A DNA stretch of 64,000 bases from assembly GCA_910589415.1 (NCBI GenBank), contig CAJUUM010000031.1, positions 744,001-808,000 on the forward strand, written 5' to 3'. Below, in pieces: positions 1-64,000 of the stretch. Each line of letters starts with the position of its first letter. Position 1 is the stretch's first letter. Source of the DNA: Malachius bipustulatus. Taxonomy: Eukaryota > Arthropoda > Insecta > Coleoptera > Melyridae. The notes beneath the pieces are model-generated. The model was not told the origin of the DNA. It saw only the letters and a list, made by a program, of their open reading frames with translations, and ran no database searches. The translations under genes and the position numbers were made by a program.

Positions 1-3000
1 CGGTGGGTTCGGCTTGCGCCATAGGATGCAACCCCAGGCAGCTAAAACGCATGCCAACAACTGAGTGCAGTGCCTCCCGATGTGCGTGAAGGTAGGAAAG
101 GCCTACTATCCAAAGTTTAACAAAAAGATGAACGACATATCGTAAAACAATACGTCATTCATTGATTTCATGCTGTGAGTCAGGGGTGGAAATTGTAGAC
201 ACGTGTTTCGTCCTAATTGGGACTCTTCAGTACAATGTATCTTGCTAACACACAGCACAACCTTAGTCACTTAATAGTGAGAAAAATGATGAAAATGAAT
301 GAAAAATAAAAATAGCACGGTGGGTTCGGCTTGCGCCATAGGATGCAACCCCAGGCAGCTAAAACGCATGCCAACAACTGAGTGCAGTGCCTCCCGATGT
401 GCGTGAAGGTAGGAAAGGCCTACTATCCAAAGTTTAACAAAAAGATGAACGACATATCGTAAAACAATACGTCATTCATTGATTTCATGCTGTGAGTCAG
501 GGGTGGAAATTGTAGACACGTGTTTCGTCCTAATTGGGACTCTTCAGTACAATGTATCTTGCTAACACACAGCACAACCTTAGTCACTTAATAGTGAGAA
601 AAATGATGAAAATGAATGAAAAATAAAAATAGCACGGTGGGTTCGGCTTGCGCCATAGGATGCAACCCCAGGCAGCTAAAACGCATGCCAACAACTGAGT
701 GCAGTGCCTCCCGATGTGCGTGAAGGTAGGAAAGGCCTACTATCCAAAGTTTAACAAAAAGATGAACGACATATCGTAAAACAATACGTCATTCATTGAT
801 TTCATGCTGTGAGTCAGGGGTGGAAATTGTAGACACGTGTTTCGTCCTAATTGGGACTCTTCAGTACAATGTATCTTGCTAACACACAGCACAACCTTAG
901 TCACTTAATAGTGAGAAAAATGATGAAAATGAATGAAAAATAAAAATAGCACGGTGGGTTCGGCTTGCGCCATAGGATGCAACCCCAGGCAGCTAAAACG
1001 CATGCCAACAACTGAGTGCAGTGCCTCCCGATGTGCGTGAAGGTAGGAAAGGCCTACTATCCAAAGTTTAACAAAAAGATGAACGACATATCGTAAAACA
1101 ATACGTCATTCATTGATTTCATGCTGTGAGTCAGGGGTGGAAATTGTAGACACGTGTTTCGTCCTAATTGGGACTCTTCAGTACAATGTATCTTGCTAAC
1201 ACACAGCACAACCTTAGTCACTTAATAGTGAGAAAAATGATGAAAATGAATGAAAAATAAAAATAGCACGGTGGGTTCGGCTTGCGCCATAGGATGCAAC
1301 CCCAGGCAGCTAAAACGCATGCCAACAACTGAGTGCAGTGCCTCCCGATGTGCGTGAAGGTAGGAAAGGCCTACTATCCAAAGTTTAACAAAAAGATGAA
1401 CGACATATCGTAAAACAATACGTCATTCATTGATTTCATGCTGTGAGTCAGGGGTGGAAATTGTAGACACGTGTTTCGTCCTAATTGGGACTCTTCAGTA
1501 CAATGTATCTTGCTAACACACAGCACAACCTTAGTCACTTAATAGTGAGAAAAATGATGAAAATGAATGAAAAATAAAAATAGCACGGTGGGTTCGGCTT
1601 GCGCCATAGGATGCAACCCCAGGCAGCTAAAACGCATGCCAACAACTGAGTGCAGTGCCTCCCGATGTGCGTGAAGGTAGGAAAGGCCTACTATCCAAAG
1701 TTTAACAAAAAGATGAACGACATATCGTAAAACAATACGTCATTCATTGATTTCATGCTGTGAGTCAGGGGTGGAAATTGTAGACACGTGTTTCGTCCTA
1801 ATTGGGACTCTTCAGTACAATGTATCTTGCTAACACACAGCACAACCTTAGTCACTTAATAGTGAGAAAAATGATGAAAATGAATGAAAAATAAAAATAG
1901 CACGGTGGGTTCGGCTTGCGCCATAGGATGCAACCCCAGGCAGCTAAAACGCATGCCAACAACTGAGTGCAGTGCCTCCCGATGTGCGTGAAGGTAGGAA
2001 AGGCCTACTATCCAAAGTTTAACAAAAAGATGAACGACATATCGTAAAACAATACGTCATTCATTGATTTCATGCTGTGAGTCAGGGGTGGAAATTGTAG
2101 ACACGTGTTTCGTCCTAATTGGGACTCTTCAGTACAATGTATCTTGCTAACACACAGCACAACCTTAGTCACTTAATAGTGAGAAAAATGATGAAAATGA
2201 ATGAAAAATAAAAATAGCACGGTGGGTTCGGCTTGCGCCATAGGATGCAACCCCAGGCAGCTAAAACGCATGCCAACAACTGAGTGCAGTGCCTCCCGAT
2301 GTGCGTGAAGGTAGGAAAGGCCTACTATCCAAAGTTTAACAAAAAGATGAACGACATATCGTAAAACAATACGTCATTCATTGATTTCATGCTGTGAGTC
2401 AGGGGTGGAAATTGTAGACACGTGTTTCGTCCTAATTGGGACTCTTCAGTACAATGTATCTTGCTAACACACAGCACAACCTTAGTCACTTAATAGTGAG
2501 AAAAATGATGAAAATGAATGAAAAATAAAAATAGCACGGTGGGTTCGGCTTGCGCCATAGGATGCAACCCCAGGCAGCTAAAACGCATGCCAACAACTGA
2601 GTGCAGTGCCTCCCGATGTGCGTGAAGGTAGGAAAGGCCTACTATCCAAAGTTTAACAAAAAGATGAACGACATATCGTAAAACAATACGTCATTCATTG
2701 ATTTCATGCTGTGAGTCAGGGGTGGAAATTGTAGACACGTGTTTCGTCCTAATTGGGACTCTTCAGTACAATGTATCTTGCTAACACACAGCACAACCTT
2801 AGTCACTTAATAGTGAGAAAAATGATGAAAATGAATGAAAAATAAAAATAGCACGGTGGGTTCGGCTTGCGCCATAGGATGCAACCCCAGGCAGCTAAAA
2901 CGCATGCCAACAACTGAGTGCAGTGCCTCCCGATGTGCGTGAAGGTAGGAAAGGCCTACTATCCAAAGTTTAACAAAAAGATGAACGACATATCGTAAAA

Positions 3001-6000
3001 CAATACGTCATTCATTGATTTCATGCTGTGAGTCAGGGGTGGAAATTGTAGACACGTGTTTCGTCCTAATTGGGACTCTTCAGTACAATGTATCTTGCTA
3101 ACACACAGCACAACCTTAGTCACTTAATAGTGAGAAAAATGATGAAAATGAATGAAAAATAAAAATAGCACGGTGGGTTCGGCTTGCGCCATAGGATGCA
3201 ACCCCAGGCAGCTAAAACGCATGCCAACAACTGAGTGCAGTGCCTCCCGATGTGCGTGAAGGTAGGAAAGGCCTACTATCCAAAGTTTAACAAAAAGATG
3301 AACGACATATCGTAAAACAATACGTCATTCATTGATTTCATGCTGTGAGTCAGGGGTGGAAATTGTAGACACGTGTTTCGTCCTAATTGGGACTCTTCAG
3401 TACAATGTATCTTGCTAACACACAGCACAACCTTAGTCACTTAATAGTGAGAAAAATGATGAAAATGAATGAAAAATAAAAATAGCACGGTGGGTTCGGC
3501 TTGCGCCATAGGATGCAACCCCAGGCAGCTAAAACGCATGCCAACAACTGAGTGCAGTGCCTCCCGATGTGCGTGAAGGTAGGAAAGGCCTACTATCCAA
3601 AGTTTAACAAAAAGATGAACGACATATCGTAAAACAATACGTCATTCATTGATTTCATGCTGTGAGTCAGGGGTGGAAATTGTAGACACGTGTTTCGTCC
3701 TAATTGGGACTCTTCAGTACAATGTATCTTGCTAACACACAGCACAACCTTAGTCACTTAATAGTGAGAAAAATGATGAAAATGAATGAAAAATAAAAAT
3801 AGCACGGTGGGTTCGGCTTGCGCCATAGGATGCAACCCCAGGCAGCTAAAACGCATGCCAACAACTGAGTGCAGTGCCTCCCGATGTGCGTGAAGGTAGG
3901 AAAGGCCTACTATCCAAAGTTTAACAAAAAGATGAACGACATATCGTAAAACAATACGTCATTCATTGATTTCATGCTGTGAGTCAGGGGTGGAAATTGT
4001 AGACACGTGTTTCGTCCTAATTGGGACTCTTCAGTACAATGTATCTTGCTAACACACAGCACAACCTTAGTCACTTAATAGTGAGAAAAATGATGAAAAT
4101 GAATGAAAAATAAAAATAGCACGGTGGGTTCGGCTTGCGCCATAGGATGCAACCCCAGGCAGCTAAAACGCATGCCAACAACTGAGTGCAGTGCCTCCCG
4201 ATGTGCGTGAAGGTAGGAAAGGCCTACTATCCAAAGTTTAACAAAAAGATGAACGACATATCGTAAAACAATACGTCATTCATTGATTTCATGCTGTGAG
4301 TCAGGGGTGGAAATTGTAGACACGTGTTTCGTCCTAATTGGGACTCTTCAGTACAATGTATCTTGCTAACACACAGCACAACCTTAGTCACTTAATAGTG
4401 AGAAAAATGATGAAAATGAATGAAAAATAAAAATAGCACGGTGGGTTCGGCTTGCGCCATAGGATGCAACCCCAGGCAGCTAAAACGCATGCCAACAACT
4501 GAGTGCAGTGCCTCCCGATGTGCGTGAAGGTAGGAAAGGCCTACTATCCAAAGTTTAACAAAAAGATGAACGACATATCGTAAAACAATACGTCATTCAT
4601 TGATTTCATGCTGTGAGTCAGGGGTGGAAATTGTAGACACGTGTTTCGTCCTAATTGGGACTCTTCAGTACAATGTATCTTGCTAACACACAGCACAACC
4701 TTAGTCACTTAATAGTGAGAAAAATGATGAAAATGAATGAAAAATAAAAATAGCACGGTGGGTTCGGCTTGCGCCATAGGATGCAACCCCAGGCAGCTAA
4801 AACGCATGCCAACAACTGAGTGCAGTGCCTCCCGATGTGCGTGAAGGTAGGAAAGGCCTACTATCCAAAGTTTAACAAAAAGATGAACGACATATCGTAA
4901 AACAATACGTCATTCATTGATTTCATGCTGTGAGTCAGGGGTGGAAATTGTAGACACGTGTTTCGTCCTAATTGGGACTCTTCAGTACAATGTATCTTGC
5001 TAACACACAGCACAACCTTAGTCACTTAATAGTGAGAAAAATGATGAAAATGAATGAAAAATAAAAATAGCACGGTGGGTTCGGCTTGCGCCATAGGATG
5101 CAACCCCAGGCAGCTAAAACGCATGCCAACAACTGAGTGCAGTGCCTCCCGATGTGCGTGAAGGTAGGAAAGGCCTACTATCCAAAGTTTAACAAAAAGA
5201 TGAACGACATATCGTAAAACAATACGTCATTCATTGATTTCATGCTGTGAGTCAGGGGTGGAAATTGTAGACACGTGTTTCGTCCTAATTGGGACTCTTC
5301 AGTACAATGTATCTTGCTAACACACAGCACAACCTTAGTCACTTAATAGTGAGAAAAATGATGAAAATGAATGAAAAATAAAAATATCACGGTGGGTTCG
5401 GCTTGCGCCATAGGATGCAACCCCAGGCAGCTAAAACGCATGCCAACAACTGAGTGCAGTGCCTCCCGATGTGCGTGAAGGTAGGAAAGGCCTACTATCC
5501 AAAGTTTAACAAAAAGATGAACGACATATCGTAAAACAATACGTCATTCATTGATTTCATGCTGTGAGTCAGGGGTGGAAATTGTAGACACGTGTTTCGT
5601 CCTAATTGGGACTCTTCAGTACAATGTATCTTGCTAACACACAGCACAACCTTAGTCACTTAATAGTGAGAAAAATGATGAAAATGAATGAAAAATAAAA
5701 ATAGCACGGTGGGTTCGGCTTGCGCCATAGGATGCAACCCCAGGCAGCTAAAACGCATGCCAACAACTGAGTGCAGTGCCTCCCGATGTGCGTGAAGGTA
5801 GGAAAGGCCTACTATCCAAAGTTTAACAAAAAGATGAACGACATATCGTAAAACAATACGTCATTCATTGATTTCATGCTGTGAGTCAGGGGTGGAAATT
5901 GTAGACACGTGTTTCGTCCTAATTGGGACTCTTCAGTACAATGTATCTTGCTAACACACAGCACAACCTTAGTCACTTAATAGTGAGAAAAATGATGAAA

Positions 6001-7730
6001 ATGAATGAAAAATAAAAATAGCACGGTGGGTTCGGCTTGCGCCATAGGATGCAACCCCAGGCAGCTAAAACGCATGCCAACAACTGAGTGCAGTGCCTCC
6101 CGATGTGCGTGAAGGTAGGAAAGGCCTACTATCCAAAGTTTAACAAAAAGATGAACGACATATCGTAAAACAATACGTCATTCATTGATTTCATGCTGTG
6201 AGTCAGGGGTGGAAATTGTAGACACGTGTTTCGTCCTAATTGGGACTCTTCAGTACAATGTATCTTGCTAACACACAGCACAACCTTAGTCACTTAATAG
6301 TGAGAAAAATGATGAAAATGAATGAAAAATAAAAATAGCACGGTGGGTTCGGCTTGCGCCATAGGATGCAACCCCAGGCAGCTAAAACGCATGCCAACAA
6401 CTGAGTGCAGTGCCTCCCGATGTGCGTGAAGGTAGGAAAGGCCTACTATCCAAAGTTTAACAAAAAGATGAACGACATATCGTAAAACAATACGTCATTC
6501 ATTGATTTCATGCTGTGAGTCAGGGGTGGAAATTGTAGACACGTGTTTCGTCCTAATTGGGACTCTTCAGTACAATGTATCTTGCTAACACACAGCACAA
6601 CCTTAGTCACTTAATAGTGAGAAAAATGATGAAAATGAATGAAAAATAAAAATAGCACGGTGGGTTCGGCTTGCGCCATAGGATGCAACCCCAGGCAGCT
6701 AAAACGCATGCCAACAACTGAGTGCAGTGCCTCCCGATGTGCGTGAAGGTAGGAAAGGCCTACTATCCAAAGTTTAACAAAAAGATGAACGACATATCGT
6801 AAAACAATACGTCATTCATTGATTTCATGCTGTGAGTCAGGGGTGGAAATTGTAGACACGTGTTTCGTCCTAATTGGGACTCTTCAGTACAATGTATCTT
6901 GCTAACACACAGCACAACCTTAGTCACTTAATAGTGAGAAAAATGATGAAAATGAATGAAAAATAAAAATAGCACGGTGGGTTCGGCTTGCGCCATAGGA
7001 TGCAACCCCAGGCAGCTAAAACGCATGCCAACAACTGAGTGCAGTGCCTCCCGATGTGCGTGAAGGTAGGAAAGGCCTACTATCCAAAGTTTAACAAAAA
7101 GATGAACGACATATCGTAAAACAATACGTCATTCATTGATTTCATGCTGTGAGTCAGGGGTGGAAATTGTAGACACGTGTTTCGTCCTAATTGGGACTCT
7201 TCAGTACAATGTATCTTGCTAACACACAGCACAACCTTAGTCACTTAATAGTGAGAAAAATGATGAAAATGAATGAAAAATAAAAATAGCACGGTGGGTT
7301 CGGCTTGCGCCATAGGATGCAACCCCAGGCAGCTAAAACGCATGCCAACAACTGAGTGCAGTGCCTCCCGATGTGCGTGAAGGTAGGAAAGGCCTACTAT
7401 CCAAAGTTTAACAAAAAGATGAACGACATATCGTAAAACAATACGTCATTCATTGATTTCATGCTGTGAGTCAGGGGTGGAAATTGTAGACACGTGTTTC
7501 GTCCTAATTGGGACTCTTCAGTACAATGTATCTTGCTAACACACAGCACAACCTTAGTCACTTAATAGTGAGAAAAATGATGAAAATGAATGAAAAATAA
7601 AAATAGCACGGTGGGTTCGGCTTGCGCCATAGGATGCAACCCCAGGCAGCTAAAACGCATGCCAACAACTGAGTGCAGTGCCTCCCGATGTGCGTGAAGG
7701 TAGGAAAGGCCTACTATCCAAAGTTTAACA
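1..7730 (+). repeat. 317-bp hammerhead satellite, left block
   Basis: Head-to-tail tandem array with a period of exactly 317 bp; units begin at 1, 318, 635, 952 and so on. About 24.4 copies are present and the array runs off the left edge of the window. The copies look identical: the only difference I noticed is T instead of G at 5387. Each unit carries a hammerhead ribozyme on the minus strand. No open reading frame or promoter is obvious. Such uniformity over 7.7 kb means very recent amplification or strong homogenisation, or assembly collapse and expansion. The block ends at an 18-bp spacer, followed by the same satellite in the opposite orientation. Confidence 0.97.
172..256 (-). ncRNA. 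Type I hammerhead ribozyme (first of 24 minus-strand copies)
   Basis: On the minus strand the core reads CUGAAGA, a stem II of GUCC/GGAC with a CAAUUA loop, then GAAA, then ACACGUGU and the cleavage triplet GUC (plus-strand positions 198-200). Stem I is AUUGUA/UACAAU, extended past an internal loop by UUAG/CUGA and GCUGUG/CACAGC; such loops usually make the tertiary contact with loop II. Stem III, ACACGUGU, is its own complement, so it gives only 2 bp with a tetraloop in cis, or 8 bp between two units. Self-cleavage of a tandem transcript would release 317-nt RNAs. Identical copies recur every 317 bp up to 7463-7547. The structure is seen; activity and transcription are inferred. Confidence 0.93.
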
Positions 7731-7748
7731 AAAAGATGAACGACATAT
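7731..7748. other. 18-bp spacer at the satellite inversion point
   Basis: The left block reads into aaagtttaaca, ending at 7730, and the right block starts at 7749 with tgttaaacttt, its exact reverse complement. The 18 bases between are ordinary left-block unit sequence with no inverted partner. The array is therefore a palindrome with a short central loop, and all hammerheads point away from this centre. Confidence 0.9.
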
Positions 7749-9164
7749 TGTTAAACTTTGGATAGTAGGCCTTTCCTACCTTCACGCACATCGGGAGGCA
7801 CTGCACTCAGTTGTTGGCATGCGTTTTAGCTGCCTGGGGTTGCATCCTATGGCGCAAGCCGAACCCACCGTGCTATTTTTATTTTTCATTCATTTTCATC
7901 ATTTTTCTCACTATTAAGTGACTAAGGTTGTGCTGTGTGTTAGCAAGATACATTGTACTGAAGAGTCCCAATTAGGACGAAACACGTGTCTACAATTTCC
8001 ACCCCTGACTCACAGCATGAAATCAATGAATGACGTATTGTTTTACGATATGTCGTTCATCTTTTTGTTAAACTTTGGATAGTAGGCCTTTCCTACCTTC
8101 ACGCACATCGGGAGGCACTGCACTCAGTTGTTGGCATGCGTTTTAGCTGCCTGGGGTTGCATCCTATGGCGCAAGCCGAACCCACCGTGCTATTTTTATT
8201 TTTCATTCATTTTCATCATTTTTCTCACTATTAAGTGACTAAGGTTGTGCTGTGTGTTAGCAAGATACATTGTACTGAAGAGTCCCAATTAGGACGAAAC
8301 ACGTGTCTACAATTTCCACCCCTGACTCACAGCATGAAATCAATGAATGACGTATTGTTTTACGATATGTCGTTCATCTTTTTGTTAAACTTTGGATAGT
8401 AGGCCTTTCCTACCTTCACGCACATCGGGAGGCACTGCACTCAGTTGTTGGCATGCGTTTTAGCTGCCTGGGGTTGCATCCTATGGCGCAAGCCGAACCC
8501 ACCGTGCTATTTTTATTTTTCATTCATTTTCATCATTTTTCTCACTATTAAGTGACTAAGGTTGTGCTGTGTGTTAGCAAGATACATTGTACTGAAGAGT
8601 CCCAATTAGGACGAAACACGTGTCTACAATTTCCACCCCTGACTCACAGCATGAAATCAATGAATGACGTATTGTTTTACGATATGTCGTTCATCTTTTT
8701 GTTAAACTTTGGATAGTAGGCCTTTCCTACCTTCACGCACATCGGGAGGCACTGCACTCAGTTGTTGGCATGCGTTTTAGCTGCCTGGGGTTGCATCCTA
8801 TGGCGCAAGCCGAACCCACCGTGCTATTTTTATTTTTCATTCATTTTCATCATTTTTCTCACTATTAAGTGACTAAGGTTGTGCTGTGTGTTAGCAAGAT
8901 ACATTGTACTGAAGAGTCCCAATTAGGACGAAACACGTGTCTACAATTTCCACCCCTGACTCACAGCATGAAATCAATGAATGACGTATTGTTTTACGAT
9001 ATGTCGTTCATCTTTTTGTTAAACTTTGGATAGTAGGCCTTTCCTACCTTCACGCACATCGGGAGGCACTGCACTCAGTTGTTGGCATGCGTTTTAGCTG
9101 CCTGGGGTTGCATCCTATGGCGCAAGCCGAACCCACCGTGCTATTTTTATTTTTCATTCATTTT
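7749..9164 (-). repeat. 317-bp hammerhead satellite, inverted right block
   Basis: The same 317-bp unit in reverse complement, about 4.5 copies; the phase marker tgttaaac recurs at 7749, 8066, 8383, 8700 and 9017. The match to the satellite stops at about 9164 inside cattcatttt, after which the sequence is unrelated AT-rich DNA. The ribozymes here lie on the plus strand. The unit sequence looks identical to the left block. Confidence 0.96.
7932..8016 (+). ncRNA. Type I hammerhead ribozyme (first of 4 plus-strand copies)
   Basis: Same ribozyme as in the left block, now on the plus strand. The CUGAAGA core starts at 7958, the GAAA box follows the GUCC/GGAC stem II, the cleavage triplet GTC is at 7988-7990 and stem I is 7952-7957/7991-7996. 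The outer stem I pairing GCTGTG/CACAGC closes the domain. Further copies lie at 8249-8333, 8566-8650 and 8883-8967. Confidence 0.93.
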
Positions 9165-9560
9165 TAATACAATTATTGCCAGCACTTTTGCTGGAATTTT
9201 ATCTATAACTGTTTATAGGGCTTTATGATACACATCATTGTGGTTTTCTTTTTTGTCAGGCAGAGTTTATATATGAAACGAGAATAAATGAATATAAAAA
9301 TAATACATGACTTTCTATAGGTACTTATAATATTTATAATATAATAATACTTAACCATAATTATAATTAAATATAATTTTAAATAAATTTATATAAATAA
9401 TATTGATTGAAAAATATACATAAATAAACGTTAATATACTCAAAAAATAAACGACATCTTGCATAAAATAGTTGGGCGCCTGAGACACGCCCACCGCACA
9501 ACTTATGTAGGCCCGATTCACCGCACTACTTAAAGGTTAAAAACAATTTCTACTCAAACT
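9165..9560. other. AT-rich spacer, no gene seen
   Basis: AT-rich sequence between the satellite and the retroelement. It holds a small hairpin near 9181 (CCAGCACTTTTGCTGG) and a less AT-rich patch at 9470-9530. It could include the decayed leader or gag end of the following element, but I see no gag motif. Confidence 0.5.
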
Positions 9561-9575
9561 AAGCACGATAAATCT

Positions 9576-9869
9576 GTGACTTGCGACCTATCCCAGCACG
9601 GTCAATTTTTAAAATTCTTCGTCGTAGATTTCCACGACAGATTCGATTTTCTTTTAGGTTTAGATGCCCTGAAACTAATGAGTGCAAATATCGACTATGG
9701 ATCAGGAACAATAAGTCTAAATGGGCAACCCTTCCAACTAGAGTACAATTCACCTCAGTTAGAAGAAAGTAAAACTCAAGACCCATTACCTCTCGAAAAT
9801 AAAACTAAATTAAAAACAGCTACCTTCCCAATTAAAATCAGGAAAGGCACCGTCCTAGTCCCAGGATAG
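9576..9869 (+). pseudogene. Retroelement aspartic protease, C-terminal part
   Basis: A 97-codon open frame whose middle (DFLLGLDALKLMSANID) matches the C-terminal flap-to-end part of retropepsins. The N-terminal catalytic D-T/S-G motif is absent, so only the second half of the enzyme remains. The frame ends shortly before the RT remnant and would belong to the same pol polyprotein. The ATG is probably internal, so this is a fragment and not a separate gene. Confidence 0.6.
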
Positions 9870-9942
9870 AAATTTAATTCAGTATTTATTCCAGACACCA
9901 TAACTACGGCAAATAACTATCATTGCCAAGTCCCGATCATAG

Positions 9943-11044
9943 GTGAAATTAATTATCAAGACAAAGTCCCCTATGGCCAACATCTTCGTGCACATACTGT
10001 GGACAGAAATAAGGTTGATGTTTGCAGAGCATTTGATTCAGCCCCTCGTTCAAAAAATTTTCAAAAACCGAAATCTGTGTCAAAAATATGAAGATATATT
10101 TTACAGAGAAGGTGATGTACTGACATTCACTAACACCGCCAAACACAAAATACCCCTCAAATCTGACGATCTAATCTATTGCAAACCCTATAGATTTCCT
10201 CATGTACAGAAGTCTGAAATTAACAGACAAATAGAGGAAATGCGACAACAAAACATGATTACAGAAAGTGAGAGTCCCTATAATTATCCAATTTTCTTAG
10301 TCCCCAAAAAACCAGACAAAAAGGGAAATGTCATGGCGCATGGTCGTAGACTTCCGAAAATTGAATGAAAAAACGATTGAGGACAAGTACCCAATTCCAA
10401 ATATCACCAGCATGTTAGATCTGTTAGGAGATTGAACAATTTTTTCCAAACTCGATCTAAAAAAGTGGGTACTGGCAGATCGAAATAGACGAAAAAGATC
10501 AACACAAGACCGCCTTTTCCACCGAACAAGGTCATTGGCATTTTTTGAGAATGCCATTCGGTTTAAAAAACGCCCCGGCTTGTTTCGCTCGAATCATGAA
10601 CGGTGTACTAAGAGGATTATTAGACAAGATTTGTTTAGTCTACTTAGACGACATAATCGTCTTAGGAAAAACCCTCGAAGACCATTTTTAAAAACTTAGA
10701 AACCGTTTTTAAGCGACTGAGAGAACATAGGTTTAAGGTACAGTTAGAGAAATCTGAGTTTTGCCTTAAGGAGATAGGATATTTAGGTCACCTAGTTACT
10801 AATGAAGGAATAAAACCAAATCCCAAATTAGTAGAAAAGATAAAGTCAATAGCCTTACCAACTACACAAAAGGAAATTAAATCATTTTTAGGTTTGGCTG
10901 GTTATTACCGAGATTTTATTAGAAATTTTGCAATCGTAACCAAACCTCTTGCATTATGTTTGAGAAAGAACAAGGTAGAACATACACCTGCATTCGTCAT
11001 TGCATTTGAATCTGTTAAAAGAATGATTACGAATCCTACGAATC
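9943..11044 (+). pseudogene. Errantivirus-like reverse transcriptase, frameshifted
   Basis: The 141-codon frame at 9943-10368 ends with the RT N-terminal segment (IPLKSDDLIYCKPYRFP and the SPYNYPIFLVPKK stretch). A frameshift near 10335 moves the continuation to another frame, where the [16 protein letters not shown] and catalytic YLDD (10641-10652) motifs are readable. Further frame changes and a stop occur near 10435 and 10690. The thumb and connection segment (IGYLGHLVTNEG, IKSFLGLAGYYRDFI) runs to about 11040, where the candidate LTR starts. Dead copy. Confidence 0.8.
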
Positions 11045-11398
11045 TGTTAAGCGATTATCTCCACTCTTAATAGAGAAATAATTGTTTCTTATTATTAATT
11101 TTCTCTAGATTATTGGTTGTTAACTTGTGATTAGGTGGTACAAATTATTATGTTACCATGCGCGTTCCCCAGAGCAAGGCTGTTAACAGAGTACACTTAC
11201 ACCGCAAGTGGCGCCATCTTTGCAAAAAATATCCCCATTGCCATCCATGTTGCAGGAAATGTCGTTAAATTTAAATAAATACTTTTTCTTGTTTGCGTTT
11301 TATAATTAATTTATTGCCGAATAAAATAAGCACGGCTTCAACGAAAAAACGTTAGAATCGTTTCCAGCCCGTTAACGCGCGTCACGCCTCAATTAACA
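11045..11398 (+). repeat. Candidate solo LTR in the retroelement pol
   Basis: A 354-bp block separates the RT end from the RNase H domain and has no coding homology. Its ends form the inverted pair TGTTAA...TTAACA with TG/CA termini, and an AATAAATA signal lies near 11272. It is followed by a TTTGGCGGGTC stretch that resembles a primer-binding region. No matching target duplication is visible (flanks aatc and attc), and the non-coding insert seems to extend to about 11450. Confidence 0.35.
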
Positions 11399-11447
11399 AT
11401 TCATAAAAACCTTAATACATGTTCATCGAGTTTGGCGGGTCTTCGGA

Positions 11448-11777
11448 GTGAACAATGTGGACATATCAAACAGCAAACAAGAATGTAGTTTAATGGCCGC
11501 AAGCGTAGAGCCTACCCGAATTGTGAAAAACCCTTCCTTTAACGTCACAGTGGACGCATGTAACTACGGAATTGGCGCTGTACTTTCGCAGGGACCAGTT
11601 GGTAAAGACCACCCTGTAATGTACATTAGTCATACCCTTAACAACCACGAAGTTAACTATCACACTTCAGAAAAAGAATGCCTAACCGGAATTGAAACTG
11701 GAAGAATTCAATTACGAATTACAGTACAAAAAGGGGAAGTTAAATACGAGCGCCGAGAATCGAAGCACATCCCGTAA
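11448..11777 (+). pseudogene. Retroelement RNase H domain fragment
   Basis: A 109-codon frame. From about residue 25 it carries FNVTVDACNYGIGAVLSQ, the start of the Ty3/gypsy RNase H fold with its first catalytic aspartate, followed by VMYISHTLNNHEVNYHTSEKE, which matches the conserved stretch ending in the catalytic glutamate. The C-terminal half of the domain is lost and the tail is unrelated. It follows the RT remnant after a non-coding insert and precedes the LINE insertion. Confidence 0.7.
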
Positions 11778-11867
11778 TTGCGAACACACCTGACGATCGC
11801 CTATCAATCTTTAATAACCCAAGCGACACAGGCGAACGCGAACCAATGTCAGACGATTAAAAATCTC

Positions 11868-13321
11868 TGTTATAGTACCTATCAGAAAGGTTCTCAAGAC
11901 GACACTTGGTGAGGAGTTTAGACCAATAAATACGCTGCCAGCTATGGAAAAAATTCTGGAGAAAGTAATCTATAAACAGGTAGAAGTGCATGTCAGGGTG
12001 AATAATATATTGTCGAGTTTTCAATCAGGACTCAGGGAAAAATATAGTTGTGAAACTGCTTTACAATGTGTTATTACAGAGTGGAAGGAATGTAGAGATA
12101 GAGGAGAAACAGTGGTGGTAATATTTCTGGATATGAAGAGAGCCTTTGAAACAATTGATAGGGAAAGATTGATCGATAAACTGTGTGCATGTGGTATAAA
12201 AGGGGATTGTCTGAAATGGTTTCGAAGTTATATTGAAGGCAGAAAGCAAAAAGTTAGGTGGGGAAATAAAGAATCTACATTGAGAGAAATCAGGGTAGGC
12301 GTTCCACAGGGAAGTGTATTGGGGCCATTACTGTTTCCTTTATATATAAACGATATTGGGGATTGCTTGAAGCGGTGCAGGTATCATTGTTTTGCGGAGG
12401 ATACAGTTATTTATGTGGAGGGAAAAATGTGGAAGAATTAATTAATATTGTAAATAATGAGTTGTAGGATTTAAATGAATGGCTGTCCATGAATCAATTA
12501 AAGTTGAATGTAAAAAAAAAGCCATGTGTGTTGGCAATGAAATGGAATATAGACGTATAATAGAGAATCGAAGTGCAACAATTGCTATTGATGGTGAAGA
12601 AATTGAATTTGTAGAAGTAATTAAGTATTTGGGTATTATGGTAGATTATAAGCTGATTTTCGGAAAACATGTTGATTTTATTTGTAAGAAAAGAGGCAAG
12701 AGACTGGGTGTGTTAAGTAGATATAGTAGTTTACTGACAATGTATGTAAGACGTATCTTATATAATGGGGTAGTGCTGCCGATGTTTCTGTGTTGTGCGA
12801 CAATATTGTATTTGAGTAAGAAAGGTGATGTATATAGACTTGAAAAACTACAGAACAGAGGTATGAGACTGATATTGAGATGCAGTAGGTACACAAAAAT
12901 AAAGGATATGTTAGAATGTTTAGGTTGGTTGAGTATAAGTAATTTGTTAGAGTTTCAGACATTGATTTTTATTTACAGAATACATAGGGGCAAAATGCCA
13001 TCATATTTTGATGGATACAGAGTTTATTGTAGAGATTTGCATGGTTATGAAACACGTGGAAAAAATAATTTATATGTTAACACTGCAGACAAAAATATTG
13101 GTTATAATTCATTGTTTGTCAGGGGGTTTATTAGGTTTAACGAATTAAATGATAGTATAAAAAATGCGACTAGTTTAAGATTGTTTAAAATAAGACAGAA
13201 TATTATCGAGGCTGTTAATTGATACTGAATAGGGGGGGTATGATAAGATCGAAATTGTATTTAGATTGTAGCTATTGTAGCTAAATAAAGTTCTATTATT
13301 ATTATTATTATTATTATTATT
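11868..13321 (+). mobile_element. 5'-truncated LINE inserted into the errantivirus pol
   Basis: RT homology begins abruptly at about 11870 and the element ends in a TTA/TAT trinucleotide run (about 13292-13321), a tail type known in several LINE clades. It lies between the RNase H and integrase regions of the host retroelement in the same orientation. Target duplications are not clear. The RT organisation (GVPQGSVLGPLLF box, no RNase H domain) fits the Jockey/CR1/I group. Confidence 0.8.
11944..13222 (+). pseudogene. LINE reverse transcriptase, C-terminal half, inactivated
   Basis: Two frames, 11944-12441 and 12479-13222, cover the RT palm to the C-terminus. Visible motifs are FLDMKRAFETIDRERL, GVPQGSVLGPLLF and a degenerate catalytic box FAEDT in place of F/YADD. 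Upstream, in frame from 11872, is the VIVPIRK and EEFRPINTLPAMEKILE stretch typical of RT motif 1. A frameshift near 12440-12480 breaks the thumb region. The second frame holds KYLGIMVDYKL and the C-terminal region found after RT in such LINEs. The acidic change and the frameshift argue for a dead copy. Confidence 0.8.
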
Positions 13322-14817
13322 ACATTGATTTTGAGGAAGAACTAGACAAGCTAGCAAAGCAAAAGGTAACGACGAAATCAAAAGTTAAAATTTTGGCAGA
13401 CATACAGTTAGCACCTCCAACGAGAGACATACCACTAGTTCCCGAAAATCCCTTAATAGGATTTAGACCCAGACGTTAGTCAGCACACGCAAGCTGAAAA
13501 CGTAAATGCGACTTTACCAATCACAGAAAAACCTCTTAATTATTATAAAAAACAATTTATTTTCAACTTTGGACATTACGCATCCTCCCGAAAATATTCA
13601 CCTTTCGGTAAAGAGGGATATTTAATAAACATCACGCATCAGAATTTTGAAAATGAAATTGTAAACATATTACGAGAGAATATAAACCCATCGGTAATTA
13701 ATGAGATTTCTTCAAAGGATCCCAACCTTTACGAACACCTAGCCCAAATTATAAATACGAATTTCGATAATTCTGTTAAATTCGTCTATACCAATCTCGT
13801 ATTGAAAGACGTAACTGAAGCTGAAGGTCAAAGAACGGTATTAGCGCAGTGTCATAACACGGATCACCGTGGAGCCCAAGAACTTGCTAAGGTAATTAAT
13901 AAAAATTACTACTGGCCAAGTATGGCTTATGATGTCAAAACTATGTAGACAATTGTAATACGTGTCAGCAAGCCAAGTATGAAAGACACCCCGTGAAATA
14001 AAAACTGAAGCTAACACCCTCTTCTAAACAACCCTTTGAGCTTGTGTATATGGACATTTTCTCAGTTAGGAACAAAAAATATTTGACAGCGATTGACTCC
14101 TTCACTAGGTACGTCATGTGTGAGCCACTAGCTTCCTTAAACGCTGCGGACATTGCAGAGTCATATGTTAATATGTTTGCCAAGAGGAAAATGCCCAAAA
14201 CGTTGATAACCGATAACCAATTTGACGTAAATCTATTTAAATATTTTCTAAAAATACATGGAGTGACACATCACCTAATTACCCCGAAACATCCTAATAG
14301 CAATAGCCCCATAGAAAGAGCGCACGGTGCGCTAATCGAAATTATGAGAACCATAACAATCTCGCAGAATAAAATTTTGAATTTGAATCTTTTCGAAAAT
14401 GCAGTCGTAATTTATAACCGAACGATTCATAGTCAAACCAATTATAAACCAATCGAACTTTTATTTGGTCACATGGAAACCGATGACATACTTGATGTTT
14501 TCGATCAGACATTATATTATGAATATACCTGCGAACTATTTAGGAAAATTAAAGCTTTATACGAGAGCGTGCATAACCAGGAACTGGAAAGTAAGCAAAA
14601 ACGCTTGGAGTATGAAAATAAAAGACGCTCAGATTTTCAACAAATCAATCCGGAAAAAACAGTTTACCTCAAGGACGCGCAAAGATCGAAGGTAACACCT
14701 AACTATCGAGCACTCAATATTCATGAGGAAACAGAAGACAAAGTTATCACGGCGCAAGGTAAACAATACCATAAGCAAGAATTAAAGCCCGTCCGGAAGT
14801 CGCAACTGAAATACTAA
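13322..14817 (+). pseudogene. Errantivirus-like integrase, frameshifted
   Basis: Downstream of the LINE tail, pol resumes with a poorly readable connection region. Near 13840-13945 a zinc-binding segment (CHNTDHRGAQELAKVI then YYWPSM) is legible and breaks at a stop. The catalytic core is open at 14044-14817 (257 codons): first aspartate in VYMDIFSV, second in LITDNQFDV and glutamate in SNSPIERAHGAL, giving the DD35E pattern. The C-terminal part reads through to a normal stop at 14817, 19 bp before the env start. The core is intact but its N-terminal half is frameshifted. Confidence 0.8.
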
Positions 14818-14830
14818 TAAGAAGTTTTGT

Positions 14831-14835
14831 TGCAG
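14831..14835 (+). promoter_or_regulatory. Splice-acceptor-like tract before env
   Basis: The sequence ttttgttgcag ends directly at the env ATG (14836). Errantiviruses express env from a spliced mRNA, so an acceptor here is expected from family knowledge. Only the motif is seen; use is inferred. Confidence 0.4.
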
Positions 14836-16140
14836 ATGATGCCAATTATACTGACGTTACTTTTGGTTATCACAATCACCACCAACCACGCCGAACGCAT
14901 CGAGATAAAAAGCTTAAAAAACAACCCAGGTACTACCATTACGATTAGGTTTAGCTAGAACGGAGAAAACACACCATACTTTCGTTCATAATTCGACGCT
15001 GACGAATGGGAACAGGTTGAAATACTTAAAATCCACGAATTAAGAACTGAGACTGATCACCTCAAATCTCAAATTATTTTGATTCATTCTAACGCCTTAA
15101 ACATACCTAGCAACCAAACTAGGAGAGGACTGGTGGTTAACTTTCTAGGTTCAGTATTCAAATTTATTTCCGGAAACCTTGACGCGGAAGACGGAGAAAA
15201 ATACAATGCAGCCATAAGAACTTTAGCGGAAAACCAAGATAACCTAATTAAAAATTATAACAAACAAATATCTATTAACACCAGATTAATTTTAGACTTC
15301 AACGATATCATGAAAAATGTGTCAAATAACTTCGATGAAATTGAACGAACAATCAAACAGTTTGACGAAGCCTACTTACTTATCACGCGCATTAATAATT
15401 TGAAGACAAATCTGATAACTTTAAAAAATGTAATTAATAACATTCATACAGCAATCAATTTTGCATCACTTGGATTGTTACACATGAGCGTCATAAGCGA
15501 AGAACAAATAAACGAAATGCAGTTAGAAATCCAAAAATTCCACTGAAATGAATATTACTATTCCGACGAGAATGTACTTTTTTAATAATAATAATAATAA
15601 TAATAACGTATTTATTTCCAACAGATGCATAAAGGCACCCAATTACAGGAAACAATTCATTATATATACATACGAAAAAAATAAATAAAGACATGCGATA
15701 ATATCTATTATATGCCTAAAATCATATACCTACAAGTATAAAAAACAAGAATTTGTTTTTTTTTCTCAAGAACAATCAGAGTAGAGTATTATATTACCCC
15801 GAACATGTAGTCATTTTACTCCACGTACCGATCTTAGATCCCAAGGTATATCATCTGTATCACCTATCACCTTTACTCTATTCCGACTTCGAATTCGACT
15901 ATCATAATTCCACCAACGTCCTATGTAGCGATGACTGAAGATTCCATTTATTATTTAAAACATAAGTGCCATTACTTGCAACAACAGTATCATTGCCCCC
16001 TAAAATTGGTAGAAAGGAACTTTCAACAAGATCCAAGCATGAATACTATAGGAAGGCGAGAGTTTGACGAGAATTGGTTGGTGCGCAGATTGGACTCCGA
16101 ATCCATAAATGTTTATTGTCCAATATCAACAATGTTAGTC
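14836..16140 (+). pseudogene. Errantivirus-like env (F-protein type), broken
   Basis: The frame starts with a hydrophobic signal-peptide-like stretch (MMPIILTLLLVITITT) and meets an in-frame TAG at 14956 and a TAA just after. It then runs in the same frame through a basic cleavage-like site (TRRGL) followed by a hydrophobic, glycine-containing stretch as in baculovirus F-type fusion proteins, to a stop at 15546. A small LINE tail splits it, after which an ectodomain segment continues at about 15765-15938 and, after a frame change, to about 16135. Two premature stops, one insertion and a frameshift make it non-functional. No transmembrane end is visible. Confidence 0.7.
15575..15760 (-). mobile_element. 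Short LINE 3' end with (TTA)n tail, minus strand
   Basis: A run of TAA triplets at 15584-15606, read on the minus strand, follows GGAAATAAATACG, a typical LINE 3' end with a trinucleotide tail. The insert is under 200 bp, so it is strongly 5' truncated. It separates two parts of the env remnant. Confidence 0.5.
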
Positions 16141-16380
16141 GGTGTCCGCGTAAAAAAAACAACCAACCAGATAAGGCTGATAAGAGTAACACCGCCGTTC
16201 ATCGTACAGGTTAAAAGTCAGTGGTGTGTACTGTTTAGCTCGTGTCGTATATATATTTAAAATAGGTGGTTTCTGTCATCGTGTCGTGTGTAGGTACCGA
16301 TGTTTCTGTTATCATGTGTTTTATTGATTAATATATTTTTTCTACTCCTAACCTTTAATATGCATATTAAATATGAATCA

Positions 16381-16431
16381 CCAGTGCTTTAATGGGTCTC
16401 ATTAAGATACAAATTTTCATTAAAGCACTGG
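16381..16431. repeat. 14-bp inverted repeat hairpin
   Basis: CCAGTGCTTTAATG at 16381-16394 is perfectly complementary to CATTAAAGCACTGG at 16418-16431, with a 23-nt loop. Possibly the ends of a tiny foldback element; function unknown. Confidence 0.6.
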
Positions 16432-17099
16432 TCAAGCTATCCAATGGCAGAGGAGCATTTGCAATCGAATCGGTGCCTTTTCGCTCACAATCGGGTCGGC
16501 AAGCCAACCGAAGTCACAGAGTTGTCACACTCACGACATAAATTGCCTTGTGATATAAGTTCTGTATTTCTGAAAAAAAATTCTGAACGTTTATTTAATT
16601 TAGAACATAAGTAACATTCAAAGAAAATTTGTCAAGATTTTATGTTACCTTAATTAATTTGATAAGTAGGGTATATCGTGTAAAAGATGGGAAGATAAAG
16701 TATTATATCATTCGTAGCGCTCCGTTAGTATTCAAAGCGGCAACGCTGCGACCCGCGTTGCGCAGGTAAAATATATCGTAATTAATGGCTGTCGATGTTA
16801 TTAAAATTATTAATTAATCTCAAAATCGAAGCGTAAAATTCGGAATTCGAACTTCGCATAATAAAAATTACGCAGTAGTGAGTAGTGCCCTTTAAACTTG
16901 ATACTAAAACATGTCTCAGCAGAATAACCTTAGCGACGAACAGAAAATTGGGTAATATGCGTAAGCAAATAGCAACCTATCTTAACCTCAATGATCCGCA
17001 ATTGTACACGGGTCATTGTTAAAATATATAATTTTTTAATCTTTTCTATGAAATAAAAAAGGGTCGTAGAAAAAATAGTGTATGGAACTCGCAGATAAT

Positions 17100-17180
17100 G
17101 GCTATTAATACGCTCTTATGATGGTTAAGACACTCGCCTACGGCTCGTATCTTAACCATCATACTCACGTATTAATAGCC
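17100..17180. repeat. 31-bp-arm palindrome
   Basis: Arms 17100-17130 and 17150-17180 pair along their length except for a symmetrical 4-nt internal mismatch (CTCT against TGAG). The 19-nt loop itself contains CTCGCCTACGGCTCG, which can fold further. No flanking duplication was identified. It may be a foldback element or an RNA hairpin. Confidence 0.7.
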
Positions 17181-17794
17181 TTCATTATAAGCTCGTTGCA
17201 TAATATACTAATTGTTGTTAATTTGTTATTAATATATTGCTTACCAGTAAAATAAGTACACATCTACTATTTTAGTTTTTTTTCCGCATAGGTACCTTAT
17301 CTTAAATAAATTCGAAATAATTTAACCGAGACTAATTCATATAAATTGGAATACTAAACGTAGATGTCCATATTGATTTTTTAATTGAAGATTGATAATT
17401 GACTTATCATTTATACCTAAACATTTAAAATATATTAAAAATATAAAATATTTTTTATTATGTGCGCGGTGCCACTGATGTTATTTCTAGTCTGTTATGG
17501 TGGAACAGCGTTTATCAGTTCAATGGGCGGAACAATTAAAACCGGCAAGATGCGTTGTTCACGCCCAGACTCTTGCCTTCCTATAAAAATCATAGTATAC
17601 TTGTATAGGAAATTTGTTAAATGTTTACAAAGCACCGACATGTAAACACATCCCTGTAACAATTTCAGATACCCTGGTAGAAACGATCAGTGATCCAAAA
17701 TACCTAGTTGTACTACCAACCGAAACTATAGTGTAAATTTAATAGGCACCTACCTAATTAATGTTCCATACCCCTGTCCTTCATCAAGATCAAG

Positions 17795-18892
17795 ATGGCG
17801 GGCGGTGACGGTGCCGGTGCTGATGGTTGTAAAGTTATTTGTAAATTCTGCAATAAAAGTGCAATTAAAAATACAGTAAGATGCGAGAACTGTGAGGGGG
17901 TGTTGCATAGGTATTACTGTAGCAAGAAAAATCTTGAGATTGTGGAAAATATGACCAGGTGTTGTAAATCAACGTTTGAAGATGCTAACGAATCCACATC
18001 TGTTGTGGAAGATAACAGTCAGAAGGACGAACTACTCAAGCAATTATCTAATGAGGTTGGTTACCTAAAGCAAATTTTGGAGGCCAAAGAAGTTATAATC
18101 CATGAAAAAAGTGTTATTATTGCAGATAAGGAGGTAATTATTAATTTGTTAAAAACGCAAATAAATCAATTGATTAATAATGGTAGTAAATTGAGCCAAA
18201 CGACGGTTGTGCCATCTGTTTACCATGAGAATAGGCAGCGTGAAGGTGTTCTGCAACATAGACAACAAGCTATCTTGAAAGGGGCTTCATTATCAGTTGG
18301 GTCTGATAGCAGTTTCGATGCCGGGGGGACTCTGATTGATACTGCGGATGCCAATGTTGTCGATAGGCATATGACAGTGGACAGTGCAGATGGCCGACAG
18401 ACTGCTACTGAAAGTAAACAAACACAAGGTAAACAACAACAAGCAAAAATATATAAAATTATGCCAAAAAGGTCTAGTGAAAGCTACGAAACACAAATGA
18501 AGAAGTTGGCACCGATGTTGGAGTCCGGTGATGGTATAGCCAAAGGGACAAATAAGGCAGTGAAAGGTGTAAAAGTAGAGCACAAAAAACCCGTTATTGG
18601 AAATACAGCTCAGGCAAGTAAATTAAAGACAGTACCAAACTTTGTATTTTTGCATGTTTACAGACTTGACCCGCAAACAGAATGCACTGATGTTACTGAC
18701 TACCTCAAGGGCATGTTCCCTGAAGTTAAATGTGAAAGGTTGATGTCCAGAAATTCTGAATATTACTCATCCTTTAAGGAGTCCATATATTCCTCAAATC
18801 TACAGAGAGCACTGGACTCATCCGTGTGGCCCGAAGGCGCTCACGTGAAGCGATTTTTTCGCTGGAAAGGGGGAACTTCGCCACCCAGTTAA
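17795..18892 (+). CDS. LINE ORF1 protein with PHD-like zinc finger
   Basis: An open frame of 365 codons. The N-terminus (residues about 13-45) has a cysteine/histidine cluster with C-x2-C, C-x2-C, H and further Cys, like the PHD-type fingers of some insect LINE ORF1 proteins. Residues about 75-130 form a long amphipathic, lysine/glutamate-rich stretch likely to be coiled coil. The middle is low-complexity and basic. Residues about 285-360 (FLHVYRLDP through WPEGAHVKRFF) match the ORF1 C-terminal segment of LINE copy 2 at 36900-37120. It probably binds LINE RNA in ribonucleoprotein particles. The frame overlaps ORF2 near 18826. Intact, although its ORF2 is dead. Confidence 0.8.
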   Translation: MAGGDGAGADGCKVICKFCNKSAIKNTVRCENCEGVLHRYYCSKKNLEIVENMTRCCKSTFEDANESTSVVEDNSQKDELLKQLSNEVGYLKQILEAKEVIIHEKSVIIADKEVIINLLKTQINQLINNGSKLSQTTVVPSVYHENRQREGVLQHRQQAILKGASLSVGSDSSFDAGGTLIDTADANVVDRHMTVDSADGRQTATESKQTQGKQQQAKIYKIMPKRSSESYETQMKKLAPMLESGDGIAKGTNKAVKGVKVEHKKPVIGNTAQASKLKTVPNFVFLHVYRLDPQTECTDVTDYLKGMFPEVKCERLMSRNSEYYSSFKESIYSSNLQRALDSSVWPEGAHVKRFFRWKGGTSPPS

Positions 18893-19748
18893 AATTTAGT
18901 TTGATTCATCTGAATGCTCAGAGCATAAGAAATAAAATATTGGACCTTCAAGCATTTCTCAGCAGTCATAATGAGGCCAATATTTCGAGTGTAAGTGAGA
19001 CTTGGTTATGTAGTGATGACTGATGAGGCTGATGTATACTATTTGGATGGTTGGAGGTTGGCCTCACATTATAGTAGAAGAGACCACATTCATGGAGGGG
19101 TGGCCTTATTTGTACTTGACTTGGATTTTGTGCCTGTTGACGAAATTAACAAACTGTCGGAGGAGATGGTGTGTGAGGTTTCAGCTGTTAAACTTCTGAC
19201 ATGTGATGTTTACGTTTTGTCTTGCTATAGATCGCCTTCTAGTGACTTATATAATTTTATACATGTCCTTGAGAAAATGTTAACCACACTGGACTCTGTA
19301 ACTAGAATTATTCTAGCGGGGGATTTTAATGTGAATTTTGTTGCAGATAACTTTAAGTCGGATGTATTATGTAATTTTTTAGCTACTTTTGATCTTGTAA
19401 TGGTGAACAAACATCCAACAAGGGGGCGAAGCTGTCTTGACAATGTTTTTGTTAACTTTGATTGTGATGAATTACGCAGTGAGGTAAGCCCTGTTTAATT
19501 TTCTGAAATTCGTATCGGGAAACTCCATTGATGAGTATAAGCATAGACCTATAACTGAGAGAGGCTTGTGCGCGTTCAATGATATTTTGTCGCAACGGCC
19601 GTGGACTTTGGTGAGGGAGACGAGAGTTGATGTGCGCAGGAGTTTTGACCATTTTATGAATGAGCTGAGCTCTGCTTTTGTAACTGCTTTTCCTGAGAGG
19701 TCTTATAAAAGCGTTAAGAGGGATGCGGGAGTCATCTGGTTTACAAAT
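18826..19748 (+). pseudogene. LINE ORF2 apurinic-like endonuclease, frameshifted
   Basis: The 18826 frame begins inside ORF1 and contains SLIHLNAQSIRNK, the N-terminal motif of LINE endonucleases. It hits a stop at 19021. A one-base shift continues the domain in the 18995-19498 frame, with HGGVALFV and the catalytic AGDFNVNF motif near 19315. A further shift or small deletion near 19495 moves the linker to the frame covering 19545-19748 (RPITERGLCAFND through VIWFT). The enzyme would nick target DNA for reverse transcription; this copy cannot make it. Confidence 0.8.
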
Positions 19749-19848
19749 ATGTAACGTATTTATACGTTCCTTTTTCTTTTTTAAGTAGTACTCCTTTTCG
19801 TTTTACAAAGAACTGTAAATTACAGATTCCCATAATTCCCTATTACAG
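19749..19848. other. Left flank of the 14.7-kb insert in LINE copy 1
   Basis: About 100 bp of non-LINE DNA between the broken LINE codon and the LTR. It starts atgtaacgtatttatacg. It belongs to whatever inserted into LINE copy 1 before the LTR retrotransposon landed. No coding content. Confidence 0.5.
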
Positions 19849-21517
19849 TGTGCCGTTCTTTCGCACACTTTATAAGTTTGTCTCGGCTAGCTCGTTTTAT
19901 GGCACAAAAGGGAGTGGGAATAACTCAGATTTGAATAAATCTCGATCTCGAAATACAAACCTCTGCGATTCGGCTGGAATAAAAAAACTTGGTGCTAGAA
20001 GGTCTAATGGGGCGCCACGCTGTTACTTATACTTAAGGGTATGTTTCAAGAGATCATTATTGTCACAACAGCGAAGGGAACAATAAGTTTACCATGGCAA
20101 AAGCTGCGCAATAAAAGTGCTGGCTGAATACACCACTGGGTCAGGCCTAATTATTATTTTTACTATACTCAGCACTCTAACCCTACAAAGTTTCCTAGTC
20201 CAGTATTATTGTTATCGTAATAATTACTAATTACTATTTCAAAGAATGAAAATTAAAATCTCAGTAACAATGATTATTATTATCAATGACCAGTTGTCTG
20301 ACCTACTTAACACGGGGGTTACCTATTTAATTAGTATTAGGAGAATGTCGAAAGGATCAACTACCTACTTCAACAATATAAATTTAATGGTATAATATAA
20401 ATTTGTAAATAAGGTAACAAAGGATATAAAATTACATCTGGGTATTTGTACTCCGTCTTCCGTGCACGCAAGAGTAAGTTTACAAGGCCAATATCACAGC
20501 CAATTTATCACGAATGGTGGTTCAAGAACTAGTAATTTAAAAAATGTAAACTTTCAGGTTAGCTGTGGTCTTAACGATTTATCAACCAAATATAATATGA
20601 AATAAACGGTATGGCTAATCTTGACTAGAGTAATTGAAGTAAATACAAGAGAAAATAGTTTGACTCAGCCTGGATCCAGCGGTGGTAGTTCGGCCGTTCG
20701 TGGGTCGAGGGATCAGCTAGAGCTCGCCAAGCAATGATAATTTGTAGAAAGGAACTGGTGTGCTTTGGGTCTCAGACCAAGGTGTCTAATCCGGTACAGG
20801 GAGACAGTGACAGCTTCCTGGAAGGGCCTTGCTGGAGTGGATGATGAAATTGCAAATTTGAAGAATGGACGAATCAAATCCTGGTCAGTAGCCGAACTGC
20901 AGGCCACAATTACTTGGCTAGGGGTGCAATTCAATATGTAACCTTAACTAAAACCCTGCAAATACATCACATCTATGCAGTTCTATGCTAACAAAAATAG
21001 GAGAGCTCAAGAAGACTTACCTTAAACGATTAAGGGTTCCCCTTTACCGAATCACAATAGTAAAACAACTAAAATGGCCAATCTAACTAGGGACTACTGC
21101 CAATATTATTATAAAGTGTCTTTTGTGAGAATTTCCTAGTCAAACTTCATGAATTCTACACAAGAAAAAATGCAATTTCTACTTCTTCAAGATGGCTACC
21201 TTCTCCTGCCTTATCAGCACAACCCACAAAAAACTTCCAGATTATCAAAAGTTCCACTCCTGAAATCTCAACACTAGTGCCATACAGGGGGATCCAAATC
21301 TCATGAAGGTGGATGAATAAATAACCAGTAACAACAATAATAACTAGAATAATCTAGCAAATGGAGATAAATAAATAAATATTTATATAACCCATAATAT
21401 CTACAAATTATGATACCTATAATAATAATAGGAGACATAATAAATATATACAACAATATAATAATATTACATAAAAGAAGAACAATAATAGCCTGTGATT
21501 TTTCACATGCTATACCA
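19849..21517 (-). repeat. 3' LTR of the gypsy element
   Basis: 1669 bp, with plus-strand boundaries TGTGCCG and TATACCA. It matches 27431-29099 at a constant offset of 7582 bp without a visible difference. The small open frames inside (19850-20086, 20713-20934) recur identically in the other LTR and are not genes. Confidence 0.93.
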
Positions 21518-21540
21518 CCCCCCTCCATAAAAGAAAAGGA
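21518..21540 (-). promoter_or_regulatory. Polypurine tract
   Basis: On the minus strand an A/G-rich run ending in GGAGGGGGG abuts the 3' LTR start TGGTATAGC. This is the expected primer for plus-strand DNA synthesis. Confidence 0.75.
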
Positions 21541-22055
21541 ATGTGATTTCAATGCTGAAATCATATGAAGATACCTACGTACAATCTACCTATACACAGT
21601 ATATAATATAACATATTAACCCAAGATACACTGTACTACAGTAATAAATAAACAACGAGAAGAGTTCAAAGGTGAACAGTGAACACATGCACAAGAATTC
21701 GAAAGATAAGTTGATGATTCTCTAAGTCACAAACCCTAGCATGACAAGTCGCCAGTGATCGGGTCTGAAGAATGGAAGGTTGTAGAGTGGACTAGCACTC
21801 CTTTCAAGATGACTGGTATCTACGTGTACCACTCGTCCACAAGGGAGACAGAGTCTGTATGATCTCATAATCGGGAAAAGTCACTATCAGGAAGGGTCAC
21901 AATTTAGGAGGGTCACCATCTTGATTTAACTGTGTAGAGCCATCAACAAAATCTATTCGATCGACGTTAAACAGACAGACAATAACAAGGAAACACAAAA
22001 TTAACAGGATTTGCAATAAAATTTGCAAGCCAAAAACTGACAATTGAAAATTACA
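21541..22055 (-). other. 3' untranslated region of the gypsy element
   Basis: Non-coding sequence between the tandem repeat after pol and the polypurine tract. No env-like frame. Nothing else recognised. Confidence 0.6.
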
Positions 22056-22290
22056 CCGATAATTGAGCCACAATCGTTACCTCAATTTAACACAAGTACT
22101 GCCAATTTATTGAGTCCAAATCGTTACCTCAATGTAAGACAACCATTACTAACTTATTGAGTCAAAATCGTTACCTCAATTTAACATAAGTACAATCAAT
22201 TTATTGAGCCCAAATCGTTACCTCAATTTAAAAAAATCACTACCAATTCATCGAGACAAAATAGTTGCCTCAATTACGAACAGCAAATTC
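22056..22290 (-). repeat. 47-bp tandem repeat, about 5 copies, after pol
   Basis: The motif TCGTTACCTCAATTTAA recurs at 22074, 22121, 22168, 22215 and 22262, exactly 47 bp apart, with a shared ATTTATTGAG segment. The copies have diverged by several substitutions, unlike the LTRs. The array sits 20-250 bp downstream of the pol stop in the element's 3' UTR. Confidence 0.85.
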
Positions 22291-22309
22291 CAACAAAACA
22301 ATTTGCCAA

Positions 22310-25300
22310 CTACTCAGAGTCTGGTGGATCGTCATCATGATATTCCTTCATATCTTTGACGTGCCATTCACCCAGATCAGACCCATCCAAACTTGCAAGA
22401 GCATAAACTAGTTTGGAAATTTTCCGTCTAACTATACATGGTACATATTTCGGAGCAAGCTTAGACGAAAAATTCTTTGATGCGTCAGACAAGACTTTGT
22501 TCCTCTTCCACACTTTCTGTCCGACAGTGAACTCAACTTCCCTTTTTCGGAGGTTATAGGTTCTCATATTCTTCAAGTACGCTGAATGAAGCTTATCGTG
22601 AACATTTCCGAAGATTCCAGAGATACCTTTTATCTCTCTCACATACTCTTCATAGACCTGAGGAAGAATTTCCAGGCTTTCAGGCAGCTTGAAGTTTCCA
22701 TAATATTCTCCGCTAAGAGGTACATAACGAGCAAAATTCAAAAAAGAAGGCACGTGACCGGTCGATTCATGGACAGCTGTATTTATGGCAAACTGTATCT
22801 TCGCTAAGTCCTTATCCCAAGAACGCTGATTTTCCTTTATGTAGCTTCGGATAGCAGTACCTACCGTACGATTTGTACGTTCTACAAAGTTTGCTTGGGG
22901 ATGGTAACGTGCGTTATACCAGATCTTCTGAACCTTGTATTCCTCGGCCAACTTCCTGAATTCGGTTCCAGCAAACTGCGTTCCATTGTCGCAAATTATG
23001 TGCTGAGGCACACCAAAAACTAAGAATATGTGATTCTCAAGAAATTTTACAATGGAAGAAGCCGTTGCATTGCGAAGTGGGTACAAGAGCGTGTACTTTG
23101 TAAAGTAGTCAGACACCACTAACAGATAAGAATTACCAGAAGTAGACCTCACCAAAGGACCCATCAAGTCCATTGCAATAATCTGCCATGGAAACTTCGG
23201 TTTCTTTTCGGAACCCATAAACCCAATACGTGCCTGATTCGAAGCCTTCTGAGCTCCACAAACATCGCATCTTCTCACATACTTTAAAATATCCGTCCTC
23301 ATTCTAGGCCAAAAATAATTATCCTGTACTCTTTTCAATGTCTTATAAAATCCCATGTGTGCGGAAGTCTCTAAATCATGACTCAACCCTATAATCTTCT
23401 TTCGCTGAGACGAAGGTACGAGGAGTTTCCATTCTTTCAAATTCGACTTGAGTGCAATTCGAGGAGCAGTGTGCTTATACACAAGACCATCAATTACTTG
23501 ATACTGAGGATACCTATCAGGAAATTTTTCTATATTCGACCTAAGCTTAAGATACCACTTATCTAGATTATCGATCTCCACTCCCAAAACAGATATGTCC
23601 ACCTCAGGTATCCTGGATAAAGCATCTGGAACAACGTTCAGTTTTCCTTTCTCGTGCACCATATCGAACTGGTATTGAGATAATTTTACCGACCATCTTG
23701 CTAACCTACCACTTGGGTCTTTCAACCTCTCCAGCCACAACAAGGAATAGTGGTCGGTCTTTACCGTAAAACGAACACCCTCTACATACGGTCTAAACTT
23801 CTCAATACTAAACAAAAGTGCAAGAAGCTCACGTTCTGTGACAATATAGTTCCGTTCAGCTCGACTAAGAGATCTGGAGCAATAGGCAATGACAACATCG
23901 GTACCATCATCTGCCTGCTGGGTCAACATTCCCCCAATACCACAGTCCGAAGCATCACAATGAATTGTGAACCTCTTCGAAAAATCAGGACATTTTAATA
24001 TCGGGGTCGAAACCAACGCTTGTTTGATGTCAGTAAAGGCTTTTTCCGCAGCATCATTCCACTCGACTCTCTGCTTCTTACCTTTGCCCTTCATGAGATC
24101 GTTCAATGGCGCTACCAGAGTAGCATGGTGGGAAACAAAACGTCTGTACCACGAACACATGCCAAGAAAGCGTTTGACCTGCGTGGTCGTAGTAGGACGA
24201 GGATATTCGAGCATAACAGCTACTTTTTGCACGTCAGTGCGAAGACCATCCCGATCAACAACAAATCCCAAATAACGAAGTGATTTCTTGAAAAATTCAC
24301 ACTTACGCAAATTAATTGTTAAGTTGGCACTTTTCAGGCATTGGTAAACCTCACGGAGATGCTTGAGGTGTTCTTCGAAAGTTGCCGACACGATGATTAT
24401 ATCGTCAAGGTAAACAAAGACATTGGGTTCAAAGCGAGGCCCCAGAACAGCATCCATCAGCCTCTGTTGGGTTTGAGCGGCATTGCATAACCCAAAAGGC
24501 ATGACATTAAAATGAAATAACCCTCTGCCAGGAACTGAAAAACCTGTTTTTTCCTTGGAACTATCTGCCAATGGAATCTGCCAGAAACTGCTACGAAGGT
24601 CGATAGATGATATATATTTTGCCCCTTTTAACATATTAAGTATCCTATCCACCCTAGGGAGAGGGTAGGAGTCTGGTTTCGTACAAGAATTCAATTTTCT
24701 CCCATCAAAGCAAAAGCGATACTCCCCGTTGGCCTTCTTGACAAGAAGTACCGGAGAACTGTAGGCTCCAGAGGAAGGTTCGACTACTCCCTTTTCCAAC
24801 ATATCATCAAGCTCCCTATTCAAGTGTTCCAAAAGGTACGGAGATAAGGGATACTGCCTAATCTTAAATGGTTTTGAGTCTCCGGTGTCTATCGTATGTA
24901 CAATTTTATTAGTGCGTCCCAACCTTTCCTCAGAGCTAATACCTTCAAACATTTTATAGACGCTATCAATCTGTAGCAACTGACTTTTACTAAATTCCTG
25001 CTCGCTATGAGCACTGCTCTCCATTTCACTGTTAGAGTCTACAAGACTTACTTGAATATTCGAACCGGTACACTGGATCTCCCAAGAATTGTTTTTAAAG
25101 TCTAAAGCTAACTGAAATTGCTGGCAAAAATTGCTCCCCAATAAAATGCTATGATCCAAGGTAGGAACAACATAAAAATTAACGACACGACATATGTCTC
25201 CAATGCAAATTGGCAAATCGAGAACTCCGGATATAGGTTGTTTATTTCCGTCTGCGGTAGTAACATGCTTACAAACACTCTCGTTCAAGCGTAAATTGAA

Positions 25301-25552
25301 TCTTTCCACTGTACGCAGTCCATGCTTTCCAATGACTGAATGGTTCGCCCCAGAATCTACTAAACACACTAAATCAAGGCCAAGTATATTTATTTTAATA
25401 TAAGGTCTATTATCATTAGGTTTCTCAACAAATATAGGTAAAGCTTGCGCAACACTGTCCGAGACGCGTGACTTTTCCGTACTTCTGAAGGCATGGTGCT
25501 CCGAAATAGGTGAACGTCGCCTTCCCACACTCACCTTCGCATTCAGTTTTTT
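22310..25552 (-). CDS. pol: Gypsy Pol polyprotein (protease, RT, RNase H, integrase)
   Basis: The frame is open from 25594, but translation most likely enters by -1 frameshifting at 25546-25552. Counting residues from 25594: protease with DSGA at about 80-83; RT with FCFDGRKLN, VMPFGLCNAAQ and YLDD at 395-398; RNase H starting FTIHCDASD near 543; integrase zinc domain with H739, H746, C776 and C779; DD35E core at D809, D869 and E905; then a C-terminal tail. All catalytic residues are present and no stops interrupt it, so it could be active. It copies the element RNA into DNA and inserts it. Its 3' end lies next to the 47-bp repeats. Confidence 0.93.
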   Translation of the reverse strand, partial: KKLNAKVSVGRRRSPISEHHAFRSTEKSRVSDSVAQALPIFVEKPNDNRPYIKINILGLDLVCLVDSGANHSVIGKHGLRTVERFNLRLNESVCKHVTTADGNKQPISGVLDLPICIGDICRVVNFYVVPTLDHSILLGSNFCQQFQLALDFKNNSWEIQCTGSNIQVSLVDSNSEMESSAHSEQEFSKSQLLQIDSVYKMFEGISSEERLGRTNKIVHTIDTGDSKPFKIRQYPLSPYLLEHLNRELDDMLEKGVVEPSSGAYSSPVLLVKKANGEYRFCFDGRKLNSCTKPDSYPLPRVDRILNMLKGAKYISSIDLRSSFWQIPLADSSKEKTGFSVPGRGLFHFNVMPFGLCNAAQTQQRLMDAVLGPRFEPNVFVYLDDIIIVSATFEEHLKHLREVYQCLKSANLTINLRKCEFFKKSLRYLGFVVDRDGLRTDVQKVAVMLEYPRPTTTTQVKRFLGMCSWYRRFVSHHATLVAPLNDLMKGKGKKQRVEWNDAAEKAFTDIKQALVSTPILKCPDFSKRFTIHCDASDCGIGGMLTQQADDGTDVVIAYCSRSLSRAERNYIVTERELLALLFSIEKFRPYVEGVRFTVKTDHYSLLWLERLKDPSGRLARWSVKLSQYQFDMVHEKGKLNVVPDALSRIPEVDISVLGVEIDNLDKWYLKLRSNIEKFPDRYPQYQVIDGLVYKHTAPRIALKSNLKEWKLLVPSSQRKKIIGLSHDLETSAHMGFYKTLKRVQDNYFWPRMRTDILKYVRRCDVCGAQKASNQARIGFMGSEKKPKFPWQIIAMDLMGPLVRSTSGNSYLLVVSDYFTKYTLLYPLRNATASSIVKFLENHIFLVFGVPQHIICDNGTQFAGTEFRKLAEEYKVQKIWYNARYHPQANFVERTNRTVGTAIRSYIKENQRSWDKDLAKIQFAINTAVHESTGHVPSFLNFARYVPLSGEYYGNFKLPESLEILPQVYEEYVREIKGISGIFGNVHDKLHSAYLKNMRTYNLRKREVEFTVGQKVWKRNKVLSDASKNFSSKLAPKYVPCIVRRKISKLVYALASLDGSDLGEWHVKDMKEYHDDDPPDSE

Positions 25553-26955
25553 GAGCATCCGCATTCCTTCACCGTTACACCATCCTTTCCACACTTAAAA
25601 CAGAATTTCTTCCTTTTCAGCATACAATTTCTAAAGACATGATTTGGTTCACCACAGTTATAACACCTGATAACTGGTGGCACCGAAGGGGTAAAAACGG
25701 CTGGCCTAAACTCAGCGGAAGCAACTGACGATTGCGACCTATTGCGACTCTTGAACTTTGGACTTGGTTTTTGCTTTCTTTTGTTAACGTGTGCTGCTGG
25801 TCCTCCTGATCCACAACTTTCTACGACAGAGACCATCCGTTGGACCGCTGCTGTCCCATCAGAGGATCCGCACGCACACTCACAGCACTCACTAAGACAA
25901 GACACATTTCTCACGTTTTGCCTCTTTCTCAAAAGTTCCGCCTCATCTATCTTTCGACAGGCATTAATTAGCTCTGTTGTGGTATTAAACGACCACATCG
26001 CCAAACGAGAGATGTAATGGGGTAACAAGTTTTTCCTAAGGTATTTGAGCTTGGTACTCTCTGCAACAAAGTGACCTAACTGACTGAACAACGCCTCCAT
26101 GCTTGCACCATATATATGCACTGGTTCGTCTTTCAATTGACGCCTATCCTTAATGCGCTCCCACGTGTACTCAATAAAGTCTGGAGGCAAGAATTCCTTC
26201 TTTAAGAGTTCACACAACGAATCCCAGTCACGGACTTGTGACTTGATCGATCGGTACCAAACCAACGCTGGACCGGTAAAAATTTCCACAGCAGAATCAA
26301 ATAGCTGCTTATTCGTTATTTGTCGTGATGCCGACACTTCTCCTATCCTTTCCAGAAAGGGAAGTAAATCATCCTTTTTTTCACCTGAGAACTGTATACC
26401 AAGTTTATGTACAGGGAATGATCTATCGTGAGTACACTCACGAAGATTGCTTACCGTTGGTACTGTTGACTGAACCACTCTCGAGCTCTGAACACCTATG
26501 TCGAATAAAGTCTGCTCATTGGCAACCTTTTCATCTAACAAAACCTCTAACTCAATGCACGAAGCATATGATTCATCCTTAAAGTTTTTCTTTTCTACCT
26601 CGTCATCAACAACTTTAATTCTCTTCACTCTATTGGTCAGGTAGACAATTCTAGAGCGAATGCGTTTATACAATGAATCGGTACTAGGACCGTCGAACTC
26701 AGCAATCAAATCTTTGAGGGCTTGTATTGTGTTGTCAATAACCGTCTTTTCAGTTTCATAGTCATAAGTGGGATCAACATATTCCAAATGTGGACGCCCC
26801 TTATCTTTTTCCATTAACCGGTGGAGCATCTTACGCTTCTGCGAAGCCTCCTTGCGTTCAGTAATTACACCACGTATTCGAAGCTCATAATTTAACTCTT
26901 CGGACAAAAGGTCAATCGGACGCATATCAGACAAATCCATTTCGGACAATGGCAA
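25543..26955 (-). CDS. gag: Gypsy Gag
   Basis: 470 codons. Residues about 180-330 match the retrotransposon gag capsid region (FSGEKKDDLLPFLERI, GPALVWYRSI, LKKEFLP). A serine/proline/lysine-rich linker follows. The C-terminus has one complete zinc knuckle, CYNCGEPNHVFRNC (about 431-444), and a second with valine in place of histidine (CFKCGKDGVTVKEC, about 452-465), so the second may bind zinc poorly. The start could be the first or the second methionine (residue 6). Gag assembles the virus-like particle and packages RNA. It overlaps pol by the frameshift region. Confidence 0.92.
   Translation of the reverse strand: MPLSEMDLSDMRPIDLLSEELNYELRIRGVITERKEASQKRKMLHRLMEKDKGRPHLEYVDPTYDYETEKTVIDNTIQALKDLIAEFDGPSTDSLYKRIRSRIVYLTNRVKRIKVVDDEVEKKNFKDESYASCIELEVLLDEKVANEQTLFDIGVQSSRVVQSTVPTVSNLRECTHDRSFPVHKLGIQFSGEKKDDLLPFLERIGEVSASRQITNKQLFDSAVEIFTGPALVWYRSIKSQVRDWDSLCELLKKEFLPPDFIEYTWERIKDRRQLKDEPVHIYGASMEALFSQLGHFVAESTKLKYLRKNLLPHYISRLAMWSFNTTTELINACRKIDEAELLRKRQNVRNVSCLSECCECACGSSDGTAAVQRMVSVVESCGSGGPAAHVNKRKQKPSPKFKSRNRSQSSVASAEFRPAVFTPSVPPVIRCYNCGEPNHVFRNCMLKRKKFCFKCGKDGVTVKECGCSKN
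25546..25552 (-). promoter_or_regulatory. Slippery heptamer A AAA AAC for -1 frameshifting
   Basis: In the gag frame the mRNA reads TCA AAA AAC TGA, so the classic A AAA AAC heptamer lies immediately before the gag stop (25543-25545). A slip of -1 gives CTC AAA AAA CTG, which is the pol frame. No stimulatory pseudoknot was assessed. Confidence 0.85.
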
Positions 26956-27406
26956 CTCGAAAACTCAAACTATTCCCCAAACTTCAAGTGCTCGACAACG
27001 ACAAGACACCAACAAAACATACGAGCGAAACAAAAAAAAAAAATTTACAAGAACATTCAACCACAAGGTCTGTGTATCGGATTACTATAATAATCTTGAA
27101 ATTCAAGCAAAACAGAAAATTAATATTTAGAGACACTTGGCTCACACTTACAGTAATTGAAGACGACAGGTATTATCTTCAATAATATTTTTCAATATAT
27201 GTACCTATATCAATAATATATTTCAACAAAATTTTGCCTCAGAATTACCATGTATGCTTATTCAATGAAACAACCAACTATTACAAAAAAAAACACCAAA
27301 TATTACTCAGCACAGATCAGCAGAGCAAATAAGCGATCGAGACATCTACACTACCTAACTATAAATAAATATAAATTCAAACTAAATAACTGAGTCTCAA
27401 TTGAGG
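26956..27406 (-). other. Leader of the gypsy element
   Basis: Non-coding, A-rich 5' untranslated region between the PBS and gag. It probably carries the packaging signal; no specific structure seen. Confidence 0.6.
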
Positions 27407-27424
27407 CCCCCAAGTTGGACGCCA
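27407..27424 (-). promoter_or_regulatory. tRNA primer-binding site
   Basis: On the minus strand, TGGCGTCCAACTTGGGGG lies 6 bp inside the 5' LTR end. It starts with TGG, complementary to a tRNA CCA end. I cannot assign the tRNA. Confidence 0.65.
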
Positions 27425-27430
27425 AATTTG

Positions 27431-29099
27431 TGTGCCGTTCTTTCGCACACTTTATAAGTTTGTCTCGGCTAGCTCGTTTTATGGCACAAAAGGGAGTGGG
27501 AATAACTCAGATTTGAATAAATCTCGATCTCGAAATACAAACCTCTGCGATTCGGCTGGAATAAAAAAACTTGGTGCTAGAAGGTCTAATGGGGCGCCAC
27601 GCTGTTACTTATACTTAAGGGTATGTTTCAAGAGATCATTATTGTCACAACAGCGAAGGGAACAATAAGTTTACCATGGCAAAAGCTGCGCAATAAAAGT
27701 GCTGGCTGAATACACCACTGGGTCAGGCCTAATTATTATTTTTACTATACTCAGCACTCTAACCCTACAAAGTTTCCTAGTCCAGTATTATTGTTATCGT
27801 AATAATTACTAATTACTATTTCAAAGAATGAAAATTAAAATCTCAGTAACAATGATTATTATTATCAATGACCAGTTGTCTGACCTACTTAACACGGGGG
27901 TTACCTATTTAATTAGTATTAGGAGAATGTCGAAAGGATCAACTACCTACTTCAACAATATAAATTTAATGGTATAATATAAATTTGTAAATAAGGTAAC
28001 AAAGGATATAAAATTACATCTGGGTATTTGTACTCCGTCTTCCGTGCACGCAAGAGTAAGTTTACAAGGCCAATATCACAGCCAATTTATCACGAATGGT
28101 GGTTCAAGAACTAGTAATTTAAAAAATGTAAACTTTCAGGTTAGCTGTGGTCTTAACGATTTATCAACCAAATATAATATGAAATAAACGGTATGGCTAA
28201 TCTTGACTAGAGTAATTGAAGTAAATACAAGAGAAAATAGTTTGACTCAGCCTGGATCCAGCGGTGGTAGTTCGGCCGTTCGTGGGTCGAGGGATCAGCT
28301 AGAGCTCGCCAAGCAATGATAATTTGTAGAAAGGAACTGGTGTGCTTTGGGTCTCAGACCAAGGTGTCTAATCCGGTACAGGGAGACAGTGACAGCTTCC
28401 TGGAAGGGCCTTGCTGGAGTGGATGATGAAATTGCAAATTTGAAGAATGGACGAATCAAATCCTGGTCAGTAGCCGAACTGCAGGCCACAATTACTTGGC
28501 TAGGGGTGCAATTCAATATGTAACCTTAACTAAAACCCTGCAAATACATCACATCTATGCAGTTCTATGCTAACAAAAATAGGAGAGCTCAAGAAGACTT
28601 ACCTTAAACGATTAAGGGTTCCCCTTTACCGAATCACAATAGTAAAACAACTAAAATGGCCAATCTAACTAGGGACTACTGCCAATATTATTATAAAGTG
28701 TCTTTTGTGAGAATTTCCTAGTCAAACTTCATGAATTCTACACAAGAAAAAATGCAATTTCTACTTCTTCAAGATGGCTACCTTCTCCTGCCTTATCAGC
28801 ACAACCCACAAAAAACTTCCAGATTATCAAAAGTTCCACTCCTGAAATCTCAACACTAGTGCCATACAGGGGGATCCAAATCTCATGAAGGTGGATGAAT
28901 AAATAACCAGTAACAACAATAATAACTAGAATAATCTAGCAAATGGAGATAAATAAATAAATATTTATATAACCCATAATATCTACAAATTATGATACCT
29001 ATAATAATAATAGGAGACATAATAAATATATACAACAATATAATAATATTACATAAAAGAAGAACAATAATAGCCTGTGATTTTTCACATGCTATACCA
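27431..29099 (-). repeat. 5' LTR of the gypsy element
   Basis: Second copy of the 1669-bp LTR, on the promoter side of this minus-strand element. Its sequence appears identical to 19849-21517. Confidence 0.93.
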
Positions 29100-29232
29100 G
29101 TATAGATCGCAGCATCGAACTGTTTTATCGTACGGATCCATGTCTCGGCTTACGAGACATTGTATCAAGTTTCAATTATTTATCTTGACGCTACTGGGTG
29201 TCTCTGTATGTCCCTTCTTGTCGATTTTCTAG

Positions 29233-29572
29233 ATATTAAACAAACCAAAGAATCTACATCAGCACTGTCAGTTGTCAATCAAACTTCAATATCGGACAGC
29301 GACGGATTTGTTTTCGTTGAACACGAATGTATGTAGATCCGGATGTAGATCCGGTCCCATCGGAACTTATTAATTTCTCTCCTACCTGTCGATTAAATAA
29401 GACACGTTCCGTTGACTATTCTCTTATAGAGCTTGTTATACAGGGTAAGTCGCCATTGTGAAAATTCTGAAAAATAAGTCCTAATTATTGTTTATTTTTA
29501 GCTCTTGGATGTTACCTCAAATCTTGGTTGTTATCTTTATCTCTGGATCACACCGTATCTTTTTATCTATAA
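29233..29572 (+). pseudogene. Candidate spliced gene fragment of unknown function
   Basis: A coding-like stretch follows a gattttctag acceptor at 29232. A good donor (G|GTAAGT at 29445) and acceptor (tttatttttag, ending 29501) bound a 57-nt intron of typical insect size. From ATG 29327 the spliced frame gives a short protein of about 60-70 residues with DPDVDPVPSEL near the start and a hydrophobic segment across the intron, ending at TAA 29570-29572. Upstream coding (SDSDGFVFVEH) is in another frame, so a frameshift near a duplicated 12-mer (ATGTAGATCCGG twice) may have broken a longer protein. I do not recognise the family. Confidence 0.3.
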
Positions 29573-29899
29573 CTATCAGTGTCGTCCCGTAGATCTGAAT
29601 TTGTCATCCGTCGTAAACGACGCAGCCATTTTGAGACGCTAGGAAAAAAGCGAAATAAAATTTCCTTTTTCTTACATCTATCTAAGCCATCCTATAATAC
29701 CTTCGCCCATTCATGGAGGACTAACTCGGTGAATTGGAGATCTTCGATAGCAACAAGGTATTAGTGTATTTTTTTATGAAAAAATACACTATTGAGGACG
29801 ACATCACTTTTCGAAAATCACACAAACTCATCAAATGTCCACCGATCATGACCCCCAGATCACGAAAAAGTGGTTTTTCAAAATTCACCTGCCCACGAT
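29573..29899. other. Non-coding stretch with a short hairpin
   Basis: No gene recognised. A near-perfect hairpin (AGTGTATTTTTT paired with AAAAAATACACT) lies at about 29763-29791. Ends in a TA microsatellite. Confidence 0.4.
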
Positions 29900-29965
29900 A
29901 TATATATATATATCGTATATATATATATTCTAATATACCTATATATATATATATATATAATATAT
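29900..29965. repeat. (TA)n microsatellite
   Basis: Interrupted TA repeat abutting the left end of the hammerhead palindrome. A similar TA run (32298-32318) lies at the right end, so the palindrome may have inserted into or expanded such a tract. Confidence 0.85.
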
Positions 29966-30065
29966 TTGATGAATTTTATTGGGATTTAGGTTCTAATTTA
30001 AATTTGCCACTAAAGATTCTTTACAGAACAAATTAGAAAAACTTTCGTACAGCATGCGAGGAGAA

Positions 30066-30129
30066 GACTGAAGACATGGACGGTACCGTTTCGTCCTTAT
30101 TATGGACTCATCAGCATATCATATCAGTC
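30066..30129 (-). ncRNA. Hammerhead ribozyme, left arm
   Basis: On the minus strand: CUGAUGA, stem II GUCC/GGAC with a 7-nt loop, GAAA, then ACGGUACCGU and GUC cleavage triplet (plus positions 79-81 of the 30001 block, that is 30079-30081). Stem I is GAUAUG/CAUGUC, extended by GACUGA/UCAGUC across a small internal loop. Stem III is a 10-nt palindrome, giving 3 bp plus a GUAC loop in cis or 10 bp between two molecules. Core nucleotides are all canonical. Confidence 0.93.
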
Positions 30130-30989
30130 AGCTCTAAACCACACATGCTATACGAAATTTGGAAGTTCTATGTATTCTAACTGGTGTTGTCGTTTTGTAG
30201 TGGCTTTTAATTTCAAATGAGGGAGTAGGCAACCAGAGAAACGTGCGTGTCTTTTATATAGTATTATCCTCGCTATAACAGTAGAGTTGTCATGGATTTA
30301 TGAACGTTACACTACTAATGCAGAGGTTTCTATTAATTCAAGAACTACACATTGATTCCCATAAGTATATACCTACCCACATTCATTTTCAAGCTGAATT
30401 TTATTGAATTTTTACTGTGTATTTATAAATTAGATGTTATACACGAATTAAGATGTTATGGCACATTTTTTCACCCTGGCCTTTTTAGATTTATAATTAT
30501 TTTTATTGAACCACTTATTTGATTATATAATATATTTGATGAATTTTATTGGGATTTAGGTTCTAATTTAAATTTGCCACTAAAGATTCTTTACAGAACA
30601 AATTAGAAAAACTTTCGTACAGCATGCGTTTTTCTAATTTGTTCTGTAAAGAATCTTTAGTGGCAAATTTAAATTAGAACCTAAATCCCAATAAAATTCA
30701 TCAAATATATATATATTATATAATCAAATAAGTTGTTCAATAAAAATAATTATAAATCTAAAAAGGCCAGGGTGAAAAAATGTGCCATAACATCTTAATT
30801 CGTGTATAACATCTAATTTATAAATACACAGTAAAAATTCAATAAAATTCAGCTTGAAAATGAATGTGGGTAGGTATATACTTATGGGAATCAATGTGTA
30901 GTTCTTGAATTAATAGAAACCTCTGCATTAGTAGTGTAACGTTCATAAATCCATGACAACTCTACTGTTATAGCGAGGATAATACTATA

Positions 30990-31956
30990 CAGTGTGACAA
31001 GTTTCAAAGCAGAACATAGGCGAATAGCATGGGAAATCACATATTTGCAGTTTATTTCTCACCACTTTAATCTACAAGAATGGTAATGGGGTCTATCGAA
31101 AGAGAATTATTTTCTGAACATGTTGATACCAGACACTTAATAATTAACAGGTTCTTTATGATACCAGATTAACTTAAACTTTTCAAAATTAATAGTGTGT
31201 GCGCCCATGACATGCCTAATTCGAATAATTTTGTTACTGTCAAAAGAAACATTTTTAATCCACGTTTCCCTGAAAGGATTGTCAATGAGTAATATTAATG
31301 GCTATTCTAATGCGGGATGCGTGTTTATCGCCGTGGTACTATTAACTGGCCGGTCAGATCTACCGATTTAGCACCTTTCCTTGCTGTGACTATTTTTGGG
31401 ATCTTGGGGTTGCCCTAAAAACAAAATTTACAGAGCTAGACATTGCCGAATGTGCACTCGTTAATAACCAACAACTCGGACAAGTTCGAAGCGCAATTTA
31501 TAAAAGGGTGGGAATATTAATTTCAATATGAAGGACTATTTGAATATTTGTTGTAGTTATTGTTTTAGTTCAATTATATTACGTGTTTATTTTTCATAGT
31601 CAATTTTTGGTAAAACAAAATGATGGTGAATGAGGATTTTCGTCATTTTTTAATGATGTTCAATCAGAATTAAAATAAATTAAATAATTGAAAATATTTG
31701 CTTTGACAGTGAACAAGTTATCAGAATTTAGAATGTCATGGCTGCTCATCTTTTAATTTTGAAAATGTTTAAAATATTCTGTTATGATAGAAAACTGTTA
31801 ATTAGTAGCTATTTTGGTATCAACATGTTCAGAAAATAATTCTCTTTCGATAGATACCATTACCATTCTTGTAGGTAAAAGTGGTGAGAAATAAACTGCA
31901 AATATGTGATTTCCCATGCTATTCGCCTATGTACTGCTTTGAAACTTGTCACTCGG
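30990..31956. mobile_element. 967-bp TA-flanked TIR element in the right arm
   Basis: Begins CAGTGTGACAAG and ends with the complement of CCGAGTGACAAG; the inverted ends continue for about 80 bp. TA duplications are at 30988-30989 and 31957-31958. The uninterrupted site can be read in the left arm (around 30250), confirming exact TA insertion. No transposase frame, so it is non-autonomous. The termini and TA target fit the Tc1/mariner superfamily. A shorter relative is at 62596-62894. Confidence 0.88.
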
Positions 31957-32085
31957 TATAAAAGACACGCACGTTTCTCTGGTTGCCTACTCCCTCATTT
32001 GAAATTAAAGGCCACTACAAAACGACAACACCAGTTAGAATACATAGAACTTCCAAATTTCGTATAGCATGTGTGGTTTAGAGCT

Positions 32086-32149
32086 GACTGATATGATATG
32101 CTGATGAGTCCATAATAAGGACGAAACGGTACCGTCCATGTCTTCAGTC
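32086..32149 (+). ncRNA. Hammerhead ribozyme, right arm
   Basis: Same ribozyme as in the left arm, on the plus strand. CTGATGA is at 32101-32107, GAAA follows GGAC, and the cleavage GTC is at 32134-32136. Stem I pairs 32095-32100 with 32137-32142 and extends with 32086-32091/32144-32149. Core unchanged, so both arms could produce active RNA. The two ribozymes point away from the palindrome centre, as in the 317-bp satellite. Confidence 0.93.
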
Positions 32150-32316
32150 TTCTCCTCGCATGCTGTACGAAAGTTTTTCTAATTTGTTCTGTAAAGAATC
32201 TTTAGTGGCAAATTTAAATTAGAACCTAAATCCCAATAAAATTCATCAAATATATTATATAATCAAATAAGTGGTTCAATAAAAATAATTATAAATCTAT
32301 ATATATATATATATAT

Positions 32317-33460
32317 TTATTTCTCCAAAATCATGAAATTTCGATTTTAAAAACGCTCCTGTAGCTTTATCTTTCAAGATTAGTGAACGAAACTTTGCAC
32401 TCTTATTAAACTTTAGGAACAATTTCGATTTTCTTTAAAAAAAATTCCAAAAGTCGCGTCACTTCTACAGGGTGTCCCTTCAAAATTCGGAAATTCCGGT
32501 TTTTGTCACCTCATTTCAGGTCGCAGTTTTCGATCTAGGAGACTGAAACTTTTGTGGAAGTAAGATATCTACAAGGAGTGGTCTGGTATTGCACTTGAGC
32601 AAAATCGGCTGAGCCGTTTCAAAATGGCGGCCATTTTAATTTTTGGAAAAAGGGCTATTTTTTGAACCCGTGTATAAGCTAGATAGAAAAAGAGTTTTAT
32701 ATCAAATTCACAAGATTGGAAGTAAATGACTTGAAATTTAATTTAGTGCAATAAAATTTGCATTTTTTTTATTAATAAGCCAGTGGCGTGGGTAGGAAAA
32801 GGGTAAAAATGGCTAAATTTCTCCAACAATTTATGAGCACATTTTTGAAGTAATTAAACTGAAATTTTTACAGTAGACAACTATACTAATAGGCTTCAAC
32901 CCTTGAGAATTTTAAGAAGTAAATAAGAAAAATGGCAGATATATTCGATTTTTTTTACATGATGTTTATTTCTCTAAAATTTTAAAAACGCTCCTGTAGC
33001 TTCATCTTTCAAGATTAATGAACGAAATTTTTTACTCTTATAAACCTCAGGGCTGACGTTTAATTTTCGTAAAAAACATTTTCCTAGAGTTGCGTTACTT
33101 CTACAGAATGTCCCTTCGAATTTAAAAAAAAACCGTCCGTGAGGCACGGGTTCTGGCCGAAGTTTTCAATCTAGAGCGCTGAAATTTTTCTGGTAGTAAG
33201 ATAACCTCAAGTAGTCGTCTGGTACTGTATTTGAGTAAAATAGGTAAAAACGTTCCAAAATGGCGGCCTCTTCAGTTTTAGGAAAATGGCTAGATTTTGA
33301 ACCCTATTTAGGAGTTAAGTTAGAAACAAAAATTTTTAAAAGAAATTAACATGATTGGAATAAACTTATTTGAAATTTGAGCTAATGCAATACAATTTGC
33401 ATTATTTCTATTAATAAGCCAGAGGCGTGGGTAGGAAAAGTGTAAAAATGTCTACATTTC
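32317..33460. repeat. Two diverged direct copies of a ~640-bp repeat
   Basis: Unit 1 starts near 32317 (tttatttctccaaaa) and unit 2 near 32965 (tttatttctctaaaa). Shared landmarks include acgctcctgtagctt, ttctacag..tgtccctt, caaaatggcggcc and aataagccag(t/a)ggcgtgggtagg, 639-648 bp apart. The copies differ by many substitutions and indels, so the duplication is old. No coding content. Confidence 0.75.
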
Positions 33461-34497
33461 TATAAACATTGTATAAATTGTTAAATTTTGCCAATTTTAT
33501 TGATTTTTAAATTTAAAAATCCATTTTAAGGCACGTTTTCAAACGAAATGAAATGAAATTATCACAGAAAATTTTTCACAGTATTGCACTACGCTAACAT
33601 GACATGACTATGGAAATTTTCAGAAAGCCAATAATTTAAAAAGCGGTGAAAATATTCATAATTGAATCGCATAAAAATACACTATCTATGCGATTGATGC
33701 GCAAGAAGGGTTTTTCTTTATGCTGGTGCTGATGCTTCAACCTCGGGAGGTTTACAAGAGCGTGGTTTCCGAAGATTACTGTTTTCCCTGGAGATTTCAA
33801 TGCTAGAACTACCACCTTGTCTGGCAGAACGGACAACCTAAGTTTTGGGATCTACGAGTTAGCAATATCTTTTTTTTTTACTGTCGAATAAAGGACAGCT
33901 TTTAATCACTCGACTACGTCCTGGAGGCTGTAAGTTATCTTAATTTTTATATCGTTGAACGTGAAATGGAGCAATAGGAAAATCAGTGCTAATTAGTGAT
34001 ATTATGATTATTACTCAGAGACTTTCTCTATCATGACCATCAGAAGCATTTGATTATTGTACTTTTATTGTACGAAATGAAGGATCCTTTGTTTTTAGAC
34101 GCATTAATTGTTTAAAAATACTTATCAATTTAAACCAAACTTAAAAATAAGTCAGGATAGTAATTAATTTGATTAACAGAAAATGTAAACACATAATTTG
34201 ATCATTAAATTTACATTATAGTTTACTCTTTTGAAAACATTTAACATCTTCACTTTATAGGGTTTAGGTAGTACTGAATAGATAAAAACTCGTTTAACGA
34301 GTTATTCAAAGACACGACTGCCCTCGTCTTACCTTAGATATCTATACGAAAGTTTTAACTCTTTAAAATAAGGCAGCAGGATAACTTGTATTCTGATAGA
34401 ATCTGATTCAGGATTTGAGTTGTTCAAAATTACCTTTCCTCGTTTTCCCTACGAGGAGATAACTCGTTCCCCCAAATATTCTCGTAACGAAAGGCTG
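33461..34497. other. Non-coding remainder of the 14.7-kb insert
   Basis: AT-rich, no protein homology recognised. A 66-codon minus-strand frame at 33636-33836 has no visible motif and I do not consider it a gene. The stretch ends at 34497, where LINE copy 1 resumes. Confidence 0.4.
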
Positions 34498-35217
34498 CAA
34501 ATGAATTGAGAGAGCTTCGTGACAGGTTGGTATTTTTTGGCGAACTATTCAATATGCATGGGGGTGAACGGCTTAAGCTTATTAGAAATAATTTGAGAAG
34601 CCTTTATCGTTTTAAATTACGAGAGGCCAAAAAAAGACTCATAGTGACGTAATTATTAACTCTAAGAATGTATCGAGAACAATGTGGAATTTCATAAATG
34701 CAAGACGTGGAAAGGCAGTTAGACAAATTTCAGAAACTATAACAGCTGATGATTTCAATGATTATTTTGTTTCTTTTCCCAAACAGCTTACTGAGGCTTT
34801 GTCTGTAAATTGTGATTCGTCTGCTGATGTTTCTATTGGCCTCAATGGTGGTTTTTCCTTCAGAAGTGTATCTCCTGAAGAAGTAGAGAGTGTAATACGC
34901 TCACTTAAGACAAGCAAGTCTACTGATATTTATGGGTTTTCATCTTATCTGATCAAAAGCAGTGTTAATTCTTTTACTGCTCCTTTGACTGAGCTTGTGA
35001 ATGTTTGCATTGAGAATGGCATTTTCCCAGACTGCTGTAAGGTATCTAAAGTCATACCTTTGTACAAGAAAGGAAGTAAAGATATGATTTCTAACTATAG
35101 ACCAATTTTCTTAATACCTGTTATTGGCAAAATAACTGGAAAAATACTGAGTAAACAATTAACTGATTATTTTGAACCTAATTTGTTTAGTTACAGTCAG
35201 TATGGCTTCCTTTCATC
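34498..35217 (+). pseudogene. LINE copy 1 ORF2, linker and RT start
   Basis: Resumes the linker at AAT (34500-34502) with ELRELRDRL; a stop at about 34648 and a shift lead into the 34682 frame, which carries the RT N-terminal motifs (KVIPLYKKGSKDMISNYRP and SQYGFLSS). It is cut at about 35217, where LINE copy 2 begins. Codons after that point in the same frame belong to the newcomer. The rest of the copy 1 RT is not in the window. Confidence 0.8.
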
Positions 35218-35220
35218 ATC

Positions 35221-35512
35221 ATGCCGCCGAGCGAAACAGACGCAAATATTGTGTGCTCAGTATGCGAGGTGGAATTAAGTGAAAGTGAAAATTATCTATA
35301 TTGTAGTGGCGTATGTAAATATAGATGTCACTTTAAGTGTGCAAAAATGAAAACTCATGAAGTAAAAGCATTAGAAAATAGAAATATTAAATGGTTCTGT
35401 GAAAACTGCGACCTGTCGCCTACAAACTTATTAGGTGTACTACTATCTTTGAAAAGTGCATTCATCAGTATGCAAGACAAATTTATAAGTTGTAACGAAT
35501 TCCAAGGCATTC
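35221..35512 (+). pseudogene. LINE copy 2 ORF1, PHD-like finger part
   Basis: Residues about 11-65 show a PHD-type zinc finger: C-x2-C, CSGVC, H-x2-C and a final WFCENC. A helical stretch follows. The frame is interrupted at about 35512 and ORF1 resumes at 36351-36361. The start ATG is only a few bases from the junction with LINE copy 1, so little or no 5' UTR is present. Confidence 0.75.
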
Positions 35513-36350
35513 GTTGATTATTATTATTTATTTTAATTAATCGAGGGGTCTATCAGAAGGATACAGTTTTTACAGAGGTGATTAGCAGTTATCTCCGCCG
35601 GCACCGGCTATATAAGCAGAGCCAACGGAGAAGCAGGTCAGATGGATCCGAGGAACTGACTCGAGAACCACTCTCCCTCCCTGTGAATTGAGCTAGGAGG
35701 TCTTCGGGAGGCATGCATTGAGTGCACTCCGTCCTATTCATCTAGCCGGCTACAGAGGTCGATGAAATGAGTCGAGCCTAACTGTAACCGGACATCGGTG
35801 GACCGACCAGAATGGAGTGAGTTCTGGCCGGCAGCCGATTCAGTATAGGGGATCCGTCGACGCTACGTCGAAGTACCGGCTAGTCCCTTCAGTCACGACC
35901 CGGCCTGTATTGAGGGCCGGACTCAGTAATAGCCGCCCCGGCGTTGCCTTGAGATACCGGGAGCGGATTCAGTTTCAGGTAGTTTCGTCGCCGGAGGACT
36001 TTTCTCCCAGACCCCGTCACGGCGCGTGTTCCGAAGGCCGCAGCAGCAGGTACGCAACGCGCGGCGGCGAACGAGTAACTGCCATAGCGGAGGCGACCGT
36101 GATCCGTCAATCAACGTCCGACCAATAAGCAGTGGTAGGTGCCCCGACGCAAATATCTACCACCAATCAGACGGCCTGCGAAGAACGATAGCCGGCCCAC
36201 AGGATACAGTAGTTATCGATATTAATTTGGCAAATACAGATATATGTAAATAGAGTAGTGTGTAAATAAATATTTTAATTGACTTGTCGCGGGTAAAAGG
36301 GGACAATTACCCATCCCTGGGAACATCATCTCTACCACACCGAAAATCCC
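35513..36350. repeat. Candidate solo LTR, GC-rich, inside LINE ORF1
   Basis: An 840-bp block of unusual G+C content for this window separates the two halves of ORF1. It starts TGATTATT and ends CCCGTTACA (TG...CA), with a TATATAAG box near 35610 and AATAAATA near 36265. The reverse complement starts TGTAACGGG, a form common among gypsy LTRs, so orientation is open. No exact target duplication is seen. Small open frames in it look fortuitous. Confidence 0.4.
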
Positions 36351-37150
36351 GTTACAAAGTATGGATCATAAAATCAACAAGTTCGGAAGTACTATGGATT
36401 ATTTAGTCAAAGAAGTAAATCAGCTGGAAATTGCAGTAAAATCACATAAACCTGAAAAGAAATCATTCATACCACAGGTAGAGAAATCTCATACAGATAA
36501 ACCAGTGATAATGAGTGTTGCAAATAAAGCAAAAACAAGTGATAACATAAATGATATTCCTTTAATAAATAGTGATGGGAAACTTCAAAATAAAAATACA
36601 AAAATAACCTATTCCCAAGTGGCCTCAGCTGTGAAACTTACTGAGAAAACCACTAACATTAATGATATTACTTTAACGAATAGTGATGGGAAACTTCAAG
36701 ATGGAAACACAACAATAATATATTCTCAAATGGCCTCAGCTGTGAAACTTGCTGAGAAAGACTCCAAACGAGGAGAGGAGCATAATAAACCGCATGCAAA
36801 CAGTTGGTCTAAAGCGCAATAAAAAAAAAACTCAAAAAACTAAAAAAATCAATACAGTTGTGGGAAACACAATAGAAAACACTGCTTTAAAGGGTATTCC
36901 CAAGAAATGCCATATTCATGTGTACAGACTTGAACCCTTCACGACAATAGATGACTTAATGAACTACTTAAAACCAAAATTCCCAGAGGTGGTATGTGAA
37001 AGTCTTAAGTCAAAACATCCGGAGGATTATTCTTCCTTCAGGGTATCAGTAGATATCAGTAACCTAGAAAGGATAATGGATCCGAACCAATGGCCAAAAG
37101 GAGTCCACTTGAACAGATTTTTTCACCTACGACCCAAAATAGTGATCTAG
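36351..37150 (+). pseudogene. LINE copy 2 ORF1, C-terminal part
   Basis: The 36361-36822 frame contains a duplicated segment of about 38 residues (NINDIPLINSDGKLQ and NINDITLTNSDGKLQ, each ending in a SQxASAVKL motif). A frameshift at an A-run near 36823 moves the reading into the 36749-37150 frame, which has the conserved ORF1 C-terminal domain (HIHVYRLEPFTT through WPKGVHLNRFF), as in copy 1. ORF2 overlaps its end. Confidence 0.75.
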
Positions 37151-37518
37151 AGAATGTAAATCCCAAATCTACGAACAAAACGTTCACCATAGTACACCAA
37201 AACGCCCAGTCATTAAGCAGCAAACTGCTGGAATACGAAGTGTTCTTAAGCGAAGTTAATTGCAACATTTTTTGCGTGTCAGAATACTGGCTGAACTATG
37301 ATATGGTGCGAGCCATGTGCGTGGGCGGTTACCATGCGGCGGATCACTTCTGCAGGACTGAACATGCCCATGGTGGAGTGGCCATTTTTGTGAGTAACTC
37401 AACTAGTTTCTTGTTGCAACCATTAACCAATTTTAAAAAACTGTCAGTAGAATTACATTTTGAATGTGTGGCGGTAAAGTTTTCAGTAGGTCAATTTAGT
37501 TTTGTTGTTATTTGTATA
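37090..37518 (+). pseudogene. LINE copy 2 ORF2 endonuclease, N-terminal part
   Basis: Starts within ORF1. Contains TIVHQNAQSLSSKLLEYE (LINE endonuclease motif 1), CVSEYWL and HGGVAIFV. It is interrupted at codon 'tat' by a TA-flanked element; the frame continues exactly at 40464 if that element and one TA are removed. Confidence 0.8.
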
Positions 37519-37520
37519 TA

Positions 37521-40461
37521 CAGTGCGCGAGAAAAGTAAGGAATAAATTCGATTAAACGGAAAGCGCTGTTTTTTTGAATAAATAAAAAAATAGGTCGAT
37601 TTTGTCTTTGAGTTCTTGAACTTTTGACATAATATTGGGGTATACAGGGTGATGCGCGAAAAAGTGGTGACGTCATCGGTATTTTTTTTAAATGACAACC
37701 CTTATTTTTTATTCCATTTTTTGATACTTCATTCAATTGCCAATACGGTAATGTAATAATTTCGTAACCCTTAACGACGAAATTTCTGTGAAAATAACTC
37801 AATTTGGAGAGATTCAATTAAATAGACAGATTTAATAGATTTAATTTAATTTAATTTAACAGATTTAATTTAATAGACTTAATTTAATAGACAGATCTTA
37901 TAAAATTACCATGGAAACAGTAATTTTTATTTGATATTTTTTTTATTTTTATCGCTAATGTTCCGATTTTCACATCAGTAAAAAGTGCACAATTTCGACT
38001 CACAAGCTGTTTTCTCAGAATTTTCCTTATTTAAGGTTAGAAATTAATTACATTACCATACTGGCAATTGAATGAAGTATCATCAAATGCAATAAAAAAC
38101 AAGATTTTCCTTACGAAAATCTTGGCCTGCCGGCGGCGTCGGGCCTTCGGCCCTCCATGGCGGGCCTTCGGCCCGCAGTGTCAGTAGATCCCAGTCAAAG
38201 TTGAAATTTGTCATCAGTTGTTTTTTTTTAATTGCAGTTTTTCTGTATCAGTACGGCCCTGAAAGCAGTAGATTCCCCGTCAAAGTTAACGCCTGCCACA
38301 CCTCCTTTTTTGTGACTATTTTTTCTATATCGCTCCTGAAGGACCAATATGTGAACTTACGAAAATTCGCGTGGAAGTTATAGATTCGCGTAAAAAGTTA
38401 CTTTCGTGTTAGTTTGAGTCGAGGGTGGGGGACGTGACCCTTTTCTTAGCCACACGCGAGTACCTCCGTGATCTTATTTGGATCACCGCGAACAGATTTA
38501 CATCGAAAAATGTGCGAAAGACCATTGAAAATTTTCGCTTCCAAAACCGACTTTGGCCGAATCGCACGCCATTTTATTAAAATCGTTCAAACAAAGTCGG
38601 CGGTTATATTAAACAGAAGGTAATATATGCAACTGAAGCAAATTAGTGCACGACATTTGAACTCTTACCGGAAAGTCAATTTTTGCGAACGTAAACTTTG
38701 AAATTTCGTCAAAATACTCGGCCATTTTCGATCCGTTGTAGCGTCGCCATTTTTGAAACTTCAGCGAAAAAAAAATGAAAATTGTGACAAAAGAATTCTT
38801 CGACTACCAAGCGCAAGTCATCCCCGAGTCTCTGTACCCGGAAATTGCGAAGAAAAAAATTTCCGAATTTTTGCTATAATTTTCTCGTATTTTTCAGTGC
38901 GCATTTTTTCAAATTTTATTAATTTGAAGTGCGCAATTAATTGTAAAAACAATTATTAAAAAAATGCATAAGAAAAAACAGAAATTAAGCCGTTACCCGA
39001 ACAGTAGCCGCGCATATATTATGGTTACCTATACCTACCGGACGTAATGATAATAATAGCGGGGACGATCAGCGAACGAGGCCGGCTTCGACGGGTCAAG
39101 AAGACACGAGCCGTCGCCGGCATTGCCGGGAACGTACCTACCTAGTACATATTGATTTCTTAAAATTGTCATATCTTCGTTTTCAAAAGACCAATGTGGA
39201 TAATTTTTTCACAGTCATTTTGGCAAATTAATTGTCGTTGCGACTGTCCTTCTAATTTTCCCAATCGTTCATAAAGAATAAGACAAAAAAAAATAAAAAA
39301 GGATTAATTTATCGTATTTTTAATAAAAATAAAAGTGTAAGCAAATTTTCGAGCAGCGAAAAACTTTTTTATTTTTAGTTTAAAGTACATACATAATCGA
39401 GATGAAATAAAGCCGAGACTTCAAATTATGTGTTGAAGAAAAAAATTTTTACATAAGTTGAACTATGTCGTCGATGGAGGGAGATATAATATTCGAAACA
39501 CGTCTGAACCGTCTCAATGTCCTGCCGAAGTTTTTCCGAATTTTGACAGTTTTTCCAACGGTTAAGGAAAAAAACTATATCCATCTTTTTTGTAGGTAAA
39601 GGTCGTCTCTATCATAAAGCTTTGTTATATTCCCGATCGGTCGAATAAATTTTGAAAAAAATTCGAAAAAATCGAAAAATCATGCGAAAAGAGTATATTC
39701 CATTCTTTGAGGGCCGATTACCGCTCGCCTAATTATTTTTTCGAAAAACGATCTCTACAAAGTTTGTACGTCCGTTCTTTCCCCAAGTAACTGTACTAGC
39801 AGAATCCGTCCGCGATGTACCGTTACCGAGAAACGAGTCCTTATGTCGGGACGTTGCAAAAAAAAGTACGGCCCTGAAAGGGGGCCTTAAAATTCTTGGA
39901 TCCGGCCCATTTTCAATAGGTCGTATTCGGGGGTCCGGAGCTTCGTGCCTACCGAGTTTCATCCCGATCGGTGCAACTTTCGGACACTTAGAGTGTTTCC
40001 TAGGCGATTCCCGAAAAACCCCGAAATTCCCGAAAAAAAGACACTTCCCGGTAACGGATCCCGCTCATTTTCAATAGGCATCGCGGGACCGTGCGCCTCT
40101 TCGATCGAGCCAAATTTCAACTTTCCCAGATGAAAACCGGCGACTGTAGAGTGTTTCCTAGAAAAGTCACAGACCCACAGACCGAGCGACAGACATTTTA
40201 GCGGCCACAGTTTCCAGATACTTACTCAAAATTAATAAAATTTATATTTTCAATATAAATTGTATTATTTTCGTAAGTAATAAGGGTTGCCATTTTAAAA
40301 AAATGCCGATGACGTCACCACTTTTTCGCGCATCACCCTATATACTCGAATGTTATGTCAAAAGTTGAACTTAAAAACAAAATCGACCTGTTTTTCATTT
40401 TTTTCAAAAAAAGAGCGCTTTTCGTTTTATGGAATTTATTCCTTACTTTTCTCGCGCACTG
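37521..40461. mobile_element. 2.9-kb TIR element with TA duplication
   Basis: Starts CAGTGCGCGAGAAAAG and ends with its complement; the inverted ends extend about 190 bp with small differences, including the shared segment gcgcgaaaaagtggtgacgt. TA repeats flank it at 37519-37520 and 40462-40463. No transposase homology was found in the interior, which is AT-rich with many T runs, so this looks like a large non-autonomous Tc1/mariner-type element. Near 38125-38176 are two GC-rich GGGCCTTCGGCCC hairpins. Confidence 0.85.
38125..38176. repeat. Paired GC-rich hairpins in the TIR element
   Basis: GGGCCTTCGGCCC occurs twice, the second flanked by further pairing bases (GCGGGCC...GGCCCGC). Each can form a 5-7 bp stem. 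This GC island stands out in AT-rich DNA; its role is unknown. Confidence 0.6.
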
Positions 40462-40463
40462 TA

Positions 40464-40590
40464 TAGAAGCACGTCAGGCAATATTGATATATTCTTACAA
40501 GTGCCAGAAACTGCTCTAGAACTTACAAAAGATATTGTTACGGATTTCCTAACAGTAGGCTCGACGGATAATTGGGAAACACAGATTTAC
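40464..40590 (+). pseudogene. LINE copy 2 endonuclease, continuing segment
   Basis: In-frame continuation of the endonuclease after the TIR element (RSTSGNIDIFLQVPE then NWETQIY). It is cut at 40590 by the gypsy LTR. The catalytic GDFN region that should follow is absent. Confidence 0.65.
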
Positions 40591-41208
40591 TGTTTTATTT
40601 ATTTATTTAATGTCCACAAGAGTTTCAGATTACAATGTTACAAATATCACTACTTCTTATACACAACAACTTTACTTGGTCTATAACACTACTACTTTTC
40701 ACTAGTCACTTAGGAATACCGCACTGTCTATATCGCCACTAGTCGCTTAGTTCCTCGCTTGTTCTTCGCACACACCGCTAGACTGAACTGCCTGAGTTCG
40801 CCTGGCTGCTGGCTATTTATAGGACATCCCTACCTCTGGAAGTAGCTTCTGGACGGTTTACCGACGGCTCGCTTCTATTTCCCGAACAAATCCAAGAGAA
40901 AGTCTCGAGAATATTCCCTTTCTGAATGTTCCGCTCCCAGACACTCAAACATCCATTTCTGGAACTTCTCCACAGGAAATGACCAGAGTTTTCCATTCAT
41001 TTCCTGTGGTTTTCAGCGAGATCCTCTCTCTGGGTGAACAGGAGAGCAGCAGTGTACAGGACGTCAGAATGTTGACGATCGCATACGGGTGGGCGCGCCC
41101 GGCTTGACCCCCACCACGCGCCCCAGCTAACACAGTACACCGGAGGCTGTCGCCGGCCAACGCTTTCTCCGCCCCGCCCACTTCTCAGTCCACCCTTTAT
41201 TCGTATCA
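40591..41208 (-). repeat. 3' LTR of the truncated gypsy element
   Basis: In the element's orientation it starts TGATACGAATAAAGG and ends AAATAAATAAAACA (TG...CA), 618 bp. It contains a TATAAATAG box (plus-strand positions 40813-40821). Confidence 0.75.
40813..40821 (-). promoter_or_regulatory. TATA box in the gypsy LTR
   Basis: TATAAATAG on the minus strand inside the LTR, followed in the element's direction by the rest of the LTR and its A-rich end. Likely core promoter; use is inferred. Confidence 0.5.
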
Positions 41209-41222
41209 CTGCCCCCCTCTTA
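41209..41222 (-). promoter_or_regulatory. Polypurine tract of the truncated gypsy element
   Basis: AAGAGGGGGGCAG on the minus strand ends at the LTR start TGATACG. This position and composition fit the plus-strand primer. Confidence 0.7.
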
Positions 41223-41242
41223 GTCTGTTCGACCCGAACAGG

Positions 41243-43770
41243 TTAATCGTTACTGCCAGAGTAACGCGCCAGCCGATCTAGGTGCACGATTTTCATCTTG
41301 GCTTTGGGGCTTCTCTGGATGCGGTACACCACGTCGTTAATCCGTTTCACGACGGTGTATGGTCCTTCCCAGGCCGGATGGAGTTTCGGGGAACGTCCCT
41401 TCTTCCGTTGAGGGTTATAGAGCCATACCTGGTCGCCATCATGGAAGCCTCTGGAGTTTGACTTTCTGTCGTAGCGGGTTTTCATTCTATCGCTTGCGAG
41501 AGAAATCCTTCCGCGAACCGCCTCATGTATGCTGACCATTTGCTGCCTGAGGTCCTCGACATAGTCGTTAACATTCCTGGACGACTCTTCAGGCGCACCA
41601 AAGAGCAGGTCACAAGGCATACGGAGTTCCCGACCGAACAAAACTCTAGCAGGAGACTCCCCGGTGGTATCGTGAACAGCTGCACGATATGCCAACAAGA
41701 AGAGGGGTAGGTGGAGGTCCCAATCCTTTTGATGATCTTCGACGACTTTAGCCAGGTGTTGTTCCAAAGTCCGGTTGAATCTCTCAACCATGCCATCGGA
41801 TTGAGAATGAAGCGGCGTGGTTCTCGTTTTCTCGATGCCGAGTAAGGAACAAATTTCCTTGAAGATGTTAGACTCGAAGTTGCGGCCTTGGTCAGAGTGA
41901 AGCTCCAGAGGTACTCCATACCGGCAGATGAGATTATCGACGAGTACTCTTGCTACGGTGGCGGCTTCTTGGTTGGGTAAGGCGTAGGCTTCTGGCCATT
42001 TTGTAAAGTAATCCATGGCCACTAAGATGTATTGGTTGCCGTTGTCCGTTTTTGGGAAGGGTCCCGCAACATCGATTGCAATCCGTTCGAATGGGGCTCC
42101 CACATTGTACGCCTTCATTTGTCCCCTACTTCGAACTCTCGGACCCTTGGTCGCTGCACAGGTCTCGCAACGCCTACACCAGTCTTCGACATCGTTTCTA
42201 CAGTTTACCCAATAGAAGCGCTGACGAACTTTCTCCAAAGTCTTGTTCACGCCCAAATGGCCACCGGATATTCCGTCATGGGTTTCTCTCAAGACCTCCG
42301 GTACTCGCTTCTTCGCTAGCACCAATTGTTGCACCTCCCGCTTGGCATCTGGACTTTCCCAAACTCTTCGCAACAATCCGTTGATCACCTTTAGAGAGTC
42401 CCACTGGGCCCAGAGTGCCTTAAATTCCGGTCCTTTGGCAGCAATATCTGCCCACTCTGGTCTACATTGTCCTGACTCTTTCCTTTCAGCAATAGGACCA
42501 ATGTTTGGGTCCTCTAGCTGTTCTCGTCTCAGCTCCTCCGTTGTCCAGTTGTCAGGGACCTCAACGGCGATGGTCTTTACACTGAGGGCCTGTTGTTGTA
42601 GCTCGACTCTCTTGCAGTGCTTGCAGTCCTCCTTGCATGGTCTCCGGGATAAAGCGTCTGCATTTCCATGGATTCTCCCAGACCGGTGGATGATCTCAGC
42701 ATCATACTGCTGTAACTTCTCCATCCATCTTGCCAGCTGACCTTCGGGGTTCTTTATCCCTAATAACCACTTCAGCGCTGCATGGTCAGTTCTTATGACA
42801 ACTCGTCTCCCGTAAAGGTACTGATGGAAATGACCAACCGCTTTCACAATGGCCAGTAGTTCTCTTCGTGTCACGCAATAGTTTCTCTCTGGTTTGGAAA
42901 GCACCTTGCTGTAGTACTCTATTACGTGTTCTTGACCACCCTGTATCTGTGACAACACCGCGCCGATCCCGGTGTTACTGGCGTCGGTATCCAGAATGAA
43001 TTGGCCCTTAGCTTGCGGGTAGGCCAGAACAGGACTGGAGCACAATGCAATCTTCAAGGAGTTAAATGCATTTTCGCACTCCTTGGACCATACGAATCGG
43101 GTGTTGTCTTCAGTGAGCCGGTGCAAAGGTTTGGCGATATCCGAGAATTTTGGCACAAATCTTCGATAGTACGTGCACAATCCCAAGAAACTACGTACTT
43201 CGTGCTGATTTTCGGGACGCGGCCAGCTACTCACAGCTTCGAGTTTTTCCGGATCCGTTTGTATTCCTTGAGCAGACACCACATGTCCCAAGAATTTGAC
43301 CTGTTTTTGGAACAGCACACATTTCTTCGGATTCAATTTGAGATGTGCATTCCGTATTCGGCTGAATACCTCTCGAAGATTTGCCAGGTGTTCTTCAAAG
43401 TTCCGGCCAATCACCATTACGTCATCCAGATATACCAAGCACGTCTGCCAAGTCAATCCTCGCAGAACGCATTCCATCAAGCGTTCGAAGGTTGCAGGTG
43501 CATTGCAGAGTCCAAATGGCATGACGGTAAACTGGTACAGGCCGCTTCCCGCGGTGAACGCCGTCTTCTCCTTATCATCCGGGTGAAGTCCAACTTGCCA
43601 GTATCCGCTCTTCAGATCCAGCGTCGAAAACCAGGTGGAACCGGCTAGTGTATTCAGCGTATCGTCGATTCGGGGCAAGGGGTAGCTATCCTTCTTGGTC
43701 ACATCATTAAGCTTCCGGTAGTCTACACAGAAACGTGTCGAACCATCTTTCTTTGATATTATATTCCGGA
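41243..43770 (-). CDS. pol: Gypsy Pol, N-terminally truncated (RT, RNase H, integrase)
   Basis: The frame is open to 43825, but its first 25 or so residues are unrelated flank; homology starts at KKDGSTRFCVDYRKLND. Counting from 43825: RT with VMPFGLCNAPATF and YLDD at 132-135; RNase H beginning FILDTDASN (D281); a CKEDCKHC cysteine cluster near 397-404; integrase zinc domain H516, H523, C553, C556; DD35E core D585, D645, E681; C-terminal RIVHLDRL-like end. The sequence is uninterrupted to the stop at 41243 despite the missing gag and protease. Without its own 5' LTR it cannot be expressed normally. Confidence 0.9.
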
Positions 43771-43845
43771 ATTTCGATATCTCATTTCCACTAAAAATAA
43801 AAAGGGTAAATACAAATAAAAACAAAAAAGCGAAAAAAAATTATT

Positions 43846-43985
43846 GGTTCACAAGAGAACTCAAATCAGACTCCGTCCGCTTAAGAGACCTGTATATCAT
43901 GTTGCTGGGGGGGAACACGCTTATAAACCAGCAATACAAGAAACAGAAAGCTGTGTACCATGGGAAACTAAATATTAAACAACAA
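43846..43985 (+). pseudogene. LINE copy 2 ORF2 linker fragment
   Basis: WFTRELKSDSVRLRDLY matches the endonuclease-RT linker of copy 1 (WFTNELRELRDRL). The fragment ends where the minus-strand LINE begins; the linker continues at about 45965. Confidence 0.65.
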
Positions 43986-45963
43986 CATTAAATTAAATCC
44001 CCCATATTAACAAATCAATTACACACCTCTAATTCTCGTGACTGTAAGTAGGTATAACAAAACACTATACTACTACAAAACACCATTCGAGACACAAGTT
44101 TATTTTTATTTTATTTTTTTTTTGAAAAAAATCATCAAAGTCATGTAATATGAGGCCCCCGATCAAGCATAGAACCTAGGCATTAGCTGCCTGTTTTGTC
44201 CATACTCAACCAAGTGACCTCCCACTCTAAATGTACATCTCGCTTCCACATCGATTTCGAAAAATAAGTCCCTTGAGAATCTCTATGGGTATGTGATATG
44301 AGACTCGCGGAAAATACATAGCCAATGCATAATGCAAAACATAGAAACAGCAGGCAAGGACGGCAAGACCGGGAGTTTACACCCCCCATACCATATTAGG
44401 CAGGTGCCATCATACTATAAATCTTATCTTGGTAGGCCACTAAATAATTCTTTGTCTCGAGCTTAAATTTGTGTAGATTAGTTAGTTGCCTAACGTGTAT
44501 CGGAAGTATATTAAAAAATTTCGGACCAAGGAATGAGAACGACCTCTGGCCGAGAGATTTCTTGAAAAATCGCTCATGAATTTCCATGTCGGCTACCGAT
44601 CGAGTCAAACGGGTACTTTTATGGGTAAATTTTTCAGAATTCTTATAAACCCTCATAATGCACTGGGAAGCAAAAAGTAATCTAATGTTTAATATGCCAG
44701 ATTCATCGTATAGTTTTCTTGTAATAAAAAGTCTCTCTTTTTTAAAAATAATCTTGAGTGTAGCATTTTGGGTTGTCTGTAAAATATTAATATTAATGTT
44801 AAAAGCTCCACCCCATGCTACTATGCAGTATCTCAGTAAAGACTCCACTAGGGATCTATAAAGTATTAGTAAATTTTTTTTTGAGATAATTTCCCTGAGG
44901 ACATAGAACCTATTCATTAAAGCCCTCAGTCTATTGCTCACATGGATAATATGTTCCGACCAGCGCAAATAACGGTCAAGTACAATTCCCAGGTATTTAA
45001 CCTGCGAAACCTTCTGTATTAAGGGGCAGCTACAATCGACTCCCTGACAGTTACTACCATGTAGTTTTATTTCAAAATTGTTATTAGGTTGTTTAACGAT
45101 AGTTGAGGTAAACGTGATACACTTTGTTTTTAATACATTTAAAGATAGTAGATTGCTGTTCAGCCACAAACTTATCTGCCTCAGAGCTGTTTCTGCATTG
45201 AATTTTACCTCGTCCCATTCTTTTGCAGTGAAGACAGCAACAGTATCGTCTGCATAGCTTATTACATTTCCTGGACAGTTATTTATTTGTACAATGTCAT
45301 TCATATAAATAAGAAACAGAATTGGGCCCAACACTGTGCCTTGGGGAACTCCAACCTTAACTATGGAATTTGAGCTTCTGTAATTCCCAATTTTGACGCG
45401 CTGGGTTCTGTCTGATAAGTAGTCCACTAGCAGCCTCAGTGCAACACCCCTTATGCCATAGTTACTTAGTTTGTCGATCAATATGCCATGGGAGACGGTA
45501 TCAAAAGCCTTGGCCAAGTCGAGAAACACTGCGGCACATCGCAATGATGCGTCCACCGCGCCGACCGTCCTTTCCAGAAAATCAACTACTGCATCTTCAG
45601 TGCTAGAGTTTTGAATAAAACCGTATTGACTCTCTGCAATGACACCGTGTTGATTAAAAAAACCTACTAGTCTGTTCTTCAACGCCCCCTCAAAAATCTT
45701 TGCAAAGTTATTTATCACAGAGATTGGCCTGTAATTTGTTAGTTCTCCGGGGTCGCCGGATTTGTATACCGGGATGACAACTGATTCTTTCCACTGACGT
45801 GGGATTCTTCCTGATTGGAAACAAAGATTAATGATATGTGACAATGGAAGAGTAACATATTCGTGTATATTCTTTATTGTAGTCGCTGTTAAACTATCAG
45901 GGCCAGGTGCGGAACTATTCTTTAGTTTACTTATCGATATAGAAATAGACGAAATAGACACAA
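43986..45963 (-). mobile_element. 5'-truncated LINE on the minus strand
   Basis: Inserted into the linker of LINE copy 2 in the opposite orientation. It contains an open RT frame and about 400 bp of 3' UTR. The exact ends and target duplication are not resolved; the left end lies near an AAC-rich stretch, and a T/A-rich run at 44100-44122 lies inside the UTR. Confidence 0.78.
44396..45961 (-). CDS. LINE reverse transcriptase, open but 5'-truncated
   Basis: 521 codons without interruption. RT motifs in order: PGPDSLTATTIK, ESVVIPVYKSGDPGELTNYRP, FLDLAKAFDTV (catalytic D148), GVPQGTVLGPILFLIYMND, and YADD at 236-239, followed by the thumb (VKYLGIVLDRYLRW) and C-terminal region to residue 521. 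All catalytic aspartates are present. The endonuclease and ORF1 are missing, so the methionine used here is internal. It differs clearly from LINE copies 1 and 2, and fits the CR1/Jockey assemblage. Confidence 0.85.
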   Translation of the reverse strand: MSISSISISISKLKNSSAPGPDSLTATTIKNIHEYVTLPLSHIINLCFQSGRIPRQWKESVVIPVYKSGDPGELTNYRPISVINNFAKIFEGALKNRLVGFFNQHGVIAESQYGFIQNSSTEDAVVDFLERTVGAVDASLRCAAVFLDLAKAFDTVSHGILIDKLSNYGIRGVALRLLVDYLSDRTQRVKIGNYRSSNSIVKVGVPQGTVLGPILFLIYMNDIVQINNCPGNVISYADDTVAVFTAKEWDEVKFNAETALRQISLWLNSNLLSLNVLKTKCITFTSTIVKQPNNNFEIKLHGSNCQGVDCSCPLIQKVSQVKYLGIVLDRYLRWSEHIIHVSNRLRALMNRFYVLREIISKKNLLILYRSLVESLLRYCIVAWGGAFNININILQTTQNATLKIIFKKERLFITRKLYDESGILNIRLLFASQCIMRVYKNSEKFTHKSTRLTRSVADMEIHERFFKKSLGQRSFSFLGPKFFNILPIHVRQLTNLHKFKLETKNYLVAYQDKIYSMMAPA

Positions 45964-45964
45964 A

Positions 45965-46886
45965 AGATTATACAATGACAATCAAATTATAAATTCTAGT
46001 AACAAAAATAAAACAATATGGAATATTATTGGAAACCGATCAAAAACAAAAATTAATAATGTATCATTGCAGTATGGAAATGTCACTGTTACTGATCCAC
46101 TTGAATGTGCGAACCCTTTTAAACAGTTATTTTAATACATCAATAACTGAAAATTTAGGATTGCATACAAATGTGGAAGATAACAAATATAAAATGCAGA
46201 CACAGATATGCAACAGCTTGTTCCTTGAACCGGTTAAAGAGGTAGAGATATACAACATCATAAATACCCTAAAAAATACTGGCTCTTGTGGTAATGACAA
46301 TATAAGTCCCCGAATTCTCAAAAAGATTTCAGCAAGTGTGGCTGCCCCACTGGCATCACTTATAAACGATTCGATGACTCAGGGACATTTTCCAAATGCA
46401 TTAAAAATCGCAAAAATAATTCCTGTACATAAAAAGGGGGAAAAGAATAACATAACCAACTACAGGCCAATATCCCTGCTAAATACAATGTCAAAAATAA
46501 CGGAAAAAGTAATTACAGAAAGACTGACATCATTCTTAGATAAATATAATCTTCTAAATGAGAATCAATTTGGATTCCGAAAGGGAAAATCAACAACTAT
46601 GGCAATTGTAAAATACCTTAGCCTACTCTATGCGGCGCTGGACGGGAGAGAGGGATGTATGGGTATCTTTCTTGACCGAAGCAAGGCATTCGACTTGGTT
46701 GAACATCGCGTTCTCTTGTCCAAACTCTTTGATATTGGGGTGAGAGGTATCGCATACGAGTGGTTCTGTAGTTATTTGTCAAATAGACAGCAATATGTAG
46801 TAGTCAGCAACAAAAAATCAGAGCTACTTCCTTTGAAGGTTGGAGTTCCACAGGACTCTGTTCTGGGACCTCTACTATATTTAATA
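45965..46886 (+). pseudogene. LINE copy 2 reverse transcriptase, N-terminal part
   Basis: After an out-of-frame linker (about 45965-46130), the 46029 frame is in phase with RT from about 46135: SGCGNDNISPRIL-type start, KIAKIIPVHKKG, TNYRPISLLNTMSK, FLDRSKAFDLV with the first catalytic Asp, and GVPQDSVLGPLLYLIY, where Asp replaces the usual Gly. A mariner interrupts it at a TA inside the codon for Tyr and the frame resumes at 47985. Confidence 0.8.
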
Positions 46887-46888
46887 TA

Positions 46889-47982
46889 CAGTGAGAGTTT
46901 TTTAAGACGGAACATAGGAGATGAGCTTGTGAAGTATTGCTATGGAGATCGATCCGTTGCCGGGCAAGGTCGTTAATGGTTTTGCAATAACCCCCCACTT
47001 CAGATCAAATTATTAATTTGACGTTTATGAGTAAAACTTGTCGTCACTTACATACTAGCGTAGGTAGTTACTTAATTCATCAAAAATGTGTACAGCTGAT
47101 GAGAAAATTGAAATTTACGCACATGGTGCACCATGCAGTGTGTCTTCTTTATGTGAAGTTGAAAATTTGCTCTGGTACCGTGTCACTATAGGACACAGTA
47201 TCCATAGAAAGTGAATGTGTGGGCTGAAATGGTTAACGCTCATATCTTGAAGCCACTGCAAGAAAGAATCATTCCGACCATAAATAATCTACAAGTAGAA
47301 GGCCCTTTGAGGTACCAACAAAATGTTTCAGCTGCCAATTTTTCCCAAGTTCGACAATTGCTTAAAATGCCCAGTTTCCCGGTAGATGGATAGGAAGAGA
47401 TGGAGTAATTAAGTGGCCGCCCAGGTCACCAGACTTAACATACTTGGATTTTTTTACTGGAGAAAAGTCAAGTAATCAGTTTCTAACATCGTTTCTATTT
47501 ACCACATACAAAGGATAAGAAGAGCTGCGAAGAAATATCTCCTGAACAGTGCAGAAATACGATAAATGTATTGATTCTACAATAATTTTTTAGGACACTT
47601 GCCTATAGTCAACGGATGTTTGATACTATTTTAGAATAATAATTAACACTCTGCAGGATTTAATTTACAATTTATTGGTTCTTTATAAAATACTTAGTAT
47701 ACAGTTACACTTTTTTATATTTTGAAATAATTTCGTTTTAATTAAAAAATGATTTATTGCATTGACTTTCAATACAGAATCCCTATGTTCTATTTTAAAT
47801 AACTCACTAATGCTAAATTCAACAATGCTCGAACGTAACCATAACTACGATATTGTTAACGTATTGTAGCGGCTTTGTTGGAAATGCACTGATTTGGCTA
47901 TGTTCCATTTTTAATGGTTCAACAACGTTAATTAGACAGCGTCATATTTTTTCTGATGTTCCGCGTTATGTGGTTCTCACTG
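46889..47982. mobile_element. Mariner-like element, 1094 bp, TA duplication
   Basis: Begins CAGTGAGAGTTTTTTAAG and ends with the complement of CAGTGAGAACCACATAACG; GGAACAT also recurs in both ends. TA repeats at 46887-46888 and 47983-47984. Removing the element and one TA leaves the LINE frame continuous. A decayed transposase is inside. Confidence 0.87.
47085..47500 (+). pseudogene. Decayed mariner-type transposase
   Basis: The clearest part is WPPRSPDLTYLDFF at 47414-47455, matching the region before the last catalytic acid of insect mariner-like DDE transposases. The upstream 47211-47393 frame (VWAEMVN and VRQLLKMPSFP) matches parts of the same domain with internal deletions. Frameshifts and the absence of a complete catalytic triad make it non-functional. 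Confidence 0.65.
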
Positions 47983-47984
47983 TA

Positions 47985-48564
47985 TGTAAACGACTTCAAA
48001 TTTGAAAATACAATATTATTCGCAGATGATACATCAGTATTATTACACTCACACGATCTCAAACAGCTACCTATGCTGGCAAATAGATTCCTAAAGGATA
48101 CCTCTGATTACTTCAAAGCGAACAACTTGTGCATAAATCGACAAAAAACTGTATTCGTAGAATTTTCCAACACTGTTAAGCCCCAGGTTGAGGTGGAATA
48201 TACATTAGAACTAAATGGATCACAGATTAATCAAGTACAACATGTAAAATTTTTTGGTCTTCAGATTGATGCAAACCTAAAATGGCACGAGCACATCTCA
48301 GACCTTGCCAGCAAAATTGCCTCATGCTGCTACATGATAAAAAAAATGAGAGAAAATGTCGGTGGGCAAGTTCTGCGCCAGGTTTACTTTGCACAAGTCT
48401 ACCCACTCTTAACATACGGAATTATTGCATGGGGACCATCTACTGGGACCAGCAGGATATTCACACTACAAAAAAGAATCATCAGAACCATGACAGGTGC
48501 GGCGCAAAGAACAAGTTGTACAAACATGTTCCAGCACCTAAAAATACTAACAGTGCCATCGATA
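47985..48564 (+). pseudogene. LINE copy 2 reverse transcriptase, C-terminal part
   Basis: Continues the RT in frame: the catalytic LFADDTSVLL box, KFFGLQIDANLKWHEHI and TYGIIAWGPST, ending at VPSIY where a TA-flanked palindrome inserted at 48567. The rest of the ORF and the 3' UTR are not visible. Confidence 0.82.
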
Positions 48565-48566
48565 TA

Positions 48567-49320
48567 CAGGGTGTCCCAGCTTATTCGAAGCGGTCTCTGT
48601 AGGCCAAACGATGGACTTTTTCAAAACTTTTTGAAAATTCAAGTACAGAATCACAATGGCCACAATTTAAAATTATTTTGGAGTATACAGAGTGTCCCAT
48701 ATGACAGTGGCATATCAAAGTTATGTTTTTTTAAATGGAATGCTCCTATGTTATTGCATTTTTAGATTGTCTGAGAAGAGAAAATAATAGTGACTTTTAC
48801 AGTTGGTGTTTAAATTCAGAAGTTTTTGAGTTATAAACAAGTGAAAATCGTCATTTTTCAAGTTCAAGGCCCTGTACAACGAAAACGGCTGAAGATAGAG
48901 AACAACGGCTTACATGTCCCTATTTTAACTTTTTATGTACTATCCTTTGGTATAGAAAATGTTTTATTTTCTTTGATTTCTTTATTTGGCGACGCGTGGA
49001 GAAATCTCAGAATTTTCAAATTTTTTTATCACCCTGTATAAATATTTCATCTACATCATAGGATAGTACATAAAAAGTTAAAATAGGGACATGTAAGCCG
49101 TTTTTCTCTATCTTCAGCCGTTTTCGTTGTACAGGGCCTTGAATTTGAAAAATTACGATTTTCACTTGTTTATAACTCAAAAACTTCAGAATTTAACACC
49201 AACTGTCAAAGCCAATCTTATTTTCTCTTCTCAGACAATCTAAAAATGCAGTAACATAGGAGCATTCCATTTAAAAAAAACATAACTTTGATATTCCACT
49301 CTCATATGGGACACTCTGTA
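48567..49320. mobile_element. Composite TIR element, copy A, right end lost
   Basis: The outer left end CAGGGTGTCCCAGCTTATTC (48567) is followed at 48688 by a TA and an inner element, CAGAGTGTCCCATATGACAG, that ends with its complement at 49318 (631 bp, nearly palindromic). The outer right end seen in copy B is missing; a TA run follows instead. Non-coding. Confidence 0.82.
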
Positions 49321-49375
49321 TATATATATAAATATATAAACACACCAAGAAATAACTCCGTTATAACGTGATACA

Positions 49376-50021
49376 CCAAAACTGGTTAAGGGCTGGAACG
49401 GCACCAATAAAACGGGCTAAGTTTCTGACTTAAGACAGGATAAAGAAAAAGAAGACAATAGACATAAGTCATCAATCATATGAAAGAAGTCGCCTTCTTC
49501 CAAGTGACAAACTGTCACTCTTGTTAAAAAAAATAAAAAAAAAAGATTAGCAGTTAATAGAAGGAGTAGAATAGAAATTATAACCAACTTAAAATGCATA
49601 GAGAGCCTATGTTACCTTAGACAAAATGTAAAATTTATAAAATAATAATTGTAATAACTGTGATTGAACTAGACCAATAGATAAGAAGAAGTGCAATAAT
49701 GTAGTAGATAGAGAAATTAATTTTATGGTATTTTAACTTAAGTTTTAATGTGTTTTTGTTTAAATTAAAAATAGTAGAATGCACCCAGTAATGAATTACT
49801 CTAGTCCCCAAAGAAAAAATGTTAGCTATTAGTAAAATCCTCAACTATTTGGTAAGTTTAATGACAACTGAAAGTTATATCCGTAAGATACTAAGATTAT
49901 AATATTGTAGATGTCCTGATGAAGATTCTAAACGGAATCGAAACGTTGACTTTAAATAAATAGAGTACTCAGAAACTTAGCCCGTTTTATTGGTGCCGTT
50001 CCAGCCCTTAACCAGTTTTGG
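49376..50021. mobile_element. 646-bp element with 53-bp perfect inverted ends
   Basis: 49376-49428 and 49969-50021 are perfect inverted repeats beginning CCAAAACTGGTTAAGGGCTGG. The interior is AT-rich and non-coding, with a hammerhead-like core near its right end (49916). Flanked by TA-rich sequence. Possibly a non-autonomous DNA element, or a Penelope-related piece with an inverted tail; undecided. Confidence 0.65.
49916..49943 (+). ncRNA. Hammerhead-like core, unconfirmed
   Basis: CTGATGA, then one extra A, a 5-bp stem GATTC/GAATC with a 6-nt loop, then GAAA. The extra A and unclear stems I and III set it apart from a canonical hammerhead. A second locus at 54546 has the same plan. Confidence 0.35.
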
Positions 50022-50051
50022 TATATAAATATATATATATATATATATATT
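50022..50051. repeat. (TA)n microsatellite
   Basis: Short AT dinucleotide run after the inverted-end element. Confidence 0.8.
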
Positions 50052-50095
50052 CCTTTCTATCACTGTGAGCTCCATCCACACAAAAAATACGGTTG

Positions 50096-50377
50096 AAGTG
50101 AGGTCCGCGACAAAGTGAGGTCCAATATACGGACCCCACTTTGTAAACGCCTTCAGATCTTCCACAGTGACTGTTACTGGCCTGTAAAATGCAAATTAGA
50201 CATAATTGACTGGACCTCACTTGATGAATGATACGGTAAAATTTGTATATTTTAGTTCAGAGGAGGACCGTGGGTGGCGTGCCGGTAAGATGTATATTCT
50301 GAATACGTGTATAGTCGTTAAACGGACTACAGTAGAAGTGAGGACCGGAGACTCGGCAACGCAGCTGGTCCTCACTT
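50096..50377. repeat. Six GGWCCTCACTT motifs
   Basis: AAGTGAGGTCC or its complement occurs at 50096-50106, 50113-50123, 50131-50141 (one change), 50212-50222, 50336-50346 and 50367-50377, in both orientations. No coding explanation is convincing. A matching cluster lies at 57990-58268. Confidence 0.7.
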
Positions 50378-50460
50378 ATCGCTCTGCGTACAACCATCAT
50401 AACGTATATCACTGGGATTCAATAAATCCATATTTGACCTTGGCGTTCTCGAGTTCGTAG

Positions 50461-51999
50461 GAATCGTTCCTCCGGAGCTTCCCCCGGCGGTCTAGACAAC
50501 TATAGGTAGCTTATTCTCTCGCTTTTTGACGAAGAGTAGTACGATGTTTTTTGACGAGCAGTTTCATGACTATAATGATATTGTATTCCTTGAACCATTT
50601 TTACTTTTTAACCATACTATTTTTAAATAATTTTAGTTGTTTTTAAATTACTATTGTTAAATCACAGAAAAAATTATAAAACATAACGTGAACTATGCTC
50701 AAATCAAGCCAAAATGTGAAATATTTTTTTCAATTATTAATACCTACTTATAGAATAACTGGAAACAATTAAAAGTACATTATTTTAATAGGTAGGCATA
50801 CTTACCTCTACTATCTACCTATACGCGTTTTCTTTACTTTTTAAATTCTTTAGCAGGTACAATAATTATTATCAAGCGTTGCAACGTAAAATCATAATAC
50901 CCAAGTAGAATAAGTAGGTACCTACAATTTTTTATTGGTGGTTTATTAATTTATGTGTACCTACCTACCTATCTACATTTAATTATTCGCGTAATAAATT
51001 AATATGTTCTCTCTTTCGATGAGTTAGACACGAGATAAAACATTCTTTAAACCGTCCCTAGTAAAATTTTAAATAAATATGCACAGATAAACATAATCTA
51101 AATGTAGTCAATTTCGTATTAATTCCCAACAAAATTACTATGAAATAAAAAATTTTGAAGAAAACTATTCCAAAATGTACCTAAGTCAACCTTTCATTAT
51201 TTAGTATGTTTAGGGTACCTACTTACGGCTTAAGGTAACGTAATGAAATGAGTATTAAAAAAAAATTGGACTTTTAGGTACGTATAAGTGAAACATAATG
51301 AACTAGAACTTAAAATACACACGGAACATCCATCTTAATTACTCACTAAAATTAAGTTAAGCCGAATAATTATTGAACTGTCAAAAATATCATTATTAGA
51401 TCTGTACAATTATTGCCGGGCTTTCATTTCAGTATCTGAATAAAAAATCAATTTGAAAGCTAACAAAAGGTACATTATTGTAAGATTTTTGTAGACATTT
51501 TAAGTGTAAGTATGTACCTACCTATTTTTTACTTATAATACTGAAACTTATCTATTGAAAGATGTAAAGGCTAGGAAGATTTGCGCGTGCTTGTTGATGC
51601 GATAAGTAGGTAGCTGGAACTCAATTATTAAATATTTGACTGATAAAAGAAATTTATAAAAACAAAGGTCCTTTTAGAGGGAACCTTAAGAGGCTTTCTC
51701 TGCCTCTTTTTTCATTTGGAACCAAATTTTCTTTAAATAATATTGCCAATTGAAAGAGATTCTATTGAGAAATGAAGAAAATAGGTAGACTTACATCATA
51801 GGTACCTACTATTTATTTGTAATCTTTCAAGTAATATTCATAGTCACGAGTCACGATACACTGAAACACGGTATGTCCGGACGCAGATTGGCTCCACTTC
51901 GACAGAACCGTGACGTTACTTGTTACAAAAAAACAGTCCTGCCCATTTAATCCCGTGTAAATACCATCTGCTTTATCACAGAATACCGCAACATAAAAT
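50461..51999. other. AT-rich non-coding stretch
   Basis: No gene or element recognised. Frequent taggtacctac-type words; nothing else stands out. Confidence 0.4.
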
Positions 52000-52800
52000 A
52001 TTAAAATCTGAAAATTTTACATATTTTACATATTAGTGACAAAAAATAAGATACAACTTGGGCTAATCATTTTTATAAAATGTGACTCTAAATCCAAAAA
52101 CTTTCAATTTTTTTTGCAGCCCCCTCCTATTAATCTTGCACCCCTTAGAAGGGGTAATTCCCCTCTGGAATTTTCAAATGTACCTAAACGGGGTCGGTCT
52201 ATATGTGGATATGTCATTTGATACGTAATTAAATATGTTCTATTCAGCAATATATTTATATTTTTGTATTACTTTTATGCGAGAGCTTTAGTTGTAAAAT
52301 TTAAATATCTACTACAAAAGGTTACATTATAACCTGCATGATAGGTATTATGATAAATGAAATTTATCACGGAAATATATTATTTTATAAGGTTAATAAT
52401 ATACGATTCTCGTTCGTATCAGTATGCATGCAGGTAATGTAGCCTTTGTAATTAAAATTTTCATTTTGCAAAGAAATTATGAAAATTGACCTTCAAAATC
52501 CAAGAATTTCATGGTTTCTGTTCAGGCTGCTTTCTTGTTTGAAAGTTTAAGAGGGGTAATCACCCCCGTTGAGGGGGTTGTATGAAAAAAGGTGACGACA
52601 ATTTAAAACTAAAATCGAGTGTTTTCCGTACTTTCGAAAATTTTGGATTTGTCTCGAAAGTTAATTATTTTACAAATACTGAATTTATGCCAGACTCTGG
52701 CGCAGCCATCAGTATTCTAAAGGCCCATTTAACTAACGGGAATATTTCTGATACAACGCTAATATCGACGTCAAATTACTTTTATTAACATTTTTGTAAT
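52000..52800. repeat. Dispersed repeat fragments with paired C/G runs
   Basis: The segment near 52105-52230 reads, on the minus strand, like 54845-55075 on the plus strand (ATCAAATGACATA, then TTTCAAAATTCC and AGGGGTAA..ACCCCT). A further gaggggtaatcaccccc stretch at 52549 belongs to the same theme. Old interspersed repeat family, non-coding. Confidence 0.5.
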
Positions 52801-53460
52801 CCCTTTCATGCCAAGAGTCACTGAATTGCTATATTTTCCACCTATGGCCAATGGCTACTTTTTCTAGAAACGGCTCCAGAAATCTTCCCGTTAACTTAAT
52901 GAGCCTTTATAATACTGGCTGTAAGACTCACACCACCACATATAAGATACCTATACCCATGAATCGATAGTTAATAATAATAATAATATTGATTTTATTG
53001 AGATAAAAATATATTTTCTTTTCATAGTTTTTTTATGAGATTTTTCAAAGATGTGAAAAAATTAGATACTAAAGAAATTTTGAAATTACACTGCTTACAC
53101 GAACCATTTTGAAACTTTCATAATAATTTGGAGTTTCGATTTTTATGAAGTAAAACTGCCATAAGAATATAATTCTACAGAATACTGAACAATATTTAAA
53201 AAAAAACAGCCTGCATGAACAAACCAATCATTGTTTACCTATGCAGGATGCGTAAAAAAAATTGCACCAAGCGTGATTACGCAGAGGGGGTTTGACATTT
53301 GGTAGGGTTGATGTTGAATTACCCATAAATACCCATACGTTGATTTGAGTTTCATTTGTTTTGTGAGACTGGCGTTTGTCTAAGGCCGCCATCTTGGTTT
53401 TTATTAAATGGCAGCCTAAGTTTTTAAAACAATTCCAAATCTATTTTACGTTCTTATATA
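52801..53460. other. Non-coding stretch left of composite element B
   Basis: No gene seen. Its right end (ccaaatctattttacg) is the inverted partner of 54380-54400, so composite B sits inside an older palindromic repeat. Confidence 0.45.
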
Positions 53461-54339
53461 CAGGGTGTCCCAGCTTATTCGAAGCGGTCTCTGTAGGCCA
53501 AACGATGGACTTTTTCAAAAAACTTTTTGAAAATTCAAGTACAGAATCACAATGGCCATAATGTAAAATTATTTTGGAGTATACAGAGTGTCCCATATGA
53601 CAGTGGCATATCAAAGTTATGTTTTTTTAAATGGAATGCTCCTATGTTATTGCAATTTTAGAATGTCTGAGAAGAGAAAATAAGATTGGCTTTTACAGTT
53701 GGTGTTTAAATTCAGAAGTTTTTGAGTTATAAACAAGTGAAAATCGTCATTTTTCAAGTTCAAGGCCCCGTATAACGAAAACGGCTGAAGATAGAGAAAA
53801 ACGGCTTACATGTCCCTATTTCAACTTTTTATGTATTATCCTATGGTATAGAAACATTTGTACTTTATTTGATTTTTTTATTTGGTGACGCGTGGAGAAA
53901 TCTCAGAATTTTTCAAATTTTTTATCACCCTGTATAAACATTTCATCTACATCATAGGATAGTACATGAAAAGTTAAAATAGGGACATGTAAGTCGTTTT
54001 TCTCTATCTTCAGCCGTTTTCGTTGTACAGGGCCTTGAACTTGAAAAATGACGATTTTCACTTGTTTATAACTCAAAAACTTATGAATTTAAACACCAAC
54101 TGTAAAAGCCAATCTTATTTACTCTTCTCAGACAATCTAAAAATGCGATAACATAGGAGCATTCCATTTAAAAAAACATAACTTTGATATGCCACTGTCA
54201 TATGGGACACACTCTGTATACTCCAAAATAATTTTAAATTATAGCCATTGTGATTCTGTACTTGAATTTGCAAAAATTTTTTGAAAAAAATCCTTCGTTT
54301 GGCCTACAGAGACCGCTTCGAATAAGCTGGAACACCCTG
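53461..54339. mobile_element. Composite TIR element, copy B, complete
   Basis: The outer ends CAGGGTGTCCCAGCTTATTC and the complement of CAGGGTGTTCCAGCTTATTC are flanked by TA (53459-53460, 54340-54341). Inside, an inner palindromic element (53584-54216) has CAGAGTGTCCCATATGACAG ends with its own TA flanks. The same nesting is found in copy A, so the composite has moved as one unit. Non-coding, 879 bp. Confidence 0.87.
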
Positions 54340-54545
54340 TATTTTCAAAAAAAGAAAATATTAGGAAAAAATATTAAAACGTAAAATAGATTTGGAATTT
54401 TTTTTTAAACTTTTAGACAAACCTTTGAAATGTTTTATTATATATGGTTTATACAGGAACAGAGAAGATTTGTAACAGCTGTTGTTTATTCAAAAAATGT
54501 CCATCATTATTAACAAGTTATTAGACCTCATGCACTTTCCTACCC

Positions 54546-54574
54546 CTGAAGAAGAACTAAAATAAAGTTTGAAA
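54546..54574 (+). ncRNA. Second hammerhead-like core, unconfirmed
   Basis: CTGAAGA, one extra A, a 5-bp stem GAACT/AGTTT (one G-U pair) with a 6-nt loop, then GAAA. It has the same layout as 49916-49943 with different stem bases. Flanking stems not established. Confidence 0.3.
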
Positions 54575-54844
54575 GCTTGGGTTTTGAGAAAAAATAGTAA
54601 TTTCATTATCGACTGCTGTTCCAAATAATTAATCTACATATTTAATTAATCAGTCAACAATTTGATCAATTTATTATAATTTAATCTAGAACAGACACGA
54701 GATCACTCGTTTCCTTAGAAACGAAAACGAAATTCAACATGAGAAAACCTTATTCGAATAAATATGATTTTAGTAGAAGCCAGGATGAGGCAGACAAGGA
54801 ACTGAAGGAAGATTTAATTTTTAATTAAAAAATATAATATTATT

Positions 54845-55100
54845 ACCCATCAAATGACATACCACACTACCCCCTTAATGTTTCAAAATTCCATAGGGGT
54901 AACTACCCCTGTAAAAAATTATAATCTGAAAACAAAAATCGACGGGTTTGGATTAGCCTCAAATGTCGTCCATTTTACTTTTATTGAATTTAGGCGAGCT
55001 TTAAAACCACATTTTATAGAAATGATCAGGCCAGGTTGTTTCTTATTTTCTGTGACCAAAATTGGGCAATATTATCTGGAAATGTATAATTATTGCAGTT
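54845..55100. repeat. Dispersed repeat related to 52100-52230
   Basis: Inverted-orientation relative of the segment near 52105-52230. The open frame 54854-55102 is probably fortuitous. Confidence 0.5.
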
Positions 55101-56620
55101 AAATATCGTAGCAACCTAAACCCAAACTTGTAAAATTTTCAGAATTTCATCTTTTATGTTGATGGTATTTTCAGAGATGGGTAAAATGGTTTTCAAAATG
55201 TATTTAAAATAGAAAGAACAAAATGCTTTCTGATAAACTATTTAAAATGGAAAATACAAAATACTTTCAGATTTTCCAATTTTACGATACAAAAAAGAAA
55301 ATTGGTATTTGAAATTGAAATATAAAATGGAAAATGGTCCTGTCCTTCGTTAGTGGATTCGTAGGTACAATAAACAAATGAATAAAAGCAAGCATAGGTA
55401 TAGCAAAACAGTTTATTATAAATACACAAATAAGAAACAGTAAATTTAAGTTTAATATTTTACTAAAAAATTAAAATGATAAATAATCAGATAAGAAATC
55501 AAAGTGTTATCTTTTACAAAAAAAGTTAATAAATTAGAAATACTTATAGTAAATGAAGTTTAATAGGTATCTTACTAAAAGAATTTACAAATAAATACAA
55601 AACATAACAAAAAAGTGGATGTAATAATCTTCTACCAAACAATAATTAATTATTGATTATTTTTAAGCAACATAGTAAGAAAAATAAAAACTGAAAATTA
55701 TTGTACCTAATTTCCATAATAAAATAAAACCCGAAAAATTATGTTTTATTTATCTTGATGGAGACGATTTTTTCTACAAACTCAAACCGAGTTAAGGAAG
55801 TTATCTCTCAATTTTTTTTATAGATTATTTTTCTATTATATCAAAGTTAATGTAGTAGAAATAATAATTTAAATTTAATTTAATAAATTTTCATTGTACA
55901 GTGTAGATGCTACAGAGTAGAATGCTGCTCCCGCCAATTCCGCCATATTTATTTCCAATTAATTTCTAGTAACAGTTTGTTGAAACCTTAGACAATATAA
56001 TAAATATTTATTTATTATGATAATATTTTATTTAATAGTATAAGGTTGAAACATTAGACAGTAGGACATTGGCTATTGAGAATATGACAAGTATAAAAAA
56101 AATATTAGCGACACTACCAGCTGGTATTCATTCACTCCTGATTTCATCGATCGGTAGTGCCAGACACTTCACGCCGCTGCCCCACCGACTAGGGCCCAAG
56201 CCAAGACCATTCGAACCACCCGTCCCGTAGTGTAGGTAGTAGTAAGTTACCGTAGCCGTATCCGTAGTTATGAAGTAGGTATTCCATGTTCCATGAGATT
56301 TCTAAAGCAGTCTGACGCATCGGGGTTTTCTAGTTTTTACCCCGCGGCCTGCATTTGTCTCCTCCGTTATTGGAAATTGTCCATAGTATTGGCAATTATC
56401 CATTGTTTGTATCGCCATGTACGAACTTTCCCTTATTATTGTTATTTACATAAGTGCACCTTTTCCATTTATCACTGTAATAATTACTTATTAGACGAAA
56501 TACAACTATAGTTAACTCTGTTATTTATTTTATTAATGACAAGTCCCGCTCGTGCATGGTTACACAAGTCAAATTTCAGTAAAGATATAAGACCATTATG
56601 TTATCCAGAAATAAATATTA
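55101..56620. other. AT-rich non-coding stretch
   Basis: Includes an AAAATGGAAAATAC-like irregular repeat at 55180-55340 and a less AT-rich patch at 56105-56270. No gene recognised. Confidence 0.4.
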
Positions 56621-56624
56621 TTTA

Positions 56625-56879
56625 CAGGGTGTTCGGTAACGGGCCAGTCCAGACCAAACGTCATGTATAAAATCGTATTTGAAACATAAAAAAGAAAAAC
56701 GTTTTTCAGATCGGGATGATTTATTTTAAATTTCAGAGCTGCCTTAGTTTTACATTTTTTGGATGAAATATTTCCCAACGAAGCCCGATATCTGAAAAAA
56801 ACGTTATTCTTTTCTTATGTTTAAAACACGATTTTATACATGATGTTTAATTTTGGCTGGCCCATTACCGAACACCCTG
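56625..56879. mobile_element. 255-bp TA-flanked MITE
   Basis: CAGGGTGTTCGGTAACGGGC at the left and the complement of CAGGGTGTTCGGTAATGGGC at the right; TA at 56623-56624 and 56880-56881. The whole element is close to a palindrome. Non-coding, Tc1/mariner-type target. Confidence 0.87.
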
Positions 56880-56974
56880 TATATACGGTGTTCCCTAATT
56901 AAATGTTAATATTTAAGGGGGTATTTTTTTGGTAAGTTAAAAAAAAAAACTTCATGAGAACGTGTGTTTAAAAA

Positions 56975-57577
56975 TCTTAACTTTTGAGATACAGAGTGGT
57001 AAAGTTTATGAAAAATAATTAATTTTTTTATATCTTTAATACCTACCGCTCTAGATATTTCAATGAAATTTCGTATACATGCAGGAAGGCATAGTATTAT
57101 GCATCAAGAGGCATTTTTTCATGTCCTCCATTTCATTTTATTTCCAGCAGTGACGTTCGTGCAGAATTTTACCTGCATAATTTGGCAGACATTGATAAAC
57201 ATTGATGGTACATACGCCATACGCCACTGATTTTTTTTTATAGATTCATTTTTGAAATGCCCATTCCTTTCTAAGCAAATTTGATTACTTGATTTTTTCA
57301 GATCGATGCACGCTTTCCGCCTAAAAAAATAAAATCTATTTCTCTCCATGGTCGCAAGATTATCGTTAAAAATGCTTTGATGAAAAAAATAAATAAAAAA
57401 AAACGATCGTCACCAGTAGAAATAAAATGAAATGTGGTACACGAAAAAATGCCTCTTGAAGCGTAATACCGGTGTACGAAATTTGAATAATATATCTAGA
57501 GAGCAGTATTACAGATATTATGTAAAAAATTATTTATTTTTCATAAACTTCGCCACCTTGTATCTCAAAAGTTAAGA
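56975..57577. repeat. Foldback repeat with ~150-bp arms
   Basis: The left arm (56975-57125, tcttaacttttgagata...) pairs with 57430-57577 with about one change in ten; a loop of about 300 bp separates them. Non-coding. Confidence 0.75.
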
Positions 57578-57989
57578 CTTCTGGTTTGGAGTTTCAATTG
57601 AAACATCACGCACTGACGTTTGATAAATGAGAAAAGCATTTCACAAATTAGGAAAAACAAAAGACGAATATCAAAAGAAAAAGACTGTAAGATTTGACTC
57701 TCTTGTGCACTATCGCTGATGATTATGTTTGTGTTATTTTCATTTTAAATATTTCAAATAGGTTTATTCTATCTTAAGTAGGTATTTAAAATAGATTTAT
57801 TCAAAATAGTAACCCACCTCTGGGTATTTTGTGATAAAGCAGACGTTATTTACATTAGATTCGTAGATGATTTTTTAGAACAAGTGACATCACGGTTCTG
57901 CCGATGCGGAGCCAACCTGCTGCGGCAGGTCATACTGTGTTTCAGTGTATCATACTAAAGCGCTATGCTTGGCATCTGGCAACAGTGCT

Positions 57990-58268
57990 GGGTCTCACTT
58001 TCTACGAATCATGTAATATACGGACCTCATTAAATGCGGAGAGCATAAATAAATATACCGACCTCACTTTGATATTCACGCAAACTGTCCTCACTATGTT
58101 CCTATATACATGAAAATTATAACTTGGCTCTGTTCTGTTTTCCCTGCGTATACTCTCCAGCCATCTATCGCCCATCTCAAGATTTAACAATCAGAACATT
58201 TACTATGCCTGTAGAATGCTTTCTTCTGGTGGTCCTCACTTGATGGGTAGAACAGTTGGTCCTCGCTT
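57990..58268. repeat. Second cluster of GGWCCTCACTT-like motifs
   Basis: Six matches, all in one orientation: 57990, 58022, 58059, 58086, 58231 and 58258, four with single or double changes. The cluster ends at a (TA)n run. Related to 50096-50377. Confidence 0.65.
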
Positions 58269-58283
58269 TGATAGTTGGCCAAG

Positions 58284-58284
<1 letters not shown>

Positions 58285-58312
<28 letters not shown>
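58285..58312. repeat. (TA)n microsatellite
   Basis: Uninterrupted TA dinucleotide run. Confidence 0.9.
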
Positions 58313-58314
<2 letters not shown>

Positions 58315-58375
58315 ATAGAAGGTACTATGTGACTTCAAAATCAGATACGCATAATTCGTTGTCACTTCATATATG

Positions 58376-58409
58376 ACGTTGTGGCTTCCGATTTCGGAAG
58401 TCACAACGT
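58376..58409. repeat. 34-nt hairpin
   Basis: ACGTTGTGGCTTCCGA pairs with TCGGAAGTCACAACGT around a very short loop, with one mismatch. Isolated strong hairpin; role unknown. Confidence 0.75.
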
Positions 58410-58823
58410 TTCGCCTAATTGAGTGCATATATAGCTTCAAGATGGCGTTAGCAGTCCGTATGCAAAAATTTTTGTGGAAGTGATTTGGACCCCCTGGTAC
58501 CCTCAAGATAACATTTTAGTTCCACAATAATCCGCTGACGCTAGCATCGCGTTTTACTGCAGTTACGGCCTGAACGTTCTCACTTCCATCATATATGCTA
58601 TATAAATGACCATTTATGTACAATAGGACACACGATGTGACATCCAATTTTGGCAACGCCGTAAAGCAATAAATTTGACCTCGTTTCGTTGTTAAATTCA
58701 TTTTCCATTCACTGGTAAAGTCTGCATGAAAACAAGTTCCAAGATTCTTACTTGGACTCGGAAGCCAATTACATATTTTATCCTGGTGAATATATTGATA
58801 TCCTACCTACCGACCAGGACACC
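58410..58823. other. Non-coding stretch
   Basis: No gene or repeat recognised. Confidence 0.35.
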
Positions 58824-59066
58824 AGGAGCCTGTTTCACAAAAATATGAGTTATTAATAATAGTCTCTATTTTTATCATATCAATTTTTGTGAAACACTAA
58901 CCGACTAATATAATTGAAATAAACTATAAATAATAGTTCATTAATAAGCTATTACTTAATAGACTATTACCATTATTTTGAGAAAAACTATTGAAAATCC
59001 CTTATATTATGAGCTCTATTACTATTAATAATAAATAGTTAATAGTGTTTTGTGAAACAGGCCCCT
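58824..59066. mobile_element. 243-bp MITE with GGCCTGTTTCACAAAA-like ends
   Basis: The left end AGGAGCCTGTTTCACAAAA and the right end, the complement of AGGGGCCTGTTTCACAAAA, are inverted repeats of 19 bp. The interior is rich in TAATA/ATTATT words. The target duplication is not clear, so the superfamily is unassigned. Confidence 0.75.
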
Positions 59067-59284
59067 GAACCTACCTTCGCCATTAGGATTTAATTAGCTA
59101 ATTTTGTAATTACCACCTACTTTGCATGTAAAAATCACACCTCATGTTAACTTCTGTTATCTTGCAACTTAGAAGTCGGTTTTAGCTTTCAATAATCGTG
59201 CAATCATCGAGGCGCGTGTTATCTACTTCACAATAAAACCTGTCAGAACAATCGGACTCTGTTTAATTTAATAAATTATAATTC
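59067..59284. other. Non-coding stretch
   Basis: Nothing recognised. Confidence 0.35.
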
Positions 59285-60220
59285 ACAGTACATGGGGATC
59301 TTGGAAACGGCATGAGATACAGGGTCGGTTAAATTAGAGAAAAGTTGCACAATTTGATGCTTAATAAGAAACTGATTTTTTTTCTTTTGAATATTTTCAG
59401 TCGTTGTTGAAATATCCTGAAAAAAATGAAAAATCTAAGTTTCTTATTTTACCCATATCTTTTTTATTATTGGAAACTAATAATGAATAATTTTTTGCAG
59501 GCTTATATATCGTCAAAAGCTATCCATATGACGTTACAAAAATTTTCAAAGCCGACTAGATCCCAAGAGTTTTCGTAGCCAGCTTTTGTTTTTCTTATGG
59601 CCGCCATATTGATCTTTTATGTCATTCGGTATAAAATAAATAAATCGAGGAAACCATTAAAAATTAATAACATTCGATAACAAAAATGTCAAGAATTTTA
59701 TTCTTTTTTCAAAAAAAATAAATCTTCATACCGAATATCATCTAAAAAGTAAAAAAACATAAAGCAAGTAATATGACTTCATATTAATGTAATTGGGTGA
59801 AAAAATGTTTTTTTGAAAAAAGAATAATAAAATTTTTGAATTTTATTTCATGTTATTAATTTTTGGTTTCCTTGATTTATTTTACACCGAACGACATACA
59901 AAATCAATACCTATGGCGGCCAAAAGAAAAATAAAAGTTGGCTATGAAGACTTTGGGATCTAGTCGGCTTGGAAATTTTTTGTAATGTCAAATGGATAGC
60001 TTTTGACGACTTATGTAAGCCTACAAAAAATAATTCATTACTTCTCAATAATAAAAAAGATATGGGTAGAATAAGAAATTTTGATTTTTCAGTTTTTTCA
60101 GGATATTTCAGCAATGACTGAAAATATTCGAAAAAATCTTATTAAGCATCAAATTGTGCAACTTTTCTCTAATTTAACAGAGCCTGTATCTCTTGCCGTT
60201 TCCAAGATCCCCATGTACTG
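59285..60220. mobile_element. 936-bp near-complete palindrome
   Basis: Begins CAGTACATGGGGATCTTGG and ends with its exact complement; the arms of over 400 bp meet near 59750 and differ by scattered changes. Landmarks such as gactagatccca and atggccgccat appear in both arms. Non-coding foldback element. Confidence 0.85.
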
Positions 60221-60240
60221 CCGCTTCCACTGGACACACT

Positions 60241-60640
60241 GTATACTCATACATTAGGTATTTAATAGAGTCATAACTATTTCGAAACTAAAATATCGAA
60301 ATTTCTTATTTATTGCTGTTGAAAATGAACTGAATATTTTTGTAGGTTCACACAAGTCGTTATTTGGCGTATCCATTTGACATTTCAAAAATTTTCAAAG
60401 TCGACTAGATTCAAGAGTTTCCATAGTCTACTTTTGTTTTTCCTATAGCGGATGCGATATCTATTGTTTTTCATGTCGTTCGGTCTAATAAAAATTAGGG
60501 AAACGAAAACTCTAATCTAGATTTTTTTATTCTAGTTTTTTAGAAAAAAAAAATATATTCGCCGAATTAATATAAAAAACCACAAAGCGAACTATCTGTG
60601 AAAAAAAATTTCTTACGGAAAAAGAAGAATAAAATTTTGA
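60241..60640. repeat. Diverged half-copy of the 936-bp palindrome
   Basis: Shares agtcgactagat, tcaaaaattttcaaag and tttcatgtcgttcggt with the left arm of 59285-60220 in the same orientation, but with many changes. Non-coding. Confidence 0.6.
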
Positions 60641-61241
60641 ATTTTTTTTTTTGCACATCTGCAATTATATGAAATTCTGTTTCAGAGTCGAAGTAAGTAT
60701 AAAATTGTGCACAATTTAAACGACCCTGATGTAGCCGGTTCCGATATCTTTGACCCTGTAGTAAGCCACGAAATAGTTATACAACCCTGTATAATTATAT
60801 TAAACAAAAGTCGGTTTTTCTTACAGGCTATATTGTGAAGTAGATGACATGGACTATTATTGAAAAATAAAAACGATTTCTAAGCTGCCAGACAACATAA
60901 GTTAACATAGGGTGGAATTGTAACTTTAACATGAAATTCCCTATGGCAACGATTAAAATAAATGCACTGTATACAGGCTGTTTCATTAAGGTAGGTAAGC
61001 GACCGTATCTCGGAAACTAATGGGCCTATAACCTCAAAATAAAAAATTTCCAGACATAAGTGATCACGAGAAATTCAATGAAAATATTTTAGATGGCCGC
61101 ACTTCCGGAAATACCGGAAGTTGACACCTACTCCGTTATTTTAACGGGAACACCCTGTAAAATATTTAATTTTTCAAATGTCTGAAGAAATCGAATACAG
61201 GTGGTTTTCACCATTGGAATTCAGATTGAGCGGTTTATGAG

Positions 61242-61551
61242 TTATAAACAAGTGAAAATCGAAAATTTTCAACTTCAAAGCAGTGTAGAACTAGAACGAC
61301 TCAAGATATCTAAAAATGGTTCATGTCTCTATCCTAGCTTTTCATGTTCTATCCCATTATGCGGAGTAAATTTTAATACAGGGTGATGAAAATTATCCGT
61401 TTTTTCATCACCCTGTATTAAATTTTAAACCACATAGTATAGGATACTATGTGAAAAGTTAAGATAGGGACACGTAAACGGTTTTTAGATATCTTGAGCC
61501 GTTCTAGTTCTACACACTGCTTTGAAGTTGAAAATTTTCGATTTTCACTTA
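61242..61551. repeat. Foldback repeat related to the composite inner element
   Basis: Arms 61242-61397 and 61412-61551 are inverted repeats around atacagggtgatgaaaa and its complement. The outer arm sequence gagttataaacaagtgaaaatcg also occurs in the inner elements at 48688-49318 and 53584-54216, so they share ancestry. Confidence 0.7.
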
Positions 61552-61570
61552 CAAATACTTACAAATTGAG

Positions 61571-62595
61571 CTAGGTAGCAAAAATTTAAATGAGAGAACA
61601 ATCTTGCACCTAACAATTTGTTTTCAAGTTTGAAAAAAATATTTACAAGAATAGTATGTACGTATACAAAGTAAAATTTTTAACAAAATCAATTAAACAT
61701 ACGCCATTTTTTAAATTCTTACAATAAATATCTGAAACTTTCACACTTCACTATTGAAATGACATTAATAGATGTGAGCGATATAAAAAAAAATCTTCAA
61801 GTTTTAGTTTGAAAAATACAGAGCACAAAATTATTTCAAACTTACAAAAGTGACAAATTTGATTTTGTTGGTCATTTACAAAGACCGATAATTTTAGTTA
61901 AAAAATGTGATGGTGAAACTTTACAGGTACAGTTTGTTAAGCTTGAAACTTTTACTTTAAAATGATCTGTTTAGTTTTATTGAAAAAGTTGAATAGATAT
62001 ATTTTTCTATTTTTTAAACAAAAATCAAATTTCTTTTAGTCCGAATTACGTGAAATTCATTGTTAAATAAACTTAGATAGCTTTAACAAAAACAACAAAA
62101 AAAATTGCTTTGTCTAACTCATTATATTTTTATAATAGGACCTCAAAACAGTACATTCAGTGAAAAATATATACGAGTATTTTTTTGATTTTATTTTAAA
62201 AGTGTAATTTGCTTAAAAGTAACGTTTTTCAGTAAATCTATGGAAAATGTATTTTTGAAATATATTCTCAAGCTAAAATTTAGCTATGATGTAGCTTATA
62301 ATCATGAATTAGAAAAAATTTGTTTGAAAGTTAGAGAGAGATACCTAGAGCATATGAGCATATTGAGCAGGGGCTCGGGATTTATAGCTTTTATATCGAG
62401 ATACCTATTGATTTTTTTTTGTTCTATTTATTATTATTATAGCCGTTTTTAATAAATCAGTTTTTTGATTCGGCCATATTTTGATCAGTCATTCTGAAAT
62501 TCTATTTTTATAACATTTTATTATTGATCAGCTATCTCACAAACACTTTAATATAATTTTTAGTTAAAATGCTTTTGAATTATTTTTTATATGTA
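61571..62595. other. AT-rich non-coding stretch
   Basis: No gene recognised; the 70-codon frame at 62240-62452 lacks any motif. Confidence 0.4.
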
Positions 62596-62894
62596 CCGTG
62601 TGACAAGTTTCAAAGCAGAACATAGGCGAATAGCATGGGAAATCACATATTTGGAGTTGACTTTTAATATTTGAAAATGTTTAAAATATTCTGTCATGAT
62701 AAAAAAAACTGTTAATTATTAAGTGTTTGGTATCAGCATGCTCAGAAAACTTTATACATTTATATTTATTTGTTTATATCTCTTTCGATAGACACCATTA
62801 CCGTTCTTATAGATAAAAGTGGTGAGAAATAAACTGCAAATATGTGATTTCCCATGCTATTCGCCTATGTTCTGCTTTGAAACTTGTCACTCGG
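62596..62894. mobile_element. 299-bp TA-flanked relative of the 967-bp TIR element
   Basis: Ends CCGTGTGACAAGTTTCAAAG and the complement of CCGAGTGACAAGTTTCAAAG, with TA at 62594-62595 and 62895-62896. The terminal 60-80 bp match 30990-31956, while most of the interior is deleted. Non-autonomous. Confidence 0.85.
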
Positions 62895-63273
62895 TATAAT
62901 GCTTTCTATAAGATATCAAAGTGATTTCAAAAGTTTTTCAAAGGCCCGTTCTTTTGCTAATTATTCTGAAACGATGTATGTTTTTTTACTTAAGCCTTTA
63001 CTCTACTGAAAAAAAAAATTGATCGGTTCGGCACTACTAAAAACATTCAGTTCATAAAATATTTATCCATTGACAAATCCGTATGAATTTACTCACCTCC
63101 ATCTCGAATCATTTAAGGTCGTGTATTCGAAACAAGATAGGTAGGTACATAACATACACAGCTATACTTTAAATTATTCAAATATTTTTATTTAAATATT
63201 AAGACTAAATTCTTATCCAAAAAATTTGTTAAATAAACTAATTTATTCTACACCTTCTACAATTAATAATTAG
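62895..63273. other. Non-coding stretch before the Penelope remnant
   Basis: AT-rich, no feature recognised. Confidence 0.4.
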
Positions 63274-63807
63274 AATAACATCAATGATCAACAAACAAAT
63301 CCTGTTGTTACAAGATATTTTTCTCTTCCTTATATTAAACCTCTTTTTTCAAAACTTGCTCCTCTTTTAAAAATAACAGATAATGATAGAGCTGCCTTTA
63401 AAACTCAGAAGACCGTTAAACAGCTTTTTTCAAAAATTAAGGATAAAACTCCAATAATGCAACAATCAAATGTTGTATATTGCATTCCTTGTGCTAACTG
63501 CAATCTTTGTTACATAGGACAAACCTCAAGGAATTTAAAATCTCGTATAACATCCCATAGAAGTGATGCAAAACGTAATACAGGCACTTGTGCTCTAGCT
63601 AAACATGTTAACAATAAAGATCACCAAATGAATTATGATGGTACATCAATCTTAGATATAGAAAGTAACACCTTTAAAAGAACTTTTATAGAAATGATTA
63701 GAATCCAACAAAATTCAAATGCTATGAACTCCATGAAAGATGTAGAAAATCTTAGTAGCATTTACACATTTTTAGTAAAAATTGATAAAGAAAACAACCT
63801 ACAATAG
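63274..63807 (+). pseudogene. Penelope-like element, GIY-YIG endonuclease end
   Basis: The frame is open from a TAG at 63271 to the stop at 63805-63807. The part before ATG 63457 matches the RT-endonuclease connector (RYFSLPYIKPLFSKLAPLL and AAFKTQKTVKQLFSKI). Counting from that ATG, VYCIPCANC carries the Cys pair typical of Penelope endonucleases, YIG is at residues 19-21, conserved Arg in RNLKSRITSHR, His in ALAKH and the catalytic Glu at 79 (RTFIEMIRI). The domain looks complete; the RT domain is absent, so the element is 5' truncated. In intact elements this enzyme nicks target DNA for retrotransposition. Confidence 0.88.
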
Positions 63808-64000
63808 TCTCAATTTAATCCAAAGTTTAAATAGTTTTGATTCTTCCGATATTTTTATTTTTTCCTTCAATGTTATTACAATAATATTAATTTTGTCTAA
63901 CAATAGGGGACTTAAATAGTAATGAAGTCGTCAAAAACAAATAATTTTTAGATATCAAATCATCTTTATTCAATTTTAAAAAAAAAATATTATTTATATG
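63808..64000 (+). other. 3' flank of the Penelope remnant
   Basis: AT-rich sequence after the endonuclease stop, probably the element's 3' UTR. No hammerhead core is visible before the window ends. Confidence 0.45.

Follow-up and report, generated by a model that had tools for sequence, protein, structure and literature searches.

Inverted hammerhead ribozyme arrays in the beetle Malachius bipustulatus: probable two-ended insertion of an animal retrozyme by a Penelope enzyme

How does an array of hammerhead ribozymes that changes strand partway along its length come to lie in a beetle genome? The question is raised by the start of a 64,000-nt stretch of Malachius bipustulatus DNA (assembly GCA_910589415.1, contig CAJUUM010000031.1, positions 744,001 to 808,000; hereafter the window), which an initial annotation had described as a 9-kb satellite encoding a hammerhead in each full 317-bp unit. 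Much of that description is borne out. Tandem repeats of period 317 occupy positions 1-7756 (24.5 copies, 99% matches) and 7748-9164 (4.5 copies, 100% matches), and all 28 complete units in the window match the Rfam model Hammerhead_1 (RF00163), with the strand counts previously given (24 minus, 4 plus) and with 53.5 bits (E 4e-11) at each place, against a gathering score of 34. The conserved core (CUGAAGA, GAAA, GUC), stem II and a stem I with an internal loop, all claimed earlier, were recovered by alignment and predicted folding, stem I reaching past the loop in the predicted fold. Hammerhead_3 (RF00008) gave no match in the genome, nor did it detect any of 14 controls, so that its silence is uninformative. 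The strand-change units aside, units in the window differ at a single base (G to T near position 5387). The extent of 9 kb is correct for the window portion and too short for the whole array: the window edge cuts the array, whose first 833 bases (from C18:743168) lie to the left of the window and carry three further minus-strand ribozyme motifs, for a total of 31 (27 minus, 4 plus) in an insert of 9,998 bp (C18:743168-753165). The unit is low in G+C (42.3%, where the class criterion is below 45-50%), and a long ORF is absent from it, the longest ATG-started ORF on either strand of a four-unit concatemer having 35 aa. No LTR, PBS or PPT was noticed.

Table 1. Coordinates of the insertion and its target site (window positions unless prefixed)
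Feature	Position	Strand	Remarks
Left (A) arm, tandem 317-bp retrozyme units	1..7756	minus	27.1 units in total, the first 833 bases outside the window at L001:8168-9000; RNA start at position 79 from the predicted cleavage site (site A)
First of 24 minus type I hammerhead motifs	192..236	minus	Every 317 bp to 7483-7527; cleavage predicted between 198 and 197 from the Hammerhead_1 alignment
Inner junction of both arms	7748..7766		Change at 7756/7757; minus-arm RNA position 50 abuts plus-arm position 84
Right (B) arm, 4.4 units	7757..9164	plus	Begins at RNA site B, position 223
First of 4 plus type I hammerhead motifs	7952..7996	plus	Every 317 bp to 8903-8947; cleavage predicted after 7990
One extra T	9165		Separates the B end from the duplicated target; probably not templated
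Left half of GNC-N12-GNC target motif, GTC	L001:8153-8155		
Left copy of 12-bp target site duplication AATACAATTATT	L001:8156-8167		Outside the window
Right copy of AATACAATTATT	9166..9177		
Right half of target motif, GCC	9178..9180		

The term satellite is unsupported, because the array is a single insertion between the two copies of a 12-bp target duplication, belonging to a dispersed family with many copies in the genome. Every one of the 21 two-armed insertions that were examined is flanked by a 12-bp duplication and has both arms oriented with their RNA 3' ends outward; one of the arms begins at RNA site A (77-79), its partner at site B (about 218-233). This set comprises 13 of 13 two-armed insertions among the 17 loci collected first (two of them resting on A arms of 7-8 nt), a further insertion, L053, and 7 of 7 complete two-armed insertions among held-out loci. 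In-place growth of an ordinary satellite through unequal crossing over, with the ribozyme incidental, would account for near-identical units in tandem; it is contradicted by the dispersed copies, the 12-bp duplications and the fixed outer ends, and we consider it very improbable. Still less credible is an assembly artefact as the source of the strand change. Long identical repeats are indeed hard to assemble, so the window may not show the true copy number, but the same order recurs with different junctions at 21 insertions, several of which are shorter than 1.1 kb. The strand change had been counted in the initial annotation without interpretation; it recurs in the family in fixed order. It is the most informative part of the array.

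Complete units across the family (183 in all) measure 314, 315 or 317 bp, with one of 321. A private unit type is common to both arms in all three loci having one, and unit types are mixed within some loci (C7a, C2a and C6b). Six insertions of 315/317 units are one-armed (C14c, C14d, C4b, L081, L083 and L086), and no duplication was found at two of these, C14d and C4b. Some apparent additions to the family were set aside: 30 A ends reading TTAT were not counted as separate insertions, the 21 that were fetched all having one common flank, and a search for the B-end pattern returned 30 matches against 27 for a reversed control, mostly chance, from which only C4:2507907, adjoining an A end, was taken further.

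The target is itself dyad-symmetric, with GNC on either side of the 12 duplicated base pairs. At the 21 sites, G is found at -3 in 16, C at -1 in 16, G at +13 in 15 and C at +15 in 16; at least three of these four letters are present at 14 sites, as compared with 1.6% of 20,000 controls, and two sites (L075 and L089) have at most one. A stretch of similarity, CATTCATTTT, next to the target of the window insertion was weighed as a possible guide for priming and left unused. As read from sequence, the combination of two arms, two fixed starts, a 12-bp duplication and a symmetric target is the new part of these observations.

Penelope elements occur in the same genome: an ORF with GIY-YIG lies 2 kb away, and at least 62 Penelope-like matches to the genome are found among the matches listed. 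The one Penelope insertion that was fully read, at C6, has the same geometry, duplication length and motif as the retrozymes: its ORFs lie in the order minus, minus, plus, its two alternative ends are 33-34 nt apart, and its duplication, TAAAAATCTATT, has GCC on either side. Among ten listed terminal Penelope tail ends, GNC occurs at about the right distance in three, C6 included, and is lacking in seven. A second retrozyme in this genome, with a 461 unit, is similar at its start sites to two Penelope 3' ends (E 7e-5 and 2e-4), with which it shares an RNA stem there; comparison of the 317 unit with Penelope ends found neither similarity nor a shared start-site stem. The two retrozymes alternate within one composite insertion (C14b), flanked by a 12-bp duplication, in which 461 sequence switches to 315 sequence exactly at site A and then back. 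An 11-mer common to the 317 and 461 units, CCGAACCCACC, was rejected as too weak (P 0.037, Markov shuffles). Having no long ORF, the 317 unit is without the RT and GIY-YIG ORF by which Penelope elements are recognized, while their inverted ends, one longer by a tail, together with a target duplication, are found in the retrozyme insertions. These likenesses could be coincidental, another reverse transcriptase such as that of a LINE moving the retrozyme, which we think quite improbable. Two fixed internal starts, inverted ends with a tail-like offset and a symmetric 12-bp cut are not known to be features of LINE insertion; all of them occur here at one Penelope insertion. LINE-type reverse transcriptases are nonetheless present in the window (RVT_1 at 11944-12441), and Nematostella repeats with 15-bp duplications have been compared with LINE insertion in the account given in PMC4918200.

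We therefore regard it as likely, from the sequence evidence, that a Penelope enzyme wrote the retrozyme array by reverse transcription of ribozyme RNA primed from both ends of the cut target, and that the array is one recent insertion of a non-autonomous animal retrozyme. Array transcripts would be cut by their hammerheads into RNAs of 314-317 nt (the self-cleaved 317-nt RNAs foreseen in the initial annotation standing as a prediction from sequence), and a host ligase would close these into circles; tandem cDNA from circular RNA has been proposed for metazoan retrozymes (PMC7229834). To judge by the footprint, a Penelope-like protein, probably a dimer, would then cut both DNA strands 12 bp apart at GNC-N12-GNC, and both cut 3' ends would serve as primers. 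Reverse transcription would begin at site A from one end and at site B from the other, each copying running round the RNA (27 and 4.4 times at the window insertion), and the two arrays would grow toward each other with RNA 3' ends outward; joining of the inner ends and filling of the gap would produce the 12-bp duplication. The transcription, cleavage and circularity of the RNA, the enzyme and this order of steps are what we infer. The six one-armed insertions, the sites L075 and L089, the seven Penelope ends lacking GNC and the failure to find similarity between the 317 unit and a Penelope end count against this reading. A Penelope protein is reported to cut and extend both strands and to start internally at two adjacent sites (PMC11167929); standing against our reading, start sites did not differ between strands in the experiments described there, and ribozyme cleavage was unnecessary in vitro.

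The latter result also favors a Penelope mechanism that copies linear multimers transcribed from an existing array instead of a circle, uncleaved RNA having been used by the Penelope protein in vitro with the ribozyme dispensable (PMC11167929). A long transcript could yield arms of up to 27 units, and the mixing of unit types in C7a, C2a and C6b would fit it. However, the ribozyme should cut such transcripts, the types mixed in C7a and C2a differ solely in the T-tract at 211-214, which suits slippage, and published animal retrozymes accumulate as circles (PMC7229834); a linear template thus appears rather unlikely.

The inner junctions bear on how the arms meet. At six of 22, the two arms end within 4 nt of each other on the RNA (against an expected 0.6), five of these being among the nine later loci, and in all six the shorter arm covers RNA positions that the longer also covers, with at most one position outside; at 15 of 22 the inner ends are 30 nt or more apart. 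The six near-coincident junctions are not predicted by free joining and count partly against it. They are what would be expected if the first cDNA folded back and primed its own copying, one arm being copied from the other, as proposed for Penelope elements in PMC3846280. Yet a fold-back copy would end anywhere, whereas 21 of 21 end at the second fixed start beside the 12-bp duplication; the 15 widely separated junctions also speak against it, and the same near-palindromes would result if both arms ran off one broken RNA. We judge fold-back unlikely, and retain two-ended priming. Equal arm lengths were also considered as a sign of simultaneous synthesis. Among the first 12 loci the arms agreed within 1.5-fold at 8 (shuffling P about 0.001), with a nonsignificant Spearman coefficient of 0.34; only one of eight later loci repeated the match, and the idea was dropped.

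A wider proposal, which we put forward tentatively as a real possibility, is that Penelope dimers insert animal retrozymes generally: after a symmetric cut at GNC-N12-GNC, two-ended, target-primed rolling-circle reverse transcription would copy one circle from two dedicated starts (one per DNA strand), with switching from one circle to another. If true, this would account both for the inverted arms of Penelope elements and for their optional tail, and inverted hammerhead arrays would preserve in the genome the traces of a reaction that has yet to be observed in full in vitro. The Penelope "tail" and the strand change of hammerhead arrays may be a single phenomenon. Penelope is named a strong candidate for the retrozyme-moving enzyme in PMC7229834, and the later steps that complete a Penelope insertion are called unvalidated in PMC11167929; the footprint offers testable particulars for both, namely a target motif, a 12-bp stagger, two starts and, within this genome, a family of candidate helpers.

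Animal hammerhead tandem repeats were already known, as the initial annotation recognized, and on sequence grounds the present family belongs to a published class, the metazoan non-LTR retrozymes (Cervera and de la Pena 2020, PMC7229834). As described there, these likewise have type I hammerheads in tandem units of low G+C, about 170-400 bp long, with target duplications exceeding 4 bp, and Penelope elements occur in the same genome. Each full insertion here has, in addition, a pair of arrays whose RNA 3' ends face outward, two fixed starts, a duplication of 12 bp and a symmetric target motif. Penelope-like elements, as portrayed in PMC11167929 and PMC3846280, share inverted head-to-head ends with a short "tail" on one of the two, reverse transcription from internal starts, two strands that are both cut and extended, and A/T-rich targets. 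They differ from the retrozyme, which has no RT or endonuclease gene, and their published duplications in the rotifer are 8-10 bp rather than 12, their start sites being 30-40 nt apart as against about 144 nt in the 317 unit. Plant LTR retrozymes (PMC4918200) are similarly non-autonomous, with hammerheads and a circular RNA life cycle, the circles in our case being presumptive, but are reported with type III hammerheads, LTRs, 4-bp duplications and a proposed Gypsy-type helper. Finally, pDo500 of Dolichopoda cave crickets (PMC2837043) resembles the present family, by description only, as an insect tandem repeat with a hammerhead, although it is described there as satellite DNA.

The array of 317-bp units is an insertion bounded by a duplicated sequence, AATACAATTATT, in surroundings that hold many mobile elements (Table). 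The initial annotation had described a satellite with a hammerhead ribozyme in every full unit. The tandem repeat is indeed genuine and almost perfect, with a single base difference among its units, those at the strand change aside, and Rfam Hammerhead_1 gave 28 matches above cutoff (24 minus, 4 plus, 53.5 bits each). Three more minus-strand units were found in the 27 kb examined to the left of the window, and the whole array therefore comprises 27 + 4 ribozyme motifs. Ribozyme cleavage and circular RNA in this family are predictions only; lowest-energy predicted folds lack the hammerhead, and folds in which its pairs are enforced on the extended region lie 2.1 kcal/mol above the optimum. The genome (544,256,285 bases, 52 contigs) contains at least 385 matches to the unit. 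Metazoan retrozymes are a described class, with RNA circles demonstrated for coral, mussel and axolotl (PMC7229834); ours is a new family, ordinary in kind and unusual in its insertion footprint.

Features of the array, its surroundings and related insertions (L001, sequence left of the window; C, genome contigs; L035 and L051, fetched regions)
Feature	Location	Description
Minus arm of array	window 1-7756	period 317, 24.5 copies
Plus arm of array	window 7748-9164	period 317, 4.5 copies, reverse sense
Duplication bordering array	L001:8156-8167; window 9166-9177	AATACAATTATT
Whole insertion	C18:743168-753165	9,998 bp
Penelope-like ORF	L001:4034-6187 (C18:739034-741187)	717 aa, 2 kb left of array
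Copy of this ORF	C18:336986	99%
Tandem 211-bp repeats	L001:2408-3040	share a 70-nt repeat with the 5' part of the ORF
Reverse transcriptase fragment	window 11944-12441	RVT_1, 82.8 bits; beside array
Integrase-like ORF	window 14044-14817	31.1 vs rve cutoff 32.6, slightly below; near array
Third hammerhead element	window 29954-32299	unit ~570 bp; minus arm, then plus arm; ends differ by ~40 nt; in an (AT)n tract masking any duplication
Motifs of third element	window 30073-30120 (-); 32095-32142 (+)	28.1 bits, under cutoff 34
Break in third element	near window 30990-31956	TIR-bounded element
Composite insertion C14b	C14:38995985-39000831 (L051, L035)	ACAATTACATCA on both flanks; arms of 461-bp unit
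Penelope insertion	C6:1069613-1078400	three ORFs, order - - +

Our first set consisted of 17 loci, the window locus (W) and 16 other places among the matches listed (17 regions), with units numbered from the predicted cleavage site. Both unit orientations occur in 11 of these (W, C14a, C2a, C13a, C7b, C6b, C4a, C4c, C3a, C2b and C4d), invariably as minus units followed by plus units, and the RNA 3' ends therefore lie at the outer edges. With the duplication trimmed, 10 of the 11 have one outer end within RNA positions 77-79, termed site A, and the opposite one within 221-226, termed site B. The remaining locus, C4d, initially lacked a duplication and had its right end at 244; its true right end, located through the list of A ends, is an A end past 1.4 kb of other DNA, with AATAAATGTAAT after it and again ahead of the left arm, and a B start at ~218. 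Two further loci, C7a and C6a, are apparently one-armed, yet an A arm of 7-8 nt separates the duplication from the B arm. All 13 two-armed loci of this set thus pair an A end with a B end, C7a and C6a on the strength of these very short arms. Outside the 13 stand C14c, one-armed with a B end and a 14-bp repeat; C14d and C4b, one-armed with B ends, where a duplication was looked for and not found; and C14b, a composite insertion.

Searching the genome with the A-end pattern gave 70 matches, and the reversed pattern none. TTAT precedes the A end in 30 of the 70 (for example C13:34415868, locus L053), and because the flanks match, being identical save for single bases in the 21 of 30 fetched, this group is one retrozyme insertion, multiplied with its flank within another, apparently mobile, repeat. 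L053 is two-armed (389 and 220 bp), with a 12-bp duplication, ACTATTATTATA. Eleven of the remaining 40 matches were already-known loci, and 17 of the 29 others were fetched. Ten of these were fully in view: seven are two-armed, each with a 12-bp duplication (L075, L080, L082, L085, L088, L089 and L090), and the other three (L081, L083 and L086) have a single arm with an A end and are flanked by 11-13-bp repeats. Six arrays extended beyond the fetched sequence, and L079 has both arms visible and its far end outside. Since these loci were selected by their A end, the A + B rule is tested by the far end only, which was B in seven of seven two-armed cases (225-233, untrimmed alignment). Overall, one A and one B end mark all 21 two-armed insertions.

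The target itself is symmetric. Oriented by the A arm, 21 target sites show G at -3 (16 sites), C at -1 (16), G at +13 (15) and C at +15 (16) about an A/T-rich core of 12 bp, a motif that reads the same on both strands. Nine of the 21 sites carry the complete set of four letters and 14 carry at least three, a score reached by 1.6% of 20,000 random 32-mers taken from elsewhere in the window and required to have at least 8 A/T in the core; the L075 and L089 targets have at most one. A dimeric, symmetric endonuclease cutting with a 12-nt stagger would leave such a palindromic footprint.

Unit types bear on the relation between the arms. Among 183 complete units in 16 loci we distinguished 17 types; that of the window occurs in both its arms and is absent from the other 15 loci, and the main type of C14a and the 314-bp type of C4d are likewise private and present in both arms. 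The arms share their type in all three loci with a private main type, and within C7a and C2a, where types are mixed, the differences are confined to 211-214. As judged from these sequences, the evidence argues that both arms are copied from the same template. At the inner junctions, assessed in 22 two-armed loci with legible inner ends, the two arms end within 4 nt of one another in RNA position in six (C14a, L053, L080, L082, L088 and L089, five of them from the later set) versus 0.6 expected, and at least 30 nt apart in 15. Under random joining of inner ends, the six near-coincident junctions would be unexpected. The near-coincidences look as if the second arm arose by fold-back copying, which predicts all six but leaves unexplained why the copied arm should end at the other fixed start site. 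They also look as if two enzymes had run off one broken RNA, which would account for both the coincident junctions and the outer end at the other start site.

The composite locus C14b introduces a second retrozyme family, whose 461-bp unit carries its own hammerhead-like motif (32.6 bits vs cutoff 34). In C14b the arms begin at ~226 and ~190 in the numbering of this unit. From the 461-bp unit, the left arm runs into 2.8 units of the 315-bp element, entered at site A, and then into the 461-bp unit again; both sequences were therefore read within one insertion. The reverse transcriptase apparently changed template, moving from the 461-bp retrozyme to the 315-bp one and back. An 11-mer, CCGAACCCACC, is exact in the 317-bp unit (186-196) and the 461-bp unit (115-125), outside the hammerhead (P 0.037, Markov shuffles).

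A candidate source of the enzyme lies close to the array. The Penelope-like ORF has 62 genomic matches listed and a GIY-YIG domain (25.5 bits vs cutoff 22.6), the sole domain listed by Pfam; by our reading of the protein it probably also holds a reverse transcriptase part. The ends of the C6 Penelope insertion match up to CTTGTTTCATTTATC, where the left arm halts and the right continues for 33-34 nt; its duplication is TAAAAATCTATT, with GCC on either side. The 461-bp unit is similar to two Penelope 3' ends at the alternative-end site (E 7e-5 and 2e-4). All three sequences have the potential to pair UAUACUCA/UGAGUAUA or UAUACCCA/UGGGUAUA, with one compensatory change (461-bp unit and C6 end folded, third sequence by eye). 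For both the 461-bp unit and the C6 insertion, the loop contains start B, and start A is located 3' to the stem. Counting against the link, GNC stands at roughly the right distance, by reading, in three of 10 terminal Penelope ends, C6 included; the other 11 of the 21 tail ends listed run on into the element. No similarity was found between the 317-bp unit and the tested Penelope region.

Neither a target motif nor paired start sites of retrozymes came up in the open-licence texts, excerpts and search listings consulted. Synthesis of tandem cDNA from circles has been proposed, with Penelope elements as a strong candidate (PMC7229834). A Penelope protein is described as cutting and extending both strands of A/T-rich DNA and starting internally at two adjacent sites, with no strand difference in start site noted by its authors and ribozyme cleavage dispensable in vitro (PMC11167929). 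Duplications of 15 bp are reported for Nematostella (PMC4918200), and of 8-10 bp for Penelope, together with head-to-head inverted ends, one bearing a 31-bp tail, and with self-priming favoured (PMC3846280). The C6 Penelope insertion resembles the retrozymes in its orientation, its two alternative ends, its 12-bp duplication and its GNC.
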